Positions 1-38,076 of a stretch of DNA of 38,076 bases are shown piece by piece. How positions within the stretch are numbered: the first letter of the stretch is position 1; every line of letters begins with the position of its first letter. The translations under genes were made by a program, and so were the position numbers. The notes below the pieces were generated by a model, which saw nothing but the letters and a program-made list of their open reading frames with translations, made no database searches and was not told the DNA's origin. Source of the DNA: a virus; the IMG/VR virus record IMGVR_UViG_3300024496_000058, positions 1-38,076 of that record; one strand, written 5' to 3'.

Positions 1-222
1 CCTGTTTCTGCGCCTGTTTCTACCCCTACTCCCACTCCACCACCAAATCCTAGTGGTTTATCGACTTGGACTGCCCCTTCGGGTGCTATGCCGACATGGG
101 TAAATCCACCTTTGGATGAGGAATGGAGAGCACCACCACCACCGACTACTCCACCTGACTATATTGACCCTAGCAAGGAAGAAATAGCCAATGAGAGGGC
201 TTTAGCGAAGGAAATGCAATGA
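1..222 (+). CDS. Putative holin, C-terminal fragment (left-end copy)
   Basis: The frame is open from base 1 and stops at 220-222. It encodes the proline-rich C-terminal tail of the same protein that is complete at 37170-37685: runs of Pro/Thr, then PPPNPSGLSTWTAPSG, and a charged end (NERALAKEMQ). The membrane segments lie outside the window. The stop overlaps the start of the i-spanin gene (ATGA-type overlap), so it is the first gene of a lysis operon. The copy differs from the right-end copy at scattered positions and in the length of the Pro/Thr tract. Holin is an inference from the full-length copy and gene order. Confidence 0.6.
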   Translation, partial: PVSAPVSTPTPTPPPNPSGLSTWTAPSGAMPTWVNPPLDEEWRAPPPPTTPPDYIDPSKEEIANERALAKEMQ

Positions 223-613
223 TTCCTAATCCTTGGGTGATTATTGGGGCTATTTTGGTTGCTGTGAGTGTCTATTTCTATGGACACCATAAAGGGTGGG
301 ACGATAGGGATATTGAGATGCAAGCGGAGATTGCAACTAAGAATGAGGAAGCAAGGTCTAAGGAACAGGAACTTGCTAAACAGTTAAATGAACAGTCATC
401 TAAACTTTTGGAGGCAAACAATGTCATCAATGAAAAACAGTCTTCTCTTGATCGTGCTATTAGGGCTGGTAAGTTGCGCCTCCCGACCCCAAGTTGCCCA
501 CAAGCCAATGCAAGTACCGCCCCTTCCAGCGGAGATAGCGCAAAAGCGGGAAGCGAATCTGACACAGAGGTTCTCCGACTTATTGCTCAAATCATCGCAG
601 ACGGAGACAAAGC
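1..613 (+). repeat. Left copy of a diverged terminal duplication
   Basis: Aligns with 37464-38076 (constant offset 37463 from about base 46 on). The copies are homologous gene for gene but differ at many positions, with length change in the Pro/Thr tract. Confidence 0.9.
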
Positions 614-686
614 CATCAACCAACTCAACGCCTGTATCGATGCCTACCAAGCAGTAATGGAGAAGAATAATGGCACTAACCGCTGA
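219..686 (+). CDS. i-spanin (Rz-like inner-membrane spanin)
   Basis: A 155-residue protein with an N-terminal signal-anchor (about residues 5-22, followed by GHHKGWDD), a long charged coiled-coil-prone region (about 28-85), and a polar C-terminal half. This is the Rz plan: anchored in the inner membrane, with a periplasmic helix that pairs with an outer-membrane lipoprotein to fuse the membranes at lysis. The call is supported by an Rz1-type lipoprotein gene entirely inside it in the +1 frame and by the endolysin gene that follows, whose start overlaps its end. A diverged second copy starts at 37682. Confidence 0.85.
   Translation: MIPNPWVIIGAILVAVSVYFYGHHKGWDDRDIEMQAEIATKNEEARSKEQELAKQLNEQSSKLLEANNVINEKQSSLDRAIRAGKLRLPTPSCPQANASTAPSSGDSAKAGSESDTEVLRLIAQIIADGDKAINQLNACIDAYQAVMEKNNGTNR
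421..657 (+). CDS. o-spanin lipoprotein (Rz1-like), nested in the i-spanin gene
   Basis: Read in another frame inside the i-spanin gene. The start at 421 is chosen because GGAGG (410-414) lies 6 bases upstream. The 78-residue product has a lipoprotein signal (hydrophobic LLLIVLLGLVSC, lipobox LVSC) with the lipidated Cys near residue 19. A proline-containing segment (KPMQVPPLPAEIAQKREANL) follows, typical of Rz1 proteins. It would sit in the outer membrane and bind the i-spanin across the periplasm. Complete embedding is the lambda Rz/Rz1 arrangement. The lipoprotein indicates a host with an outer membrane. Confidence 0.85.
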   Translation: MSSMKNSLLLIVLLGLVSCASRPQVAHKPMQVPPLPAEIAQKREANLTQRFSDLLLKSSQTETKPSTNSTPVSMPTKQ

Positions 687-1269
687 AAAACTACAAAAAC
701 TCCATATTGGTGCTGAATGGGTAGATGCCCTAAATGAGACTTTTTCTCGTTTCGACATTACTTCCAACAACCAACAGGCGATGTTTATTGGACAATGTTC
801 GCATGAATGTGGCAATTTCAAGTTATTGGAAGAGAATCTGAACTATCGTGCCGCCACCCTGATGAAACTCTGGCCTAAACGCTTTCCTACTCAGGAGATT
901 GCCAATGCGTATGACAGGAATCCAAAGAAGATCGCCAACATGGTCTATTCCTCTAGGATGGGCAATAGGGATGAGGCTAGTGGTGATGGGTATCGTTTTC
1001 GTGGGCGTGGCTGTATTCAACTTACTGGTCACGCTAATTACTTTCATGCTGGTCAGGCTTTGGGGGTGGATTTTGTGTCTAATCCTGATTTGGTTAGCAC
1101 TCCAAAGTATGCCGCCCTTACCGCAGGATGGTTCTGGTCAACCCATAAGTGCAATCAACCAGCGGATGCCCTTGACTACACTAAAGTCACCAAGATAATC
1201 AATGGTGGAACTATTGGGTTGGATGACAGGATAAAGCACGTTCAGATGGCTTTGGCAGTCCTTGCTTAA
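670..1269 (+). CDS. Endolysin, glycoside hydrolase family 19 (chitinase-like)
   Basis: A 199-residue single-domain GH19 protein, which hydrolyses peptidoglycan sugar backbones in phages. Seen: QCSHECGNF with the candidate catalytic Glu46, then LLEENLNYR (52-60), the substrate-groove segment YRFRGRGCIQLTG, and AALTAGWFWS. No signal peptide or membrane segment is present, so export depends on the holin. The start overlaps the end of the i-spanin gene. The stop at 1267-1269 overlaps the stop of a convergent small gene on the other strand. This is the last rightward gene before the leftward operon. Confidence 0.9.
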   Translation: MALTAEKLQKLHIGAEWVDALNETFSRFDITSNNQQAMFIGQCSHECGNFKLLEENLNYRAATLMKLWPKRFPTQEIANAYDRNPKKIANMVYSSRMGNRDEASGDGYRFRGRGCIQLTGHANYFHAGQALGVDFVSNPDLVSTPKYAALTAGWFWSTHKCNQPADALDYTKVTKIINGGTIGLDDRIKHVQMALAVLA

Positions 1270-1364
1270 TCGCTATTGATGTAGAGAATAGCAAGGATTA
1301 TCCCTATCCCTACGACAAACCCAAGGAAAAGTAGGGCAAATAGGGTAAGGATGCTTTCAATCAT
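1266..1364 (-). CDS. Single-membrane-segment micro-protein (32 aa)
   Basis: A short reading frame encoding MIESILTLFALLFLGFVVGI followed by GIILAILYINSD, almost wholly one hydrophobic helix. The start is supported by an ATGA overlap with the upstream gene and by AAGGGGA about 6 bases before the ATG. It is the last gene of the leftward operon, and its stop overlaps the endolysin stop tail to tail. The function is unknown; a small membrane protein is all the sequence shows. Confidence 0.6.
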   Translation of the reverse strand: MIESILTLFALLFLGFVVGIGIILAILYINSD

Positions 1365-1573
1365 TGTTGTCCCCTTGCTCGGATTGCAGAGGCGCACCAT
1401 GTTGCCAACACATCTTCGCCTTCATATTCAATATCAATTTCTTCACATACCTTTGCACACGCCTCACGCTCTGCAAAAACTGCTCGCTCAATCTCACAAA
1501 GCAAGCAAACGCCTACATAGTCCTCATATCCTTTTTCATGTTCTTCTTGGCATACAACAACAATCTTATTCAT
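1361..1573 (-). CDS. Small hypothetical protein with EREAC...IRARGQQ tail
   Basis: A 70-residue protein. The start at 1573 (MNKIVVVCQEE) is preferred over an upstream ATG because it forms an ATGA overlap with the preceding gene and has AAGGGGA at SD distance. The C-terminal half (AEREACAKVCEE ... CASAIRARGQQ) resembles the C-terminus of the neighbouring 1570-1833 product, so the two look like tandem paralogues sharing one small domain. Several Cys residues are present (CLLC, CAKVC). Related short phage proteins are common, but I know of no function. Confidence 0.65.
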   Translation of the reverse strand: MNKIVVVCQEEHEKGYEDYVGVCLLCEIERAVFAEREACAKVCEEIDIEYEGEDVLATWCASAIRARGQQ

Positions 1574-1833
1574 TGTTGTCCCCTTGCGCGGATTTTTGTG
1601 GCACATCTGTTAGCGGTATATCCACTTGAGCCATCTCTGCTATCTAATGAAATAACAGCACAAAGCAAAGCACATTCCTCACGCTCTTTTTCTGTTACCA
1701 GTTTGGCAAAGCGTTCAAGGTTTGGGTCTAAATCACATCCAGTATGCGGTTCTCTTGTCCATTGCCTACCTTGGAATTCATGAATGATGAATCCAGCCTC
1801 ACGCGCCATGCTAATGATTTCTTCTTTGGTCAT
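1570..1833 (-). CDS. Small hypothetical protein (MTKEEIISMAREAGF type)
   Basis: An 87-residue protein. The N-terminus MTKEEIISMAREAGF is followed by a middle LERFAKLVTEKEREECALLC and the tail CATKIRARGQQ. This arrangement recurs in many phage hypothetical proteins. The tail matches the downstream neighbour, suggesting a shared module. Its last codons (ARGQQ, then stop) contain the SD sequence and the ATGA start of the next gene, so translation is probably coupled. The function is unknown. Confidence 0.7.
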   Translation of the reverse strand: MTKEEIISMAREAGFIIHEFQGRQWTREPHTGCDLDPNLERFAKLVTEKEREECALLCAVISLDSRDGSSGYTANRCATKIRARGQQ

Positions 1834-1940
1834 TTGATTCTGTTCCTAATGACATCTTCCAAGCACCTAAAAAGGGTAAATACAGCCCCTAAAAAGGCAG
1901 GAGCAATCATTCCTGCCACAAAAATCAATACTTCACTCAT
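1830..1940 (-). CDS. Small membrane protein (36 aa)
   Basis: Encodes MSEVLIFVAGMIAPAFLGAV then FTLFRCLEDVIRNRIK: one hydrophobic segment (about residues 4-24) and a basic cytoplasmic-looking tail. Both ends form ATGA overlaps with neighbours (1830-1833 and 1937-1940), which is the main reason to accept so short a frame. The function is unknown. Confidence 0.55.
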   Translation of the reverse strand: MSEVLIFVAGMIAPAFLGAVFTLFRCLEDVIRNRIK

Positions 1941-2275
1941 TGTTTAACCTTCAAAATTCGTTGTTGTTTGCCTGACATTCCTGCCCGTGTCAGACCCGTA
2001 TCCTCAATATAACCCTTTTCTAGCAATCCCTTAAACCTTGCTGTGACGCTTGAATAAGGCTTGTTTGGCAACTTAGCCAATACCTCGTCTTGAATACAAC
2101 CATTAGGGAATGTGGCAATAGTCTCGTAGACCAGTTGCTCTAGGTTAGTCGTGTTGACCAACAATGCCGCTTGCTTGCTTGTTTTTGGCGAGTCTTTTCT
2201 TGCCAACTTAAATGGTGGAGAACCAAAAAACTTCTCTACCTGACCATCAAACCATGCTTTATCTAAACTACTCAT
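1937..2275 (-). CDS. Winged-helix DNA-binding protein
   Basis: A 112-residue protein from the start at 2275, with AGGAG about 8 bases upstream; a longer frame upstream lacks such a site. The C-terminal half reads as a winged-helix domain: LEQLVYETIATFPNG, CIQDEVLAKLPNKPYSSVTA as a probable helix-turn-helix (a Y-S-S-V-T-A-R-F recognition helix), then GLLEKGYIEDTGLTR as the wing. Possible roles are control of phage transcription or a replication accessory. It is a candidate for binding the dyad in the leftward promoters, but nothing in the sequence links them directly. A structured, gene-free stretch lies immediately upstream. Confidence 0.65.
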   Translation of the reverse strand: MSSLDKAWFDGQVEKFFGSPPFKLARKDSPKTSKQAALLVNTTNLEQLVYETIATFPNGCIQDEVLAKLPNKPYSSVTARFKGLLEKGYIEDTGLTRAGMSGKQQRILKVKQ

Positions 2276-2432
2276 ATCTGAACTCCTGTTAAATTGAATT
2301 GATGTCGTCTCTCCGACTGTCACCGCCTTGTATATTAAAACTGCGGTTGTTTTGAGAAGGAGTGATGCAATCCAAATCGCTCAATGGGGAGATTGCACCA
2401 ACACATATACAAGATGCCTTTATTTAACCCCA
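2276..2432 (-). ncRNA. Gene-free stretch with nested inverted repeats (candidate structured RNA)
   Basis: 157 bases inside an otherwise gap-free operon. Seen: a perfect 9-bp inverted repeat (2327-2335 with 2405-2413), a 7-bp stem inside it (2366-2372 with 2391-2397), a 5-bp stem 2322-2326 with 2343-2347, and a 4-bp hairpin 2304-2317 (GTCG TCTCTC CGAC). The only leftward frame is 23 codons, reading MCWCNLPIERF, with no clear SD. It may be a regulatory leader for the winged-helix gene, an RNA processing site, or a small RNA. Confidence 0.4.
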
Positions 2433-2675
2433 TCAAAATGGTATGGAATCATCTTCCAAATTCTTTGGCAATGGCTTGCTTGCTGGTGGCTGTGCATCTT
2501 TTGGAGATACTGCCAAGCCCATGAACTTGCCAGACTTACCTTCCTTGATCCAAGCAGACAACCAGTATTCTGTGCCATCTACCATGATCGAACCCTTATA
2601 GTCAGGATGTTTCTCCTGTTCTTTCTTATCGTTCTTAAACAACACTCCTGAGTTGTCGCGTTTCTGCTGTTCCAT
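2433..2675 (-). CDS. Small protein with SSB-like C-terminal tip
   Basis: An 80-residue protein with a compact beta-rich-looking core (DYKGSIMVDGTEYWLSAW, then IKEGKSGKFMGLAV). A proline-containing linker follows and the end is LPKNLEDDSIPF. The last residues resemble the acidic tip of bacterial single-strand binding protein (DDDIPF), which binds SSB-partner proteins. Set beside the exonuclease and annealing protein genes, it probably acts in single-strand DNA handling, either binding DNA itself or recruiting host proteins. The core is a widespread phage family without a function known to me. Confidence 0.6.
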   Translation of the reverse strand: MEQQKRDNSGVLFKNDKKEQEKHPDYKGSIMVDGTEYWLSAWIKEGKSGKFMGLAVSPKDAQPPASKPLPKNLEDDSIPF

Positions 2676-2687
2676 ATTAACCTCTTA

Positions 2688-2924
2688 TTAAAATTGCCAA
2701 GTAACTGCCTTAACAGCCCACATTTGTGCAGTCTGCGTTTCTGTAATTGCAATACTTAACATTCTTGCAATTTCAGGACTTGCATCGACTCTATGTTCTG
2801 CAAGCAAATCAATAATCTCAGCATATTTACGCTTGATTAAATCAACATCCTCACGATTTCCAGGGTTGAAACTTACGCCACAAGCCTTTTCACCATAAGA
2901 CATTTCACGTTGTACATTTTCCAT
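2688..2924 (-). CDS. Probable Acb2/Tad1-type cyclic-nucleotide sponge
   Basis: A 78-residue protein. Seen: FNPGNREDVDLIKRKYAEII, a second helix (LLAEHR), and a C-terminal helix RMLSIAITETQTAQMWAVKA ending VTWQF. The segment IA-T-x-x-x-TAxMWAVKA is what I recall from proteins annotated with the Acb2/Tad1 helical hairpin domain. Members of that family bind cyclic oligonucleotide or cyclic ADP-ribose signals and block CBASS or Thoeris defence. Size and helical content fit. The start has GAGG upstream. The family call is from motif memory and needs a profile search; ligand specificity cannot be read from sequence. Confidence 0.55.
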   Translation of the reverse strand: MENVQREMSYGEKACGVSFNPGNREDVDLIKRKYAEIIDLLAEHRVDASPEIARMLSIAITETQTAQMWAVKAVTWQF

Positions 2925-2925
2925 A

Positions 2926-3549
2926 TTAACCTCGTAATTCCTTAACTTTGTTTAACTTGTCATCTAGTTCACCCAAGAACTTGATAACCTCTTTTTCCAG
3001 CGTTGCAATGTAGGCATCATCACGCTCGAAACGCTTGATTACTAATTGCAATTCTGCGGGAAACCTTGGATCAAATGAACACAAATCTGTCCATTTGGCC
3101 TTTGTGCAAGCCATTTGCCATTGAACTTGCACCTTATATTGATCGTCAATACCACCTAAGATGCTTTCTAAGTGCGTGTGAGACATTGGGCATTTCAGTT
3201 CCACCAAGCCTCCACCTTCAAAAACAAGCCCGTCAGGAGACGCGCCAGCCATCTCAATCGTAGGATGGTTAACAAAGGCTACTTGATCTACTAAAACGCC
3301 CATCTTGGCCTCATAAGCGGCTCTAGCAAAGGGTTCTTGCTCAGTTCCCCAGTTCATAGCATCGTTGGTGTATGACTCTGCTACTGTGTTTGTCAGACGT
3401 TCAAGTAGCAACTGAGTCATGTATTTGTCTCTGCTAGTGGAATAGCCTGTCTTTGTGGTGGCAACAATGTCCTTAACCCGACTAGCCGTAACTTTTCCTA
3501 GACGCAATTGCTTCCAAGCATCGCTACCTTGGATGATTTCTTCACTCAT
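2926..3549 (-). CDS. YqaJ-type (lambda-exonuclease-like) recombination exonuclease
   Basis: A 207-residue PD-(D/E)XK nuclease. Seen in order: GSDAWKQLRLGKVTASR (8-24), WGTEQEPFARAAYE (67-80) with a metal-site Glu, GASPDGLV (102-109) with the Asp, and VELKCP (116-121) with the E-x-K. A C-terminal tail follows. It would resect double-stranded ends to leave single strands for annealing. Its partner is the DUF1071 annealing protein one gene upstream, a standard two-component phage recombination system. The downstream gene start lies just past its stop. Confidence 0.9.
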   Translation of the reverse strand: MSEEIIQGSDAWKQLRLGKVTASRVKDIVATTKTGYSTSRDKYMTQLLLERLTNTVAESYTNDAMNWGTEQEPFARAAYEAKMGVLVDQVAFVNHPTIEMAGASPDGLVFEGGGLVELKCPMSHTHLESILGGIDDQYKVQVQWQMACTKAKWTDLCSFDPRFPAELQLVIKRFERDDAYIATLEKEVIKFLGELDDKLNKVKELRG

Positions 3550-3737
3550 TTCAACCTCTCTTGCATCATTGCATCTGCTATTTGATAAGCCCTATTAGCA
3601 AATTCATCCATAGTTGCCGTTAAAGATGGTTCTGAAATCAACGCTTGCATTGCTTTGGCGGCAAAGTAATCACGAATTGTTAGCCCTTGATACTTCTCAA
3701 TGGTGAAGTTGTTTGGGAAGGCTGGAATGTTCTTCAT
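3546..3737 (-). CDS. Small conserved phage protein (GLTIRDYFAAKAMQ)
   Basis: A 63-residue soluble protein with the segment YQGLTIRDYFAAKAMQALI and the end RAYQIADAMMQERLK. Both are widespread in short phage proteins of unknown function. It sits between the annealing protein and the exonuclease and overlaps both neighbours by 4 bases, so it is probably co-translated with them. A helper role in recombination is only a guess from position. Confidence 0.75.
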   Translation of the reverse strand: MKNIPAFPNNFTIEKYQGLTIRDYFAAKAMQALISEPSLTATMDEFANRAYQIADAMMQERLK

Positions 3738-4366
3738 TTCAACTCCTTCTTACGAGCATCTTTGGCGGCAATCATCTTGGTCTGCCATGCTTTGTTGCCT
3801 TGGCAAGCCGCAAATGCTTCGATGTAGATGTCCTTGAGTTGATCAAGGGATGAAGTAACTTCAATGGCAGACAAGTAGTCCAACATCATGTTTTCGTCCA
3901 CAGATGACTCATCTTCGCCTTCAGGTAAGTCTTCACCAGCGTAGATATACAAGCCTAAGCCATGCAACGACAATGCCTTTGTCATACAACGCATGATGGC
4001 TGTATTGACTGCAAATGCGTCTGGGTTGGGGATTGCTTTGTTGCGGTAGTCCATCACGGGCAATTGGCAGGTCATTGGTTTGCCAAACATGGTGACTGTT
4101 ACAAACACCATTGCTGTGCCGTTGATGTCCATGTAACACTTGTCACCAAACATCTCAATCTTGTATGAGGCATTTGCATCTGCTTTGAGAGCCTCTGCCC
4201 AAGCCCATGCCCATGATAGGTATGTAAGATTGTTTTTCTTCTCTGTATGCTCGTTGACGTTCTTCTTTAAAAGTTCGCCTATTAACTCTGCACGATCCAC
4301 CAAATATCCTTTTTGCTCAGGTCTTGGTGACAAAACTAACGCCTCTTTATCGTATTTCGTATCCAT
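3734..4366 (-). CDS. Single-strand annealing protein, DUF1071 (Sak3-like)
   Basis: A 210-residue recombinase. Diagnostic segments are NLTYLSWAWAWAEAL (46-60), the VMDYRNKAIPNPDAF region, and TAIMRCMTKALSLHGLGLYI followed by YAGEDLPEGEDE. These mark the DUF1071 annealing proteins, which coat single strands and pair them with complementary DNA. The acidic C-terminal region may contact partner proteins. It works with the YqaJ exonuclease in the same operon; the linked functions are established for such pairs. The start has AGGAG upstream (AGGAGTTAAGA before ATG). Confidence 0.88.
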   Translation of the reverse strand: MDTKYDKEALVLSPRPEQKGYLVDRAELIGELLKKNVNEHTEKKNNLTYLSWAWAWAEALKADANASYKIEMFGDKCYMDINGTAMVFVTVTMFGKPMTCQLPVMDYRNKAIPNPDAFAVNTAIMRCMTKALSLHGLGLYIYAGEDLPEGEDESSVDENMMLDYLSAIEVTSSLDQLKDIYIEAFAACQGNKAWQTKMIAAKDARKKELK

Positions 4367-4368
4367 TC

Positions 4369-4554
4369 TTAACTCCTATTTTGTTGACTCTGTTTGATCT
4401 GTTGTTCACCTATCCAATGTGCCAGCATAACCAGATCGTTGTTGATTCTGTTTATGTCCAACACAAACCCATCATAACTCTTGTTCATGCACTTTTTATC
4501 TAGGGATTTCACCGATTGTTCAATCCGCATAAGTATGGTTGAGTAGTCGTTCAT
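4369..4554 (-). CDS. Small hypothetical protein
   Basis: A 61-residue protein starting MNDYSTILMRIEQSVKSLDK. The start at 4554 is chosen for its ATGA overlap with the preceding gene. It is helical and charged, with no membrane segment and no family I recognise. The segment LVMLAHWIGEQQIKQSQQ looks amphipathic. It lies directly upstream of the annealing protein gene. Confidence 0.6.
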   Translation of the reverse strand: MNDYSTILMRIEQSVKSLDKKCMNKSYDGFVLDINRINNDLVMLAHWIGEQQIKQSQQNRS

Positions 4555-4745
4555 AAATAGTTCCAAACAACATATGCAATCATGCTTATTGTTGCAATCA
4601 AGCCCAATAAAACTGGAACATCCCCAATATGAGGTGCTGAGTAATACGGCCCTTCAAATACGCCTTCGTTGACATATTGCTTTGGAAAGGCTGTCTCTAG
4701 TGTCCTTGGAAACATTCTTGTTGTCCCCATCAATTCGTTATCCAT
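4551..4745 (-). CDS. Small membrane protein with C-terminal anchor
   Basis: A 64-residue protein from the start at 4745, where AGGAGG lies 6 bases upstream. A longer frame upstream overlaps the previous gene too far to be likely. The N-terminal two thirds are polar (TAFPKQYVNEGVFEGPYYSA). The last about 20 residues (VLLGLIATISMIAYVVWNYL) form one membrane helix, so the protein is tail-anchored. The function is unknown. Confidence 0.6.
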   Translation of the reverse strand: MDNELMGTTRMFPRTLETAFPKQYVNEGVFEGPYYSAPHIGDVPVLLGLIATISMIAYVVWNYL

Positions 4746-4920
4746 TCCATACCTCCTGAGCAATCTCTTGTCTGCAATCTGCGTCCAAGTATTTAAATTC
4801 CACAAAGTGATTCTCATGGCAACAAACTAATTTGCCGTCTTGTGGTTGCAAGCAATAGCAACAAAAATAGACATTCCACAAGTCTTCGTAGATGTCCTCT
4901 AGTTCGTTCTTGAGTTTCAT
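4738..4920 (-). CDS. Small Cys-rich hypothetical protein
   Basis: A 60-residue acidic protein with a cluster of cysteines (YFCCYCLQPQDGKLVCCHEN), which could bind zinc as a Cys/His site. It overlaps the downstream gene by 8 bases and shares an ATGA overlap upstream. No family recognised. Confidence 0.6.
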   Translation of the reverse strand: MKLKNELEDIYEDLWNVYFCCYCLQPQDGKLVCCHENHFVEFKYLDADCRQEIAQEVWNG

Positions 4921-5063
4921 TTCTTGCCCTCCAGTTGTGCAATCCGTTGTTCAAGTTTCTTAACGATTGCTTCGAGGTCTTTAATGCGATCTAACAGCAT
5001 ATTCTGATATGTGTAGTCGCTCTTGCGGTATGGGGCTGTTAACCCCACTACTGTTCTATCCAT
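4917..5063 (-). CDS. Small coiled-coil protein (48 aa)
   Basis: Encodes MDRTVVGLTAPYRKSDYTYQ then NMLLDRIKDLEAIVKKLEQR and IAQLEGKK. The second half is a strong heptad pattern (L-I-L-I-V-L-I-L). The start has AGGAGTTAAT upstream and the stop makes an ATGA overlap with the next gene. It is probably an oligomeric helical protein; the role is unknown. Confidence 0.65.
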   Translation of the reverse strand: MDRTVVGLTAPYRKSDYTYQNMLLDRIKDLEAIVKKLEQRIAQLEGKK

Positions 5064-5083
5064 ATTAACTCCTATCTTGTTTA

Positions 5084-5365
5084 TTAACGCTTCATTGCTC
5101 TCACAAATTGGGCAAAACTAGATGCTGTATCACCAAAAGGCAACTTAGCAATCTCGCTTGCCACTTCTTCCAAAACATCATTTCTGATGATCTCTGGATC
5201 AATCGCTCTAAGGTTTTCAGTCAAGTCTCTGACCAATTCCCTCTGAGCCGTTCCATCTGTGACACCTGTGGCGACTTTTCGTTGTTCGTCAAAATAAGTG
5301 GACTTCTTAATCTGTTCACTTACATTGAACTCCAAGTCATCAAAGGCATCATCAAGTTTTGTCAT
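5084..5365 (-). CDS. Hypothetical protein (93 aa)
   Basis: A soluble, helical, acidic protein (MTKLDDAFDDLEFNVSEQIK). The end SSFAQFVRAMKR looks amphipathic. ATGA overlap with the upstream gene. No family recognised. Confidence 0.65.
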   Translation of the reverse strand: MTKLDDAFDDLEFNVSEQIKKSTYFDEQRKVATGVTDGTAQRELVRDLTENLRAIDPEIIRNDVLEEVASEIAKLPFGDTASSFAQFVRAMKR

Positions 5366-5553
5366 TCACGCACCCTAATTGTGTCCACTAAGTTCTGTGC
5401 CAAATGGTGATCTTTTACCATATTGAAGATCAAAGTGCAAATGATGTCTCTTTCGTGTTCAGCACCCAAGTCGTAAGCATTGGACATTCCATTGATGACT
5501 TGCTCGTCACAAGCCGCCATTCGCAGGTGCTGAATCATCTCAGTTTTAGTCAA
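5362..5553 (-). CDS. Hypothetical protein (63 aa)
   Basis: A short helical protein (MTKTEMIQHLRMAACDEQVI) with AYDLGAEHERD near the middle. It overlaps the upstream gene by 8 bases and the downstream gene by 4. No family recognised. Confidence 0.6.
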   Translation of the reverse strand: MTKTEMIQHLRMAACDEQVINGMSNAYDLGAEHERDIICTLIFNMVKDHHLAQNLVDTIRVRE

Positions 5554-5827
5554 AAGATTCCTCCCATTCTTTTTTCCATTGGGTTGTTATGTCTCGCATC
5601 TCGTCCATCGCTTTGTTCTCGCAAAAATTGTATTGCTTGCGTTCCAAGTCATAGGTTATGTGCTTGCCATCCTCATCAAACACGGCAAAGTCAATTTCGT
5701 AGTCATCAGCGTGATCTGGGTCTAACTCCTCGCCTGGCGACAGGATGTCAAAGCATACTAAGCACTCTCCAATGCCTTCTAAGTAGACGCAGATTTCATG
5801 TTTAAAGTCACTAGGTTTAACGCACAT
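5546..5827 (-). CDS. Hypothetical acidic protein, first gene of the leftward operon
   Basis: A 93-residue, strongly acidic protein (SPGEELDPDHADDYEIDFAV). The start at 5827 is supported by AAGGAGT 5-6 bases upstream and by the promoter-like region beyond. Its acidity, size and first place in an early operon would fit a host-interacting early protein, but there is no direct evidence. Other CDS on this strand follow with almost no gaps. Confidence 0.65.
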   Translation of the reverse strand: MCVKPSDFKHEICVYLEGIGECLVCFDILSPGEELDPDHADDYEIDFAVFDEDGKHITYDLERKQYNFCENKAMDEMRDITTQWKKEWEESFD

Positions 5828-5950
5828 ATCAACTCCTTTTCATTTGTGGTGAAAGGATTATTGGATAGTTTTTATGGATTGAATACTAGGACAAACCCTA
5901 TATTGACAAACTTATTTTTAGATTAGGATTGCTTGTCAAAGGAGATTTAA
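5828..5950. promoter_or_regulatory. Divergent control region between leftward and rightward early genes
   Basis: Contains two direct GACAAAC copies (5890-5896 and 5905-5911). TTGACAA (5903-5909) and TTGTCAA (5933-5939) form an inverted pair. AGGACAAACCCTA lies at 5888-5900. A rightward promoter could use TTGACA at 5903 with TAGGAT downstream (15-base spacer, not ideal). SD AAAGGAG precedes the 5951 start. The leftward promoter is listed separately. Confidence 0.5.
5880..5909 (-). promoter_or_regulatory. Leftward promoter P1 with AGGG-type dyad in the spacer
   Basis: On the - strand: TTGTCA, 18-base spacer, TATTCA. The spacer contains TAGGGTTTGTCCT. The same arrangement recurs at 14099-14128, 14288-14316 and 15039-15067. 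The hexamers are weak here, so confidence rests on the shared spacer motif and on position ahead of the operon. Confidence 0.4.
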
Positions 5951-6115
5951 ATGATATTAAATCAAGGAAAAGTGGCTGGCGGGTTGATTGATGACTTGCT
6001 GGAAACAGTCCATAAATATGATGAAACGCTTTATATGGCAACTGTGATTGGTTGCTTGGAGTTGGTGAAGCAACAGTTAATAACTGAATCTATGGAGAAT
6101 GATGATGGAACTTAA
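5951..6115 (+). CDS. Small conserved phage protein (54 aa)
   Basis: Encodes MILNQGKVAGGLIDDLLETV then HKYDETLYMATVIGCLELVK and a polar end. AAAGGAG is well placed upstream. Helical, soluble, no known function. First rightward gene after the divergent region. Its end overlaps the next gene by several bases. Confidence 0.65.
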   Translation: MILNQGKVAGGLIDDLLETVHKYDETLYMATVIGCLELVKQQLITESMENDDGT

Positions 6116-6485
6116 ACAATCGCACGTAACCTTGCTTAAAAGGCTAGAACACTCGTCTTGCTCACTTAAAGACTTCACTCATGCAACTCAAGCAGTAGGC
6201 AATCAAGGATACCACTTTGAGAAATACTTAAGTGATTTAGAAAACTATGGATATGCAGTTTTGATAGGAGATTACTATCACATCACAGGATTTGGGGTTG
6301 CCAAACTGGAAGAGAAAAGGATGGCTGTTAAACCAGTTAAGACCAAGATTAGCGCAGGAACAACCACAGAACTCTATGATGGGGCTGACTTAAAGCAGTC
6401 TTGCTGGAGAACTGGGGCTTATGATTTCTTAAAATACCCGAGTAAATTTGGAGAGTATTTGGTTTATCCAAGAGTTTCCCTATAA
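6105..6485 (+). CDS. Probable winged-helix-like regulatory protein
   Basis: 126 residues from the third of three successive ATGs (6099, 6102, 6105). 6105 is chosen because GGAGA (6094-6098) is 6 bases upstream. The N-terminal part (HVTLLKRLEH ... HFEKYLSDLENYGYAVLIGD, then YYHITGFGVAKLEE) has the helix-helix-wing pattern of a small winged-helix domain. The C-terminal part (TTELYDGADLKQSCWRTGAY, ending FGEYLVYPRVSL) resembles a short motif seen in other phage proteins of unknown role. Regulator is an inference. Confidence 0.55.
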   Translation: MELKQSHVTLLKRLEHSSCSLKDFTHATQAVGNQGYHFEKYLSDLENYGYAVLIGDYYHITGFGVAKLEEKRMAVKPVKTKISAGTTTELYDGADLKQSCWRTGAYDFLKYPSKFGEYLVYPRVSL

Positions 6486-6588
6486 TAGTTTGAAACACGG
6501 CTAGATACGAAGTCATGAGCGTATTGAAAAGGGTTACACCTTCCCCTGCCGAGGTTTCTCTCAAAGGTGCTTGAAAAAGGTAAAAACA
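6486..6588 (+). ncRNA. Structured leader ahead of the replication gene
   Basis: A 103-base gap with no coding frame of note. Stem ATACG 6505-6509 pairs with CGTAT 6520-6524. Stem CACCTT 6537-6542 pairs with AAGGTG 6564-6569, with CC-TGCCGA-GG inside it. It ends with AAAAAGG before the ATG at 6589. Could be a 5' regulatory RNA. Confidence 0.35.
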
Positions 6589-7368
6589 ATGCATTATTAC
6601 CCCCACCATATTGGTGACTTCATCAAGGCCACCGCTAGGCTGTCTGATTCTCAGGCAATGGCTTATTTACGGCTCTTGTGGATGTATTACGACAGCGAAA
6701 AGCCACTTAAACCCGATACAAAAATTCTTGCTTTTCAAATAGGCGCTTCACAAGAAGATACTCAACTGCTTTTGGACAGTTATTTTGTGCTTTGTGACGT
6801 TGGCTGGACTCAAACAAGATGCGACAAGGAAATCCAAGAATATAGGGATTTGTTAACCAAAAAGTCTACTGCTGGTAAAGCATCTGCTGAACAGAGGAGG
6901 AACAAGCGTTTAACGGATGTTGAACAGGTGTTGAACGGGCGTTCAACGGATGTGCAACTAACCAATAACCAAGAACCAATAACCAATAACCAAGAACCAG
7001 TTATTAAAGAAGGTAAACCTTCTTTGTCTGGAACTACGTTCCCGCCATGTCCACATACAGAGTTATTGAAACTATGGAATAAGCATTTGCCACATCTAAC
7101 CCAACCTAGAACTTGGGAAGGAAACAGACAGGCCAATATGAGGCAAAGGTGGATTCAGGCTGGAAAACCATCCTCATATTCACCTGATGGCTACAAAACC
7201 ACAGAAGACGGGTTGCGCTGGTGGGACTCGTTCTTTGGCTACATAGCCACAGATACTTCCTTGCCAAAAGGGTTTGACACCAAAGGCAGGACTTGGCGAC
7301 CAGACTTAGAGTGGGTGGTCAACGCCACTAATTTTCAGAAAATCATAGATGGGAAATACAACAAATGA
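6589..7368 (+). CDS. DUF1376-type replication initiation protein (YdaU-like)
   Basis: 259 residues from ATG 6589 (MHYYPHHIGDFIKATARLSD); an upstream TTG frame lacks support. The N-terminal 85 residues match the DUF1376/YdaU domain of phage replication regions (AMAYLRLLWMYYDSEKPL, FQIGASQED). A linker with repeated NNQEP follows. The C-terminal region has KTTEDGLRWWDSFFGYIATD and FDTKGRTWRPDLEWVV, typical of phage replication proteins that load host helicase at an origin. The initiator role is inference from family context. It is the main replication gene visible here, as no polymerase, helicase or primase was found. Confidence 0.75.
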   Translation: MHYYPHHIGDFIKATARLSDSQAMAYLRLLWMYYDSEKPLKPDTKILAFQIGASQEDTQLLLDSYFVLCDVGWTQTRCDKEIQEYRDLLTKKSTAGKASAEQRRNKRLTDVEQVLNGRSTDVQLTNNQEPITNNQEPVIKEGKPSLSGTTFPPCPHTELLKLWNKHLPHLTQPRTWEGNRQANMRQRWIQAGKPSSYSPDGYKTTEDGLRWWDSFFGYIATDTSLPKGFDTKGRTWRPDLEWVVNATNFQKIIDGKYNK

Positions 7369-7679
7369 CCTTTGCTAAACCAAATACAGAAAACTATCGT
7401 GGCGGGAAAATCAATGATGATAATGACCCGCCTCCACCACCAAAACCATGCACAGTTTGCAAAGAAATAACGGCTCATGCCGACTTGATGACCTATGGCG
7501 CAAGGTGCTGGAAGTGCTACGACATCTATTGCAGAACTGCACCACCTTTTATTGCCGAACCTAACAAATACCATGAAAACGACAAAAAGGCGTGGGCAAA
7601 AAGGATAATGGACAAACACAACGAAGGCCGACCTGTGAGCAAAATAGCCTTGGAATTTGCAAGGGAAGCCCTGAGATGA
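7365..7679 (+). CDS. Zinc-ribbon-like hypothetical protein
   Basis: 104 residues with CTVC (residues 29-32) and CWKC (48-51), consistent with a four-Cys zinc site. A proline run (DPPPPPKP) precedes it and a basic helical C-terminal half follows. It overlaps both neighbours by 4 bases. No specific family recognised. Confidence 0.65.
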   Translation: MTFAKPNTENYRGGKINDDNDPPPPPKPCTVCKEITAHADLMTYGARCWKCYDIYCRTAPPFIAEPNKYHENDKKAWAKRIMDKHNEGRPVSKIALEFAREALR

Positions 7680-7906
7680 ATACCGACTTGTTTGACAAGT
7701 ATCCAGAATGGGTGGGTATGCCTGAGTTTGTTCAGGAAAAGAAAGAACCTTACAAGGAACTTATCGTTAGATTTGAGACAGAAGATGATTACAAAGAATT
7801 TCAGCAGTTGATTAACCAAAAACTAACAGTAAAAACTAAAAGTATTTGGCATCCTTTCAAATCTCATTGGGGATTAGATAAAAAGGTTTACAAAGATGTT
7901 GCCTAA
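7676..7906 (+). CDS. Small partner protein of the glycosyltransferase
   Basis: A 76-residue protein. The start at 7676 is set by the ATGA overlap. Key segments are YPEWVGMPEFVQ, LIVRFETEDDYKEFQQLINQ and TKSIWHPFKSHWGLDK. I recall this small family repeatedly next to phage nucleotide- or DNA-modification genes. It overlaps the glycosyltransferase start by 11 bases, suggesting a shared pathway. The biochemical role is unknown. Confidence 0.65.
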   Translation: MNTDLFDKYPEWVGMPEFVQEKKEPYKELIVRFETEDDYKEFQQLINQKLTVKTKSIWHPFKSHWGLDKKVYKDVA

Positions 7907-8759
7907 ATTCCCAATTTACATTGTCTCCAAAGGTAGAGCAAACAATGGATTGACTACTCGTGCATTACATGAAATGGGCGTTCCTCACTATTTGGTCGTT
8001 GAAGAAGACGAAATGGATTTATACAAAGAGGGCAGATGCTTTGGGGAAATATTGGTTATGCCACATATCTACAAAGCAGAATACGAATTGTGTGATGACT
8101 TAGGGTTTAGCAAGGGAACGGGGCCAGGCCCCGCCCGAAACTTCTGCATAGACCACTCCATATGGAAAGGCTTTAACCGCCATTGGGTGCTTGACGACAA
8201 CATTGATGCTTTTCACTATCTGAATCGCAACGAAAAGTTTGAGATACGAACTGGCGCAACATTTAAAGCCGCAGAAGACTTTGTATGTCGCTATTCAAAT
8301 GTCCCTGTGGCTGGCTTTAATTACTATTCATTCTGCAAAAAAAACGATGCCGTTCCCCCTTATGTCCTGAATACTCGCATTTATTCCTGTTTGCTGATTG
8401 ACAACAAAGCAGGATACAGATGGCGTGGCAGATACAACGAAGATACAGATTTAAGCCTTAGAGTGCTGAAAGATGGCCTATGCACTATCCAATTCAACGC
8501 TTTTTTGTGTGGAAAAATAACAACTCAAAGAATGAAAGGCGGCAATACTGAAGAATTTTATGATGATGAAGGAACTTTACCTAAGAGTCAAATGCTTGAA
8601 AAACTACACCCAGATGTGGCTAAAGTTGTTTTTAAATTCAATCGTTGGCATCATCATGTTGACTATTCTCAATTCAAAAGCAATAAGTTAATTAAAGTTG
8701 TTGATACAAGCCTAATGCCAAAAATCAACAATTATGGAATGGAACTTATAAATTTATGA
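7896..8759 (+). CDS. Phage glycosyltransferase (TET-associated glycosyltransferase-like)
   Basis: 287 residues with a GT-A-like order. Seen: FPIYIVSKGRANNGLTTRAL (5-24) for nucleotide-sugar binding, GTGPGPARNF (74-83), HWVLDDN (96-102) with a DxD-like acidic motif, and WRGRYNEDTDLSLRVLKDG further on. These match the TAGT family, which in other phages adds sugars to modified DNA bases. No base hydroxylase, TET enzyme or modified-nucleotide synthase is visible in the window, so the acceptor is unclear. It could be a base modified by an unrecognised gene, or something other than DNA. Confidence 0.75.
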   Translation: MLPKFPIYIVSKGRANNGLTTRALHEMGVPHYLVVEEDEMDLYKEGRCFGEILVMPHIYKAEYELCDDLGFSKGTGPGPARNFCIDHSIWKGFNRHWVLDDNIDAFHYLNRNEKFEIRTGATFKAAEDFVCRYSNVPVAGFNYYSFCKKNDAVPPYVLNTRIYSCLLIDNKAGYRWRGRYNEDTDLSLRVLKDGLCTIQFNAFLCGKITTQRMKGGNTEEFYDDEGTLPKSQMLEKLHPDVAKVVFKFNRWHHHVDYSQFKSNKLIKVVDTSLMPKINNYGMELINL

Positions 8760-9004
8760 CCATAAATGACGCAAACAGAATCCTTGACAGAATCAGAGAA
8801 GGCTACCCAATGTCCTTACTTGTCACAACTCAAGCCCTACAGCGGACAGGAGACATTTCTAGACTATCTGATAAGCCATTACAGCCTCATGGCGATGAAT
8901 CCAGCCACGATAGAGCAGTCGAGATGGAGAGCAAGGGAGTTAAAAGGGACTTTTCCTACTCTGCCTACCTTGATAGCCCAAAGAATACAGGAGATGAAAA
9001 ATGA
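8756..9004 (+). CDS. Small hypothetical protein, frame A of an overlapping pair
   Basis: 82 residues starting MTINDANRILDRIREGYPMS, a pattern I recall from other short phage proteins. Its start (8756-8759) and stop (9001-9004) both form ATGA overlaps with the neighbouring genes, good evidence for use. The C-terminal half (SSHDRAVEMESKGVKRDF) looks less protein-like. Frame +1 over the same DNA is also open and looks real, so this may be dual-coding. Confidence 0.55.
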   Translation: MTINDANRILDRIREGYPMSLLVTTQALQRTGDISRLSDKPLQPHGDESSHDRAVEMESKGVKRDFSYSAYLDSPKNTGDEK

Positions 9005-9029
9005 TAGAAGCAATGAAACAGGCGCTTGA
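8766..9029 (+). CDS. Small hypothetical protein, frame B of an overlapping pair
   Basis: 87 residues in a different frame from the 8756-9004 gene, over almost the same bases. The second half (MNPATIEQSRWRARELKGTF followed by PTLPTLIAQRIQEMK) resembles a recurrent helical phage motif, as does YSGQETFLDYLISHY. No convincing SD lies before 8766, and the end runs 29 bases into the next gene. It may be produced by re-initiation or may start internally (8889 or 8895). Confidence 0.45.
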   Translation: MTQTESLTESEKATQCPYLSQLKPYSGQETFLDYLISHYSLMAMNPATIEQSRWRARELKGTFPTLPTLIAQRIQEMKNDRSNETGA

Positions 9030-9309
9030 AGTTTTAGAAGATTTTGTTGATGACCCTAGAGCGCAAAAACAGATTGACGAAGCCAGCATTTCTTTACGCC
9101 AAGCCATCGCAGAGGCAGAGAAGCAAGAGCCTGTGGCGCAGTGCATGGTACATGGAGAATGTTTTGGTGGTAAGTGCATTTACCCACAAACAAAGCGTGA
9201 ATGGGTTGGGCTGACTTGTGAGGAAAGTGAAGAAATACAAAAAATCAGCACTTGTTACGAACAAGCGGTTGAATTAACCGAAGCCAAACTCAAGGAGAAA
9301 AACACATGA
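9001..9309 (+). CDS. Hypothetical protein with AIAEAEKQEPVA motif
   Basis: 102 residues. The N-terminal helix (MIEAMKQALEVLEDFV) and SLRQAIAEAEKQEPVAQC are very common in phage proteins of unknown function. A later Cys-containing part (CMVHGECFGGKC) could bind metal. ATGA overlaps at both ends. Confidence 0.65.
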   Translation: MIEAMKQALEVLEDFVDDPRAQKQIDEASISLRQAIAEAEKQEPVAQCMVHGECFGGKCIYPQTKREWVGLTCEESEEIQKISTCYEQAVELTEAKLKEKNT

Positions 9310-9533
9310 AATGCCCAAAATGTCAATCTGACAAGACAGTTACGCTAGAAACCACAAAAACCGATGAGACAAACTTTCGTAGGCGAATGTGCAATATCTG
9401 CTTTCACACCTTTAAAACTCAGGAAATCCTTTATGTTGGCTCAATTCCAAGGAAAAAGAGGCTAACCAAACCCGTAGAAAAAGAATTCCAAAAGTCATTC
9501 TCTACCGATTTATTAAAAAGGTTTTGGAAATGA
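9306..9533 (+). CDS. Zinc-ribbon protein (NrdR-like ribbon)
   Basis: 75 residues with CPKC at 3-6 and CNIC at 29-32 in a ribbon layout (MKCPKCQSDKTVTLETTKTD, RRRMCNICFHTFKT). This resembles the N-terminal ribbon of NrdR regulators but without an ATP-cone. Basic tail. Probably binds nucleic acid. Confidence 0.65.
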   Translation: MKCPKCQSDKTVTLETTKTDETNFRRRMCNICFHTFKTQEILYVGSIPRKKRLTKPVEKEFQKSFSTDLLKRFWK

Positions 9534-10012
9534 CTGTGTTTATCGGTATAGACCCAGGTAGCGTTTCGGGTGCTGTGGGTGCTTTGCACTCAAACGGGGA
9601 TTATTTGGATTCATTCATGATTGAACACCAAGACAAGCACATTTTGCCTATGGTGTTTAAAAACATGATTCTGAGGGTAATAGACCCCAAGGAAGGGGCA
9701 GAGATATGCTGTGAATTAGTCCATTCAATGCCTAATCAGGGTGTGGCAAGCACTTTCCAATTTGGACGGGCTGTGGGCGTTATAACTGCCGTCTGTGAAC
9801 TGACTAATTACCCGCTTCACATGGTTAGCCCTCAAAAGTGGAAAAAGCATTTTCACCTCAGTAGCGACAAAGGCGAAGCGTTAGATATAGCAAGGATGCT
9901 ATGGCCTGAAGCCCCGTTAAAGCGCAAAAAGGATATAAATATCGCTGAAGCCCTACTCATAGCCGAATACTGGCGGGATTGCATCAATGGAAAAACAAGA
10001 GACAAAATTTAA
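9530..10012 (+). CDS. RuvC-like Holliday junction resolvase
   Basis: 160 residues from ATG 9530 (ATGA overlap). RNase H-fold features: FIGIDPGSVSGAVG with Asp8, CELVHSMPNQGVAS with Glu62, the FGRAVG helix, and KKDINIAEALLIAEYW with Asp135 and Glu140. These match RuvC-type resolvases, which cut branched DNA. Likely roles are resolving recombination intermediates from the exonuclease/annealing system or trimming concatemers before packaging. Length fits the family. Confidence 0.88.
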   Translation: MTVFIGIDPGSVSGAVGALHSNGDYLDSFMIEHQDKHILPMVFKNMILRVIDPKEGAEICCELVHSMPNQGVASTFQFGRAVGVITAVCELTNYPLHMVSPQKWKKHFHLSSDKGEALDIARMLWPEAPLKRKKDINIAEALLIAEYWRDCINGKTRDKI

Positions 10013-10202
10013 CTTAATCAGGTTTTCGCCAGCAGAACGGGAAATCATGCGAACTATTGGTGGCGGTAACATCTCAGAGGGTGCAAGAATTTGCGTTATG
10101 TGGGGCGCACATTTTTGGAATTTGGGGTTGAATACTGAAATGAATTTACAGCATATCGGCTTGGTGACTGTTTCCAGCACAGACAACTATCCGCACGAGT
10201 AG
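9987..10202 (+). CDS. Small phage protein, possible DNA-binding
   Basis: 71 residues: FNLIRFSPAEREIMRTIGGG, then NISEGARICVMWGAHFW. This short pattern (L-I-R-x-S ... GGG-x-x-SEGARI) recurs in phage proteins and could be a ribbon-helix-helix-like fold. The function is not known. It overlaps the end of the resolvase gene by 26 bases. Confidence 0.6.
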   Translation: MEKQETKFNLIRFSPAEREIMRTIGGGNISEGARICVMWGAHFWNLGLNTEMNLQHIGLVTVSSTDNYPHE

Positions 10203-10273
10203 GGTAAGAACGCATTAAAACGGGCTTTTTAGGCGTTATTTTGTTTCGGGTAGACAGAATTGAAGGGTAAGAC

Positions 10274-10741
10274 ATGGTAAGTAGGTCGCAAACCTATAAA
10301 AATCGGCAAATAATGCTCAAAAAATACGGGCATAGATACGAACGGCATTGGTCTAGCCGTGTGGGTTGTTTTTATTGTGGTGACAAATGGGCAGAATTAG
10401 ACCATTGCCCGCCCCTTTCATGGTGCGATACAAAAAACCATAAATGGTTTAAAGAACGCAAAATTGGCTTTTATTTGGTTAATTCTTGTTCAGACTGCAA
10501 TAGGGCGTTATCCGATAGAGGGCTTTTTACCTTACAAGAACGGGCGGATTTCATTCGCAAAAGGCTAGAAAACAAGGCGGAGAAAATCGTTCTGTGGACA
10601 AAAGAGGAAATCAAGGAAATGAGTCCCCGATTTCAGAAAACCATACTGGCACGTCAATCGATACAAAATATGCTCTTAGAACGCCTTTGGTTTGCTCAGG
10701 AACTGCAATTTAGGGCTGAAGACTTCCCCGAGTTTAGATAG
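10274..10741 (+). CDS. HNH-type zinc-finger nuclease-like protein
   Basis: 155 residues: CFYC (32-35), LDHCPPLSW (42-50) with the central His, and CSDCNRALSDRGLFT (72-86). The Cys pairs and DH motif match a compact HNH fold common in phages, and the ER-x-DFIRKRLENK helix follows. It may be a packaging- or replication-linked nuclease. An AGGGTAAGA direct repeat precedes the gene (10203 and 10264 areas). Last gene of the rightward early block, followed by a terminator. Confidence 0.75.
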   Translation: MVSRSQTYKNRQIMLKKYGHRYERHWSSRVGCFYCGDKWAELDHCPPLSWCDTKNHKWFKERKIGFYLVNSCSDCNRALSDRGLFTLQERADFIRKRLENKAEKIVLWTKEEIKEMSPRFQKTILARQSIQNMLLERLWFAQELQFRAEDFPEFR

Positions 10742-10775
10742 ACCCTAGATAGGCGCAAGGGCTTAAAAAAGGGCA

Positions 10776-10805
10776 ATAAAAAACCCGCATAAAGCGGGCT
10801 TTAGT
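10776..10805. terminator. Intrinsic terminator between convergent operons
   Basis: CCCGC (10784-10788), loop ATAAA, GCGGG (10794-10798). Read leftward it is followed by six T, so it mainly ends the leftward block. Read rightward it has a short CTTTA tail. It lies between converging genes at 10741 and 10820. Confidence 0.8.
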
Positions 10806-10819
10806 GAGTACCAACTAAC

Positions 10820-10984
10820 TTATTCTGTCTCTGTTTCTTCTTTTTTGTTTAACACTTGGAGAATTTGCTCTATTTCGTCTGGCGTGATTCGCATCCATCT
10901 AGTTTTTCCATTTTCGCCAATTATTTGCATATCAGCATAATCAGCCCCAATAATTTGCTTGAATTCGTGGTCATAGTAAGTCAT
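10820..10984 (-). CDS. Small hypothetical protein (54 aa)
   Basis: Encodes MTYYDHEFKQIIGADYADMQ then IIGENGKTRWMRITPDEIEQ and an acidic end. AAAGG lies 7 bases before the start. Last gene of the leftward accessory block, just ahead of the terminator. The segment WMRITPDEIEQILQVL is well formed. No family recognised. Confidence 0.6.
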   Translation of the reverse strand: MTYYDHEFKQIIGADYADMQIIGENGKTRWMRITPDEIEQILQVLNKKEETETE

Positions 10985-10994
10985 AAATTACCTT

Positions 10995-11048
10995 TCATTT
11001 TCGTTTGAGAATAATTTGTAAGATAAGTGCAAGGGTTGCATAAATCAT
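10995..11048 (-). CDS. Possible 17-aa hydrophobic peptide
   Basis: Encodes MIYATLALILQIILKRK, one short hydrophobic helix with a basic end. The start overlaps the upstream stop (ATGA) but the SD is weak. It may be a real micro-protein or chance. Confidence 0.3.
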   Translation of the reverse strand: MIYATLALILQIILKRK

Positions 11049-11305
11049 GCGTCACCCAGCAGGTAATCTAGTCTTTGGAAGGTTTCATCGTCTCTTTCAC
11101 CATCAACAACCCTATAAAGGGTGCAAATGTATTTTTGAGGGTCAGATTCATCAATCCAAATGTTGATATCAAGGGTGTCATCCCAAGAATTCCAGTAATC
11201 CTCAAGGTAAAAATCTGCATCTTCGCCCCTGTGGGTGTCTTTTATGCCCTCAATTAAGCCCCGAACAAAGGCTTTAATTTGGTCTAGTTCTGTCGTTTTT
11301 CTCAT
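11045..11305 (-). CDS. Hypothetical acidic protein (86 aa)
   Basis: The start at 11305 (MRKTTELDQIKAFVRGLIEG) is chosen for GGGAG 6 bases upstream and the ATGA overlap. Acidic, soluble; the middle (YWNSWDDTLDINIWIDESD) looks like beta strands. No family recognised. Confidence 0.6.
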   Translation of the reverse strand: MRKTTELDQIKAFVRGLIEGIKDTHRGEDADFYLEDYWNSWDDTLDINIWIDESDPQKYICTLYRVVDGERDDETFQRLDYLLGDA

Positions 11306-11448
11306 GTTGTCTCCCATAGTTCAGAGACAATGAAACCTGATTCAAAGTTAGTAAGCCCCCAATCGAAGGCTTGCTCATAGGTATCAAAAGCCCCGTAAAA
11401 GCGGAAACCCTTGGAAATGTCACCATTGGAAACGATGTATTTTTTCAT
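11302..11448 (-). CDS. Small hypothetical protein (48 aa)
   Basis: Encodes MKKYIVSNGDISKGFRFYGA followed by FDTYEQAFDWGLTNFESGFI and VSELWETT. SD AAGGGG precedes the start by 6 bases and the stop forms an ATGA overlap. The pattern (short strand, helix, strand) resembles DpnD-like small proteins nearby, but the match is weak. Confidence 0.6.
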   Translation of the reverse strand: MKKYIVSNGDISKGFRFYGAFDTYEQAFDWGLTNFESGFIVSELWETT

Positions 11449-11458
11449 TGTCTACCCC

Positions 11459-11791
11459 TTAATGTTGGCGGTAAACAATGGTGTCATCGGTTTGCCCGAC
11501 AAATGCGCCCTCTTCGATCAAATAGTCGATAACCCTCTGCTTTTTAGCGTCATCATCGCTATCCTCAAGATCATCCATGTCAATGACATAGGCTGACTCT
11601 ATTTCCTGCCATGTATCCTCTGAAAAATCGCAACAAAGGGCAATAACGTCTAACTCTACCTCTTCGCCCGTAGAATCTTCGTATTCCTCTAAGTAATTAA
11701 ATAATTCTTTTAGCCCGTGATAACTAAAATCTTCACGCCTTGCAAGTTTGAAAGCGTATCTAAAATCCTCAAGTGATACAGTAGTTTTCAT
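11459..11791 (-). CDS. Conserved plasmid/phage accessory protein (110 aa)
   Basis: Seen: VSLEDFRYAFKLARREDFSY, GLKELFNYLEEYEDSTGEEV, ELDVIALCCDFSE, and the end EGAFVGQTDDTIVYRQH. I recall this as a widespread family on plasmids and phages, often near ArdC-like and DpnD-like genes. The function is unknown. It is ATGA-coupled to the upstream DpnD-like gene. Confidence 0.7.
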   Translation of the reverse strand: MKTTVSLEDFRYAFKLARREDFSYHGLKELFNYLEEYEDSTGEEVELDVIALCCDFSEDTWQEIESAYVIDMDDLEDSDDDAKKQRVIDYLIEEGAFVGQTDDTIVYRQH

Positions 11792-11982
11792 GCTGTCACC
11801 TCTTCATTTGAGTTTGTGACGGCTTTGATATCCTCTAGTTGCCACTCCCCGAATTGCACCTCTTCCCATCCGTTTTCATCGGAATACTCCCATGCTAACT
11901 CTTCGGCCTCTTCGATTGAATTGGCAATTATGGTTTTTTTGTAAAACACCAACTGGCTGGCGTAAACATCAAATGTTTTCAT
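11788..11982 (-). CDS. DpnD/PcfM-like small protein
   Basis: 64 residues: FDVYASQLVFYKKTIIANSI then EEAEELAWEYSDENGWEEVQ. The strand-helix pattern with IANSIEEAEELA is that of the DpnD/PcfM family found in mobile elements and phages, whose function is not established. AAGGAG precedes the start. A two-hairpin element lies upstream. Confidence 0.6.
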   Translation of the reverse strand: MKTFDVYASQLVFYKKTIIANSIEEAEELAWEYSDENGWEEVQFGEWQLEDIKAVTNSNEEVTA

Positions 11983-12006
11983 GTATTAACTCCTTGAATA
12001 GAAAAC

Positions 12007-12055
12007 CCCGAATTTGGACAAATTCAGGCCATAAAGCCCTAGATTTAAGGCTTTA
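12007..12055 (-). other. Two-hairpin intergenic element A
   Basis: In - strand order: hairpin 1 (12055-12032) TAAAGCCTTA-AATC-TAGGGCTTTA, with a T-G pair. Hairpin 2 (12028-12007) has a 9-bp stem closed by GTCC and is followed by TTTT. Same layout as elements B, D and E. Confidence 0.65.
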
Positions 12056-12065
12056 CAGGCTGAAA

Positions 12066-12545
12066 TTAGGCGGTTAATCGTTCGTATATAAACCCATTAT
12101 CTTGCTGTGGGATGTAATCGTGACGGGCTGAAAATATAGAGATTCCCGCATCTTGACACAATTCAACCCTATATTTAATGGGCATCTGTTGCCAATAGTT
12201 TTCCGCCTCTGAATACTCTAATTCGCTGAAGTGGGATTCATTCAAAACAGGGTAATCAGACAATGCACAAAGCATATCATCTGCTTTTAATATTGCCTCA
12301 GCGTCTGCCTCATGGATTGCAATCCATTCCACCCACCCCACAGCCCAATGTTTTTCCCGCACCACATGGATAGTGTCAGATTCACCACCTAAAGCCTCAA
12401 GCCCACATTCAAAGTTTGAACGGGTCAATGCGTCTGAATCCCTAGTTTGGCTGAGAAAAACAAAGTAATCAGGCCATGTCGCACCATAGTAACTATCGGG
12501 CATTGTCCAGCGAGTAAGGGCTTTTAAATTGTCTAAATGTTCCAT
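12066..12545 (-). CDS. Hypothetical accessory protein (159 aa)
   Basis: Soluble protein starting MEHLDNLKALTRWTMPDSYY. Segments DYFVFLSQTRDSDALTRSNF and WAVGWVEWIAIHEADAEAIL are well formed, and Trp is abundant. I recall related proteins on mobile elements but no function. It is flanked on both sides by two-hairpin elements and has its own AAAAGGTGTTAC leader, suggesting it behaves as a separate cassette. Confidence 0.65.
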   Translation of the reverse strand: MEHLDNLKALTRWTMPDSYYGATWPDYFVFLSQTRDSDALTRSNFECGLEALGGESDTIHVVREKHWAVGWVEWIAIHEADAEAILKADDMLCALSDYPVLNESHFSELEYSEAENYWQQMPIKYRVELCQDAGISIFSARHDYIPQQDNGFIYERLTA

Positions 12546-12569
12546 GTAACACCTTTTAAAAGTTAAAAC

Positions 12570-12614
12570 CCTAGAGGAAATCTCTAGGCCACTAACCCCT
12601 AAAGTTAAGGGTTA
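12570..12614 (-). other. Two-hairpin intergenic element B
   Basis: Hairpin 1 (12614-12593) on the - strand: TAACCCTTA-ACTT-TAGGGGTTA, one T-G pair. Hairpin 2 (12588-12570) CCTAGAG-ATTTC-CTCTAGG is followed by GTTTTAACTTTT, terminator-like. Confidence 0.7.
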
Positions 12615-12626
12615 GCAGTCTAGGGA

Positions 12627-12773
12627 TTAGAGGGGTAAACCAGTAATGCGAAAGCATTTACCCGATGCGGTTTCTATGTCAATAGTGCCGAAAGGGTGAA
12701 CTGCAAGGATTTTCACGGGTTGCACTTTACCGAAAATAGGCAAATTGATAATTTGATTGACAATGTATTTCAT
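12627..12773 (-). CDS. Small hypothetical protein (48 aa)
   Basis: Encodes MKYIVNQIINLPIFGKVQPV then KILAVHPFGTIDIETASGKC and FRITGLPL. The start has GAGAGGTGTTAC upstream, the block's common leader. Beta-rich; could be a small beta-barrel-like domain. No family recognised. Confidence 0.6.
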   Translation of the reverse strand: MKYIVNQIINLPIFGKVQPVKILAVHPFGTIDIETASGKCFRITGLPL

Positions 12774-12783
12774 GTAACACCTC

Positions 12784-12879
12784 TCAATAAGTTAAAACAT
12801 CAAAATATGATAATGCTAGGGTTGCAAAGCACAAACCTAACACGATTGCAAGGGAAATATCTAACAGGGTTTGTTTCAT
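12784..12879 (-). CDS. Single-membrane-segment micro-protein (31 aa)
   Basis: Encodes MKQTLLDISLAIVLGLCFAT then LALSYFDVLTY: one membrane helix. Supported by the ATGA overlap with the upstream gene and AGGTGTCAGC before the start. The function is unknown. Confidence 0.5.
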   Translation of the reverse strand: MKQTLLDISLAIVLGLCFATLALSYFDVLTY

Positions 12880-13100
12880 GCTGACACCTCTGCTTGCAAT
12901 AATTTGAAAGTTTTAATTGCAAGTTGACGATTTTCCTTGCTTACATTGTGAAACCATGCTTGTGTATTTGTGCGCCCCTGAGAGCCAAATGCCCCGCCTG
13001 AGAGCCATCGCCTTTGTGTAACAGTAATAAATTTTCCGCTTGTGACAAACACAGAGAATTTATTGCCTTTTAAGTAAAACTCGTGATATCCAAAATCCAT
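12876..13100 (-). CDS. Hypothetical protein (74 aa)
   Basis: The start at 13100 (MDFGYHEFYLKGNKFSVFVT) is preferred over 13115 because AAAGG lies 7 bases upstream. Basic; segment TVTQRRWLSGGAFGSQGRTN, then a C-terminal helix. No family recognised. Confidence 0.6.
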   Translation of the reverse strand: MDFGYHEFYLKGNKFSVFVTSGKFITVTQRRWLSGGAFGSQGRTNTQAWFHNVSKENRQLAIKTFKLLQAEVSA

Positions 13101-13131
13101 ATTTACGCCTTTCAAAGTGATTGAATTGATA

Positions 13132-13175
13132 CTCTAAGGGCTAAAAAGCCCCTAGAGAATAGGGATTTTCCCTAT
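13132..13175 (-). other. Two-hairpin intergenic element C (permuted form)
   Basis: On the - strand: ATAGGGA-AAA-TCCCTAT (13175-13059 side, 13175 to 13159), then an 11-bp stem CTCTAGGGGCT-TTTT-AGCCCTTAGAG (13157-13132) with a G-T pair. The arms of the conserved hairpin are in swapped order compared with A, B, D and E. Confidence 0.6.
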
Positions 13176-13177
13176 GT

Positions 13178-13369
13178 TTATAGTGATTCAAAGCCTAAAC
13201 CGTATCCCGCATAACCAAGGGTTTCAGCCCCTGAAAACCATGTCTCTAGGTCATAATCACTAGCAACATGGTATTGATTATCCTCAAATACAACCCAATA
13301 ATCATCACAGTTTTTATTGGATAGAGTAACTGCGGCTTGTGCCGCCTTTGCAAAAGTAGAAAACGCCAT
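13178..13369 (-). CDS. Small hypothetical protein (63 aa)
   Basis: MAFSTFAKAAQAAVTLSNKN, then DDYWVVFEDNQYHVASDYDL and a Gly/Tyr-rich end. The helix-strand-strand layout fits a small ferredoxin-like fold. Leader TTTTTTTAATAGGTGTAATT precedes the ATG. No family recognised. Confidence 0.6.
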   Translation of the reverse strand: MAFSTFAKAAQAAVTLSNKNCDDYWVVFEDNQYHVASDYDLETWFSGAETLGYAGYGLGFESL

Positions 13370-13401
13370 AATTACACCTATTAAAAAAAGTTAAGAAAAT
13401 C

Positions 13402-13455
13402 CCTAAGTCATTGGAAAACTTAGGCCACAAGCCCCTAAAAGAATCTAAGGGCTTG
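13402..13455 (-). other. Two-hairpin intergenic element D
   Basis: Hairpin 1 (13455-13428) CAAGCCCTTA...TAGGGGCTTG with one T-G pair. Hairpin 2 (13424-13402) CCTAAGT-N9-ACTTAGG is followed by GATTTTC and a later run of seven T. Confidence 0.7.
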
Positions 13456-13466
13456 CAGTCTATGTT

Positions 13467-13772
13467 TTAATGTATAGGATCGGTTTGCGATATATGGAAA
13501 ACCGATACAGGGCGCACTAATTTGCTAGGTTTGCCCGTATCCTTGGTTTCGGTATCAATCCATGTAACGCACTTTACGCCCGTTTCACCCTTACGCACTT
13601 GGCGTTTTAGGGCTTGCCAAGCGTTATAGGTGAAAATGTTTTCCCTTGGCTTGATATCCAAAGGGTTAACGCCCTTTTCAATAAAGCCCTTAATTATTGC
13701 GGGATAGTTGACTAGTGAATCCCCTTGCTTTGCACGATTAAGGGATTCTAGGGAAATAGTTTGTTTATCCAT
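13467..13772 (-). CDS. ArdC-like N-terminal domain protein
   Basis: 101 residues. FTYNAWQALKRQVRKGETGV, then KCVTWIDTETKD, and the end RPVSVFHISQTDPIH match the N-terminal single-strand-DNA-binding domain of ArdC antirestriction proteins (W-x-A-L-x-x-x-V-R-K-G-E-x-G and VF-x-x-SQT). The C-terminal metalloprotease part with HExxH is absent, so this is a stand-alone domain. Possible roles are protecting incoming DNA or binding single strands. Leader AATAGGTGTAACTT precedes the ATG. Confidence 0.65.
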   Translation of the reverse strand: MDKQTISLESLNRAKQGDSLVNYPAIIKGFIEKGVNPLDIKPRENIFTYNAWQALKRQVRKGETGVKCVTWIDTETKDTGKPSKLVRPVSVFHISQTDPIH

Positions 13773-13791
13773 AAGTTACACCTATTAAAAA

Positions 13792-13837
13792 CCTAGCAAA
13801 ATTACTAGGGCATTAGCCCCTAGAGTTAAGGGCTAAT
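13792..13837 (-). other. Two-hairpin intergenic element E
   Basis: Hairpin 1 (13837-13812) ATTAGCCCTTA-ACTC-TAGGGGCTAAT, 11 bp with one T-G pair. Hairpin 2 (13809-13792) CCTAG-N8-CTAGG is followed by TTTTT and then AATAGGTGTAAC. Confidence 0.7.
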
Positions 13838-13850
13838 AACCTAGAATCTA

Positions 13851-14027
13851 TCAATCGTTTACTAGGTCAAAATAATGACGAATACCGTCACTATCCTTAA
13901 AAGTGGCAGGGTTGACGGCTTCTAAAATGATATCCGCTAGAGTTTCCCCCATTGTGCCGTCACCGTGTTCACTACCCAAGTAAACTGCATCACTAGGGAT
14001 TGACTCATAATTTGGAAATTGTTTCAT
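13851..14027 (-). CDS. Small hypothetical protein (58 aa), first gene of the leftward block
   Basis: Encodes MKQFPNYESIPSDAVYLGSE, then HGDGTMGETLADIILEAVNP and an acidic end. AATAGGTGTAACA precedes the start. Soluble; no family recognised. Promoter-like sequences P2 and P3 lie upstream, with a terminator-like hairpin in between. Confidence 0.6.
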   Translation of the reverse strand: MKQFPNYESIPSDAVYLGSEHGDGTMGETLADIILEAVNPATFKDSDGIRHYFDLVND

Positions 14028-14039
14028 TGTTACACCTAT

Positions 14040-14065
14040 TAAAAAACACCTAGGAAACTGCCTAG
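14040..14065 (-). terminator. Terminator-like hairpin in the leader of the leftward block
   Basis: On the - strand CTAGG-CAGTTT-CCTAG (14065-14050) is followed by GTGTTTTTT. It lies between P2 and the first ATG (14027), so it could act as an attenuator. The stem is only 5 bp. Confidence 0.4.
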
Positions 14066-14098
14066 TCAGTAACTATATTATCGGGTTAGCCTACATTT

Positions 14099-14128
14099 TT
14101 GCTATCAGGATAAACCCTATGTTTTCAA
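14099..14128 (-). promoter_or_regulatory. Leftward promoter P2
   Basis: TTGAAA, 18 bases, TAGCAA on the - strand, with ATAGGGTTTATCCTGA in the spacer. Closely resembles P4 over about 30 bases (TTGTTGAA...ATAGGG...CCTGATA). Faces the 14027 gene. Confidence 0.45.
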
Positions 14129-14287
14129 CAATATTTTCTATCGGCTTACCATTATTGATAGCCTAAACCTAAACTACCTATAAAGTATTATTGTGAATTA
14201 TAGTTCTGATATTTTAGGGGATTTTCTAGGTGTATGCAGGATGATGCATTAAGCCTTTACATCATTTCCCGACCGACCAGTCGGTTA

Positions 14288-14316
14288 ATTAACTCAGGGT
14301 AAACCCTATGCTGTAA
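14288..14316 (-). promoter_or_regulatory. Leftward promoter-like site P3
   Basis: TTACAG, 17 bases, GTTAAT on the - strand, with ATAGGGTTTACCCTGA in the spacer. The hexamers are weak; the spacer dyad is the clearest of the set (AGGGT-AA-ACCCT on the + strand). Confidence 0.35.
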
Positions 14317-14716
14317 GTGCATACAGACTGTGTTTGCATACAGGTGTGCTTACTTTTGTATGGGGGGGGAGGGGGTAGGCGGTGGTGGAATATTTGTGGG
14401 TACTTCACTTCCACACGAAAAGCCAATTTAGGAAAAGGCTTGACAGGTGGTGGTAGGTAAGGGGTAAGGAAGTGACTTAAGTTTCATTTGGGCGTAGGAC
14501 GGCTACCCGAGGGTTTTCTTGGGTAAAAAAATAAAGATTAACAGTAGGCTGATTGGAGTGTTCTGCCACTTAGAGAGCCTACTTCTAGGCTATGTCTGGG
14601 GTTCAAGCCAGCGTTCTAAGCGGTCATCACAGGGGTTTACAGGATTGCCCTCTGTGGAGTCGGGTAGCGGAACTGACACTCCTTTATGGTTAACACCTAT
14701 TGACGAGCAAATGATA

Positions 14717-14941
14717 TTAGAAAATGAAACCCGTATCAAGAGCCTTCATCATCTTTTTGACCTTTTTCTTTTGTTTGCGCTTTTCCTTGCGAATGGTCAG
14801 GGGATTGGACAGATTCTTCTTCTCTATTGCCAGACCTAATGCCTCGTCAGAGATTGAGCCTTTCCAATGGTGGATGGCTATGGCTAGGCGTTCCCGTCTG
14901 CGGACAGTTGCCTGTTCTTCCTTGGTTAACTCTATGGACAT
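14717..14941 (-). CDS. Small basic hypothetical protein behind an attenuator-like leader
   Basis: 74 residues: MSIELTKEEQATVRRRERLA, IHHWKGSISDEALGLAIEKK, then a very Lys-rich segment (RKEKRKQKKKVKKMMKA). It could bind nucleic acid. Promoter P4 lies about 100 bases upstream and a 20-bp hairpin with a T run ends right before the ATG. AAAGGG within the hairpin arm would be the SD. Overlapping rightward frames look like shadows. Confidence 0.5.
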   Translation of the reverse strand: MSIELTKEEQATVRRRERLAIAIHHWKGSISDEALGLAIEKKNLSNPLTIRKEKRKQKKKVKKMMKALDTGFIF

Positions 14942-15014
14942 AAAAAAAGCCCTTTAGGTGTGGCATAGTCGCACCCCCCGAAAACTCAGAGGCTATACCA
15001 CTTCTAAAAGGCTT
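14942..15014 (-). terminator. Long terminator-like hairpin before the 14941 start
   Basis: - strand: AAGCCTTTTAG pairs with CTAAAGGGCTT (11 bp, one T-G), then GTGGTATAG with CTATGCCAC (9 bp, one T-G), and seven T directly after. Both wobbles are mismatches on the + strand, so the structure belongs to leftward RNA. Confidence 0.75.
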
Positions 15015-15038
15015 CACTTGGTGCGATCAAGTTGTTTC

Positions 15039-15067
15039 ATTGTATCAGGGTTTTCCCTATTGTTCAA
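15039..15067 (-). promoter_or_regulatory. Leftward promoter P4
   Basis: TTGAAC, 17 bases, TACAAT on the - strand. The spacer holds ATAGGGAAAACCCTGA. Best hexamers of the four-member set. Confidence 0.6.
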
Positions 15068-15088
15068 CAATACAAAATAGTTGATAAT
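15060..15088 (+). promoter_or_regulatory. Rightward promoter for the packaging/structural genes
   Basis: TTGTTC (15060-15065), 17 bases, GATAAT (15083-15088). Its -35 shares the palindrome TTGTTCAACAA with the -35 of P4, so the two promoters are back to back. Confidence 0.5.
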
Positions 15089-15121
15089 TGTGTCGGGACT
15101 TCCCCATTGTGGACAAAAGTA

Positions 15122-15520
15122 ATGATTCAAGAGAAAAAACCCCGTGGTAGACCTAAAGGTTCTTCCAACAAGAAATTCTCCCTTACCAGTTTTGCTGATA
15201 AGCCAGAACTCATTACCCTCCCAAAGACTGAGACTGCCCAACTCAAAGAACTCAAGAATCTACTGATAAACAGCGCAGGAACTAGAGTTGTCCACAAAGC
15301 CGTGGAAATCGCCTTGAATGACGATCACCCTGCCCAACTAGCCGCCATCAAACTCTGCATGGATAGGATGCTCCCTGTCTCCATGTTTGAGAAAGAAGGT
15401 AAGCAAAGATCGGCTGTTAATATTACGATTACAGGAATTGGTGGCTTAGAAATAGAACAACCACCTGTTGACAATGTAGAGGATGCTAGTTACACTATGA
15501 AGAATAGTGAACAGGAATAG
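15122..15520 (+). CDS. Putative terminase small subunit
   Basis: 132 residues from ATG 15122; an upstream ATG would run through the promoter. The N-terminus KKPRGRPKGSSNKKF is AT-hook-like, suited to DNA recognition. A helical middle (LKELKNLLINSAGTRVVHKA, IKLCMDRMLPVSMF) and acidic tail follow. Position before the large terminase and the DNA-binding N-terminus support the call. The SD is weak. An HNH gene separates it from its partner genes. Confidence 0.6.
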   Translation: MIQEKKPRGRPKGSSNKKFSLTSFADKPELITLPKTETAQLKELKNLLINSAGTRVVHKAVEIALNDDHPAQLAAIKLCMDRMLPVSMFEKEGKQRSAVNITITGIGGLEIEQPPVDNVEDASYTMKNSEQE

Positions 15521-15522
15521 CA

Positions 15523-16038
15523 ATGAAAGCAACTCTCAGCCTAGATGTTTTAAAAAACAATGTTACATACGATAAAGATACTGGCATTTTTATAAGGACA
15601 AAGACTCATCCAAAAAGAAAGTATTTGGCTGGATCAGTAACTGGTGTTTCTAGGCCAGATGGATATGTCCAAATAATGATTGAAGGTAAGTTGTTCCTTG
15701 CTCATAGACTTGCTTGGCTATATGTTTATGGTGAACTTCCAAAAAACAATATTGACCATATCAATGGGATAAAAAATGACAATAGGATTGAAAATCTTAG
15801 GGATGTAAAACAAGTAACCAATGTTCAGAATTTAAAAAAAGCAAGAAAATCAAGTGTTTCTTCAAATAAACTTGGTGTAAGTTTTGCCAATAAAGGTAAA
15901 AACATTGACAAACCATTTCGGGCAAGAATTGTTGTAGACCATAAAGAAATACACTTAGGCACATTCTCAAACGAAGACGAGGCACATGAAGCATACCTTT
16001 TGGCTAAAAGAAAATACCATGAAGGTTGCACAATATGA
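15523..16038 (+). CDS. Free-standing HNH homing endonuclease with AP2 domain
   Basis: 171 residues. HNH_3-type core: AHRLAWLYVYGELP (60-73), IDHINGIKNDNRIENL (77-92), and N100 as the final Asn. An AP2-like DNA-binding domain follows (113-165: KLGVSFANKG, RARIVVDHKEIHLGTF, DEAHEAYLLAKRKYH). Such genes are mobile and lodge beside conserved phage genes. It sits in the terminase region and its DNA looks more AT-rich than its neighbours, both pointing to insertion. It starts 2 bases after the previous stop and overlaps a tiny frame at its end. Confidence 0.9.
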   Translation: MKATLSLDVLKNNVTYDKDTGIFIRTKTHPKRKYLAGSVTGVSRPDGYVQIMIEGKLFLAHRLAWLYVYGELPKNNIDHINGIKNDNRIENLRDVKQVTNVQNLKKARKSSVSSNKLGVSFANKGKNIDKPFRARIVVDHKEIHLGTFSNEDEAHEAYLLAKRKYHEGCTI

Positions 16039-16118
16039 CTGATCTAATCACAGGTATTGGGGAGGTTTCCCATGCCCAAACCATAGACGCAGAAGATGTA
16101 GAGGATAAAAATGGATAA
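16035..16118 (+). CDS. Possible 27-aa peptide after the HNH gene
   Basis: Encodes MTDLITGIGEVSHAQTIDAE then DVEDKNG. The start makes an ATGA overlap with the HNH stop and the end overlaps the next start. It may be a remnant of the gene interrupted or displaced by the HNH insertion. Confidence 0.35.
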   Translation: MTDLITGIGEVSHAQTIDAEDVEDKNG

Positions 16119-16512
16119 CCTAGTAAAAATGTATGGAATGAGAACTCCTTACAAATCAGAGTTAGATTTCTTCAAAGGAAGACCAGAGGTTGCTGGAATG
16201 GCGACTGAGGATAACAAGATCATTTTGAACCCCTTTTCCTCGCTTTCTCCGCAAGAAAAGATGGCGGTTGCTAAGAATGAAGCCTTGCGTATCTATATGC
16301 GCCTAAACGATGTAAACCCTACCTTTGACTTAACAAAAGCCCAAAAGTCCATGTTTATAGGGACAGAGTACGAAAAAGACCCTCTTTCTGCCAAACAAAC
16401 CATTCTGGCAAGGATTCTTTCGGGCGATCCGTCTGCAAAAGATGCCACATTAGATCAAACACTTGAGGCGCAAAAACTGCAAGAACAAATCATGCAGTCA
16501 ATGAAAAAGTAA
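16111..16512 (+). CDS. Conserved phage protein upstream of large terminase
   Basis: 133 residues: MDNLVKMYGMRTPYKSELDF, EDNKIILNPFSSLSPQEKMA, then a helical C-terminal region. NKIILNPFSSL followed by a VAKNEALRIYMRL helix is a recurring pattern in phage packaging regions. The function is unknown; position suggests a packaging accessory. Its last base is the first of the large terminase gene. Confidence 0.65.
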   Translation: MDNLVKMYGMRTPYKSELDFFKGRPEVAGMATEDNKIILNPFSSLSPQEKMAVAKNEALRIYMRLNDVNPTFDLTKAQKSMFIGTEYEKDPLSAKQTILARILSGDPSAKDATLDQTLEAQKLQEQIMQSMKK

Positions 16513-17771
16513 TGTCTGACCTCAATTTCTCCCTTCTACCTTGGCAAAAGACTGTTTTTGAAGACCCGACTAGGTTCAAAGTCATTGCCGCAGGGCGTAG
16601 ATGCGGTAAGTCTAGGATGGCGGCAATCACCCTACTTATTGAAGCCTTGCGTTGCCCTGCTGGTTCGGCTGTCTTGTATGTCGCCCCCACCAATGGTCAG
16701 GCTAGGCAGATTATTTGGCAAGTTTTAATGGAATTAGGAAGGGAGGTTATCCAAAATGCCCACATCAACAACCAAGACATTACCACCATCAACGGAGCAA
16801 CCATCTATGTCCGAGGAGCAGACAGACCAGACACGCTACGTGGCGTTTCACTCACCTATGCAGTCCTCGATGAAGTCGCAGACATCAAGCCCGAAGCATG
16901 GGAACAAGTTATCCGAGCCTCCCTCTCCGACAAAAAAGGAAGAGCCATGTTCATCGGAACGCCCAAAGGAAGAAACTGGTTTTACGATTTGTTTAGATTG
17001 GGCGAGAGCGCAGAGGACAAAGACTGGAAGTCTTGGCATTTCACAACAAAAGACAACCCCCTGATCGACCCAACTGAGATTGAGTCTGCCAAAAAGACCC
17101 TCTCCACCTTTGCTTTCAAGCAAGAATACATGGCATCCTTCACCAACGCAGGGAGCAACATATTCAAGGAAGAATGGATCAGATACGGGGAAGAACCACA
17201 ACAGGGAAGTTACTACATTGCGATTGACTTGGCTGGCTTTGAAGAAGTGGCAAAACAGGCAGGAAACGCCAAGAAACGCCTAGATGAATCGGCTATTTCC
17301 GTGGTCAAAGTGACTGAAGACGGGAAATGGTGGGTAAAAGAGATAGTTCACGGTAGGTGGGACATCAGGGAAACGGCATCTAAGATACTGTTGGCGATGA
17401 GGGATTATCGTCCTATTGCGGTGGGGATAGAGCGTGGAGCATTAAAAAATGCAGTTTTGCCGTATTTGAGTGACTTAATGCGTAAAAATAATGTATATTC
17501 GCACATAGTTGACTTGACGCATGGCAACAGGAAAAAGGCTGACCGAATTATTTGGGGTCTCCAAGGGCGTTTTGAGCATGGGCGCATCATCTTAAATCAG
17601 GATGGAGATTGGGACGTTTTCCTTGACCAACTTCTACTATTTCCATCGCAAGGCGTTCACGATGATTTGCCTGACTCATTGAGTTACCTTGACCAATTGG
17701 CTGTCACCTCCTACTTTGAAGGAGATGAAGACGAAGATTGGCAACCGATTGACATAATCGCAGGTGTATAG
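16512..17771 (+). CDS. Terminase large subunit
   Basis: 419 residues. ATPase: Walker A AAGRRCGKSR (26-35), Walker B LTYAVLDE (114-121), coupling segment MFIGTPKGRNWFYDLF (146-161). Nuclease: IAIDLAG with Asp239, VGIERG with Glu307, and GVHDDLPDSLSYL with Asp384/385. It powers packaging into the procapsid through the portal and cuts DNA at start and end. The length is near the lower end for the family but all motifs are present. Confidence 0.95.
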   Translation: MSDLNFSLLPWQKTVFEDPTRFKVIAAGRRCGKSRMAAITLLIEALRCPAGSAVLYVAPTNGQARQIIWQVLMELGREVIQNAHINNQDITTINGATIYVRGADRPDTLRGVSLTYAVLDEVADIKPEAWEQVIRASLSDKKGRAMFIGTPKGRNWFYDLFRLGESAEDKDWKSWHFTTKDNPLIDPTEIESAKKTLSTFAFKQEYMASFTNAGSNIFKEEWIRYGEEPQQGSYYIAIDLAGFEEVAKQAGNAKKRLDESAISVVKVTEDGKWWVKEIVHGRWDIRETASKILLAMRDYRPIAVGIERGALKNAVLPYLSDLMRKNNVYSHIVDLTHGNRKKADRIIWGLQGRFEHGRIILNQDGDWDVFLDQLLLFPSQGVHDDLPDSLSYLDQLAVTSYFEGDEDEDWQPIDIIAGV

Positions 17772-17773
17772 GT

Positions 17774-18199
17774 ATGGCAGATAGCACGATTTTGGGCTTA
17801 TTTTCAGATATGCTCCCTTCTAGGGGATTGGGAATTGCGCCCTATGGTGTTAGATATAGCGAAACAGTTAAAGACCCTTTTTCTCCCAAAAGACATGGAT
17901 ATTTTGGTGCAATACAAAGCGCAGAAGGATTGCCAATTACAGAACTTTCCTCTGCATTTGAATTAAATGGACAAGTAATTAGACATCCATTGGTTGTTCC
18001 AACATTGACAGCAGAAGAGATTTCCCTTCTACAATCGGGAAAAGAACCAACTCAAAGCATTTATGACAAAGCACAAGCATGGGCAATTCAAAGGTTAAAT
18101 AAGGGAGAAAACCCATTTGCTACAACGCAAGATGTTCGTTTCCCATTACCAGAAGCAAATCCAATGTATCGTGACCCTTTTGTAGACTCAACAAGGTAA
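17774..18199 (+). CDS. Conserved protein between terminase and portal
   Basis: 141 residues. IRHPLVVPTLTAEEISLLQS, IYDKAQAWAIQRLNKGENPF and ATTQD match a short domain (VPTLT-x-x-EI ... A-x-x-HA-x-x-R-x-x-x-G-x-x-PF) that I recall from phage structural and lytic proteins. The function is unknown; virion or packaging accessory by location. Confidence 0.65.
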   Translation: MADSTILGLFSDMLPSRGLGIAPYGVRYSETVKDPFSPKRHGYFGAIQSAEGLPITELSSAFELNGQVIRHPLVVPTLTAEEISLLQSGKEPTQSIYDKAQAWAIQRLNKGENPFATTQDVRFPLPEANPMYRDPFVDSTR

Positions 18200-18202
18200 C
18201 CT

Positions 18203-20278
18203 ATGGCAAACGAACAAAATATGGAACAAAACGACTTTGTAGAACCCACAGAATCAGACAAAGAATTAGTCTCTTTCGTGGTTGACCATTGCGACAGATG
18301 GCGTGACTACCGAGATAGCAACTACCTAGACGCTTGGACAGAATATGAGCGCATCTTCCGTGGAGAATGGGCAGAACAAGACGCTACACGGGAATCTGAG
18401 AGAAGTCGTCTGATCACCCCAGGCACTCAGCAAGCCGTGGAAACCCGTCACGCTGAAATCATGGAAGCCATCTTTGGTCAAGGCGAGTTCTTTGACATCA
18501 AAGACGATATTCAAGACTTAGACGGCAACCCCCTAGATGTTGGCAAACTGCGTGAGCAACTCATGGAGGATTTTGCCAAGGACAAGGTAAGAAAATCTAT
18601 CGACCAAGCGGTTTTGATGGGAGAAATCTATGGCATTGGCATAGGTGAAATCATTGTCAAGACTGAAAAAGAGTATTACCCTGCCACTCAGCCAATTATG
18701 GGGATGCCCACACAGGCGGCAATCGGAGTGATGGAAAAAGACCGCATTTCTGTGCGGATTAACCCAATCAACCCAAAGAACTTCCTGTTTGACCCCAATG
18801 GAACAAGCGTAGAAGACTGTATGGGTGTGGCAGTAGAGAAGTTTGTCTCTATCCACAAGATTGTCCAAGGCATAGAGGCAGGTGTTTACAGGAAAGTAGA
18901 CATCAATACCGATCCTGAAGATGCCGACTTAGAGCCAACCCAAGAATCCACCCAATACAAGGATCAAAAAGTCCGTTTGTTGACTTACTATGGACTTGTC
19001 CCAAGGGAATACCTTGAAAACACAGAAGAACAGAAGGATATTGTTGAACTTTTCCCAGAAAACTCTGTGGCAGAGGAATACACAGACTTAGTTGAAGCGA
19101 TTGTGGTCATTGCCAACGAGTCATTACTCCTAAAGGCAGAACCAAACCCCTACATGATGAAGGATCGTCCTATCATCACCTTCCAAGCCGATACTGTGCC
19201 AAACAGGATTGTGGGAAGAGGAACAGTAGAGAAAGCCTACAATATGCAAAAGGCAACGGATGCCCAAATCCGTAGTCATTTGGACTCCCTAGCCCTGACA
19301 ACTAGCCCCATGATAGCGATGGATGCGACTAGATTGCCACGGGGTGCTAAGTTTGAGGTCAAGCCTGGCAAGGCAATCCTCACCAATGGCGCACCTAACG
19401 ATATTTTGATGCCTTTCAAGTTCGGTACAACCGATCAAGGCAACATTGCCACCGCTACTTCCTTCCAAACCATGCTCTTACAGGCTACTGGAACGTTAGA
19501 TTCCCAAGGATTAGTCTCTGCCGTAGCCCGTGATGGTGGTCAAGGCGGTATGTCTATGGCGATTGCCTCCATTATCAAGAAGTACAAGCGCACTTTGGTG
19601 AACTTCCAAGAAGATTTCTTGATGCCGTTCATCAAAAAGGCGGCTTTCCGCTATATGCAATTCGATCCAGAGCGTTACCCTTCTGTGGACATGAACTTTG
19701 TACCAACGGCAAGCCTTGGAATCATTGCCCGTGAGTACGAACAACAGCAATTTATTGGTCTATTGCAGACTTTAGGGCCAAACACCCCTGTGATGCCTCT
19801 GATTCTCAAGGGAATTATTGGCAATAGTTCGTTTACTAATAGGTATGAACTGATGGATGCGTTGGACAAGATGAGCCAACCCGATCCACAAGCCCAACAA
19901 TTGCAACAAGCCCAACAACAATTGGCGTTACAAGCGGCACAGGCTCAGATTGCGGTCAGTACGACTCAAGCAGAGCAAAATAGGGCTGATGCGACTAAGA
20001 CAATGATAGAAGCACAGTTGTTGCCACAGGAAGTTCAGGCAAAAGTGACTAACTCTATGACTCAAAATTTGCCAAACTCAGATGAAGCGGCAAGTCGTGA
20101 GTTTGATAAGAGGGTTAAGATAGCCGAATTGATGCTCAAAGAAGCAGACATCAAGAACAAATCCAAGATTGTTGAAATGCAGATGGCAGACAAGCAAAAC
20201 AAAGTGCAAGGAATGGAGCAAGACTTCCTTGATCAACTGACAAAACAACTATCTTCAACCCAATCAAAGGGTGAATAA
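18203..20278 (+). CDS. Portal protein (podovirus type)
   Basis: 691 residues, the usual size for short-tailed phage portals. N-terminal region RWRDYRDSNYLDAWTEYERI, then ESERSRLITPGTQQAVETRH AEIMEAIFG. Middle: INPINPKNFLFDPNG and GRGTVEKAYNMQKATDAQIR. The C-terminal Gln/Ala-rich helical part (QQLQQAQQQLALQAAQAQIA) fits the barrel. It forms the 12-subunit DNA channel. Follows the terminase genes; its end overlaps the next start by 1 base. Confidence 0.88.
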   Translation: MANEQNMEQNDFVEPTESDKELVSFVVDHCDRWRDYRDSNYLDAWTEYERIFRGEWAEQDATRESERSRLITPGTQQAVETRHAEIMEAIFGQGEFFDIKDDIQDLDGNPLDVGKLREQLMEDFAKDKVRKSIDQAVLMGEIYGIGIGEIIVKTEKEYYPATQPIMGMPTQAAIGVMEKDRISVRINPINPKNFLFDPNGTSVEDCMGVAVEKFVSIHKIVQGIEAGVYRKVDINTDPEDADLEPTQESTQYKDQKVRLLTYYGLVPREYLENTEEQKDIVELFPENSVAEEYTDLVEAIVVIANESLLLKAEPNPYMMKDRPIITFQADTVPNRIVGRGTVEKAYNMQKATDAQIRSHLDSLALTTSPMIAMDATRLPRGAKFEVKPGKAILTNGAPNDILMPFKFGTTDQGNIATATSFQTMLLQATGTLDSQGLVSAVARDGGQGGMSMAIASIIKKYKRTLVNFQEDFLMPFIKKAAFRYMQFDPERYPSVDMNFVPTASLGIIAREYEQQQFIGLLQTLGPNTPVMPLILKGIIGNSSFTNRYELMDALDKMSQPDPQAQQLQQAQQQLALQAAQAQIAVSTTQAEQNRADATKTMIEAQLLPQEVQAKVTNSMTQNLPNSDEAASREFDKRVKIAELMLKEADIKNKSKIVEMQMADKQNKVQGMEQDFLDQLTKQLSSTQSKGE

Positions 20279-22605
20279 TGGATATTGAAAGCCTAGCCAA
20301 GGAGTTAATCCTCAAAAACATGAATCCTGAACAGCAATTGGCTGTTTTGGATGGGATTAAGGCTTCTGTTGCCCAAGCCAAAGAAGTTCAAAAGCAACGC
20401 ATTGGCGAAAATGTGGGTTTAGTCGTAGATGCACTAAAACGCATTGAATCAGACATTCGTGCTAGGTACGATGAAGTTGGAAATGCCATTGAACAACGGG
20501 TTGCCTCTATCAAAGATGGTAAAGACGGCAAAGACGGAAAGGACGGACGCAATGGCAGGGACGGGCGTGACGGAAAGCAAGGTGTTCAAGGAAATAGTGG
20601 CAAAGATGGCAGAGATGGGCGTGATGGGGTGGACGGGGTTGATGGTGTTAGTGTCACCTCTGCTCGTATCGATTTTGATGGTAGCCTTATTATTGGGTTG
20701 TCTAGTGGTGTTGAACTCAATGTTGGTGAAGTTGTTGCTCCTGACCTTGCGGAATCAATCAAAGTTATTACCAATGGCGGTGGTACTTCTCAGTCTGTAC
20801 TTGATACTCTAGCCTCCCTACAAACTCAGATAAACAACCTGATTCCTAGCCAAACAGGGAATTCAGGCAAGTTCTTGACAACCAATGGAAGCGCACTTTC
20901 TTGGGCTTCTGTGGCTGGTGGTTTGTCTTACCAAGGAACATGGAACGCAACCACCAATACTCCAACCCTAGCATCTAGCACAGGTACAAATGGTTACTAC
21001 TATGTAGTATCTGTTGCTGGTTCTACCAACCTTGATGGCATTACGGATTGGAAAGTAGGCGATTGGCTGATATTTAATGGTTCTACTTGGCAAAAGATTG
21101 ACCAATCGGAAACATTACAGACTCTTACATCCAATGATGCAAGTGTCACGATTACCACCACCAATTCCAATGATGATTTGGCGGTTTATTCTTCCCCAAG
21201 AGTGATTGCGACTGTTCGTAATGAGACAGGTGCTACGCTTACCAAGGGAACTGTTGTCTACATAAATGGCGCATCAGGAAACAAACCAACTGTCACAAAA
21301 GCCATTGCTTCTGGCGACCCAACATCTGCCCAGACTTATGGACTTATCTTTGCTGACATTGCCAATAACAACAATGGAAGTGCCATCCTCTCTGGTGACA
21401 TTTCAGGATTGGATACCTCTGCGTTTACCGCAGGGACTCAGTTATATCTAAGTTCTACAACGGCTGGTACATACACATCCACCAAGCAATATGCCCCAAA
21501 TCACCTTGTTTACATAGGTGTAGTTAGCCGTAGCCATGTTAATCAAGGGTCAATTGAGGTCAAGATTCAAAATGGTTACGAGTTAGAAGAACTCCACAAT
21601 GTCTCGGCTCAGTCCCCAAGCAACGGACAAACGCTGATCTATAACACTTCTACCTCTTTGTGGGAAAAGGCAAACTTAACCGCAGGAACAGGCATAAGTG
21701 TCACCAATGGTGCAGGGTCGATTACTGTTGCCAATACGGGGGTGACTTCTGTATCGGGAAGTACGGGAAGGATTACTTCTTCTGGTGGCGCAACCCCTAC
21801 CATAGACTTGGCAAGCGGAATTGTGACCGCAGGGACTACTGGTTCTTCTACCTTGATTCCTGTCATCACAGTTGACACTTATGGACGGGTAACAAGCATC
21901 ACAACTGCGTCTAATCCTCAAGGAACAGTTACTTCTGTCACAGGAACATCTCCATTAGCGTCTAGTGGGGGTGCTACTCCAGCGATTAGCCTATCAAGTG
22001 GCTATGGAGATACTCAGAATCCCTATGCGTCTAAGACTGCTAACTATGTTTTAGCCTCGCCCAATGGAAGCGCAGGAGTACCGACATTTAGGGCGATAGT
22101 TGCCGCAGATATTCCTACGCTGAACCAAAACACTACGGGAACTGCAAGCAATGTGACAGGAACTGTGGCAATTGCCAATGGTGGAACAGGACAAACTACT
22201 GCAACATCTGCCTTCAATGCACTTGCTCCAAGTCAGACAAGCAATTCAGGCAAATACCTCACGACTGATGGAACGAACACAAGTTGGGCGACAGTCAATG
22301 CAGGTGCATCGCTAAGTAACGACACATCTACATCAAGCAATTTGTATCCTTTGTTTGCAAGTGCAACAACAGGAACGCCAACGACTATTTACACAAGCAA
22401 TGCCAAGTATTTGTATAAGCCAAGTACGGGTGAGTTGAGTGTTAATGCGCCTGTGGCAAGCAATGGCATATTTGTAAACAATGCAACAGTTGGGACAAGT
22501 TACACAATTGCTAGTGGATACAACGGACACTCGGTTGGGCCTGTAACTTTGGGGTCGGGGGTGGCGGTAACTGTCGCATCAGGCCAACGCTGGTTGGTCT
22601 TATAA
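20278..22605 (+). CDS. Collagen-like tail fibre protein
   Basis: 775 residues. An N-terminal helical region (1-78) is followed by Gly-X-Y repeats at about 81-123 (mostly KDG and RDG), a trimer-forming collagen-like stalk. Then long Ser/Thr/Gly-rich beta repeats. The motif NSGKxLTTxG-x-x-x-SWA occurs twice (DNA around 20860 and 22245), and TNGYYYVVSVAGSTNLDGIT is a known fibre-type segment. The end (GPVTLGSGVAVTVASGQRWL) is typical of phage receptor-binding tips. Likely host-recognition fibre, placed unusually between portal and scaffold. Confidence 0.8.
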   Translation: MDIESLAKELILKNMNPEQQLAVLDGIKASVAQAKEVQKQRIGENVGLVVDALKRIESDIRARYDEVGNAIEQRVASIKDGKDGKDGKDGRNGRDGRDGKQGVQGNSGKDGRDGRDGVDGVDGVSVTSARIDFDGSLIIGLSSGVELNVGEVVAPDLAESIKVITNGGGTSQSVLDTLASLQTQINNLIPSQTGNSGKFLTTNGSALSWASVAGGLSYQGTWNATTNTPTLASSTGTNGYYYVVSVAGSTNLDGITDWKVGDWLIFNGSTWQKIDQSETLQTLTSNDASVTITTTNSNDDLAVYSSPRVIATVRNETGATLTKGTVVYINGASGNKPTVTKAIASGDPTSAQTYGLIFADIANNNNGSAILSGDISGLDTSAFTAGTQLYLSSTTAGTYTSTKQYAPNHLVYIGVVSRSHVNQGSIEVKIQNGYELEELHNVSAQSPSNGQTLIYNTSTSLWEKANLTAGTGISVTNGAGSITVANTGVTSVSGSTGRITSSGGATPTIDLASGIVTAGTTGSSTLIPVITVDTYGRVTSITTASNPQGTVTSVTGTSPLASSGGATPAISLSSGYGDTQNPYASKTANYVLASPNGSAGVPTFRAIVAADIPTLNQNTTGTASNVTGTVAIANGGTGQTTATSAFNALAPSQTSNSGKYLTTDGTNTSWATVNAGASLSNDTSTSSNLYPLFASATTGTPTTIYTSNAKYLYKPSTGELSVNAPVASNGIFVNNATVGTSYTIASGYNGHSVGPVTLGSGVAVTVASGQRWLVL

Positions 22606-22614
22606 AGGATAAGC

Positions 22615-23208
22615 ATGGCAGATTTAGTTCTCTCAGGAAACACATCAGGTGCTATCACAATCAGCGCACCCGCAGTTGCTGGTACAAATACACTAACACT
22701 TCCAGCACAGACAGCAACTTTAGCCACACTAACTACTCCATCGTTTGCAACAACCATTGGTGTTGGAGGTGCTACTGCATCGGCTAGTGGTGCTGGTATA
22801 TCTTTCCCCGCAACTCAATCTGCATCATCTGACGCAAACACACTAGATGATTATGAGGAAGGGACTTGGACACCAGTACCAGCCCCAGTTTCAGGTTCAA
22901 TTACTTCTTATACAACAGCAAATACTTCTTATACAAAAATTGGTCGTTTTGTTCAAGCAACCGCTAGAGTAACAATCACCAATGTTGGAACGGCATCATC
23001 ATATTTAACAATTTCAGGGTTGCCGTTTACCGCTGGTAGCACATTTCAATTGCCTTCTATAGTAAGAGAGGGTGGTTTAACTGGAAATATCTACCAAGGA
23101 TATATTGATGGTGGTGGCACTACGGTTACGGTTCAAACTTTAACTGGGTCTGCCCCAACATATTCAAATAATATGTCTTTGTCACTAAATATGATTTATT
23201 TTGTATAA
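22615..23208 (+). CDS. Tail fibre/receptor-binding protein
   Basis: 197 residues: MADLVLSGNTSGAITISAPA, GAGISFPATQSASSDANTLD and DYEEGTWTPV, then a beta-rich C-terminal domain. The ANTLDDYEEGTWTP segment is a hallmark of short phage fibre tips. Probably an accessory fibre alongside the collagen-like one. Confidence 0.7.
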   Translation: MADLVLSGNTSGAITISAPAVAGTNTLTLPAQTATLATLTTPSFATTIGVGGATASASGAGISFPATQSASSDANTLDDYEEGTWTPVPAPVSGSITSYTTANTSYTKIGRFVQATARVTITNVGTASSYLTISGLPFTAGSTFQLPSIVREGGLTGNIYQGYIDGGGTTVTVQTLTGSAPTYSNNMSLSLNMIYFV

Positions 23209-23218
23209 GGAACACACC

Positions 23219-23470
23219 ATGTCACTAACCAAAACAACCACAGTTGACCAAATTACAGTTACAGAAAACGGTTTCGTTCTATATCGTGAAGCCACACGCA
23301 TCATGGAAGATGGCAACGAGATAAGCAAGACATTCCACCGCAGTAGCCTTGCGCCTGGGCAAGACTTGACTGGTCAACCAGAGCAAGTCGTGTCTATTTG
23401 CAATGTAGTGTGGACACCAGAAGTTATTTCTGCATACCAAGCACAAGTTGAAGCACAGGCAACAGAATGA
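23219..23470 (+). CDS. Small tail-region protein
   Basis: 83 residues from ATG 23219, with AAGGA upstream: MSLTKTTTVDQITVTENGFV, LYREATRIMEDGNEISKTFH. Beta-rich N-terminus and helical end. Such proteins often lie between fibre genes in phages; exact role unknown. The stop overlaps the next start. Confidence 0.65.
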   Translation: MSLTKTTTVDQITVTENGFVLYREATRIMEDGNEISKTFHRSSLAPGQDLTGQPEQVVSICNVVWTPEVISAYQAQVEAQATE

Positions 23471-24498
23471 GTACCATATCATCAGGAACAACCTCTACCA
23501 CCACATTAGTCCATAGTGGTGACACGACAGGCTCACTTGTTTTCAAGACAAATGACACGGGTTCTGGCGGTACAACTGCTATGACTATTGATACCTCACA
23601 GAATGTGGGGATTGGTACTACTACACCAGCACAAAAACTTCATATTCAGCAAACATCTGCCGCTTCTTCTTTAACGCAACTGGTGTTGCAAAATGCAGAT
23701 AACACAACAGGAACAGGAAGTGCTTTAGGGTTTGCAAATCACACATCAAGCGGTCTTTTAACTGGAAAAGTTGAAGGTGCTATTGATGGGGCTAATTCTT
23801 ATTCAATGCGTTTTTACACCTACCAAAGTGGTTTAAATGAGCGTATGCGTATCGACTCTAGCGGTAACTTGCTAGTGGGGACTACAAGTGCAGATGCTAA
23901 ATTTGTTGTTAGCGGTTCTGCAACTTCTGGATGGGGGGCAAGACTACTTCAATCTGCGGGTTCTGGAACTCCCCAAGGTTTACAAGTTGTTGTTGGTCAA
24001 AATTCATCAAATGAAGTTTTTCAATGCGCCCAAGGAACTTCTTTTACTAGTCCTACGAACTTATTCAAAGTAACAGGAAATGGACTTATAAATACTGGAA
24101 CAGCAACAAGTTCTCCATATAACAATACAACTGCTTCTGCCGCAAACATGGTTGTTACTAGTGCTGGAGATTTGCAACGCTCTACATCATCTCTTAAATA
24201 CAAAAAGAATGTTCAAGATGCAACACATGGTCTTGCCGATGTGTTGAAACTACGAGCAGTCACATACGAGGGCAAAGCAGAAACCGATGTTGGAAAGACC
24301 TTTGGTGGTTTGATTGCAGAAGAAGTCCACGATGCTGGCTTAACAGAGTTTGTGCAATACGCAGAAGATGGAACACCAGACGCTTTGGCATACGGCAACA
24401 TGGTTTCCTTGTGCATTAAGTCCATCCAAGAACTCAAAGCCCTTGTAGATTTACAAGCCACAGAGATTGCAGAACTGAAAGCAAAGGTGGGCGCATGA
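23467..24498 (+). CDS. Tail fibre with C-terminal S74 chaperone/peptidase domain
   Basis: 343 residues. Ser/Thr-rich fibre part with NVGIGTTTPAQKLHI and RMRIDSSGNLLVGTT repeats. A C-terminal peptidase S74 domain follows from TSSLKYKKNVQDA (candidate Ser-Lys dyad), through GKTFGGLIAEEVHDAGL, to MVSLCIKSIQELKALV and a coiled coil. The domain helps the fibre trimerise and then cleaves itself off. ATGA overlaps at both ends. Confidence 0.85.
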   Translation: MSTISSGTTSTTTLVHSGDTTGSLVFKTNDTGSGGTTAMTIDTSQNVGIGTTTPAQKLHIQQTSAASSLTQLVLQNADNTTGTGSALGFANHTSSGLLTGKVEGAIDGANSYSMRFYTYQSGLNERMRIDSSGNLLVGTTSADAKFVVSGSATSGWGARLLQSAGSGTPQGLQVVVGQNSSNEVFQCAQGTSFTSPTNLFKVTGNGLINTGTATSSPYNNTTASAANMVVTSAGDLQRSTSSLKYKKNVQDATHGLADVLKLRAVTYEGKAETDVGKTFGGLIAEEVHDAGLTEFVQYAEDGTPDALAYGNMVSLCIKSIQELKALVDLQATEIAELKAKVGA

Positions 24499-24734
24499 CA
24501 CCAGAACTTCAAAGGTACTATGAAAGCCGCTTTTCCATGATGGCTACGGACGGGTGGAAGGATTTGATGGAGGATATTGACAACATGATGGAATCGTTGA
24601 ACAATATTAGTACAATCCCTGACGAAAAAAGCCTACAATTCAAAAAAGGCGAACTTTCCATACTTGTTTGGCTAAAAACCTTGAGAGAGGTCAGTAAACG
24701 GGCTTATGAGGAATTAAATGTTGAAAATGTATGA
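24495..24734 (+). CDS. Conserved small phage protein (79 aa)
   Basis: MTPELQRYYESRFSMMATDG then WKDLMEDIDNMMESLNNIST. Helical; ends VSKRAYEELN. I recall similar short proteins in podovirus structural regions, without known function. It overlaps the next gene by 17 bases. Confidence 0.7.
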   Translation: MTPELQRYYESRFSMMATDGWKDLMEDIDNMMESLNNISTIPDEKSLQFKKGELSILVWLKTLREVSKRAYEELNVENV

Positions 24735-24948
24735 TTTTGTCTGCGTTTGTGGACAACTCACGGAGAAATTGGTTGGTTATGAGACAACTCAAGTTCCGTG
24801 TGGGGGTTGCGGAGAGGTAGCACTCAAAGCAATCTCTGCTCCGAAGTTCAAGTTAGAAGGGTGGTCTGGGAATTTCCCTAGTGCGGCAAACCAATTTGAC
24901 CGCATCCATCGTGAAAAACTGAGAGCGGAGCAAAAGGCGAACTCATAA
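24718..24948 (+). CDS. FmdB-like zinc-ribbon protein
   Basis: 76 residues: MYDFVCVCGQ with CVC, then VPCGGCGEVALK with a second Cys pair, and the conserved SAPKFKLEGWSGNFPSAANQ followed by FDRIHREKL. This is a common phage variant of the FmdB ribbon, of unknown role, often near capsid genes. The start at 24718 has GAGG 7 bases upstream. Confidence 0.75.
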   Translation: MLKMYDFVCVCGQLTEKLVGYETTQVPCGGCGEVALKAISAPKFKLEGWSGNFPSAANQFDRIHREKLRAEQKANS

Positions 24949-25009
24949 ACACTTGTCGAGTTCATGTGTAATCTCCTAGAACCCATTGGTGGCAGGAAAA
25001 GGAAACAGT

Positions 25010-25765
25010 ATGTTGATTGACAATCCAGACGAGATGTCTAGCGAGTTAGAGGCAGAAGAAGCGAAGATTCAAGACCAAATTGAAGTAGATGATACTAAGA
25101 TTCCTGAGAAATATAGGAATAAAAACTTAGAAGACATCATCAAAATGCACCAAGAGGCTGAAAAGTTGATTGGTAAACAGGCTCAAGAGGTTGGAGAAGT
25201 TCGCAAACTTGCTGATGAACTCATTAAGCAAAATCTCGGTCAGAAAGTCCAACACGCTGAAGTTGAACCTGAAGTAGACTTTTTTGAGAATCCTCAGAAG
25301 GCGATTCAGAGTACGGTGGATAGACATCCCGATGTCTTGGCGGCTAAACAAGCGGCTAGTGACTTCAAAAGGATGCAGATTCAGCAAAAGTTAGCGCAAG
25401 AACACCCTGATTATCAGCAAATATCTGCTGATCCAGAGTTCGTAAATTGGGTTAAATCCTCCAATGTACGGATGGCGTTGTATGCGAAGGCTGATGGTGA
25501 ATTTGACTACGATAGTGCTAATGAATTGTTATCTACCTTCAAACAGTTGCGTGGCGTTAAGACTAAACAAGTGACTTCTGACGCAGAGTCAAATCGCAAG
25601 AATAGTCTCAAGGCGGCATCTGTGGATGTAGGTGGATCGGGTGAATCAGGCAAGCGTACTTACAGGAGGGCTGACCTAATTCGGCTAAAAATGACCGATC
25701 CTGACAGATACGAGGCACTTTCTGCGGAAATCATGCAAGCGTATGCTGAAGGACGGGTGAAGTAA
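25010..25765 (+). CDS. Putative capsid scaffolding protein
   Basis: 251 residues. The start at 25010 (MLIDNPDEMSSELEAEEAKI) has AAGGA 6 bases upstream and is preferred over a GTG at 24986. Highly charged, mostly helical and coiled-coil-prone (DIIKMHQEAEKLIGKQAQEV), no membrane segments, basic C-terminal part (KRTYRRADLIRLKMTD). Directly upstream of the coat protein, as phage scaffolds usually are. Function from position and composition. Confidence 0.7.
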   Translation: MLIDNPDEMSSELEAEEAKIQDQIEVDDTKIPEKYRNKNLEDIIKMHQEAEKLIGKQAQEVGEVRKLADELIKQNLGQKVQHAEVEPEVDFFENPQKAIQSTVDRHPDVLAAKQAASDFKRMQIQQKLAQEHPDYQQISADPEFVNWVKSSNVRMALYAKADGEFDYDSANELLSTFKQLRGVKTKQVTSDAESNRKNSLKAASVDVGGSGESGKRTYRRADLIRLKMTDPDRYEALSAEIMQAYAEGRVK

Positions 25766-25791
25766 GTTATTGATTCTTAAGGAGAATTAAC

Positions 25792-26763
25792 ATGGCGACA
25801 GCATTTTCCCCCGCAAATAACGTAACAGTAACGTCTGCGGCTAATTTCATCCCTGAAATTTGGTCAGACGAGATTATTGCGTCTTATAAGAAAAACCTCG
25901 TTTTGGCTAACCTAGTCATGCGTATGAACTTCAAGGGCAAGAAGGGTGACACAGTTCACATTCCAGCACCTGTTCGTGGTTCTGCGTCTGCCAAGGGTGC
26001 AACCAACGCTGTGACTTTGATTGTTAACACCGAGTCTGAAGTCCAAGTGTCTATCAACAAACACTATGAATATAGCCGTTTGATCGAAGACATCGTTGAA
26101 GCACAAGCCTTGAATAGCCTACGTAGTTTCTACACAGGTGACGCAGGTTACGCTTTGGCTAAACAAGTCGATACTGACTTAGTACAGTTAGGTCGTGCCT
26201 TCAATGGTGCAACCATCGGTACAGACGACTATGCAACCTCTTCCTCTTCTACCAAGGCATACATTGGTGGTGACGGAACGACTGCATACAACAGTTCTAC
26301 CTCTAACGCTTCTGCTCTGACAGATGCCGCTATCCGTAGAACCATTCAACGCCTTGACGACAACGATGTTCCTATGGACGGTCGTTTCTTCGTCATCCCA
26401 CCCTCAAGCCGTAACACCTTGATGGGCTTGGCTCGTTACACCGAACAGGCTTTCGTGGGTAATGGCGATGCAATCCGCAATGGCGAGATTGGTAACTTGT
26501 ACGGTATCCCCGTATTTGTTTCCTCTAACGCTGATACGGGCGCAGGTAACTCTGGTGCTGACCGCATTTGCTTGATGGGTCACAAAGAGGCTATGGTCTT
26601 GGTTGAACAGCAAGCAGTTCGCTCACAGACTCAGTACAAACAAGAGTACCTCGGTACATTGTTTACATCTGACACTCTGTATGGCGTAGCCGCCTTGCGT
26701 ACCTTGGCATCTACTGGTGCGGCTAAGTCCTCATCTGCATTTGCTTTGGCAGTACCAGCCTAA
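25792..26763 (+). CDS. Major capsid protein
   Basis: 323 residues, with the strong leader AAGGAGAATTAAC. MATAFSPANNVTVTSAANFI, IIASYKKNLVLANLVMRMNF, HYEYSRLIEDIVEAQALNSL, and KQEYLGTLFTSDTLYGVAAL near the end. The arrangement (N-terminal arm, then a long helix with tail-like TDLVQLGRAFNG) fits an HK97-fold coat of short-tailed phages. Followed by a terminator, typical of the most highly expressed gene. Confidence 0.85.
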   Translation: MATAFSPANNVTVTSAANFIPEIWSDEIIASYKKNLVLANLVMRMNFKGKKGDTVHIPAPVRGSASAKGATNAVTLIVNTESEVQVSINKHYEYSRLIEDIVEAQALNSLRSFYTGDAGYALAKQVDTDLVQLGRAFNGATIGTDDYATSSSSTKAYIGGDGTTAYNSSTSNASALTDAAIRRTIQRLDDNDVPMDGRFFVIPPSSRNTLMGLARYTEQAFVGNGDAIRNGEIGNLYGIPVFVSSNADTGAGNSGADRICLMGHKEAMVLVEQQAVRSQTQYKQEYLGTLFTSDTLYGVAALRTLASTGAAKSSSAFALAVPA

Positions 26764-26772
26764 TTGCAGTTG

Positions 26773-26799
26773 CTCCCCCCGTAACTGGGGGGTCTTTTT
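26773..26799 (+). terminator. Intrinsic terminator after the coat gene
   Basis: CCCCCC (26775-26780), loop GTAACT, GGGGGG (26787-26792), then TCTTTTT. It lies 10 bases past the coat stop; partial readthrough would lower expression of later genes. Confidence 0.85.
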
Positions 26800-26821
26800 A
26801 AACTTTAATTAGGAGAAATAA

Positions 26822-27145
26822 ATGGCAACGGCTTCTTCCGTAACGACTCGCAGAGGTAATGACTCATTCCGTGGTCTTTTCTCTGATACATGGGCTGTGA
26901 CAGCAACGCTGAACGCAGGTTCATTGGCTGACGGGGCAGGTGAGACTGATGACATCACAGTACCAGGCGTAGCCTTGGGCGACATGGTGATTGGTGCATC
27001 TTTGGGCGTGGATTTGGTTGGTTTAACTGTGACAGGGTATGTCTCTGCCGCAAACACAGTCAAGTTCCGTATCCAAAACGAATCAACTGCTACTGTTGAC
27101 TTAGCGTCAACCACATTGCGACTAGTTGTAGTTCGCATGGTCTAA
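26822..27145 (+). CDS. Putative capsid decoration protein
   Basis: 107 residues, beta-rich, Ala/Thr/Val-rich: MATASSVTTRRGNDSFRGLF, VPGVALGDMVIGASLGVDLV. Similar small proteins directly after the coat gene serve as head decoration or fibre proteins. SD AGGAG is strong. Sits between two terminators. Confidence 0.55.
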   Translation: MATASSVTTRRGNDSFRGLFSDTWAVTATLNAGSLADGAGETDDITVPGVALGDMVIGASLGVDLVGLTVTGYVSAANTVKFRIQNESTATVDLASTTLRLVVVRMV

Positions 27146-27174
27146 AAGGAAGGGGGGTTTATCTCCCCTTTCTT
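27146..27174 (+). terminator. Terminator-like hairpin after the decoration gene
   Basis: AAGGAAGGGG (27146-27155) pairs with CCCCTTTCTT (27165-27174), with one G-T pair and a 9-base loop. The 3' arm itself is T-rich. Begins at the stop codon. Confidence 0.55.
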
Positions 27175-27190
27175 CTATTAAGGAATACCT

Positions 27191-27394
27191 ATGGCTTTGT
27201 TCAAATGTAAGCGTAGCGGAACTGTGATTGAATTCTCAGCGCAACACGACATTGACGAGATGAAACGTCATCCCGAATATGAGTATGTGGATAACTCTAT
27301 TGTGGTGGAAGATGTCAAAGACGATGGAACAAGGCACACAATTACTCTTAAAAAACCTATTGGCAGACCCCGTAGGGAACAGGTGATGTTATGA
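27191..27394 (+). CDS. Small hypothetical protein (67 aa)
   Basis: MALFKCKRSGTVIEFSAQHD then IDEMKRHPEYEYVD. A recurrent short phage protein with KCKRSG and an EM-K-x-HPEYE motif; unknown function. ATGA overlap with the next gene. Confidence 0.65.
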   Translation: MALFKCKRSGTVIEFSAQHDIDEMKRHPEYEYVDNSIVVEDVKDDGTRHTITLKKPIGRPRREQVML

Positions 27395-27597
27395 GTGACG
27401 ATATAAGTGCAAGAGAGTTTGGCAAGTTGGAAGCCCAAGTAGAGGCTCTCCAGAACGAAGTTCACCAATTATCCAAGGATGTCAAGGCTTTGCTAGAGTT
27501 GGCAAACAAGGGCAAAGGTGGCTTTTGGACGGGGATGATGATTGCCTCGACTATTGGTGGATTTATTACCTTTGTTGGTGGAAAGTTTATAAAGTAA
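27391..27597 (+). CDS. Small membrane protein with coiled coil (possible holin or hydrolase helper)
   Basis: 68 residues. A heptad-rich N-terminal part (FGKLEAQVEALQNEVHQLSK) and one C-terminal membrane helix (MMIASTIGGFITFVGGKFI) ending in Lys. The layout resembles some phage holin-like proteins. It is far from the lysis genes, so a virion or membrane role is equally possible. Confidence 0.55.
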   Translation: MSDDISAREFGKLEAQVEALQNEVHQLSKDVKALLELANKGKGGFWTGMMIASTIGGFITFVGGKFIK

Positions 27598-27606
27598 GGG
27601 ATTTAT

Positions 27607-27975
27607 ATGGCTACTCATGCTTGTGGCGAATTTGTAGGTTTACTGTTTCTTGCTAGAGAGATTACCCACAGAATCCACCTCAAAACCCTATCTTTTGCCG
27701 AACACAAGACATTAAATGAGTTTTATGAGGCGATTATTCCCTTGGCAGACGAGTTTGCCCAACAGTACATGGGGCGTTATGCAATGAGGATAGATGTCCC
27801 TTATGTCACCAACAAGTACAAAGGGACTGTTTCAGAGGTTTTGCGTCAACAGATGGATTGGATTGAGGCGAACCGCCAACAGATCGTCCCAAGGACTGAG
27901 ACTGCTTTGCAAAACAAGATTGATGAAATCGTTGGTTTATACCAAAATACCCTCTATCAACTCACCCTTCAATAA
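27607..27975 (+). CDS. DUF5856-like ferritin-fold protein
   Basis: 122 residues, all helical: ITHRIHLKTLSFAEHKTLNE, FYEAIIPLADEFAQQYMGRY, and a last helix near NKIDEIVGLYQNTLYQL. HLKTLSFAEHKTLNEFY matches my recollection of DUF5856 proteins, which look like Dps/ferritin four-helix bundles. Role in phage unknown. Confidence 0.65.
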   Translation: MATHACGEFVGLLFLAREITHRIHLKTLSFAEHKTLNEFYEAIIPLADEFAQQYMGRYAMRIDVPYVTNKYKGTVSEVLRQQMDWIEANRQQIVPRTETALQNKIDEIVGLYQNTLYQLTLQ

Positions 27976-27984
27976 GGAGTCGGC

Positions 27985-28158
27985 ATGAAAGCAAAAGCAC
28001 CAAAAATGGCGAAAATTGGTAAGGTTTTGCACGAATACAAGGCAGGGAAACTGCACTCAGGCTCTAAGAAAGGGCCTGTCGTGACCTCACGCAAGCAAGC
28101 CTTGGCTATTGCTATGAGTGAAGCCAAGATGCCTAAACCAAAGAAAAAGGGCTACTAA
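27985..28158 (+). CDS. Small Lys-rich phage protein (DUF6496-like)
   Basis: 57 residues: MAKIGKVLHEYKAGKLHSGS, KKGPVVTSRKQALAIAMSEA, KMPKPKKKGY. KLHSGSKKGPVV-x-SRKQA-x-AIA marks this widespread family of unknown function. SD AAGGAGT upstream. First of three successive small basic genes. Confidence 0.75.
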   Translation: MKAKAPKMAKIGKVLHEYKAGKLHSGSKKGPVVTSRKQALAIAMSEAKMPKPKKKGY

Positions 28159-28159
28159 A

Positions 28160-28321
28160 GTGGCTAAACAAGGACTATATGCAAATATTTGGGCAAAACG
28201 TAAACGGATTGCTGAAGGCTCTGGTGAAAAGATGCGTAGAGTTGGTAGCAAAGGTGCGCCAACTGCCAAAGCATTTATTGAATCGGCTAAAACAGCAAAG
28301 AAACCAAAAAAGGTGAAATAG
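28160..28321 (+). CDS. Small basic phage protein (53 aa), GTG start
   Basis: MAKQGLYANIWAKRKRIAEG then SGEKMRRVGSKGAPTAKAFI. GTG at 28160 is 1 base after the previous stop. GLYANI-x-AKRKRI-x-x-GSGEKMR-x-x-GSKGAPT is a well-known short phage protein pattern. The basic charge suggests DNA binding or virion DNA packing. Confidence 0.7.
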   Translation: MAKQGLYANIWAKRKRIAEGSGEKMRRVGSKGAPTAKAFIESAKTAKKPKKVK

Positions 28322-28322
28322 T

Positions 28323-28622
28323 ATGAAGACTCCCGCTTGGCAACGCTCTGAAGGACAAAACAAGAAGGGCGGTTTGAACGCCAAAGGGAGAGCATCCTAT
28401 AATGCGGAAACTGGTGGACACCTGAAAGCACCAGTTAAATCTGGGGACAACCCCCGAAGAGCAAGTTTCTTGGCTCGCATGGGCAACATGAGTGGCCCTG
28501 AGTACAAGAATGGTGAACCGACAAGACTGCTTCTTTCTCTAAAGGCATGGGGGGCATCCTCCAAGGCTGACGCAAAGGCAAAAGCAAAAGCGATTTCTGC
28601 GAGAAATAAAGGGAAGAAGTAA
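28323..28622 (+). CDS. DUF6321-like basic protein
   Basis: 99 residues: MKTPAWQRSEGQNKKGGLNA, KGRASYNAETGGHLKAPVKS, NPRRASFLARMGNM, RLLLSLKAWGASSKADAKAK. The pattern EGQ-N-x-x-GGLNAKGRASY is the DUF6321 family, unknown function, common in phages. Very Lys-rich end. Confidence 0.75.
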   Translation: MKTPAWQRSEGQNKKGGLNAKGRASYNAETGGHLKAPVKSGDNPRRASFLARMGNMSGPEYKNGEPTRLLLSLKAWGASSKADAKAKAKAISARNKGKK

Positions 28623-29284
28623 TGGCTTTACCTACCTACTTAGAGTTAGTCAATGATGTCTTGATTCGGATGCGTGAACCTCAAGTCACCTCCGTATCTG
28701 AGAATACAGTCTCCTCGTTGGTTGGCAAATACATCAATGATGCCAAGCGTCAAGTCTCTGATGCCTATGATTGGGATGCCTTTAATACGGCTATAACTGT
28801 CACCACCACCGCAGGGAGTACAGGCCCTTATAGCATCACAGGGGCGGGTGTTCGTTCCAAGACCATAGATGTCATCAACACCACCAATTACTATGTCTTG
28901 TCACCTCTGTCTCACCAACAGTATGACTCCTTCTACTACACCATTCCTACCCCTACAACGGGTTTGCCTTTGTATTACACAGTCAAGGGAGTAGACACCA
29001 ATGGCGATATTAAAGTCGTGTTTTGGCCTGTCCCCGATGCTGTATACAACATCCGTTTTAGTCTAGTTGTGCCTGAGAATGACTTTACTTCTGACACAGG
29101 AACTACCTTGTTGGCAAAAGAACCTATCGTTTTGGGTGCATTTGCTAGAGCATTGGTGGAGCGTGGTGAGGATGGTGGACTGAGTAGTTCTGAGGCTTAT
29201 GCCTTGTATAAGTCAGCGTTGGCAGACCTGATTTCCCTAGAGTTGGCTAGATCGCCTGAGAACGACACATTTGAGGCGACATAA
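28622..29284 (+). CDS. Head-tail adaptor (tail tubular protein A / gp11-like)
   Basis: 220 residues: MALPTYLELVNDVLIRMREP, LVGKYINDAKRQVSDAYDWD, then a beta-rich middle and AKEPIVLGAFARALVERGED. The N-terminal helix plus DAKRQV-x-x-AYDWD and the late ARA-x-x-ERGEDG are typical of the adaptor that joins portal to nozzle in short-tailed phages. Immediately upstream of the nozzle gene. Confidence 0.8.
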   Translation: MALPTYLELVNDVLIRMREPQVTSVSENTVSSLVGKYINDAKRQVSDAYDWDAFNTAITVTTTAGSTGPYSITGAGVRSKTIDVINTTNYYVLSPLSHQQYDSFYYTIPTPTTGLPLYYTVKGVDTNGDIKVVFWPVPDAVYNIRFSLVVPENDFTSDTGTTLLAKEPIVLGAFARALVERGEDGGLSSSEAYALYKSALADLISLELARSPENDTFEAT

Positions 29285-30831
29285 TGGCAGAAGCAATCTC
29301 AGCCTTTGCGATAACAGCCCCAGGCTTCTTCGGATTAAACACGCAAGACTCGTCTTTGGACTTGGCACAAGGGTTCGCTTTGGTTGCCAACAATTGTGTG
29401 ATTGACCAATATGGACGCATTGGGGCTAGAAAAGGTTGGACAAAGGTTAATTCCTCTGTAAATACGGACTTGTCTACCAATGACATTACCTCTATTGGTG
29501 AGGTGGTGACTGCGGATGCCACTTCCTACACAATTTTGGCAGGGAATAACTATCTATTCAAATTAAGCGGTTCTTCCTTGGTGACGCTGACTTATGGTGG
29601 TGGTGGAACTGCTCCGACTATATCTGCAAGCAATTGGCAGATGGTTTCCTTGGCTGGCGCACTTTATTTGTTCCAATCAGGGCATGATCCTTTGGTGTTT
29701 GACCCTGCCTTGTCTACCACGACTTATAGGCGGATTAGCGAGTTGTCTGGCTATGCAGGGACGGCTCAGTTAGCAAACACGGCTTTGAGTGCCTATGGAA
29801 GGCTTTGGACGGCAGATGTATCGTCAGATAAGTTGACTGTCCAATGGTGCGACACCAAGTTGGCAAACAAGTGGAATAGTGGAACTGCGGGGACGCTTGA
29901 TACCACTACGGTTTGGCCTAAAGGTGGCGATGTAATTGTCGCTTTAGGCGCACATAACGGCTTTTTGTTTATCTTTGGCAAGAACAATATTCTTGTATAT
30001 CAGGGAGCAACCACCCCTTCTACGATGACATTGCAAGATGTGATCACGGGAATTGGGTGTGTGGCAAGGGATTCTGTGGCTTACACGGGTTCAGACCTGA
30101 TATTTCTATCTTCTACGGGTGTCAGGAGTGCTTTGCGGACGATCCAAGAGAAGTCCATGCCATTGCGTGACTTATCTAAGAATGTGCGAAATGACTTGAT
30201 TTCTGCCGTTGCAAGTGAGACATTGGCAAACATTAAGTCTGTATACAACAGTAAGGAAGCGTTTTATCTGCTGACTTTGCCTGTTTTGAAGTCAGTTTAT
30301 TGCTTTGACATGAAAGCCACGCTACAAGATGGTGCGGCAAGGGTAACGACTTGGGACTCTATTGAACCTAAATCCTTGTTGACAAAGCAAGATGGGACGT
30401 TATACATAGGGAAAGGGGGCTATCTTGCTACCTATTCTGGTTATAACGATGACACATCTACATATCGTTTTCAGTATTTTACGAATAATGCTGATTTGGG
30501 TAATCCATCTGTTACATCCATTCTGAAGAAGTTGAGGGCGGTTGTGATTGGGGGAAGTAACCAGTATGTGACCTTTAAGTGGGGTTACGACTTTTCGGGT
30601 AATTATTACTCTGCTTCTGCAAAAGTTCCTACTCAAGTGGTTTCATATTATGGTGTAGCGGAATACAATACCACCGCAGAATACTCTGGTGGAATTACGA
30701 TGCAAACATTGAGTGTTTATCCAACAGGTTCTGGAAAGATTGTGCAAACAGGTTATGAAGCAGACATCAATGCTTTCCCTTTGAGCATCCAAAAAATTGA
30801 GATTTTTGCCAAAGAAGGCAGAGTTTATTAA
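29284..30831 (+). CDS. Tail nozzle / tail tubular protein B-like
   Basis: 515 residues with repeated beta-propeller-like units: PGFFGLNTQDSSLDLAQGFA, NCVIDQYGRIGARKGWTKVN, LFIFGKNNILVYQG, GSDLIFLSSTGVRSALRTIQ. The A-N-N-C-V-I-D-Q-Y-G-R-x-x-x-R-KG start is typical for podovirus nozzle proteins. Would extend the tail channel and close it until attachment. Overlaps the adaptor gene by 1 base. Confidence 0.8.
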   Translation: MAEAISAFAITAPGFFGLNTQDSSLDLAQGFALVANNCVIDQYGRIGARKGWTKVNSSVNTDLSTNDITSIGEVVTADATSYTILAGNNYLFKLSGSSLVTLTYGGGGTAPTISASNWQMVSLAGALYLFQSGHDPLVFDPALSTTTYRRISELSGYAGTAQLANTALSAYGRLWTADVSSDKLTVQWCDTKLANKWNSGTAGTLDTTTVWPKGGDVIVALGAHNGFLFIFGKNNILVYQGATTPSTMTLQDVITGIGCVARDSVAYTGSDLIFLSSTGVRSALRTIQEKSMPLRDLSKNVRNDLISAVASETLANIKSVYNSKEAFYLLTLPVLKSVYCFDMKATLQDGAARVTTWDSIEPKSLLTKQDGTLYIGKGGYLATYSGYNDDTSTYRFQYFTNNADLGNPSVTSILKKLRAVVIGGSNQYVTFKWGYDFSGNYYSASAKVPTQVVSYYGVAEYNTTAEYSGGITMQTLSVYPTGSGKIVQTGYEADINAFPLSIQKIEIFAKEGRVY

Positions 30832-30842
30832 GGAGAATTAGA

Positions 30843-31520
30843 TTGTCTGATTACACCAAGGCCACGAATTTCGCTAGTAAGGATAGTCTTTCCTCTGGCA
30901 ACCCATTGAAGATTGTCAAGGGAACTGAGATTGATACCGAGTTCAATAGCATTGCTACGGCTGTGGCAAGCAAAGCAGACTTGGCAAGCCCTACCTTTAC
31001 GGGTTCTCCTGTCTTGCCTACGGGAACTACGGCAACTACCCAAACCTCTACGGATAGTTCTACTAAGTTAGCGACTACTGCGTTTGTACAGACTGTTTTA
31101 CAAGCGTTATATCCTGTGGGAACTGTGTATACAAATGCTACATCTAGCACCAACCCTGCGACTTTGTTGGGATTTGGTACTTGGACTGCATTTGGTGCTG
31201 GTAAGGTAATGATTGGTTTGGATAGTGGCGATGCTACTTTCAGCACAGTTGGCAATACAGGTGGTTCTAAGGATGCAATTGTTGTAAGTCACACTCACAC
31301 GGCAACAGTTACCGACCCTGGTCACACGCATACTGATACTGGAGTGCAACAAACAGATAGTTCTTCTGGCTCAAATAATACACAAACATTTAATGGATCA
31401 CACAATACTGGTTCTGCAACGACAGGCATTAGTGTGGCAATCTCTACAACAGGTTCTAGCGCAACAAACGCTAACTTGCCACCTTATGTCGTTGTCTATT
31501 TATGGAAACGGACAGCATGA
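30843..31520 (+). CDS. Short tail fibre / baseplate-type protein, TTG start
   Basis: 225 residues. The start is TTG at 30843 with AAGGAG 7 bases upstream, as before the coat gene. N-terminal anchor region (KIVKGTEIDTEFNSIATAVA), a SKADLASPTFTG repeat, LYPVGTVYTNATSSTNPATL followed by LGFGTWTAFGAG, His/Thr pairs (HTHTATVTDPGHTHT), and the end PPYVVVYLWKRTA. This is the gp10-type C-terminal domain common in fibre tips. Confidence 0.8.
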   Translation: MSDYTKATNFASKDSLSSGNPLKIVKGTEIDTEFNSIATAVASKADLASPTFTGSPVLPTGTTATTQTSTDSSTKLATTAFVQTVLQALYPVGTVYTNATSSTNPATLLGFGTWTAFGAGKVMIGLDSGDATFSTVGNTGGSKDAIVVSHTHTATVTDPGHTHTDTGVQQTDSSSGSNNTQTFNGSHNTGSATTGISVAISTTGSSATNANLPPYVVVYLWKRTA

Positions 31521-31813
31521 TTACGCACCACTTTAGTGATGGTTTGTATGCAAAAGAGATGGTTTTTGAAGCAGGTCAAGCCATCCTTAAACATACTCAC
31601 GATTACAGCCATTTGTCTATATTGGCAAAGGGGAAAGTGGCAGTTTTGAGAGGTGATGAGATTGATATTGTTGATGCGCCAGCGTGTATTGAGATTAAGT
31701 CTGGTCTGACTCATGGAGTTAAGGCTATTACAGATTGTGTTTGGTATTGTGTTCATGCCACAGACGAGAAAGACCCGTCTAAAGTGGACGAAGTTTTGAT
31801 AAAAGGAAAATAG
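31517..31813 (+). CDS. Cupin-domain protein
   Basis: 98 residues from ATG 31517 (ATGA overlap). Seen: LKHTHDYSHLSILAKGKVAV with HxH metal ligands, then IKSGLTHGVKAITD with the third His. Single small cupin barrel. No enzyme activity can be assigned. It sits between a fibre gene and the ejection-protein genes; it may bind a metal or small ligand or modify a virion component. Confidence 0.75.
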   Translation: MITHHFSDGLYAKEMVFEAGQAILKHTHDYSHLSILAKGKVAVLRGDEIDIVDAPACIEIKSGLTHGVKAITDCVWYCVHATDEKDPSKVDEVLIKGK

Positions 31814-31814
31814 T

Positions 31815-32882
31815 ATGCCTTATATAGCACCTGCGGCAATTATGGGTGGAGCAAGCCTTTTAGGAGGCTATATGCAAGGAAAAGCCGCACAAAATGCGGC
31901 AAATATCTCTGCTCAAGCGCAATTAGAGGCGGCACGTATTGCGGCAGATGCGGCAAAGTTTCGTCCTGTTGGCGTTACAACCCGTTATGGAACATCTCAG
32001 TTTCAATTCACTCCTGAAGGATATGTAAGTAGCGCAGGATACACAGTATCCCCAGAACTACAACAATATCAAGATCAGTTAAGAGCGTTATCGCAACAGC
32101 AAATACAACAAGGATTATTTGCACCACAACAGTATGCACCTTTGCAAACTGCGGCAGGTGGTCTGTTTAATCTTGGTCAAGGTTATTTGGCTCAGTCTCC
32201 TGAACAAGCGGCTCAGAAGTACATGGCAAGCCAACAGGCTTTACTAGCACCTGCCCGTGAGCGTGAATCTGCTTTATTGGCAAACCAATTGGCAAACACG
32301 GGTAGGACGGGCTTGGCAGTAGCGCAAGGTGGTGGTTTATTGTCTGCCAATCCTGAACAAGCGGCTTTGGCAAACGCTAGGGCTATGCAAGACTTGGCTT
32401 TGGCGGCACAGGCTACGCAAGCAGGTCAGCAACAGGCACTATTTGGAGCAGGATTATTTGGTCAAGGGGCAGGTTTGCTTGGACAGTATCAGCAAGGTCA
32501 AGTTGGTGCATTGTCTCCATTCCAGACCTCTTTGGGACTTGGTGGAACTATTGAACAAATGGGGCAAACGCCATTGCAGATAGGCGCAGAACTTGGTGGG
32601 CGATCTGCTACGGCAGGTGCTAATGTTGGTCAATCATTGTTAGCAGGTGGCATAAGTGCGGCAAGAACAGCACAAGCGGCTAATGCGTTTAGTCCAATGG
32701 CAAATGTATTACAAGGAATTGGAACAATGCCATATTTGCCACAGGCAATTAATAGTTGGATGAATCCCCAAATAAATTATGGTGGTGCTGGTGGTGGAAT
32801 AACGAGTGCGGCAATGCAAGCACCTACTTATATTCCTTATGGTGGAGGTCAAGCCTTGCCATTAGGATACGCAAATCTTTAA
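31815..32882 (+). CDS. Ejection/internal virion protein 1
   Basis: 355 residues, Ala/Gln/Gly-rich, with an N-terminal membrane-like segment (IAPAAIMGGASLLGGYMQGK) and helical Gln-rich repeats (QQQIQQGLFAPQQYAPLQTA). Composition and place fit internal proteins released into the host envelope with the DNA. No clear homology seen by eye. Confidence 0.65.
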   Translation: MPYIAPAAIMGGASLLGGYMQGKAAQNAANISAQAQLEAARIAADAAKFRPVGVTTRYGTSQFQFTPEGYVSSAGYTVSPELQQYQDQLRALSQQQIQQGLFAPQQYAPLQTAAGGLFNLGQGYLAQSPEQAAQKYMASQQALLAPARERESALLANQLANTGRTGLAVAQGGGLLSANPEQAALANARAMQDLALAAQATQAGQQQALFGAGLFGQGAGLLGQYQQGQVGALSPFQTSLGLGGTIEQMGQTPLQIGAELGGRSATAGANVGQSLLAGGISAARTAQAANAFSPMANVLQGIGTMPYLPQAINSWMNPQINYGGAGGGITSAAMQAPTYIPYGGGQALPLGYANL

Positions 32883-32893
32883 GGAGTAACCAA

Positions 32894-34120
32894 ATGGCAG
32901 ATTCAATCGTAGGTGGATTATTTGGTACTCCAGAGGCGTATCAAGCACAGCAAAATCAACAAGCACTTGCACAAGCGGCTCAGTTAGGTCAACTTGATCC
33001 TTTCTCATCTGCTAGGACAAGTCTTATCTATGGCGGTCGTCAATTGGCGGGTATTTTGGGCGCACAAGACCCACAATTGCAATTGTTAAGTAAGCGTAAT
33101 GCTGTTATGCAAGGTATTGATCTAAATGATGTTAGTTCAATTATGCAAGGCGCACGAACATTAAGTCAATTTGATCCACAAGGCGCAAGTGCTTTGGCTA
33201 ATTTGGCTCGTGAAGCCCAAGGGAAACAAGCAGAAGCAACACAAAAAATTGCTCAAGCAACCAAGGCTATGGCAGAAACAGGAGAAATTGCGGCTAAAAG
33301 AGAATCATTAAATTCACGAGTTCAGGCATTAGTTGATGCAGGTACACCAGAATCATTGGCTAAAGGTATTGCCTCTAACGATAAAGCATTTGCAGATTTT
33401 GTTGCCGCACGAAACATTGCAACCCCTGCCGAATATGCTGTTCAAGCAAGAGCACTTGGATTTGAGGTAAAACCATTTTTGAAGGACTATACACCAGAGC
33501 AAATTCAAGCAATGGAAAGTGGTGTTTTCAAACATAAGGCTGGTATTGCTAAGGCTGGCGCAACATCTCTTAATGTTGATGTTAGACAACCAATAGAAAT
33601 ATCTAAAAACAAAACTGATCTTGCCGCTCAAATAGAAAAAGACGCGTATTCTTCTTCTGATCGCATTACATTGGCTCAAAACCTGCGTAACTTATTGCCA
33701 CGAGCATTTGTTGGCGTTGGCTCTGATGTTGCCTTGCAAGCGGGCAAGGTTGCGGAAGCGTTTGGAATTGATGTTAAAGGAGTTGCTCCATCGCAAATTA
33801 TTGACACTATATTGAATGAAATGACTGTTGGAAAAGCAGGAGAACTAAAGGGTGCTTTGTCTGACAAAGATAGAGAATTTTTAAAAGCAACTATTGGTAC
33901 TCGTGGTTTATCAATAAAAACATTGAATTATGTTGCAGATGAAATTGAACGTAGAGCAAGCATAGATAGAAGATTGAACTCTAGGGTAAATAATTATATT
34001 GCGTCAGGTAAAAACTTAAACATGATAGATTTTGCTGATGAAAGATCGCAAGCAGGAAAAGATGTTCAAAAAGACTTAGATAGATTGCGTGAATTGCGTC
34101 AAAAGGCAGGTCAACAATAA
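32894..34120 (+). CDS. Ejection/internal virion protein 2
   Basis: 408 residues from ATG 32894, with AAGGAG 8 bases upstream; a longer frame starts inside the previous gene. MADSIVGGLFGTPEAYQAQQ, Ala/Gln-rich helices (1-130), then a charged C-terminal half. A typical second ejection protein of short-tailed phages by length, composition and place. Confidence 0.65.
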   Translation: MADSIVGGLFGTPEAYQAQQNQQALAQAAQLGQLDPFSSARTSLIYGGRQLAGILGAQDPQLQLLSKRNAVMQGIDLNDVSSIMQGARTLSQFDPQGASALANLAREAQGKQAEATQKIAQATKAMAETGEIAAKRESLNSRVQALVDAGTPESLAKGIASNDKAFADFVAARNIATPAEYAVQARALGFEVKPFLKDYTPEQIQAMESGVFKHKAGIAKAGATSLNVDVRQPIEISKNKTDLAAQIEKDAYSSSDRITLAQNLRNLLPRAFVGVGSDVALQAGKVAEAFGIDVKGVAPSQIIDTILNEMTVGKAGELKGALSDKDREFLKATIGTRGLSIKTLNYVADEIERRASIDRRLNSRVNNYIASGKNLNMIDFADERSQAGKDVQKDLDRLRELRQKAGQQ

Positions 34121-34140
34121 CCAATATTTAGGAATAAATT

Positions 34141-36099
34141 ATGGCACTTACAGCAGAAGAACAGGCAGAACTTGATAGGCTAGAGTCCACTTATGGCTCT
34201 ACTACTTCTGTTCTAAGTCCTAAATATGAGCCAAGGACTTTTGCTCAAGAGTTTGGTACTGCTCTAAAAGAAAGTTTACCAGATATAGGTGGTTTGGTTG
34301 GAGGAATTGCTGGCGTAGCAACCACTAAAACGCCTTTAGGGGCAACTGCTGGAAGAACTACTGGAACATTGGCTATTAGAAGTATGTTGGGTAGTGGTGC
34401 TGGTGCTTTAACTGGGACTGTTGCCAAACAAAAAGTTGATGAAATTATGGGTAAGCCAATGGGTTTAGAGGCTCAGTTGGCAGAACAATTAAGCAATGTT
34501 GCTACAAACATGGCGTTTGATGCCGCAGGAAATGTAGTTTTCAATCTTGGTGGAAAAGCATTTAAGGTTGCTAAAAACATGATTCCTGACATTGGCATAT
34601 TTAGTTCTACCTTGCCAAAAGATGCTCAGATGAAACTACAAATACAAAAGTTGTTAGAGCGTGAAGGCGGGTCTTTAACAAAGTATCAAGTAGAACCAAC
34701 TGCAACAAGAGGTTTAACTGAATCGGTTGGTCGTGCTGGCATATCTGGTAGAGGCATATTTGACGAACTAGAGAAAGCAAATTTACAAGCCTTAACTACT
34801 AAAAGAAATGAAGTTTTAGATGACATTTCTAGTAGAACATTGACTGATCTAGAGGCTGGTGCTTTATACAAAGATGTAATTGGAAATGCCCAAGATAAGT
34901 TAAGTCTTGCCGCAAGGGAAGCATACGCACAAATAAACGAGCGTGGAAAAGATGTTTTAGTAAATTCTTCTTCTTTGGCAAATAGGGCGCAACAACAATT
35001 AGATAATGCCGCAAAAATATCTAAAACAGGCGATCCATCTACAAGTCTTGGAAATGAAGTTACATCTCAGTTAAGAGCAATTGCTGACCTTAAAGATGAA
35101 ATATCTTTTGCAGATGCACATGAATTTAGATCAAACTTAAATAAACAGTTGCGAGAGGCTAAGTCTGAATTTGGAGCAAATTCTCCAAAAGTTGCCACTT
35201 TGACACAAGCAGTTAAATCTATTGAAGAAGCAATGGATACTGCCGCCACCAAATTAAGTCCTGCGCTTAAAAAAGCATACGATGAAAATTCTGCGTTTTA
35301 TAGGTCTAGTATTACTGAGTTGTTCCCAACAACATTAGCAAAATTAAACAACAAAACGGCAGAAAGAGTTGGAGAAACAATATTTCAATCTGGAAATGTG
35401 TCTGAAATCAAGGACTTTTATACATCTTTGGATAGGGCAAAGAAACTTAATCCTGATTTAGATGTAAATCTTGTTAAAACAGCCGTTCAAAAGGGATATT
35501 TAAGTAGTATTCTTGGAGAAGAGGGAACAGATGTTTCTGTTACAAGTTTAATAAATTTACAGAAAAAACTCCAAACAGATAAGAAATTTAATAGAACATT
35601 CAATGAAGCAGTTTCTCCAGAGGTTAGGTCAAATGTCGAGATTCTTGCTAATGCCGCAAAACTTAGCCAGACAAAGCCACAAAACACATTTAGTTTGGCA
35701 ATTAACTCTGCTCAAGCAAACCAGATTAGTGGTGCTATACAAGCAATCTTAGCCGCAGGTGGTGCAGGATATGCGTATAGCGAACTAGGTACTGTTGGCG
35801 CAGTATTGGCTGGTGGTGGTTTGCTAATGACTCCTAGAGTGTTGGCAAAAATGGCAACCAATCGCGATGCAATTAAGGACATATTGAAGGCAGAAAGTTC
35901 TTATGCCAAGATTGCTGATTTGCCTGTGCCAAGCCAAAAACCTCAATTGCTAAAAACCATTGGTTTGCTAAATCAAGCATACGATAGGGTTGGCATAACC
36001 CAAGATGACTTTATGCCACCAAAATCTGCAAATGTAGGTGTTGGACTTACGCCTGAAGAACAAAAAGAACTTTCTGAACTTGAAGCAAGATACAAATAG
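34141..36099 (+). CDS. Ejection/internal virion protein 3 with the same motif at both ends
   Basis: 652 residues. Membrane-like glycine-rich segments near 47-62 (PDIGGLVGGIAGVAT) and 535-570 (IQAILAAGGAGYAYSELG, VGAVLAGGGLLM), with long helices between. LTAEEQAELDRLESTY (3-18) and LTPEEQKELSELEARY (near the C-terminus) are two copies of one short motif. It probably forms part of the trans-envelope channel for DNA entry. Confidence 0.65.
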   Translation: MALTAEEQAELDRLESTYGSTTSVLSPKYEPRTFAQEFGTALKESLPDIGGLVGGIAGVATTKTPLGATAGRTTGTLAIRSMLGSGAGALTGTVAKQKVDEIMGKPMGLEAQLAEQLSNVATNMAFDAAGNVVFNLGGKAFKVAKNMIPDIGIFSSTLPKDAQMKLQIQKLLEREGGSLTKYQVEPTATRGLTESVGRAGISGRGIFDELEKANLQALTTKRNEVLDDISSRTLTDLEAGALYKDVIGNAQDKLSLAAREAYAQINERGKDVLVNSSSLANRAQQQLDNAAKISKTGDPSTSLGNEVTSQLRAIADLKDEISFADAHEFRSNLNKQLREAKSEFGANSPKVATLTQAVKSIEEAMDTAATKLSPALKKAYDENSAFYRSSITELFPTTLAKLNNKTAERVGETIFQSGNVSEIKDFYTSLDRAKKLNPDLDVNLVKTAVQKGYLSSILGEEGTDVSVTSLINLQKKLQTDKKFNRTFNEAVSPEVRSNVEILANAAKLSQTKPQNTFSLAINSAQANQISGAIQAILAAGGAGYAYSELGTVGAVLAGGGLLMTPRVLAKMATNRDAIKDILKAESSYAKIADLPVPSQKPQLLKTIGLLNQAYDRVGITQDDFMPPKSANVGVGLTPEEQKELSELEARYK

Positions 36100-36108
36100 G
36101 AGAGTCTC

Positions 36109-36834
36109 ATTGATCCTTTCTCCCTTCTCATGCTGGCGCAAGGTGCAGTTGGCTTTATTAAGCAGGGATGCGCCATGCTCCACGAGGGGCGAATGGAGTT
36201 GGAGGGTGCTAAGAAGACTGTTGAAGGTGTCTTGGCAGATGTCAAGGCTATCAAAGGCATATTTGAGTGGTTTCTGGGTCTTTTTAAGCCCTCTAAGCCC
36301 AAAGACAAGCCCACAGAAGCCCCCAAGCCTGTGGCGCAAAAGAAAGCCAAAACCCTTGCCAAACAGCAATCCTATGAAGAAATGGAACTCTTGCTCATCA
36401 AGGACATTGGTGAGAAGTTGGGTATCTTGTTTGACACGCAACAACAGATCACAAATCACTATCGGGCATTAGAAGAAGAATCAAAAACTGTATACGATCC
36501 TGAGCAAAACAGCAGTAAGAAGGCGATTGAGAGGGCTTTGATTGAGTTACAGATTGAGAAGTTGATGGAGCAAGTCAGGGAAGCGATGGTATATGCGCCT
36601 CCTGAGTTGAAGGACTTGTATAGTCGGTTTCTGAAGATGTATTCCAAGATCGAGCAAGAGCAAGAGTGGGCTAGGTCTGAGATGATCAGAAAGGCACGAT
36701 TGGCTCGGCAAAGGAAAGAGTTGTATGAGATACGGTGCATTGAGATTACAACAGGAGTGATTGCTGTGATGTTTATATCTTTGATTTTTGGGTGGCTAAT
36801 GTGGCAACTGCACGTCTTGTCTGGTGGATTCTGA
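36109..36834 (+). CDS. Membrane-anchored helical protein, probable ATT start
   Basis: 241 residues if started at ATT 36109 (reads MDPFSLLMLAQGAVGFIKQG). AGGAG sits 6 bases upstream; the first ATG (36130) has no SD. Phage proteins beginning MDP-x-x-L support the earlier start. A Pro/Lys linker (KPSKPKDKPTEAPKPVAQKK), coiled-coil-prone middle and one membrane helix near the end (VIAVMFISLIFGWLMW). Placed between ejection and lysis genes; function unknown. Confidence 0.6.
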   Translation: MDPFSLLMLAQGAVGFIKQGCAMLHEGRMELEGAKKTVEGVLADVKAIKGIFEWFLGLFKPSKPKDKPTEAPKPVAQKKAKTLAKQQSYEEMELLLIKDIGEKLGILFDTQQQITNHYRALEEESKTVYDPEQNSSKKAIERALIELQIEKLMEQVREAMVYAPPELKDLYSRFLKMYSKIEQEQEWARSEMIRKARLARQRKELYEIRCIEITTGVIAVMFISLIFGWLMWQLHVLSGGF

Positions 36835-36968
36835 TGGGAGTGATGCTTTGCGTAGTTGTAGGAGCAACCTCGATGGCATACGTAGAAACACTCTACATGA
36901 AAGCCCAATTGAAGCGGGAAATGAAAGAATTGCGTAAGTTAAAAGAAGAACTGAGAGAGAAGAAATGA
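36801..36968 (+). CDS. Small membrane protein (55 aa), GTG start
   Basis: GTG 36801 gives MATARLVWWILMGVMLCVVV then GATSMAYVETLYMKAQLKRE and a charged helix. One membrane segment and a coiled-coil-like tail (LRKLKEELREKK). The alternative start is ATG 36834 (44 aa). Overlaps the previous gene and forms an ATGA junction with the next. Looks like a lysis-region accessory. Confidence 0.5.
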   Translation: MATARLVWWILMGVMLCVVVGATSMAYVETLYMKAQLKREMKELRKLKEELREKK

Positions 36969-37168
36969 AATATTTATTGGTGCTTATGCTCTTAGTTGGA
37001 TGCGAAGATAGGTACAGGTATTATTGCCAGAATCCCAAGAACTTTTCTGCCAAAAGATGCCAAAGACCTGATTGCCAATTCACCCAAGATTGTCCTGATT
37101 ACCTTGTAGCCCCTATTCTTGAAAAACAAGTCACCCCACCAGTTCAACCTGCCTCAGATGGGAAGTAA
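36965..37168 (+). CDS. Small lipoprotein
   Basis: 67 residues: MKYLLVLMLLVGCEDRYRYY. Lipobox LLVGC puts the lipidated Cys at 13; several more Cys follow (YCQNPKNFSAKRCQRPDCQF), which may form disulphides. A proline-containing end. Periplasmic or outer-membrane lipoprotein; in phages these may block superinfection or assist lysis. ATGA overlap with the preceding gene. Confidence 0.65.
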   Translation: MKYLLVLMLLVGCEDRYRYYCQNPKNFSAKRCQRPDCQFTQDCPDYLVAPILEKQVTPPVQPASDGK

Positions 37169-37169
37169 G

Positions 37170-37685
37170 ATGAAACTAGAGAATCACCCCGTACATGACC
37201 AAGTTTTACTCGTTGAATCCTATGTTTGGGCAGTTGTTGTCCTACTCGTAACTTGCATCTTGACGGGAATTGTCTTCTTCATGCTGTATAGCGTGACATT
37301 TGTGACACAACCCATCAAGAGCATTGCACCGATAGATCAAGGCTACCTAAAGATGTTAAACGACATTGTTTTGCTGATTGTTGGTGGCATTGGTGGCGTT
37401 ATGTCTAGGAAGGGTGTCCAAGCGGTATCAGATAAGATTTCAAGCCCTCCTAGCACCCCTACAACGCCCACAACCCCTGTTTCTACGCCTACAACACCAC
37501 CACCACCCAATCCTAGTGGTTTATCGACTTGGACTGCCCCTTCTGGTGCTATGCCGACATGGGTAAATCCTCCTTTGGATGAGGAATGGCGAGCACCACC
37601 ACCACCTAGCACTCCACCTGACTATATTGACCCTGAGAAGGAGAAAATAGCCAATGAGAGGGCTTTAGCGAGGGCTGAACAATGA
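37170..37685 (+). CDS. Putative holin (two membrane segments, Pro-rich tail)
   Basis: 171 residues; ATG 37170 has GGAAG 4-5 bases upstream and is preferred over 37119. Membrane helix 1 about 19-42 (WAVVVLLVTCILTGIVFFML), helix 2 about 65-80 (DIVLLIVGGIGGVMSRKG), then a long Pro/Thr tail. Its stop overlaps the i-spanin start. Two helices, a position right before spanins and endolysin, and size fit a holin. The tail also occurs at 1-222. Confidence 0.5.
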   Translation: MKLENHPVHDQVLLVESYVWAVVVLLVTCILTGIVFFMLYSVTFVTQPIKSIAPIDQGYLKMLNDIVLLIVGGIGGVMSRKGVQAVSDKISSPPSTPTTPTTPVSTPTTPPPPNPSGLSTWTAPSGAMPTWVNPPLDEEWRAPPPPSTPPDYIDPEKEKIANERALARAEQ

Positions 37686-38076
37686 TTCCAAATCCTTGGG
37701 TAATTTTGGGCGTTTTACTTGCTTTGGCTGGTTTCTATGGCTATGGACACCATAGAGGGTGGGACGATAGGGATATTGAGATGCAAGCCGAGATTGCGGT
37801 CAAGAATGAGGAAGCAAGGGTAAAGGAACAGGAACTTGCTAAACAGTTAAATGAACAGTCATCTAAACTTTTGGAGGCAAATAATGTCATCAATGAAAAA
37901 CAGTCTTCTCTTGATCGGGCTATTCGTGCTGGTAGGGTGCGCCTCCCGACCCCAAGTTGCCCACAAACCAATGCAAGTTCCACCCCTTCCAGCGGAGATA
38001 GCGCAAAAGCGGGAAGCGAATCTGACACAGAGGTTCTCAGACTTATTGCTCAAATCATCGCAGACGGAGACAAAGC
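37682..38076 (+). CDS. i-spanin (Rz-like), second copy, cut by the window end
   Basis: MIPNPWVILGVLLALAGFYG followed by YGHHRGWDDRDIEMQAEIAV: the same protein as at 219-686, missing the last about 24 residues at the window edge. Differences cluster in the membrane segment, while the rest is nearly unchanged. Confidence 0.85.
   Translation, partial: MIPNPWVILGVLLALAGFYGYGHHRGWDDRDIEMQAEIAVKNEEARVKEQELAKQLNEQSSKLLEANNVINEKQSSLDRAIRAGRVRLPTPSCPQTNASSTPSSGDSAKAGSESDTEVLRLIAQIIADGDK
37884..38076 (+). CDS. o-spanin (Rz1-like), second copy, cut by the window end
   Basis: MSSMKNSLLLIGLFVLVGCA with lipobox LVGC, then SRPQVAHKPMQVPPLPAEIA. Nested in the i-spanin frame, with TTGGAGG before the ATG as in the left copy. 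Truncated at the right edge. Confidence 0.8.
   Translation, partial: MSSMKNSLLLIGLFVLVGCASRPQVAHKPMQVPPLPAEIAQKREANLTQRFSDLLLKSSQTETK

What the first reader, a model, noticed from the sequence alone, without database searches (positions are those of the whole stretch)
12007..13837. Repeated two-hairpin element between accessory genes
Four leftward gene junctions (A, B, D, E) have the same plan: a hairpin built on CCTTA-loop-TAGGG, then TGGCC or similar, then a second stem followed by T-rich sequence, then the next gene's SD leader (often AATAGGTGTAAC). Element C has the arms swapped. In all five the + strand has an A-C mismatch at the same place that becomes G-U in leftward RNA, while the paired sequences themselves vary. 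Compensatory variation of this kind suggests selected RNA structure. It could be terminators/attenuators, RNA-processing sites or 3' stabilisers making each gene a separate cassette.
Basis: partly seen in the sequence, partly recalled or inferred. Interest (0 to 1): 0.85.

Follow-up and report, generated by a model that had tools for sequence, protein, structure and literature searches.

The report
Phage gene-junction RNA switch element
Between many small genes of a group of uncultured viruses that infect bacteria sits the same folded RNA element, placed right after one gene's stop signal and looking like a switch that can cut off reading of the next gene; it matters because no catalogue of RNA families holds it.

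Summary
Four leftward junctions of the window (A, B, D, E) carry one RNA element, hairpin 1 (H1) plus hairpin 2 (H2). A covariance model found 169 distinct copies in related viral contigs. H1 covaries strongly (98.1% of cells paired; covariation score 0.297, shuffled 0.120). It matches no Rfam family and was not found in cultured phages or 84,980 bacterial genomes. Junction C is a second element type, also found in relatives.
New here: (i) the element starts 2-6 nt after the upstream stop codon in 143 of 154 cases, while its distance to the next start varies; 90% of those stops are TAA, against 51% at matched junctions. (ii) H1's lower helix (strand 1 NAG, strand 2 CUN') and H2 (strand 2 CCUN', strand 3 NAGG, then a U-run) both covary but share strand 2, so they exclude each other. 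Strand 1 lies under a ribosome terminating on the upstream gene.
Best reading: a transcription attenuator at each junction, gated by upstream translation and perhaps by a factor that binds H1. Structure and exclusivity rest on sequence evidence; termination and its sign are inferred. Gene neighbours do change, but no more at elements than elsewhere in that arm.

The parts
12024..12063 (-). Element A, hairpin 1; strand 1 = CAG at 12062-12060, strand 2 = CCTG at 12028-12025; stop codon of gene 12066-12545 lies just upstream
   Evidence: covariance model hit 55.8 bits; stop-to-element spacing
12007..12028 (-). Element A, hairpin 2 (CCTGAATTTGTCCAAATTCGGG), followed by GTTTTCT
   Evidence: P(H2) 0.39 free, 0.93 with ribosome footprint masked
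12584..12623 (-). Element B, hairpin 1; strand 1 = TAG, strand 2 = CCTA
   Evidence: 62.2 bits; upstream ORF of 48 aa (12627-12773) ends 3 nt before the model start
12570..12588 (-). Element B, hairpin 2 (CCTAGAGATTTCCTCTAGG), followed by GTTTT
13420..13463 (-). Element D, hairpin 1
   Evidence: 54.7 bits
13402..13424 (-). Element D, hairpin 2 (CCTAAGTTTTCCAATGACTTAGG), followed by GATTTTCTTAACTTTTTTT
13805..13844 (-). Element E, hairpin 1; strands 1/2 are CTAGG/CCTAG, a G-C pair where most other copies have A x C
   Evidence: 55.8 bits; P(H2) 0.02 free, 0.51 with ribosome footprint masked
13792..13809 (-). Element E, hairpin 2 (CCTAGTAATTTTGCTAGG), followed by TTTTTAATAGGTGT
13132..13175 (-). 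Element C, second type: strand 1 ATAGGGA, strand 2 TCCCTAT (13175-13159), strand 3 CTAGGGG then CTTTTT (strands 2:3 = 13165-13149), strand 4 CCCTTAG (strands 3:4 = 13157-13132); starts right after stop codon TAA of gene 13178-13369
   Evidence: 12 distinct copies in the window and related contigs
14050..14065 (-). Terminator-like hairpin CTAGGCAGTTTCCTAG then GTGTTTTTT in the leader of the first leftward gene, without hairpin 1
   Evidence: its 3' half resembles the H2-leader part of elements in relatives
13851..14027 (-). First gene of the leftward run (58 aa, no family found)
13467..13772 (-). Gene between E and D, N-terminal ArdC-like (anti-restriction) domain, 101 aa
   Evidence: PF08401 1.5e-6; phrog_7245
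13178..13369 (-). Gene between D and C, 63 aa
12876..13100 (-). Gene downstream of C (ORF listed to 13115 from a TTG; ATG at 13100 after AAAGGCGT more likely)
12627..12773 (-). Small gene between the C-side gene and B (48 aa); its relatives also precede the element
   Evidence: family 7, 8 members
12066..12545 (-). Gene between B and A, 159 aa
11788..11982 (-). Gene downstream of A, 64 aa

Best explanation
Each element is a cis-acting RNA switch of the attenuator kind between two genes of one leftward transcript. Strand 1 (N-A-G), 2-6 nt after the upstream gene's stop codon, pairs with strand 2 (C-U-N') to close the base of H1. Strand 2 also forms the 5' arm of H2 with strand 3 (N-A-G-G), which is followed by a U-run. 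The two pairings exclude each other. When H2 forms, transcription is proposed to stop before the next gene; when strand 1 holds strand 2, it reads through. A ribosome terminating on the upstream gene would cover strand 1 and so favour H2, linking each gene's translation to transcription of the next. The invariant H1 stem may also bind a phage or host factor that sets the balance. Shown by sequence evidence: the structure, the exclusivity, the fixed stop-codon spacing. Inferred: termination at H2, the ribosome as the signal, and the sign of the response.
For: H1 covariation against shuffles and slid partners. Lower-helix pair N-N' covaries (Watson-Crick 0.86 vs 0.50+-0.04 shuffled; 0.80 vs 0.40+-0.05 with one representative per gene-pair group), and N' covaries with strand 3 (0.91 vs 0.47). 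The same inner stem occurs with UAU, CGC and AUA triplets. Stop-to-AGACTG distance 2-6 nt in 143 of 154, while element-to-ATG varies 21-60 nt. TAA stops 90% vs 51% at matched junctions. U-run: T 87-90% at positions 2-4 after H2, then falling. All four window H2 score as terminators and no leftward sigma-70-like site was found in 10.7-14.6 kb. Before strand 3 exists the lower helix forms (mean P 0.93); in the full RNA H2 wins by a median of only 2.4 kcal/mol; masking a ribosome footprint raises mean P(H2) from 0.75 to 0.93. A differently built element (C type) has the same logic, in most copies with strand 1 close to or overlapping the stop codon. Genes reading in the element's own sense were found upstream in 154 and downstream in 163 of 169 copies.
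Against: The U-run is short (often 4) and absent in some copies (e.g. L004, L146), so some H2 may terminate poorly. The lower helix is only three pairs beyond a mismatch, so the regulatory range may be modest. An attenuator needs no invariant H1 stem or fixed U.G pairs, so H1 must do something more. There are no expression data. Serial terminators without internal promoters would be strongly polar. H2 register was chosen by best pairing, which flatters H2 covariation. Copies are related to one another, and many were fetched by a pattern that fixes part of H1.
Confidence: 0.45

Rival explanations
1. H1 is the binding site of a phage or host protein, or of RNA polymerase itself; binding stabilises the base of H1 and prevents H2, as in antitermination by BglG/LicT-type proteins, ANTAR proteins or HK022 put RNA.
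For: The stem is more conserved than pairing needs, with three wobble pairs kept (U.G 87/87, U.G 86/87, G.U 84/87) and in the set not fetched by the pattern. Base of H1 overlaps the terminator arm. Loop length and letters vary, so the stem would be what is read.
Against: No RNA-binding antiterminator was recognised among the window proteins scanned. It does not explain the fixed distance to the stop codon or the TAA preference.
Confidence: 0.2
2. A processing and stabilising element: H1 stacked on H2 is cut by an RNase (for example RNase III) or stops 3' exonucleases, giving each gene its own mRNA with a protected 3' end and a clean 5' leader.
For: Position right after the stop codon and before the next ribosome-binding leader; 13 bp H1 abutting H2; same place as phage T7 early RNase III sites and bacterial REP elements (recalled, not tested).
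Against: Does not predict the covariation of strand 1 with strand 2, nor the U-run directly after H2.
Confidence: 0.2
3. The element is kept as a shared DNA patch that lets genes be exchanged between phages by homologous recombination (like T4 PeSL cassettes); RNA structure is secondary.
For: Same element with different neighbours, breaks at stop codon or ATG; RecE-like exonuclease and Sak-like annealing protein in the phage; found beside GP88 genes in records whose TerL is only distantly similar or was not found.
Against: Partner change is no higher at element junctions than at other junctions of the same arm (306/1034 vs 746/2052 pairs keep the partner; family averages 0.34 vs 0.32). Sense orientation and RNA-compatible covariation need an RNA role.
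Confidence: 0.08
4. Ordinary short intrinsic terminators that separate genes with unmapped promoters; H1 has no regulatory role.
For: Terminator-like score of all four window H2.
Against: H1 is the more conserved part; little room for a promoter between H2 and ATG and no leftward promoter-like site found.
Confidence: 0.07

Closest known systems
Intergenic attenuator of rph-pyrE in E. coli (translation-coupled attenuation)
   Same: Attenuator loop between two genes of an operon, with readthrough linked to translation of the upstream gene and to the position of its stop codon (PMC2784333).
   Different: Single site; the proposed sign here is opposite (ribosome at the stop favours H2); no H1-like conserved stem there as far as I recall.
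BglG/LicT RAT sites and ANTAR RNA antiterminators
   Different: Those need a cognate protein; none was found here; proximity to a stop codon is not part of them (recalled).
HK022 put RNA
   Same: About 70 nt, two stem-loops, acts on transcription termination (PMC9378689).
   Different: Two put sites per genome, downstream of the early promoters; here 1-4 model copies per longer contig carrying it, tied to stop codons.
Extended start-associated sequences (ESAS) of Cluster K mycobacteriophages
   Same: Imperfect inverted repeats upstream of many phage genes next to a conserved initiation sequence (PMC3203893).
   Different: ESAS lies just upstream of the start-associated sequence; this element is anchored to the previous stop codon with variable spacing to the start; sequence unrelated as described.
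PeSL cassettes of T4-type phages
   Same: Stem-loop units between shuffled accessory genes (cited in PMC4503421).
   Different: PeSLs carry an early promoter; none was found here. The original papers were not available.
T7 early-region RNase III sites
   Same: Hairpins between successive early genes (recalled).
   Different: Cleavage not testable here; a shared 40-nt consensus with a competing helix is not recalled for T7.

Membership tests
Intrinsic (rho-independent) terminator (H2 part) | G+C-closed hairpin followed directly by a U-run | tested here: met
   Four of four window H2 found by the scan; T 87-90% at positions 2-4 after H2 over 150 distinct regions, but runs of 4 or fewer are common
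Intrinsic (rho-independent) terminator (H2 part) | Transcripts end there | not testable with these tools
   no RNA data
Transcription attenuator | Two mutually exclusive structures, one of them terminator-like | tested here: met
   Covariation of strands 1:2 and 2:3 that share strand 2; folding balance; termination itself not shown
Translation-coupled attenuator | Ribosome position on the upstream reading frame decides the fold | tested here: inconclusive
   Strand 1 lies 2-6 nt after the stop codon and masking it raises P(H2); no experiment
Known Rfam RNA family | Score above a family's gathering threshold | tested here: not met
   No match in the window; only weak sub-threshold matches at E up to 5
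BglG/LicT-type or ANTAR antitermination | Cognate RNA-binding antiterminator protein | tested here: inconclusive
   None among the window proteins scanned; a host protein or unknown family is possible
HK022 put RNA | Direct RNA polymerase binding that suppresses termination | not testable with these tools
   layout differs from put
PeSL cassette | Early promoter within the unit | tested here: not met
   No leftward sigma-70-like site in 10700-14600; phage-specific promoters not covered
PeSL cassette | Junctions enriched in gene exchange | tested here: not met
   Same partner change as non-element junctions of the arm
ESAS (Cluster K) | Inverted repeat tightly placed upstream of the initiation sequence | tested here: not met
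   Spacing to ATG varies 21-60 nt; spacing to the upstream stop is fixed

The most novel reading that the evidence does not exclude
A phage operon whose gene junctions repeatedly carry a modular RNA switch that reads translation termination of the gene just finished and gates transcription of the next, so that any inserted gene comes under the same serial control; two differently built element types carry the same logic.
Probability: 0.3. Interest if true: 0.82.

Novelty: new variant of a known kind. Interest (0 to 1): 0.66.

Why it matters
It is a structured-RNA family absent from Rfam, found in many uncultured phage contigs, with clear covariation and a conserved competition between two helices. 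If the reading is right, it shows phages using a reusable stop-codon-anchored attenuator at successive gene junctions, a testable way of controlling changing sets of accessory genes, and a possible part for multi-gene constructs. It also gives a marker for a phage group whose terminase has no relative above 60% identity in the cultured-phage collection.

Tried and rejected
Near and distant DNA matches of the region in cultured phages: none; the element consensus gave only 26-nt matches at E 0.2 in Lactococcus phages, taken as chance. Pattern scan of 84,980 bacterial and archaeal genomes: none; TerL scan there: none; so the host is unknown. Rfam: none. PADLOC: none for the accessory proteins scanned. 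Cassette exchange as the main function: not favoured after the control, although the breaks looked suggestive. A switch extending beyond the N-N' pair: the next pair outward shows no covariation (0.18 vs 0.17). Sequestering of the SD by strand 2: by eye the SD stays UAGG in most CCUG and CCUU copies, so not pursued. Integron attC-like recombination site and DNA-level palindrome: considered, not favoured because of sense orientation, G.U rather than A-C pairs in the mRNA strand, and covariation. PeSL papers could not be opened. One protein scan failed on wrong coordinates and was redone with other queries.

Full report
Setting. The window is a 38,076-base virus record: a tailed phage with TerL at 16512-17771 and portal at 18203-20278, a Sak-like annealing protein and RecE-like exonuclease on the left, and a TET-associated glycosyltransferase. 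No cultured phage record matches the region by DNA, and in the cultured-phage search every TerL match was below 60% identity. The finding lies in a run of small leftward genes upstream of TerL. Two of them have recognisable matches: the 101-aa protein (ArdC N-terminal domain) and the 110-aa protein (phrog_9974, unknown function), with weak matches for the 159-aa one.

Check of the observation. Read on the leftward strand, junctions A, B, D and E each hold H1, directly followed by H2, a T-rich stretch, and the next gene's leader. Loci around relatives of TerL hold the same unit at leftward junctions. A covariance model of H1 and further pattern scans gave 169 copies with distinct surroundings. 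Longer contigs that carry it have 1-4 model copies in the sense direction; several close relatives have none. In a tested set of 42 element-bearing records, 30 held a TerL 82% or more identical, two only a 24% match and ten none; fragments can miss the gene. Junction C does not match the H1 model; it is a second type, with 12 distinct copies in the window and its relatives, in some contigs standing in tandem with an H1 element (L156, L177).

Structure. On 87 distinct rows 98.1% of cells pair, 8 of 16 pairs change on both sides, and the covariation score is 0.297 against 0.120+-0.007 in shuffles and at most 0.052 with partners slid. Three wobble pairs are kept almost without exception. Because many contigs were fetched with a pattern that fixes parts of H1, I repeated the count on copies not fetched that way: the same pairs covary and the central U.G is 50 of 50. 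H2 arms also vary together, though their register was chosen by pairing. The T-run directly after H2 is T in 87-90% at three positions, then drops to about 40%.

Anchoring. The first A of AGACTG lies 2-6 nt after the upstream stop codon in 143 of 154 copies with a called upstream gene, whereas the next ATG lies anywhere from 21 to 60 nt after H1. The upstream stop is TAA in 90%, against 51% at element-free junctions of similar gap on the same strand. The element therefore belongs with the end of the upstream gene.

Competition. The letter before AG (N) covaries with the letter after CCU (N'), and N' also covaries with the letter before AGG in the 3' arm of H2. With one representative per pair of flanking gene families, N-N' is Watson-Crick in 0.80 against 0.40+-0.05 shuffled, and N'-strand 3 in 0.91 against 0.47. 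The same inner stem is found with different triplets, so the three letters appear to have changed together more than once. CUN' cannot pair with both, so the base of H1 and H2 exclude each other. Folding agrees: before strand 3 is made, the lower helix forms (mean P 0.93); in the longer RNA H2 is favoured by a median of 2.4 kcal/mol; masking the stop codon and 9 nt after it, as a terminating ribosome would, raises mean P(H2) from 0.75 to 0.93, and in window element E from 0.02 to 0.51. Element C has the same plan in another form: strand 1 next to the stop codon, strand 2, strand 3 with CTTTTT, strand 4; in some relatives the stop codon TAG is inside strand 1.

Mechanism. The simplest account is an attenuator: H2 with its U-run is a short intrinsic-terminator-like hairpin, strand 1 its competitor, and the terminating ribosome the natural thing to remove strand 1. 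No leftward promoter-like site was found in the region, so the genes appear to share one transcript. What is not explained is why the H1 stem is so invariant; a binding factor is the obvious guess and is kept as a rival. Processing by RNase and 3' protection also remain possible. The sign and size of any response are inference.

Gene exchange. Elements lie between genes that differ from phage to phage, with sharp changes at the stop codon or the ATG. But a control shows the same partner turnover at element-free junctions of that arm, so exchange is a property of the region and is not shown to be caused by the element.

Limits. The host is unknown; contigs are mostly fragments; gene calls are simple ORFs; copies are related, so cell counts are not independent events; there are no RNA data.

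Noticed in passing
window 7896-8759 (+): TET-associated glycosyltransferase (PF20691, 1.6e-47), suggesting hypermodified DNA in this phage.
   Followed up: no
window 2926-4366 (-): RecE-like exonuclease and Sak-like single-strand annealing protein, a recombination pair that could use short homologies.
   Followed up: partly
window 14266-14300: Palindromic CCGACCGACCAGTCGGTTAATTAAC in the region between the two divergent gene runs; a similar ACCGACTGGTCGGTTAATT stretch appears in L058 and L063; possible operator.
   Followed up: no
L092:7699-8454, L133:6633-7433, L103 near 4959: Gene product 88 (PF17338) genes sit next to the element; in L103's record TerL is close to the window's, in L133's it matches at 24%, and in L092's no match was found.
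   Followed up: partly
L156 around 2269-2350; L177 around 4463: C-type and H1-type elements in tandem at one junction (L156; L177).
   Followed up: no
L010, L025, L048, L145 leaders: A third hairpin (GCATGGG...CCTATGC) with a longer T-run follows H2 before the sliding-clamp-like gene.
   Followed up: no
L018 family 0 protein (211 aa): The gene most often next to the element (78 flanking proteins) resembles the DNA polymerase III beta clamp (PF02767, weak, 5.8e-5, below cut-off).
   Followed up: partly
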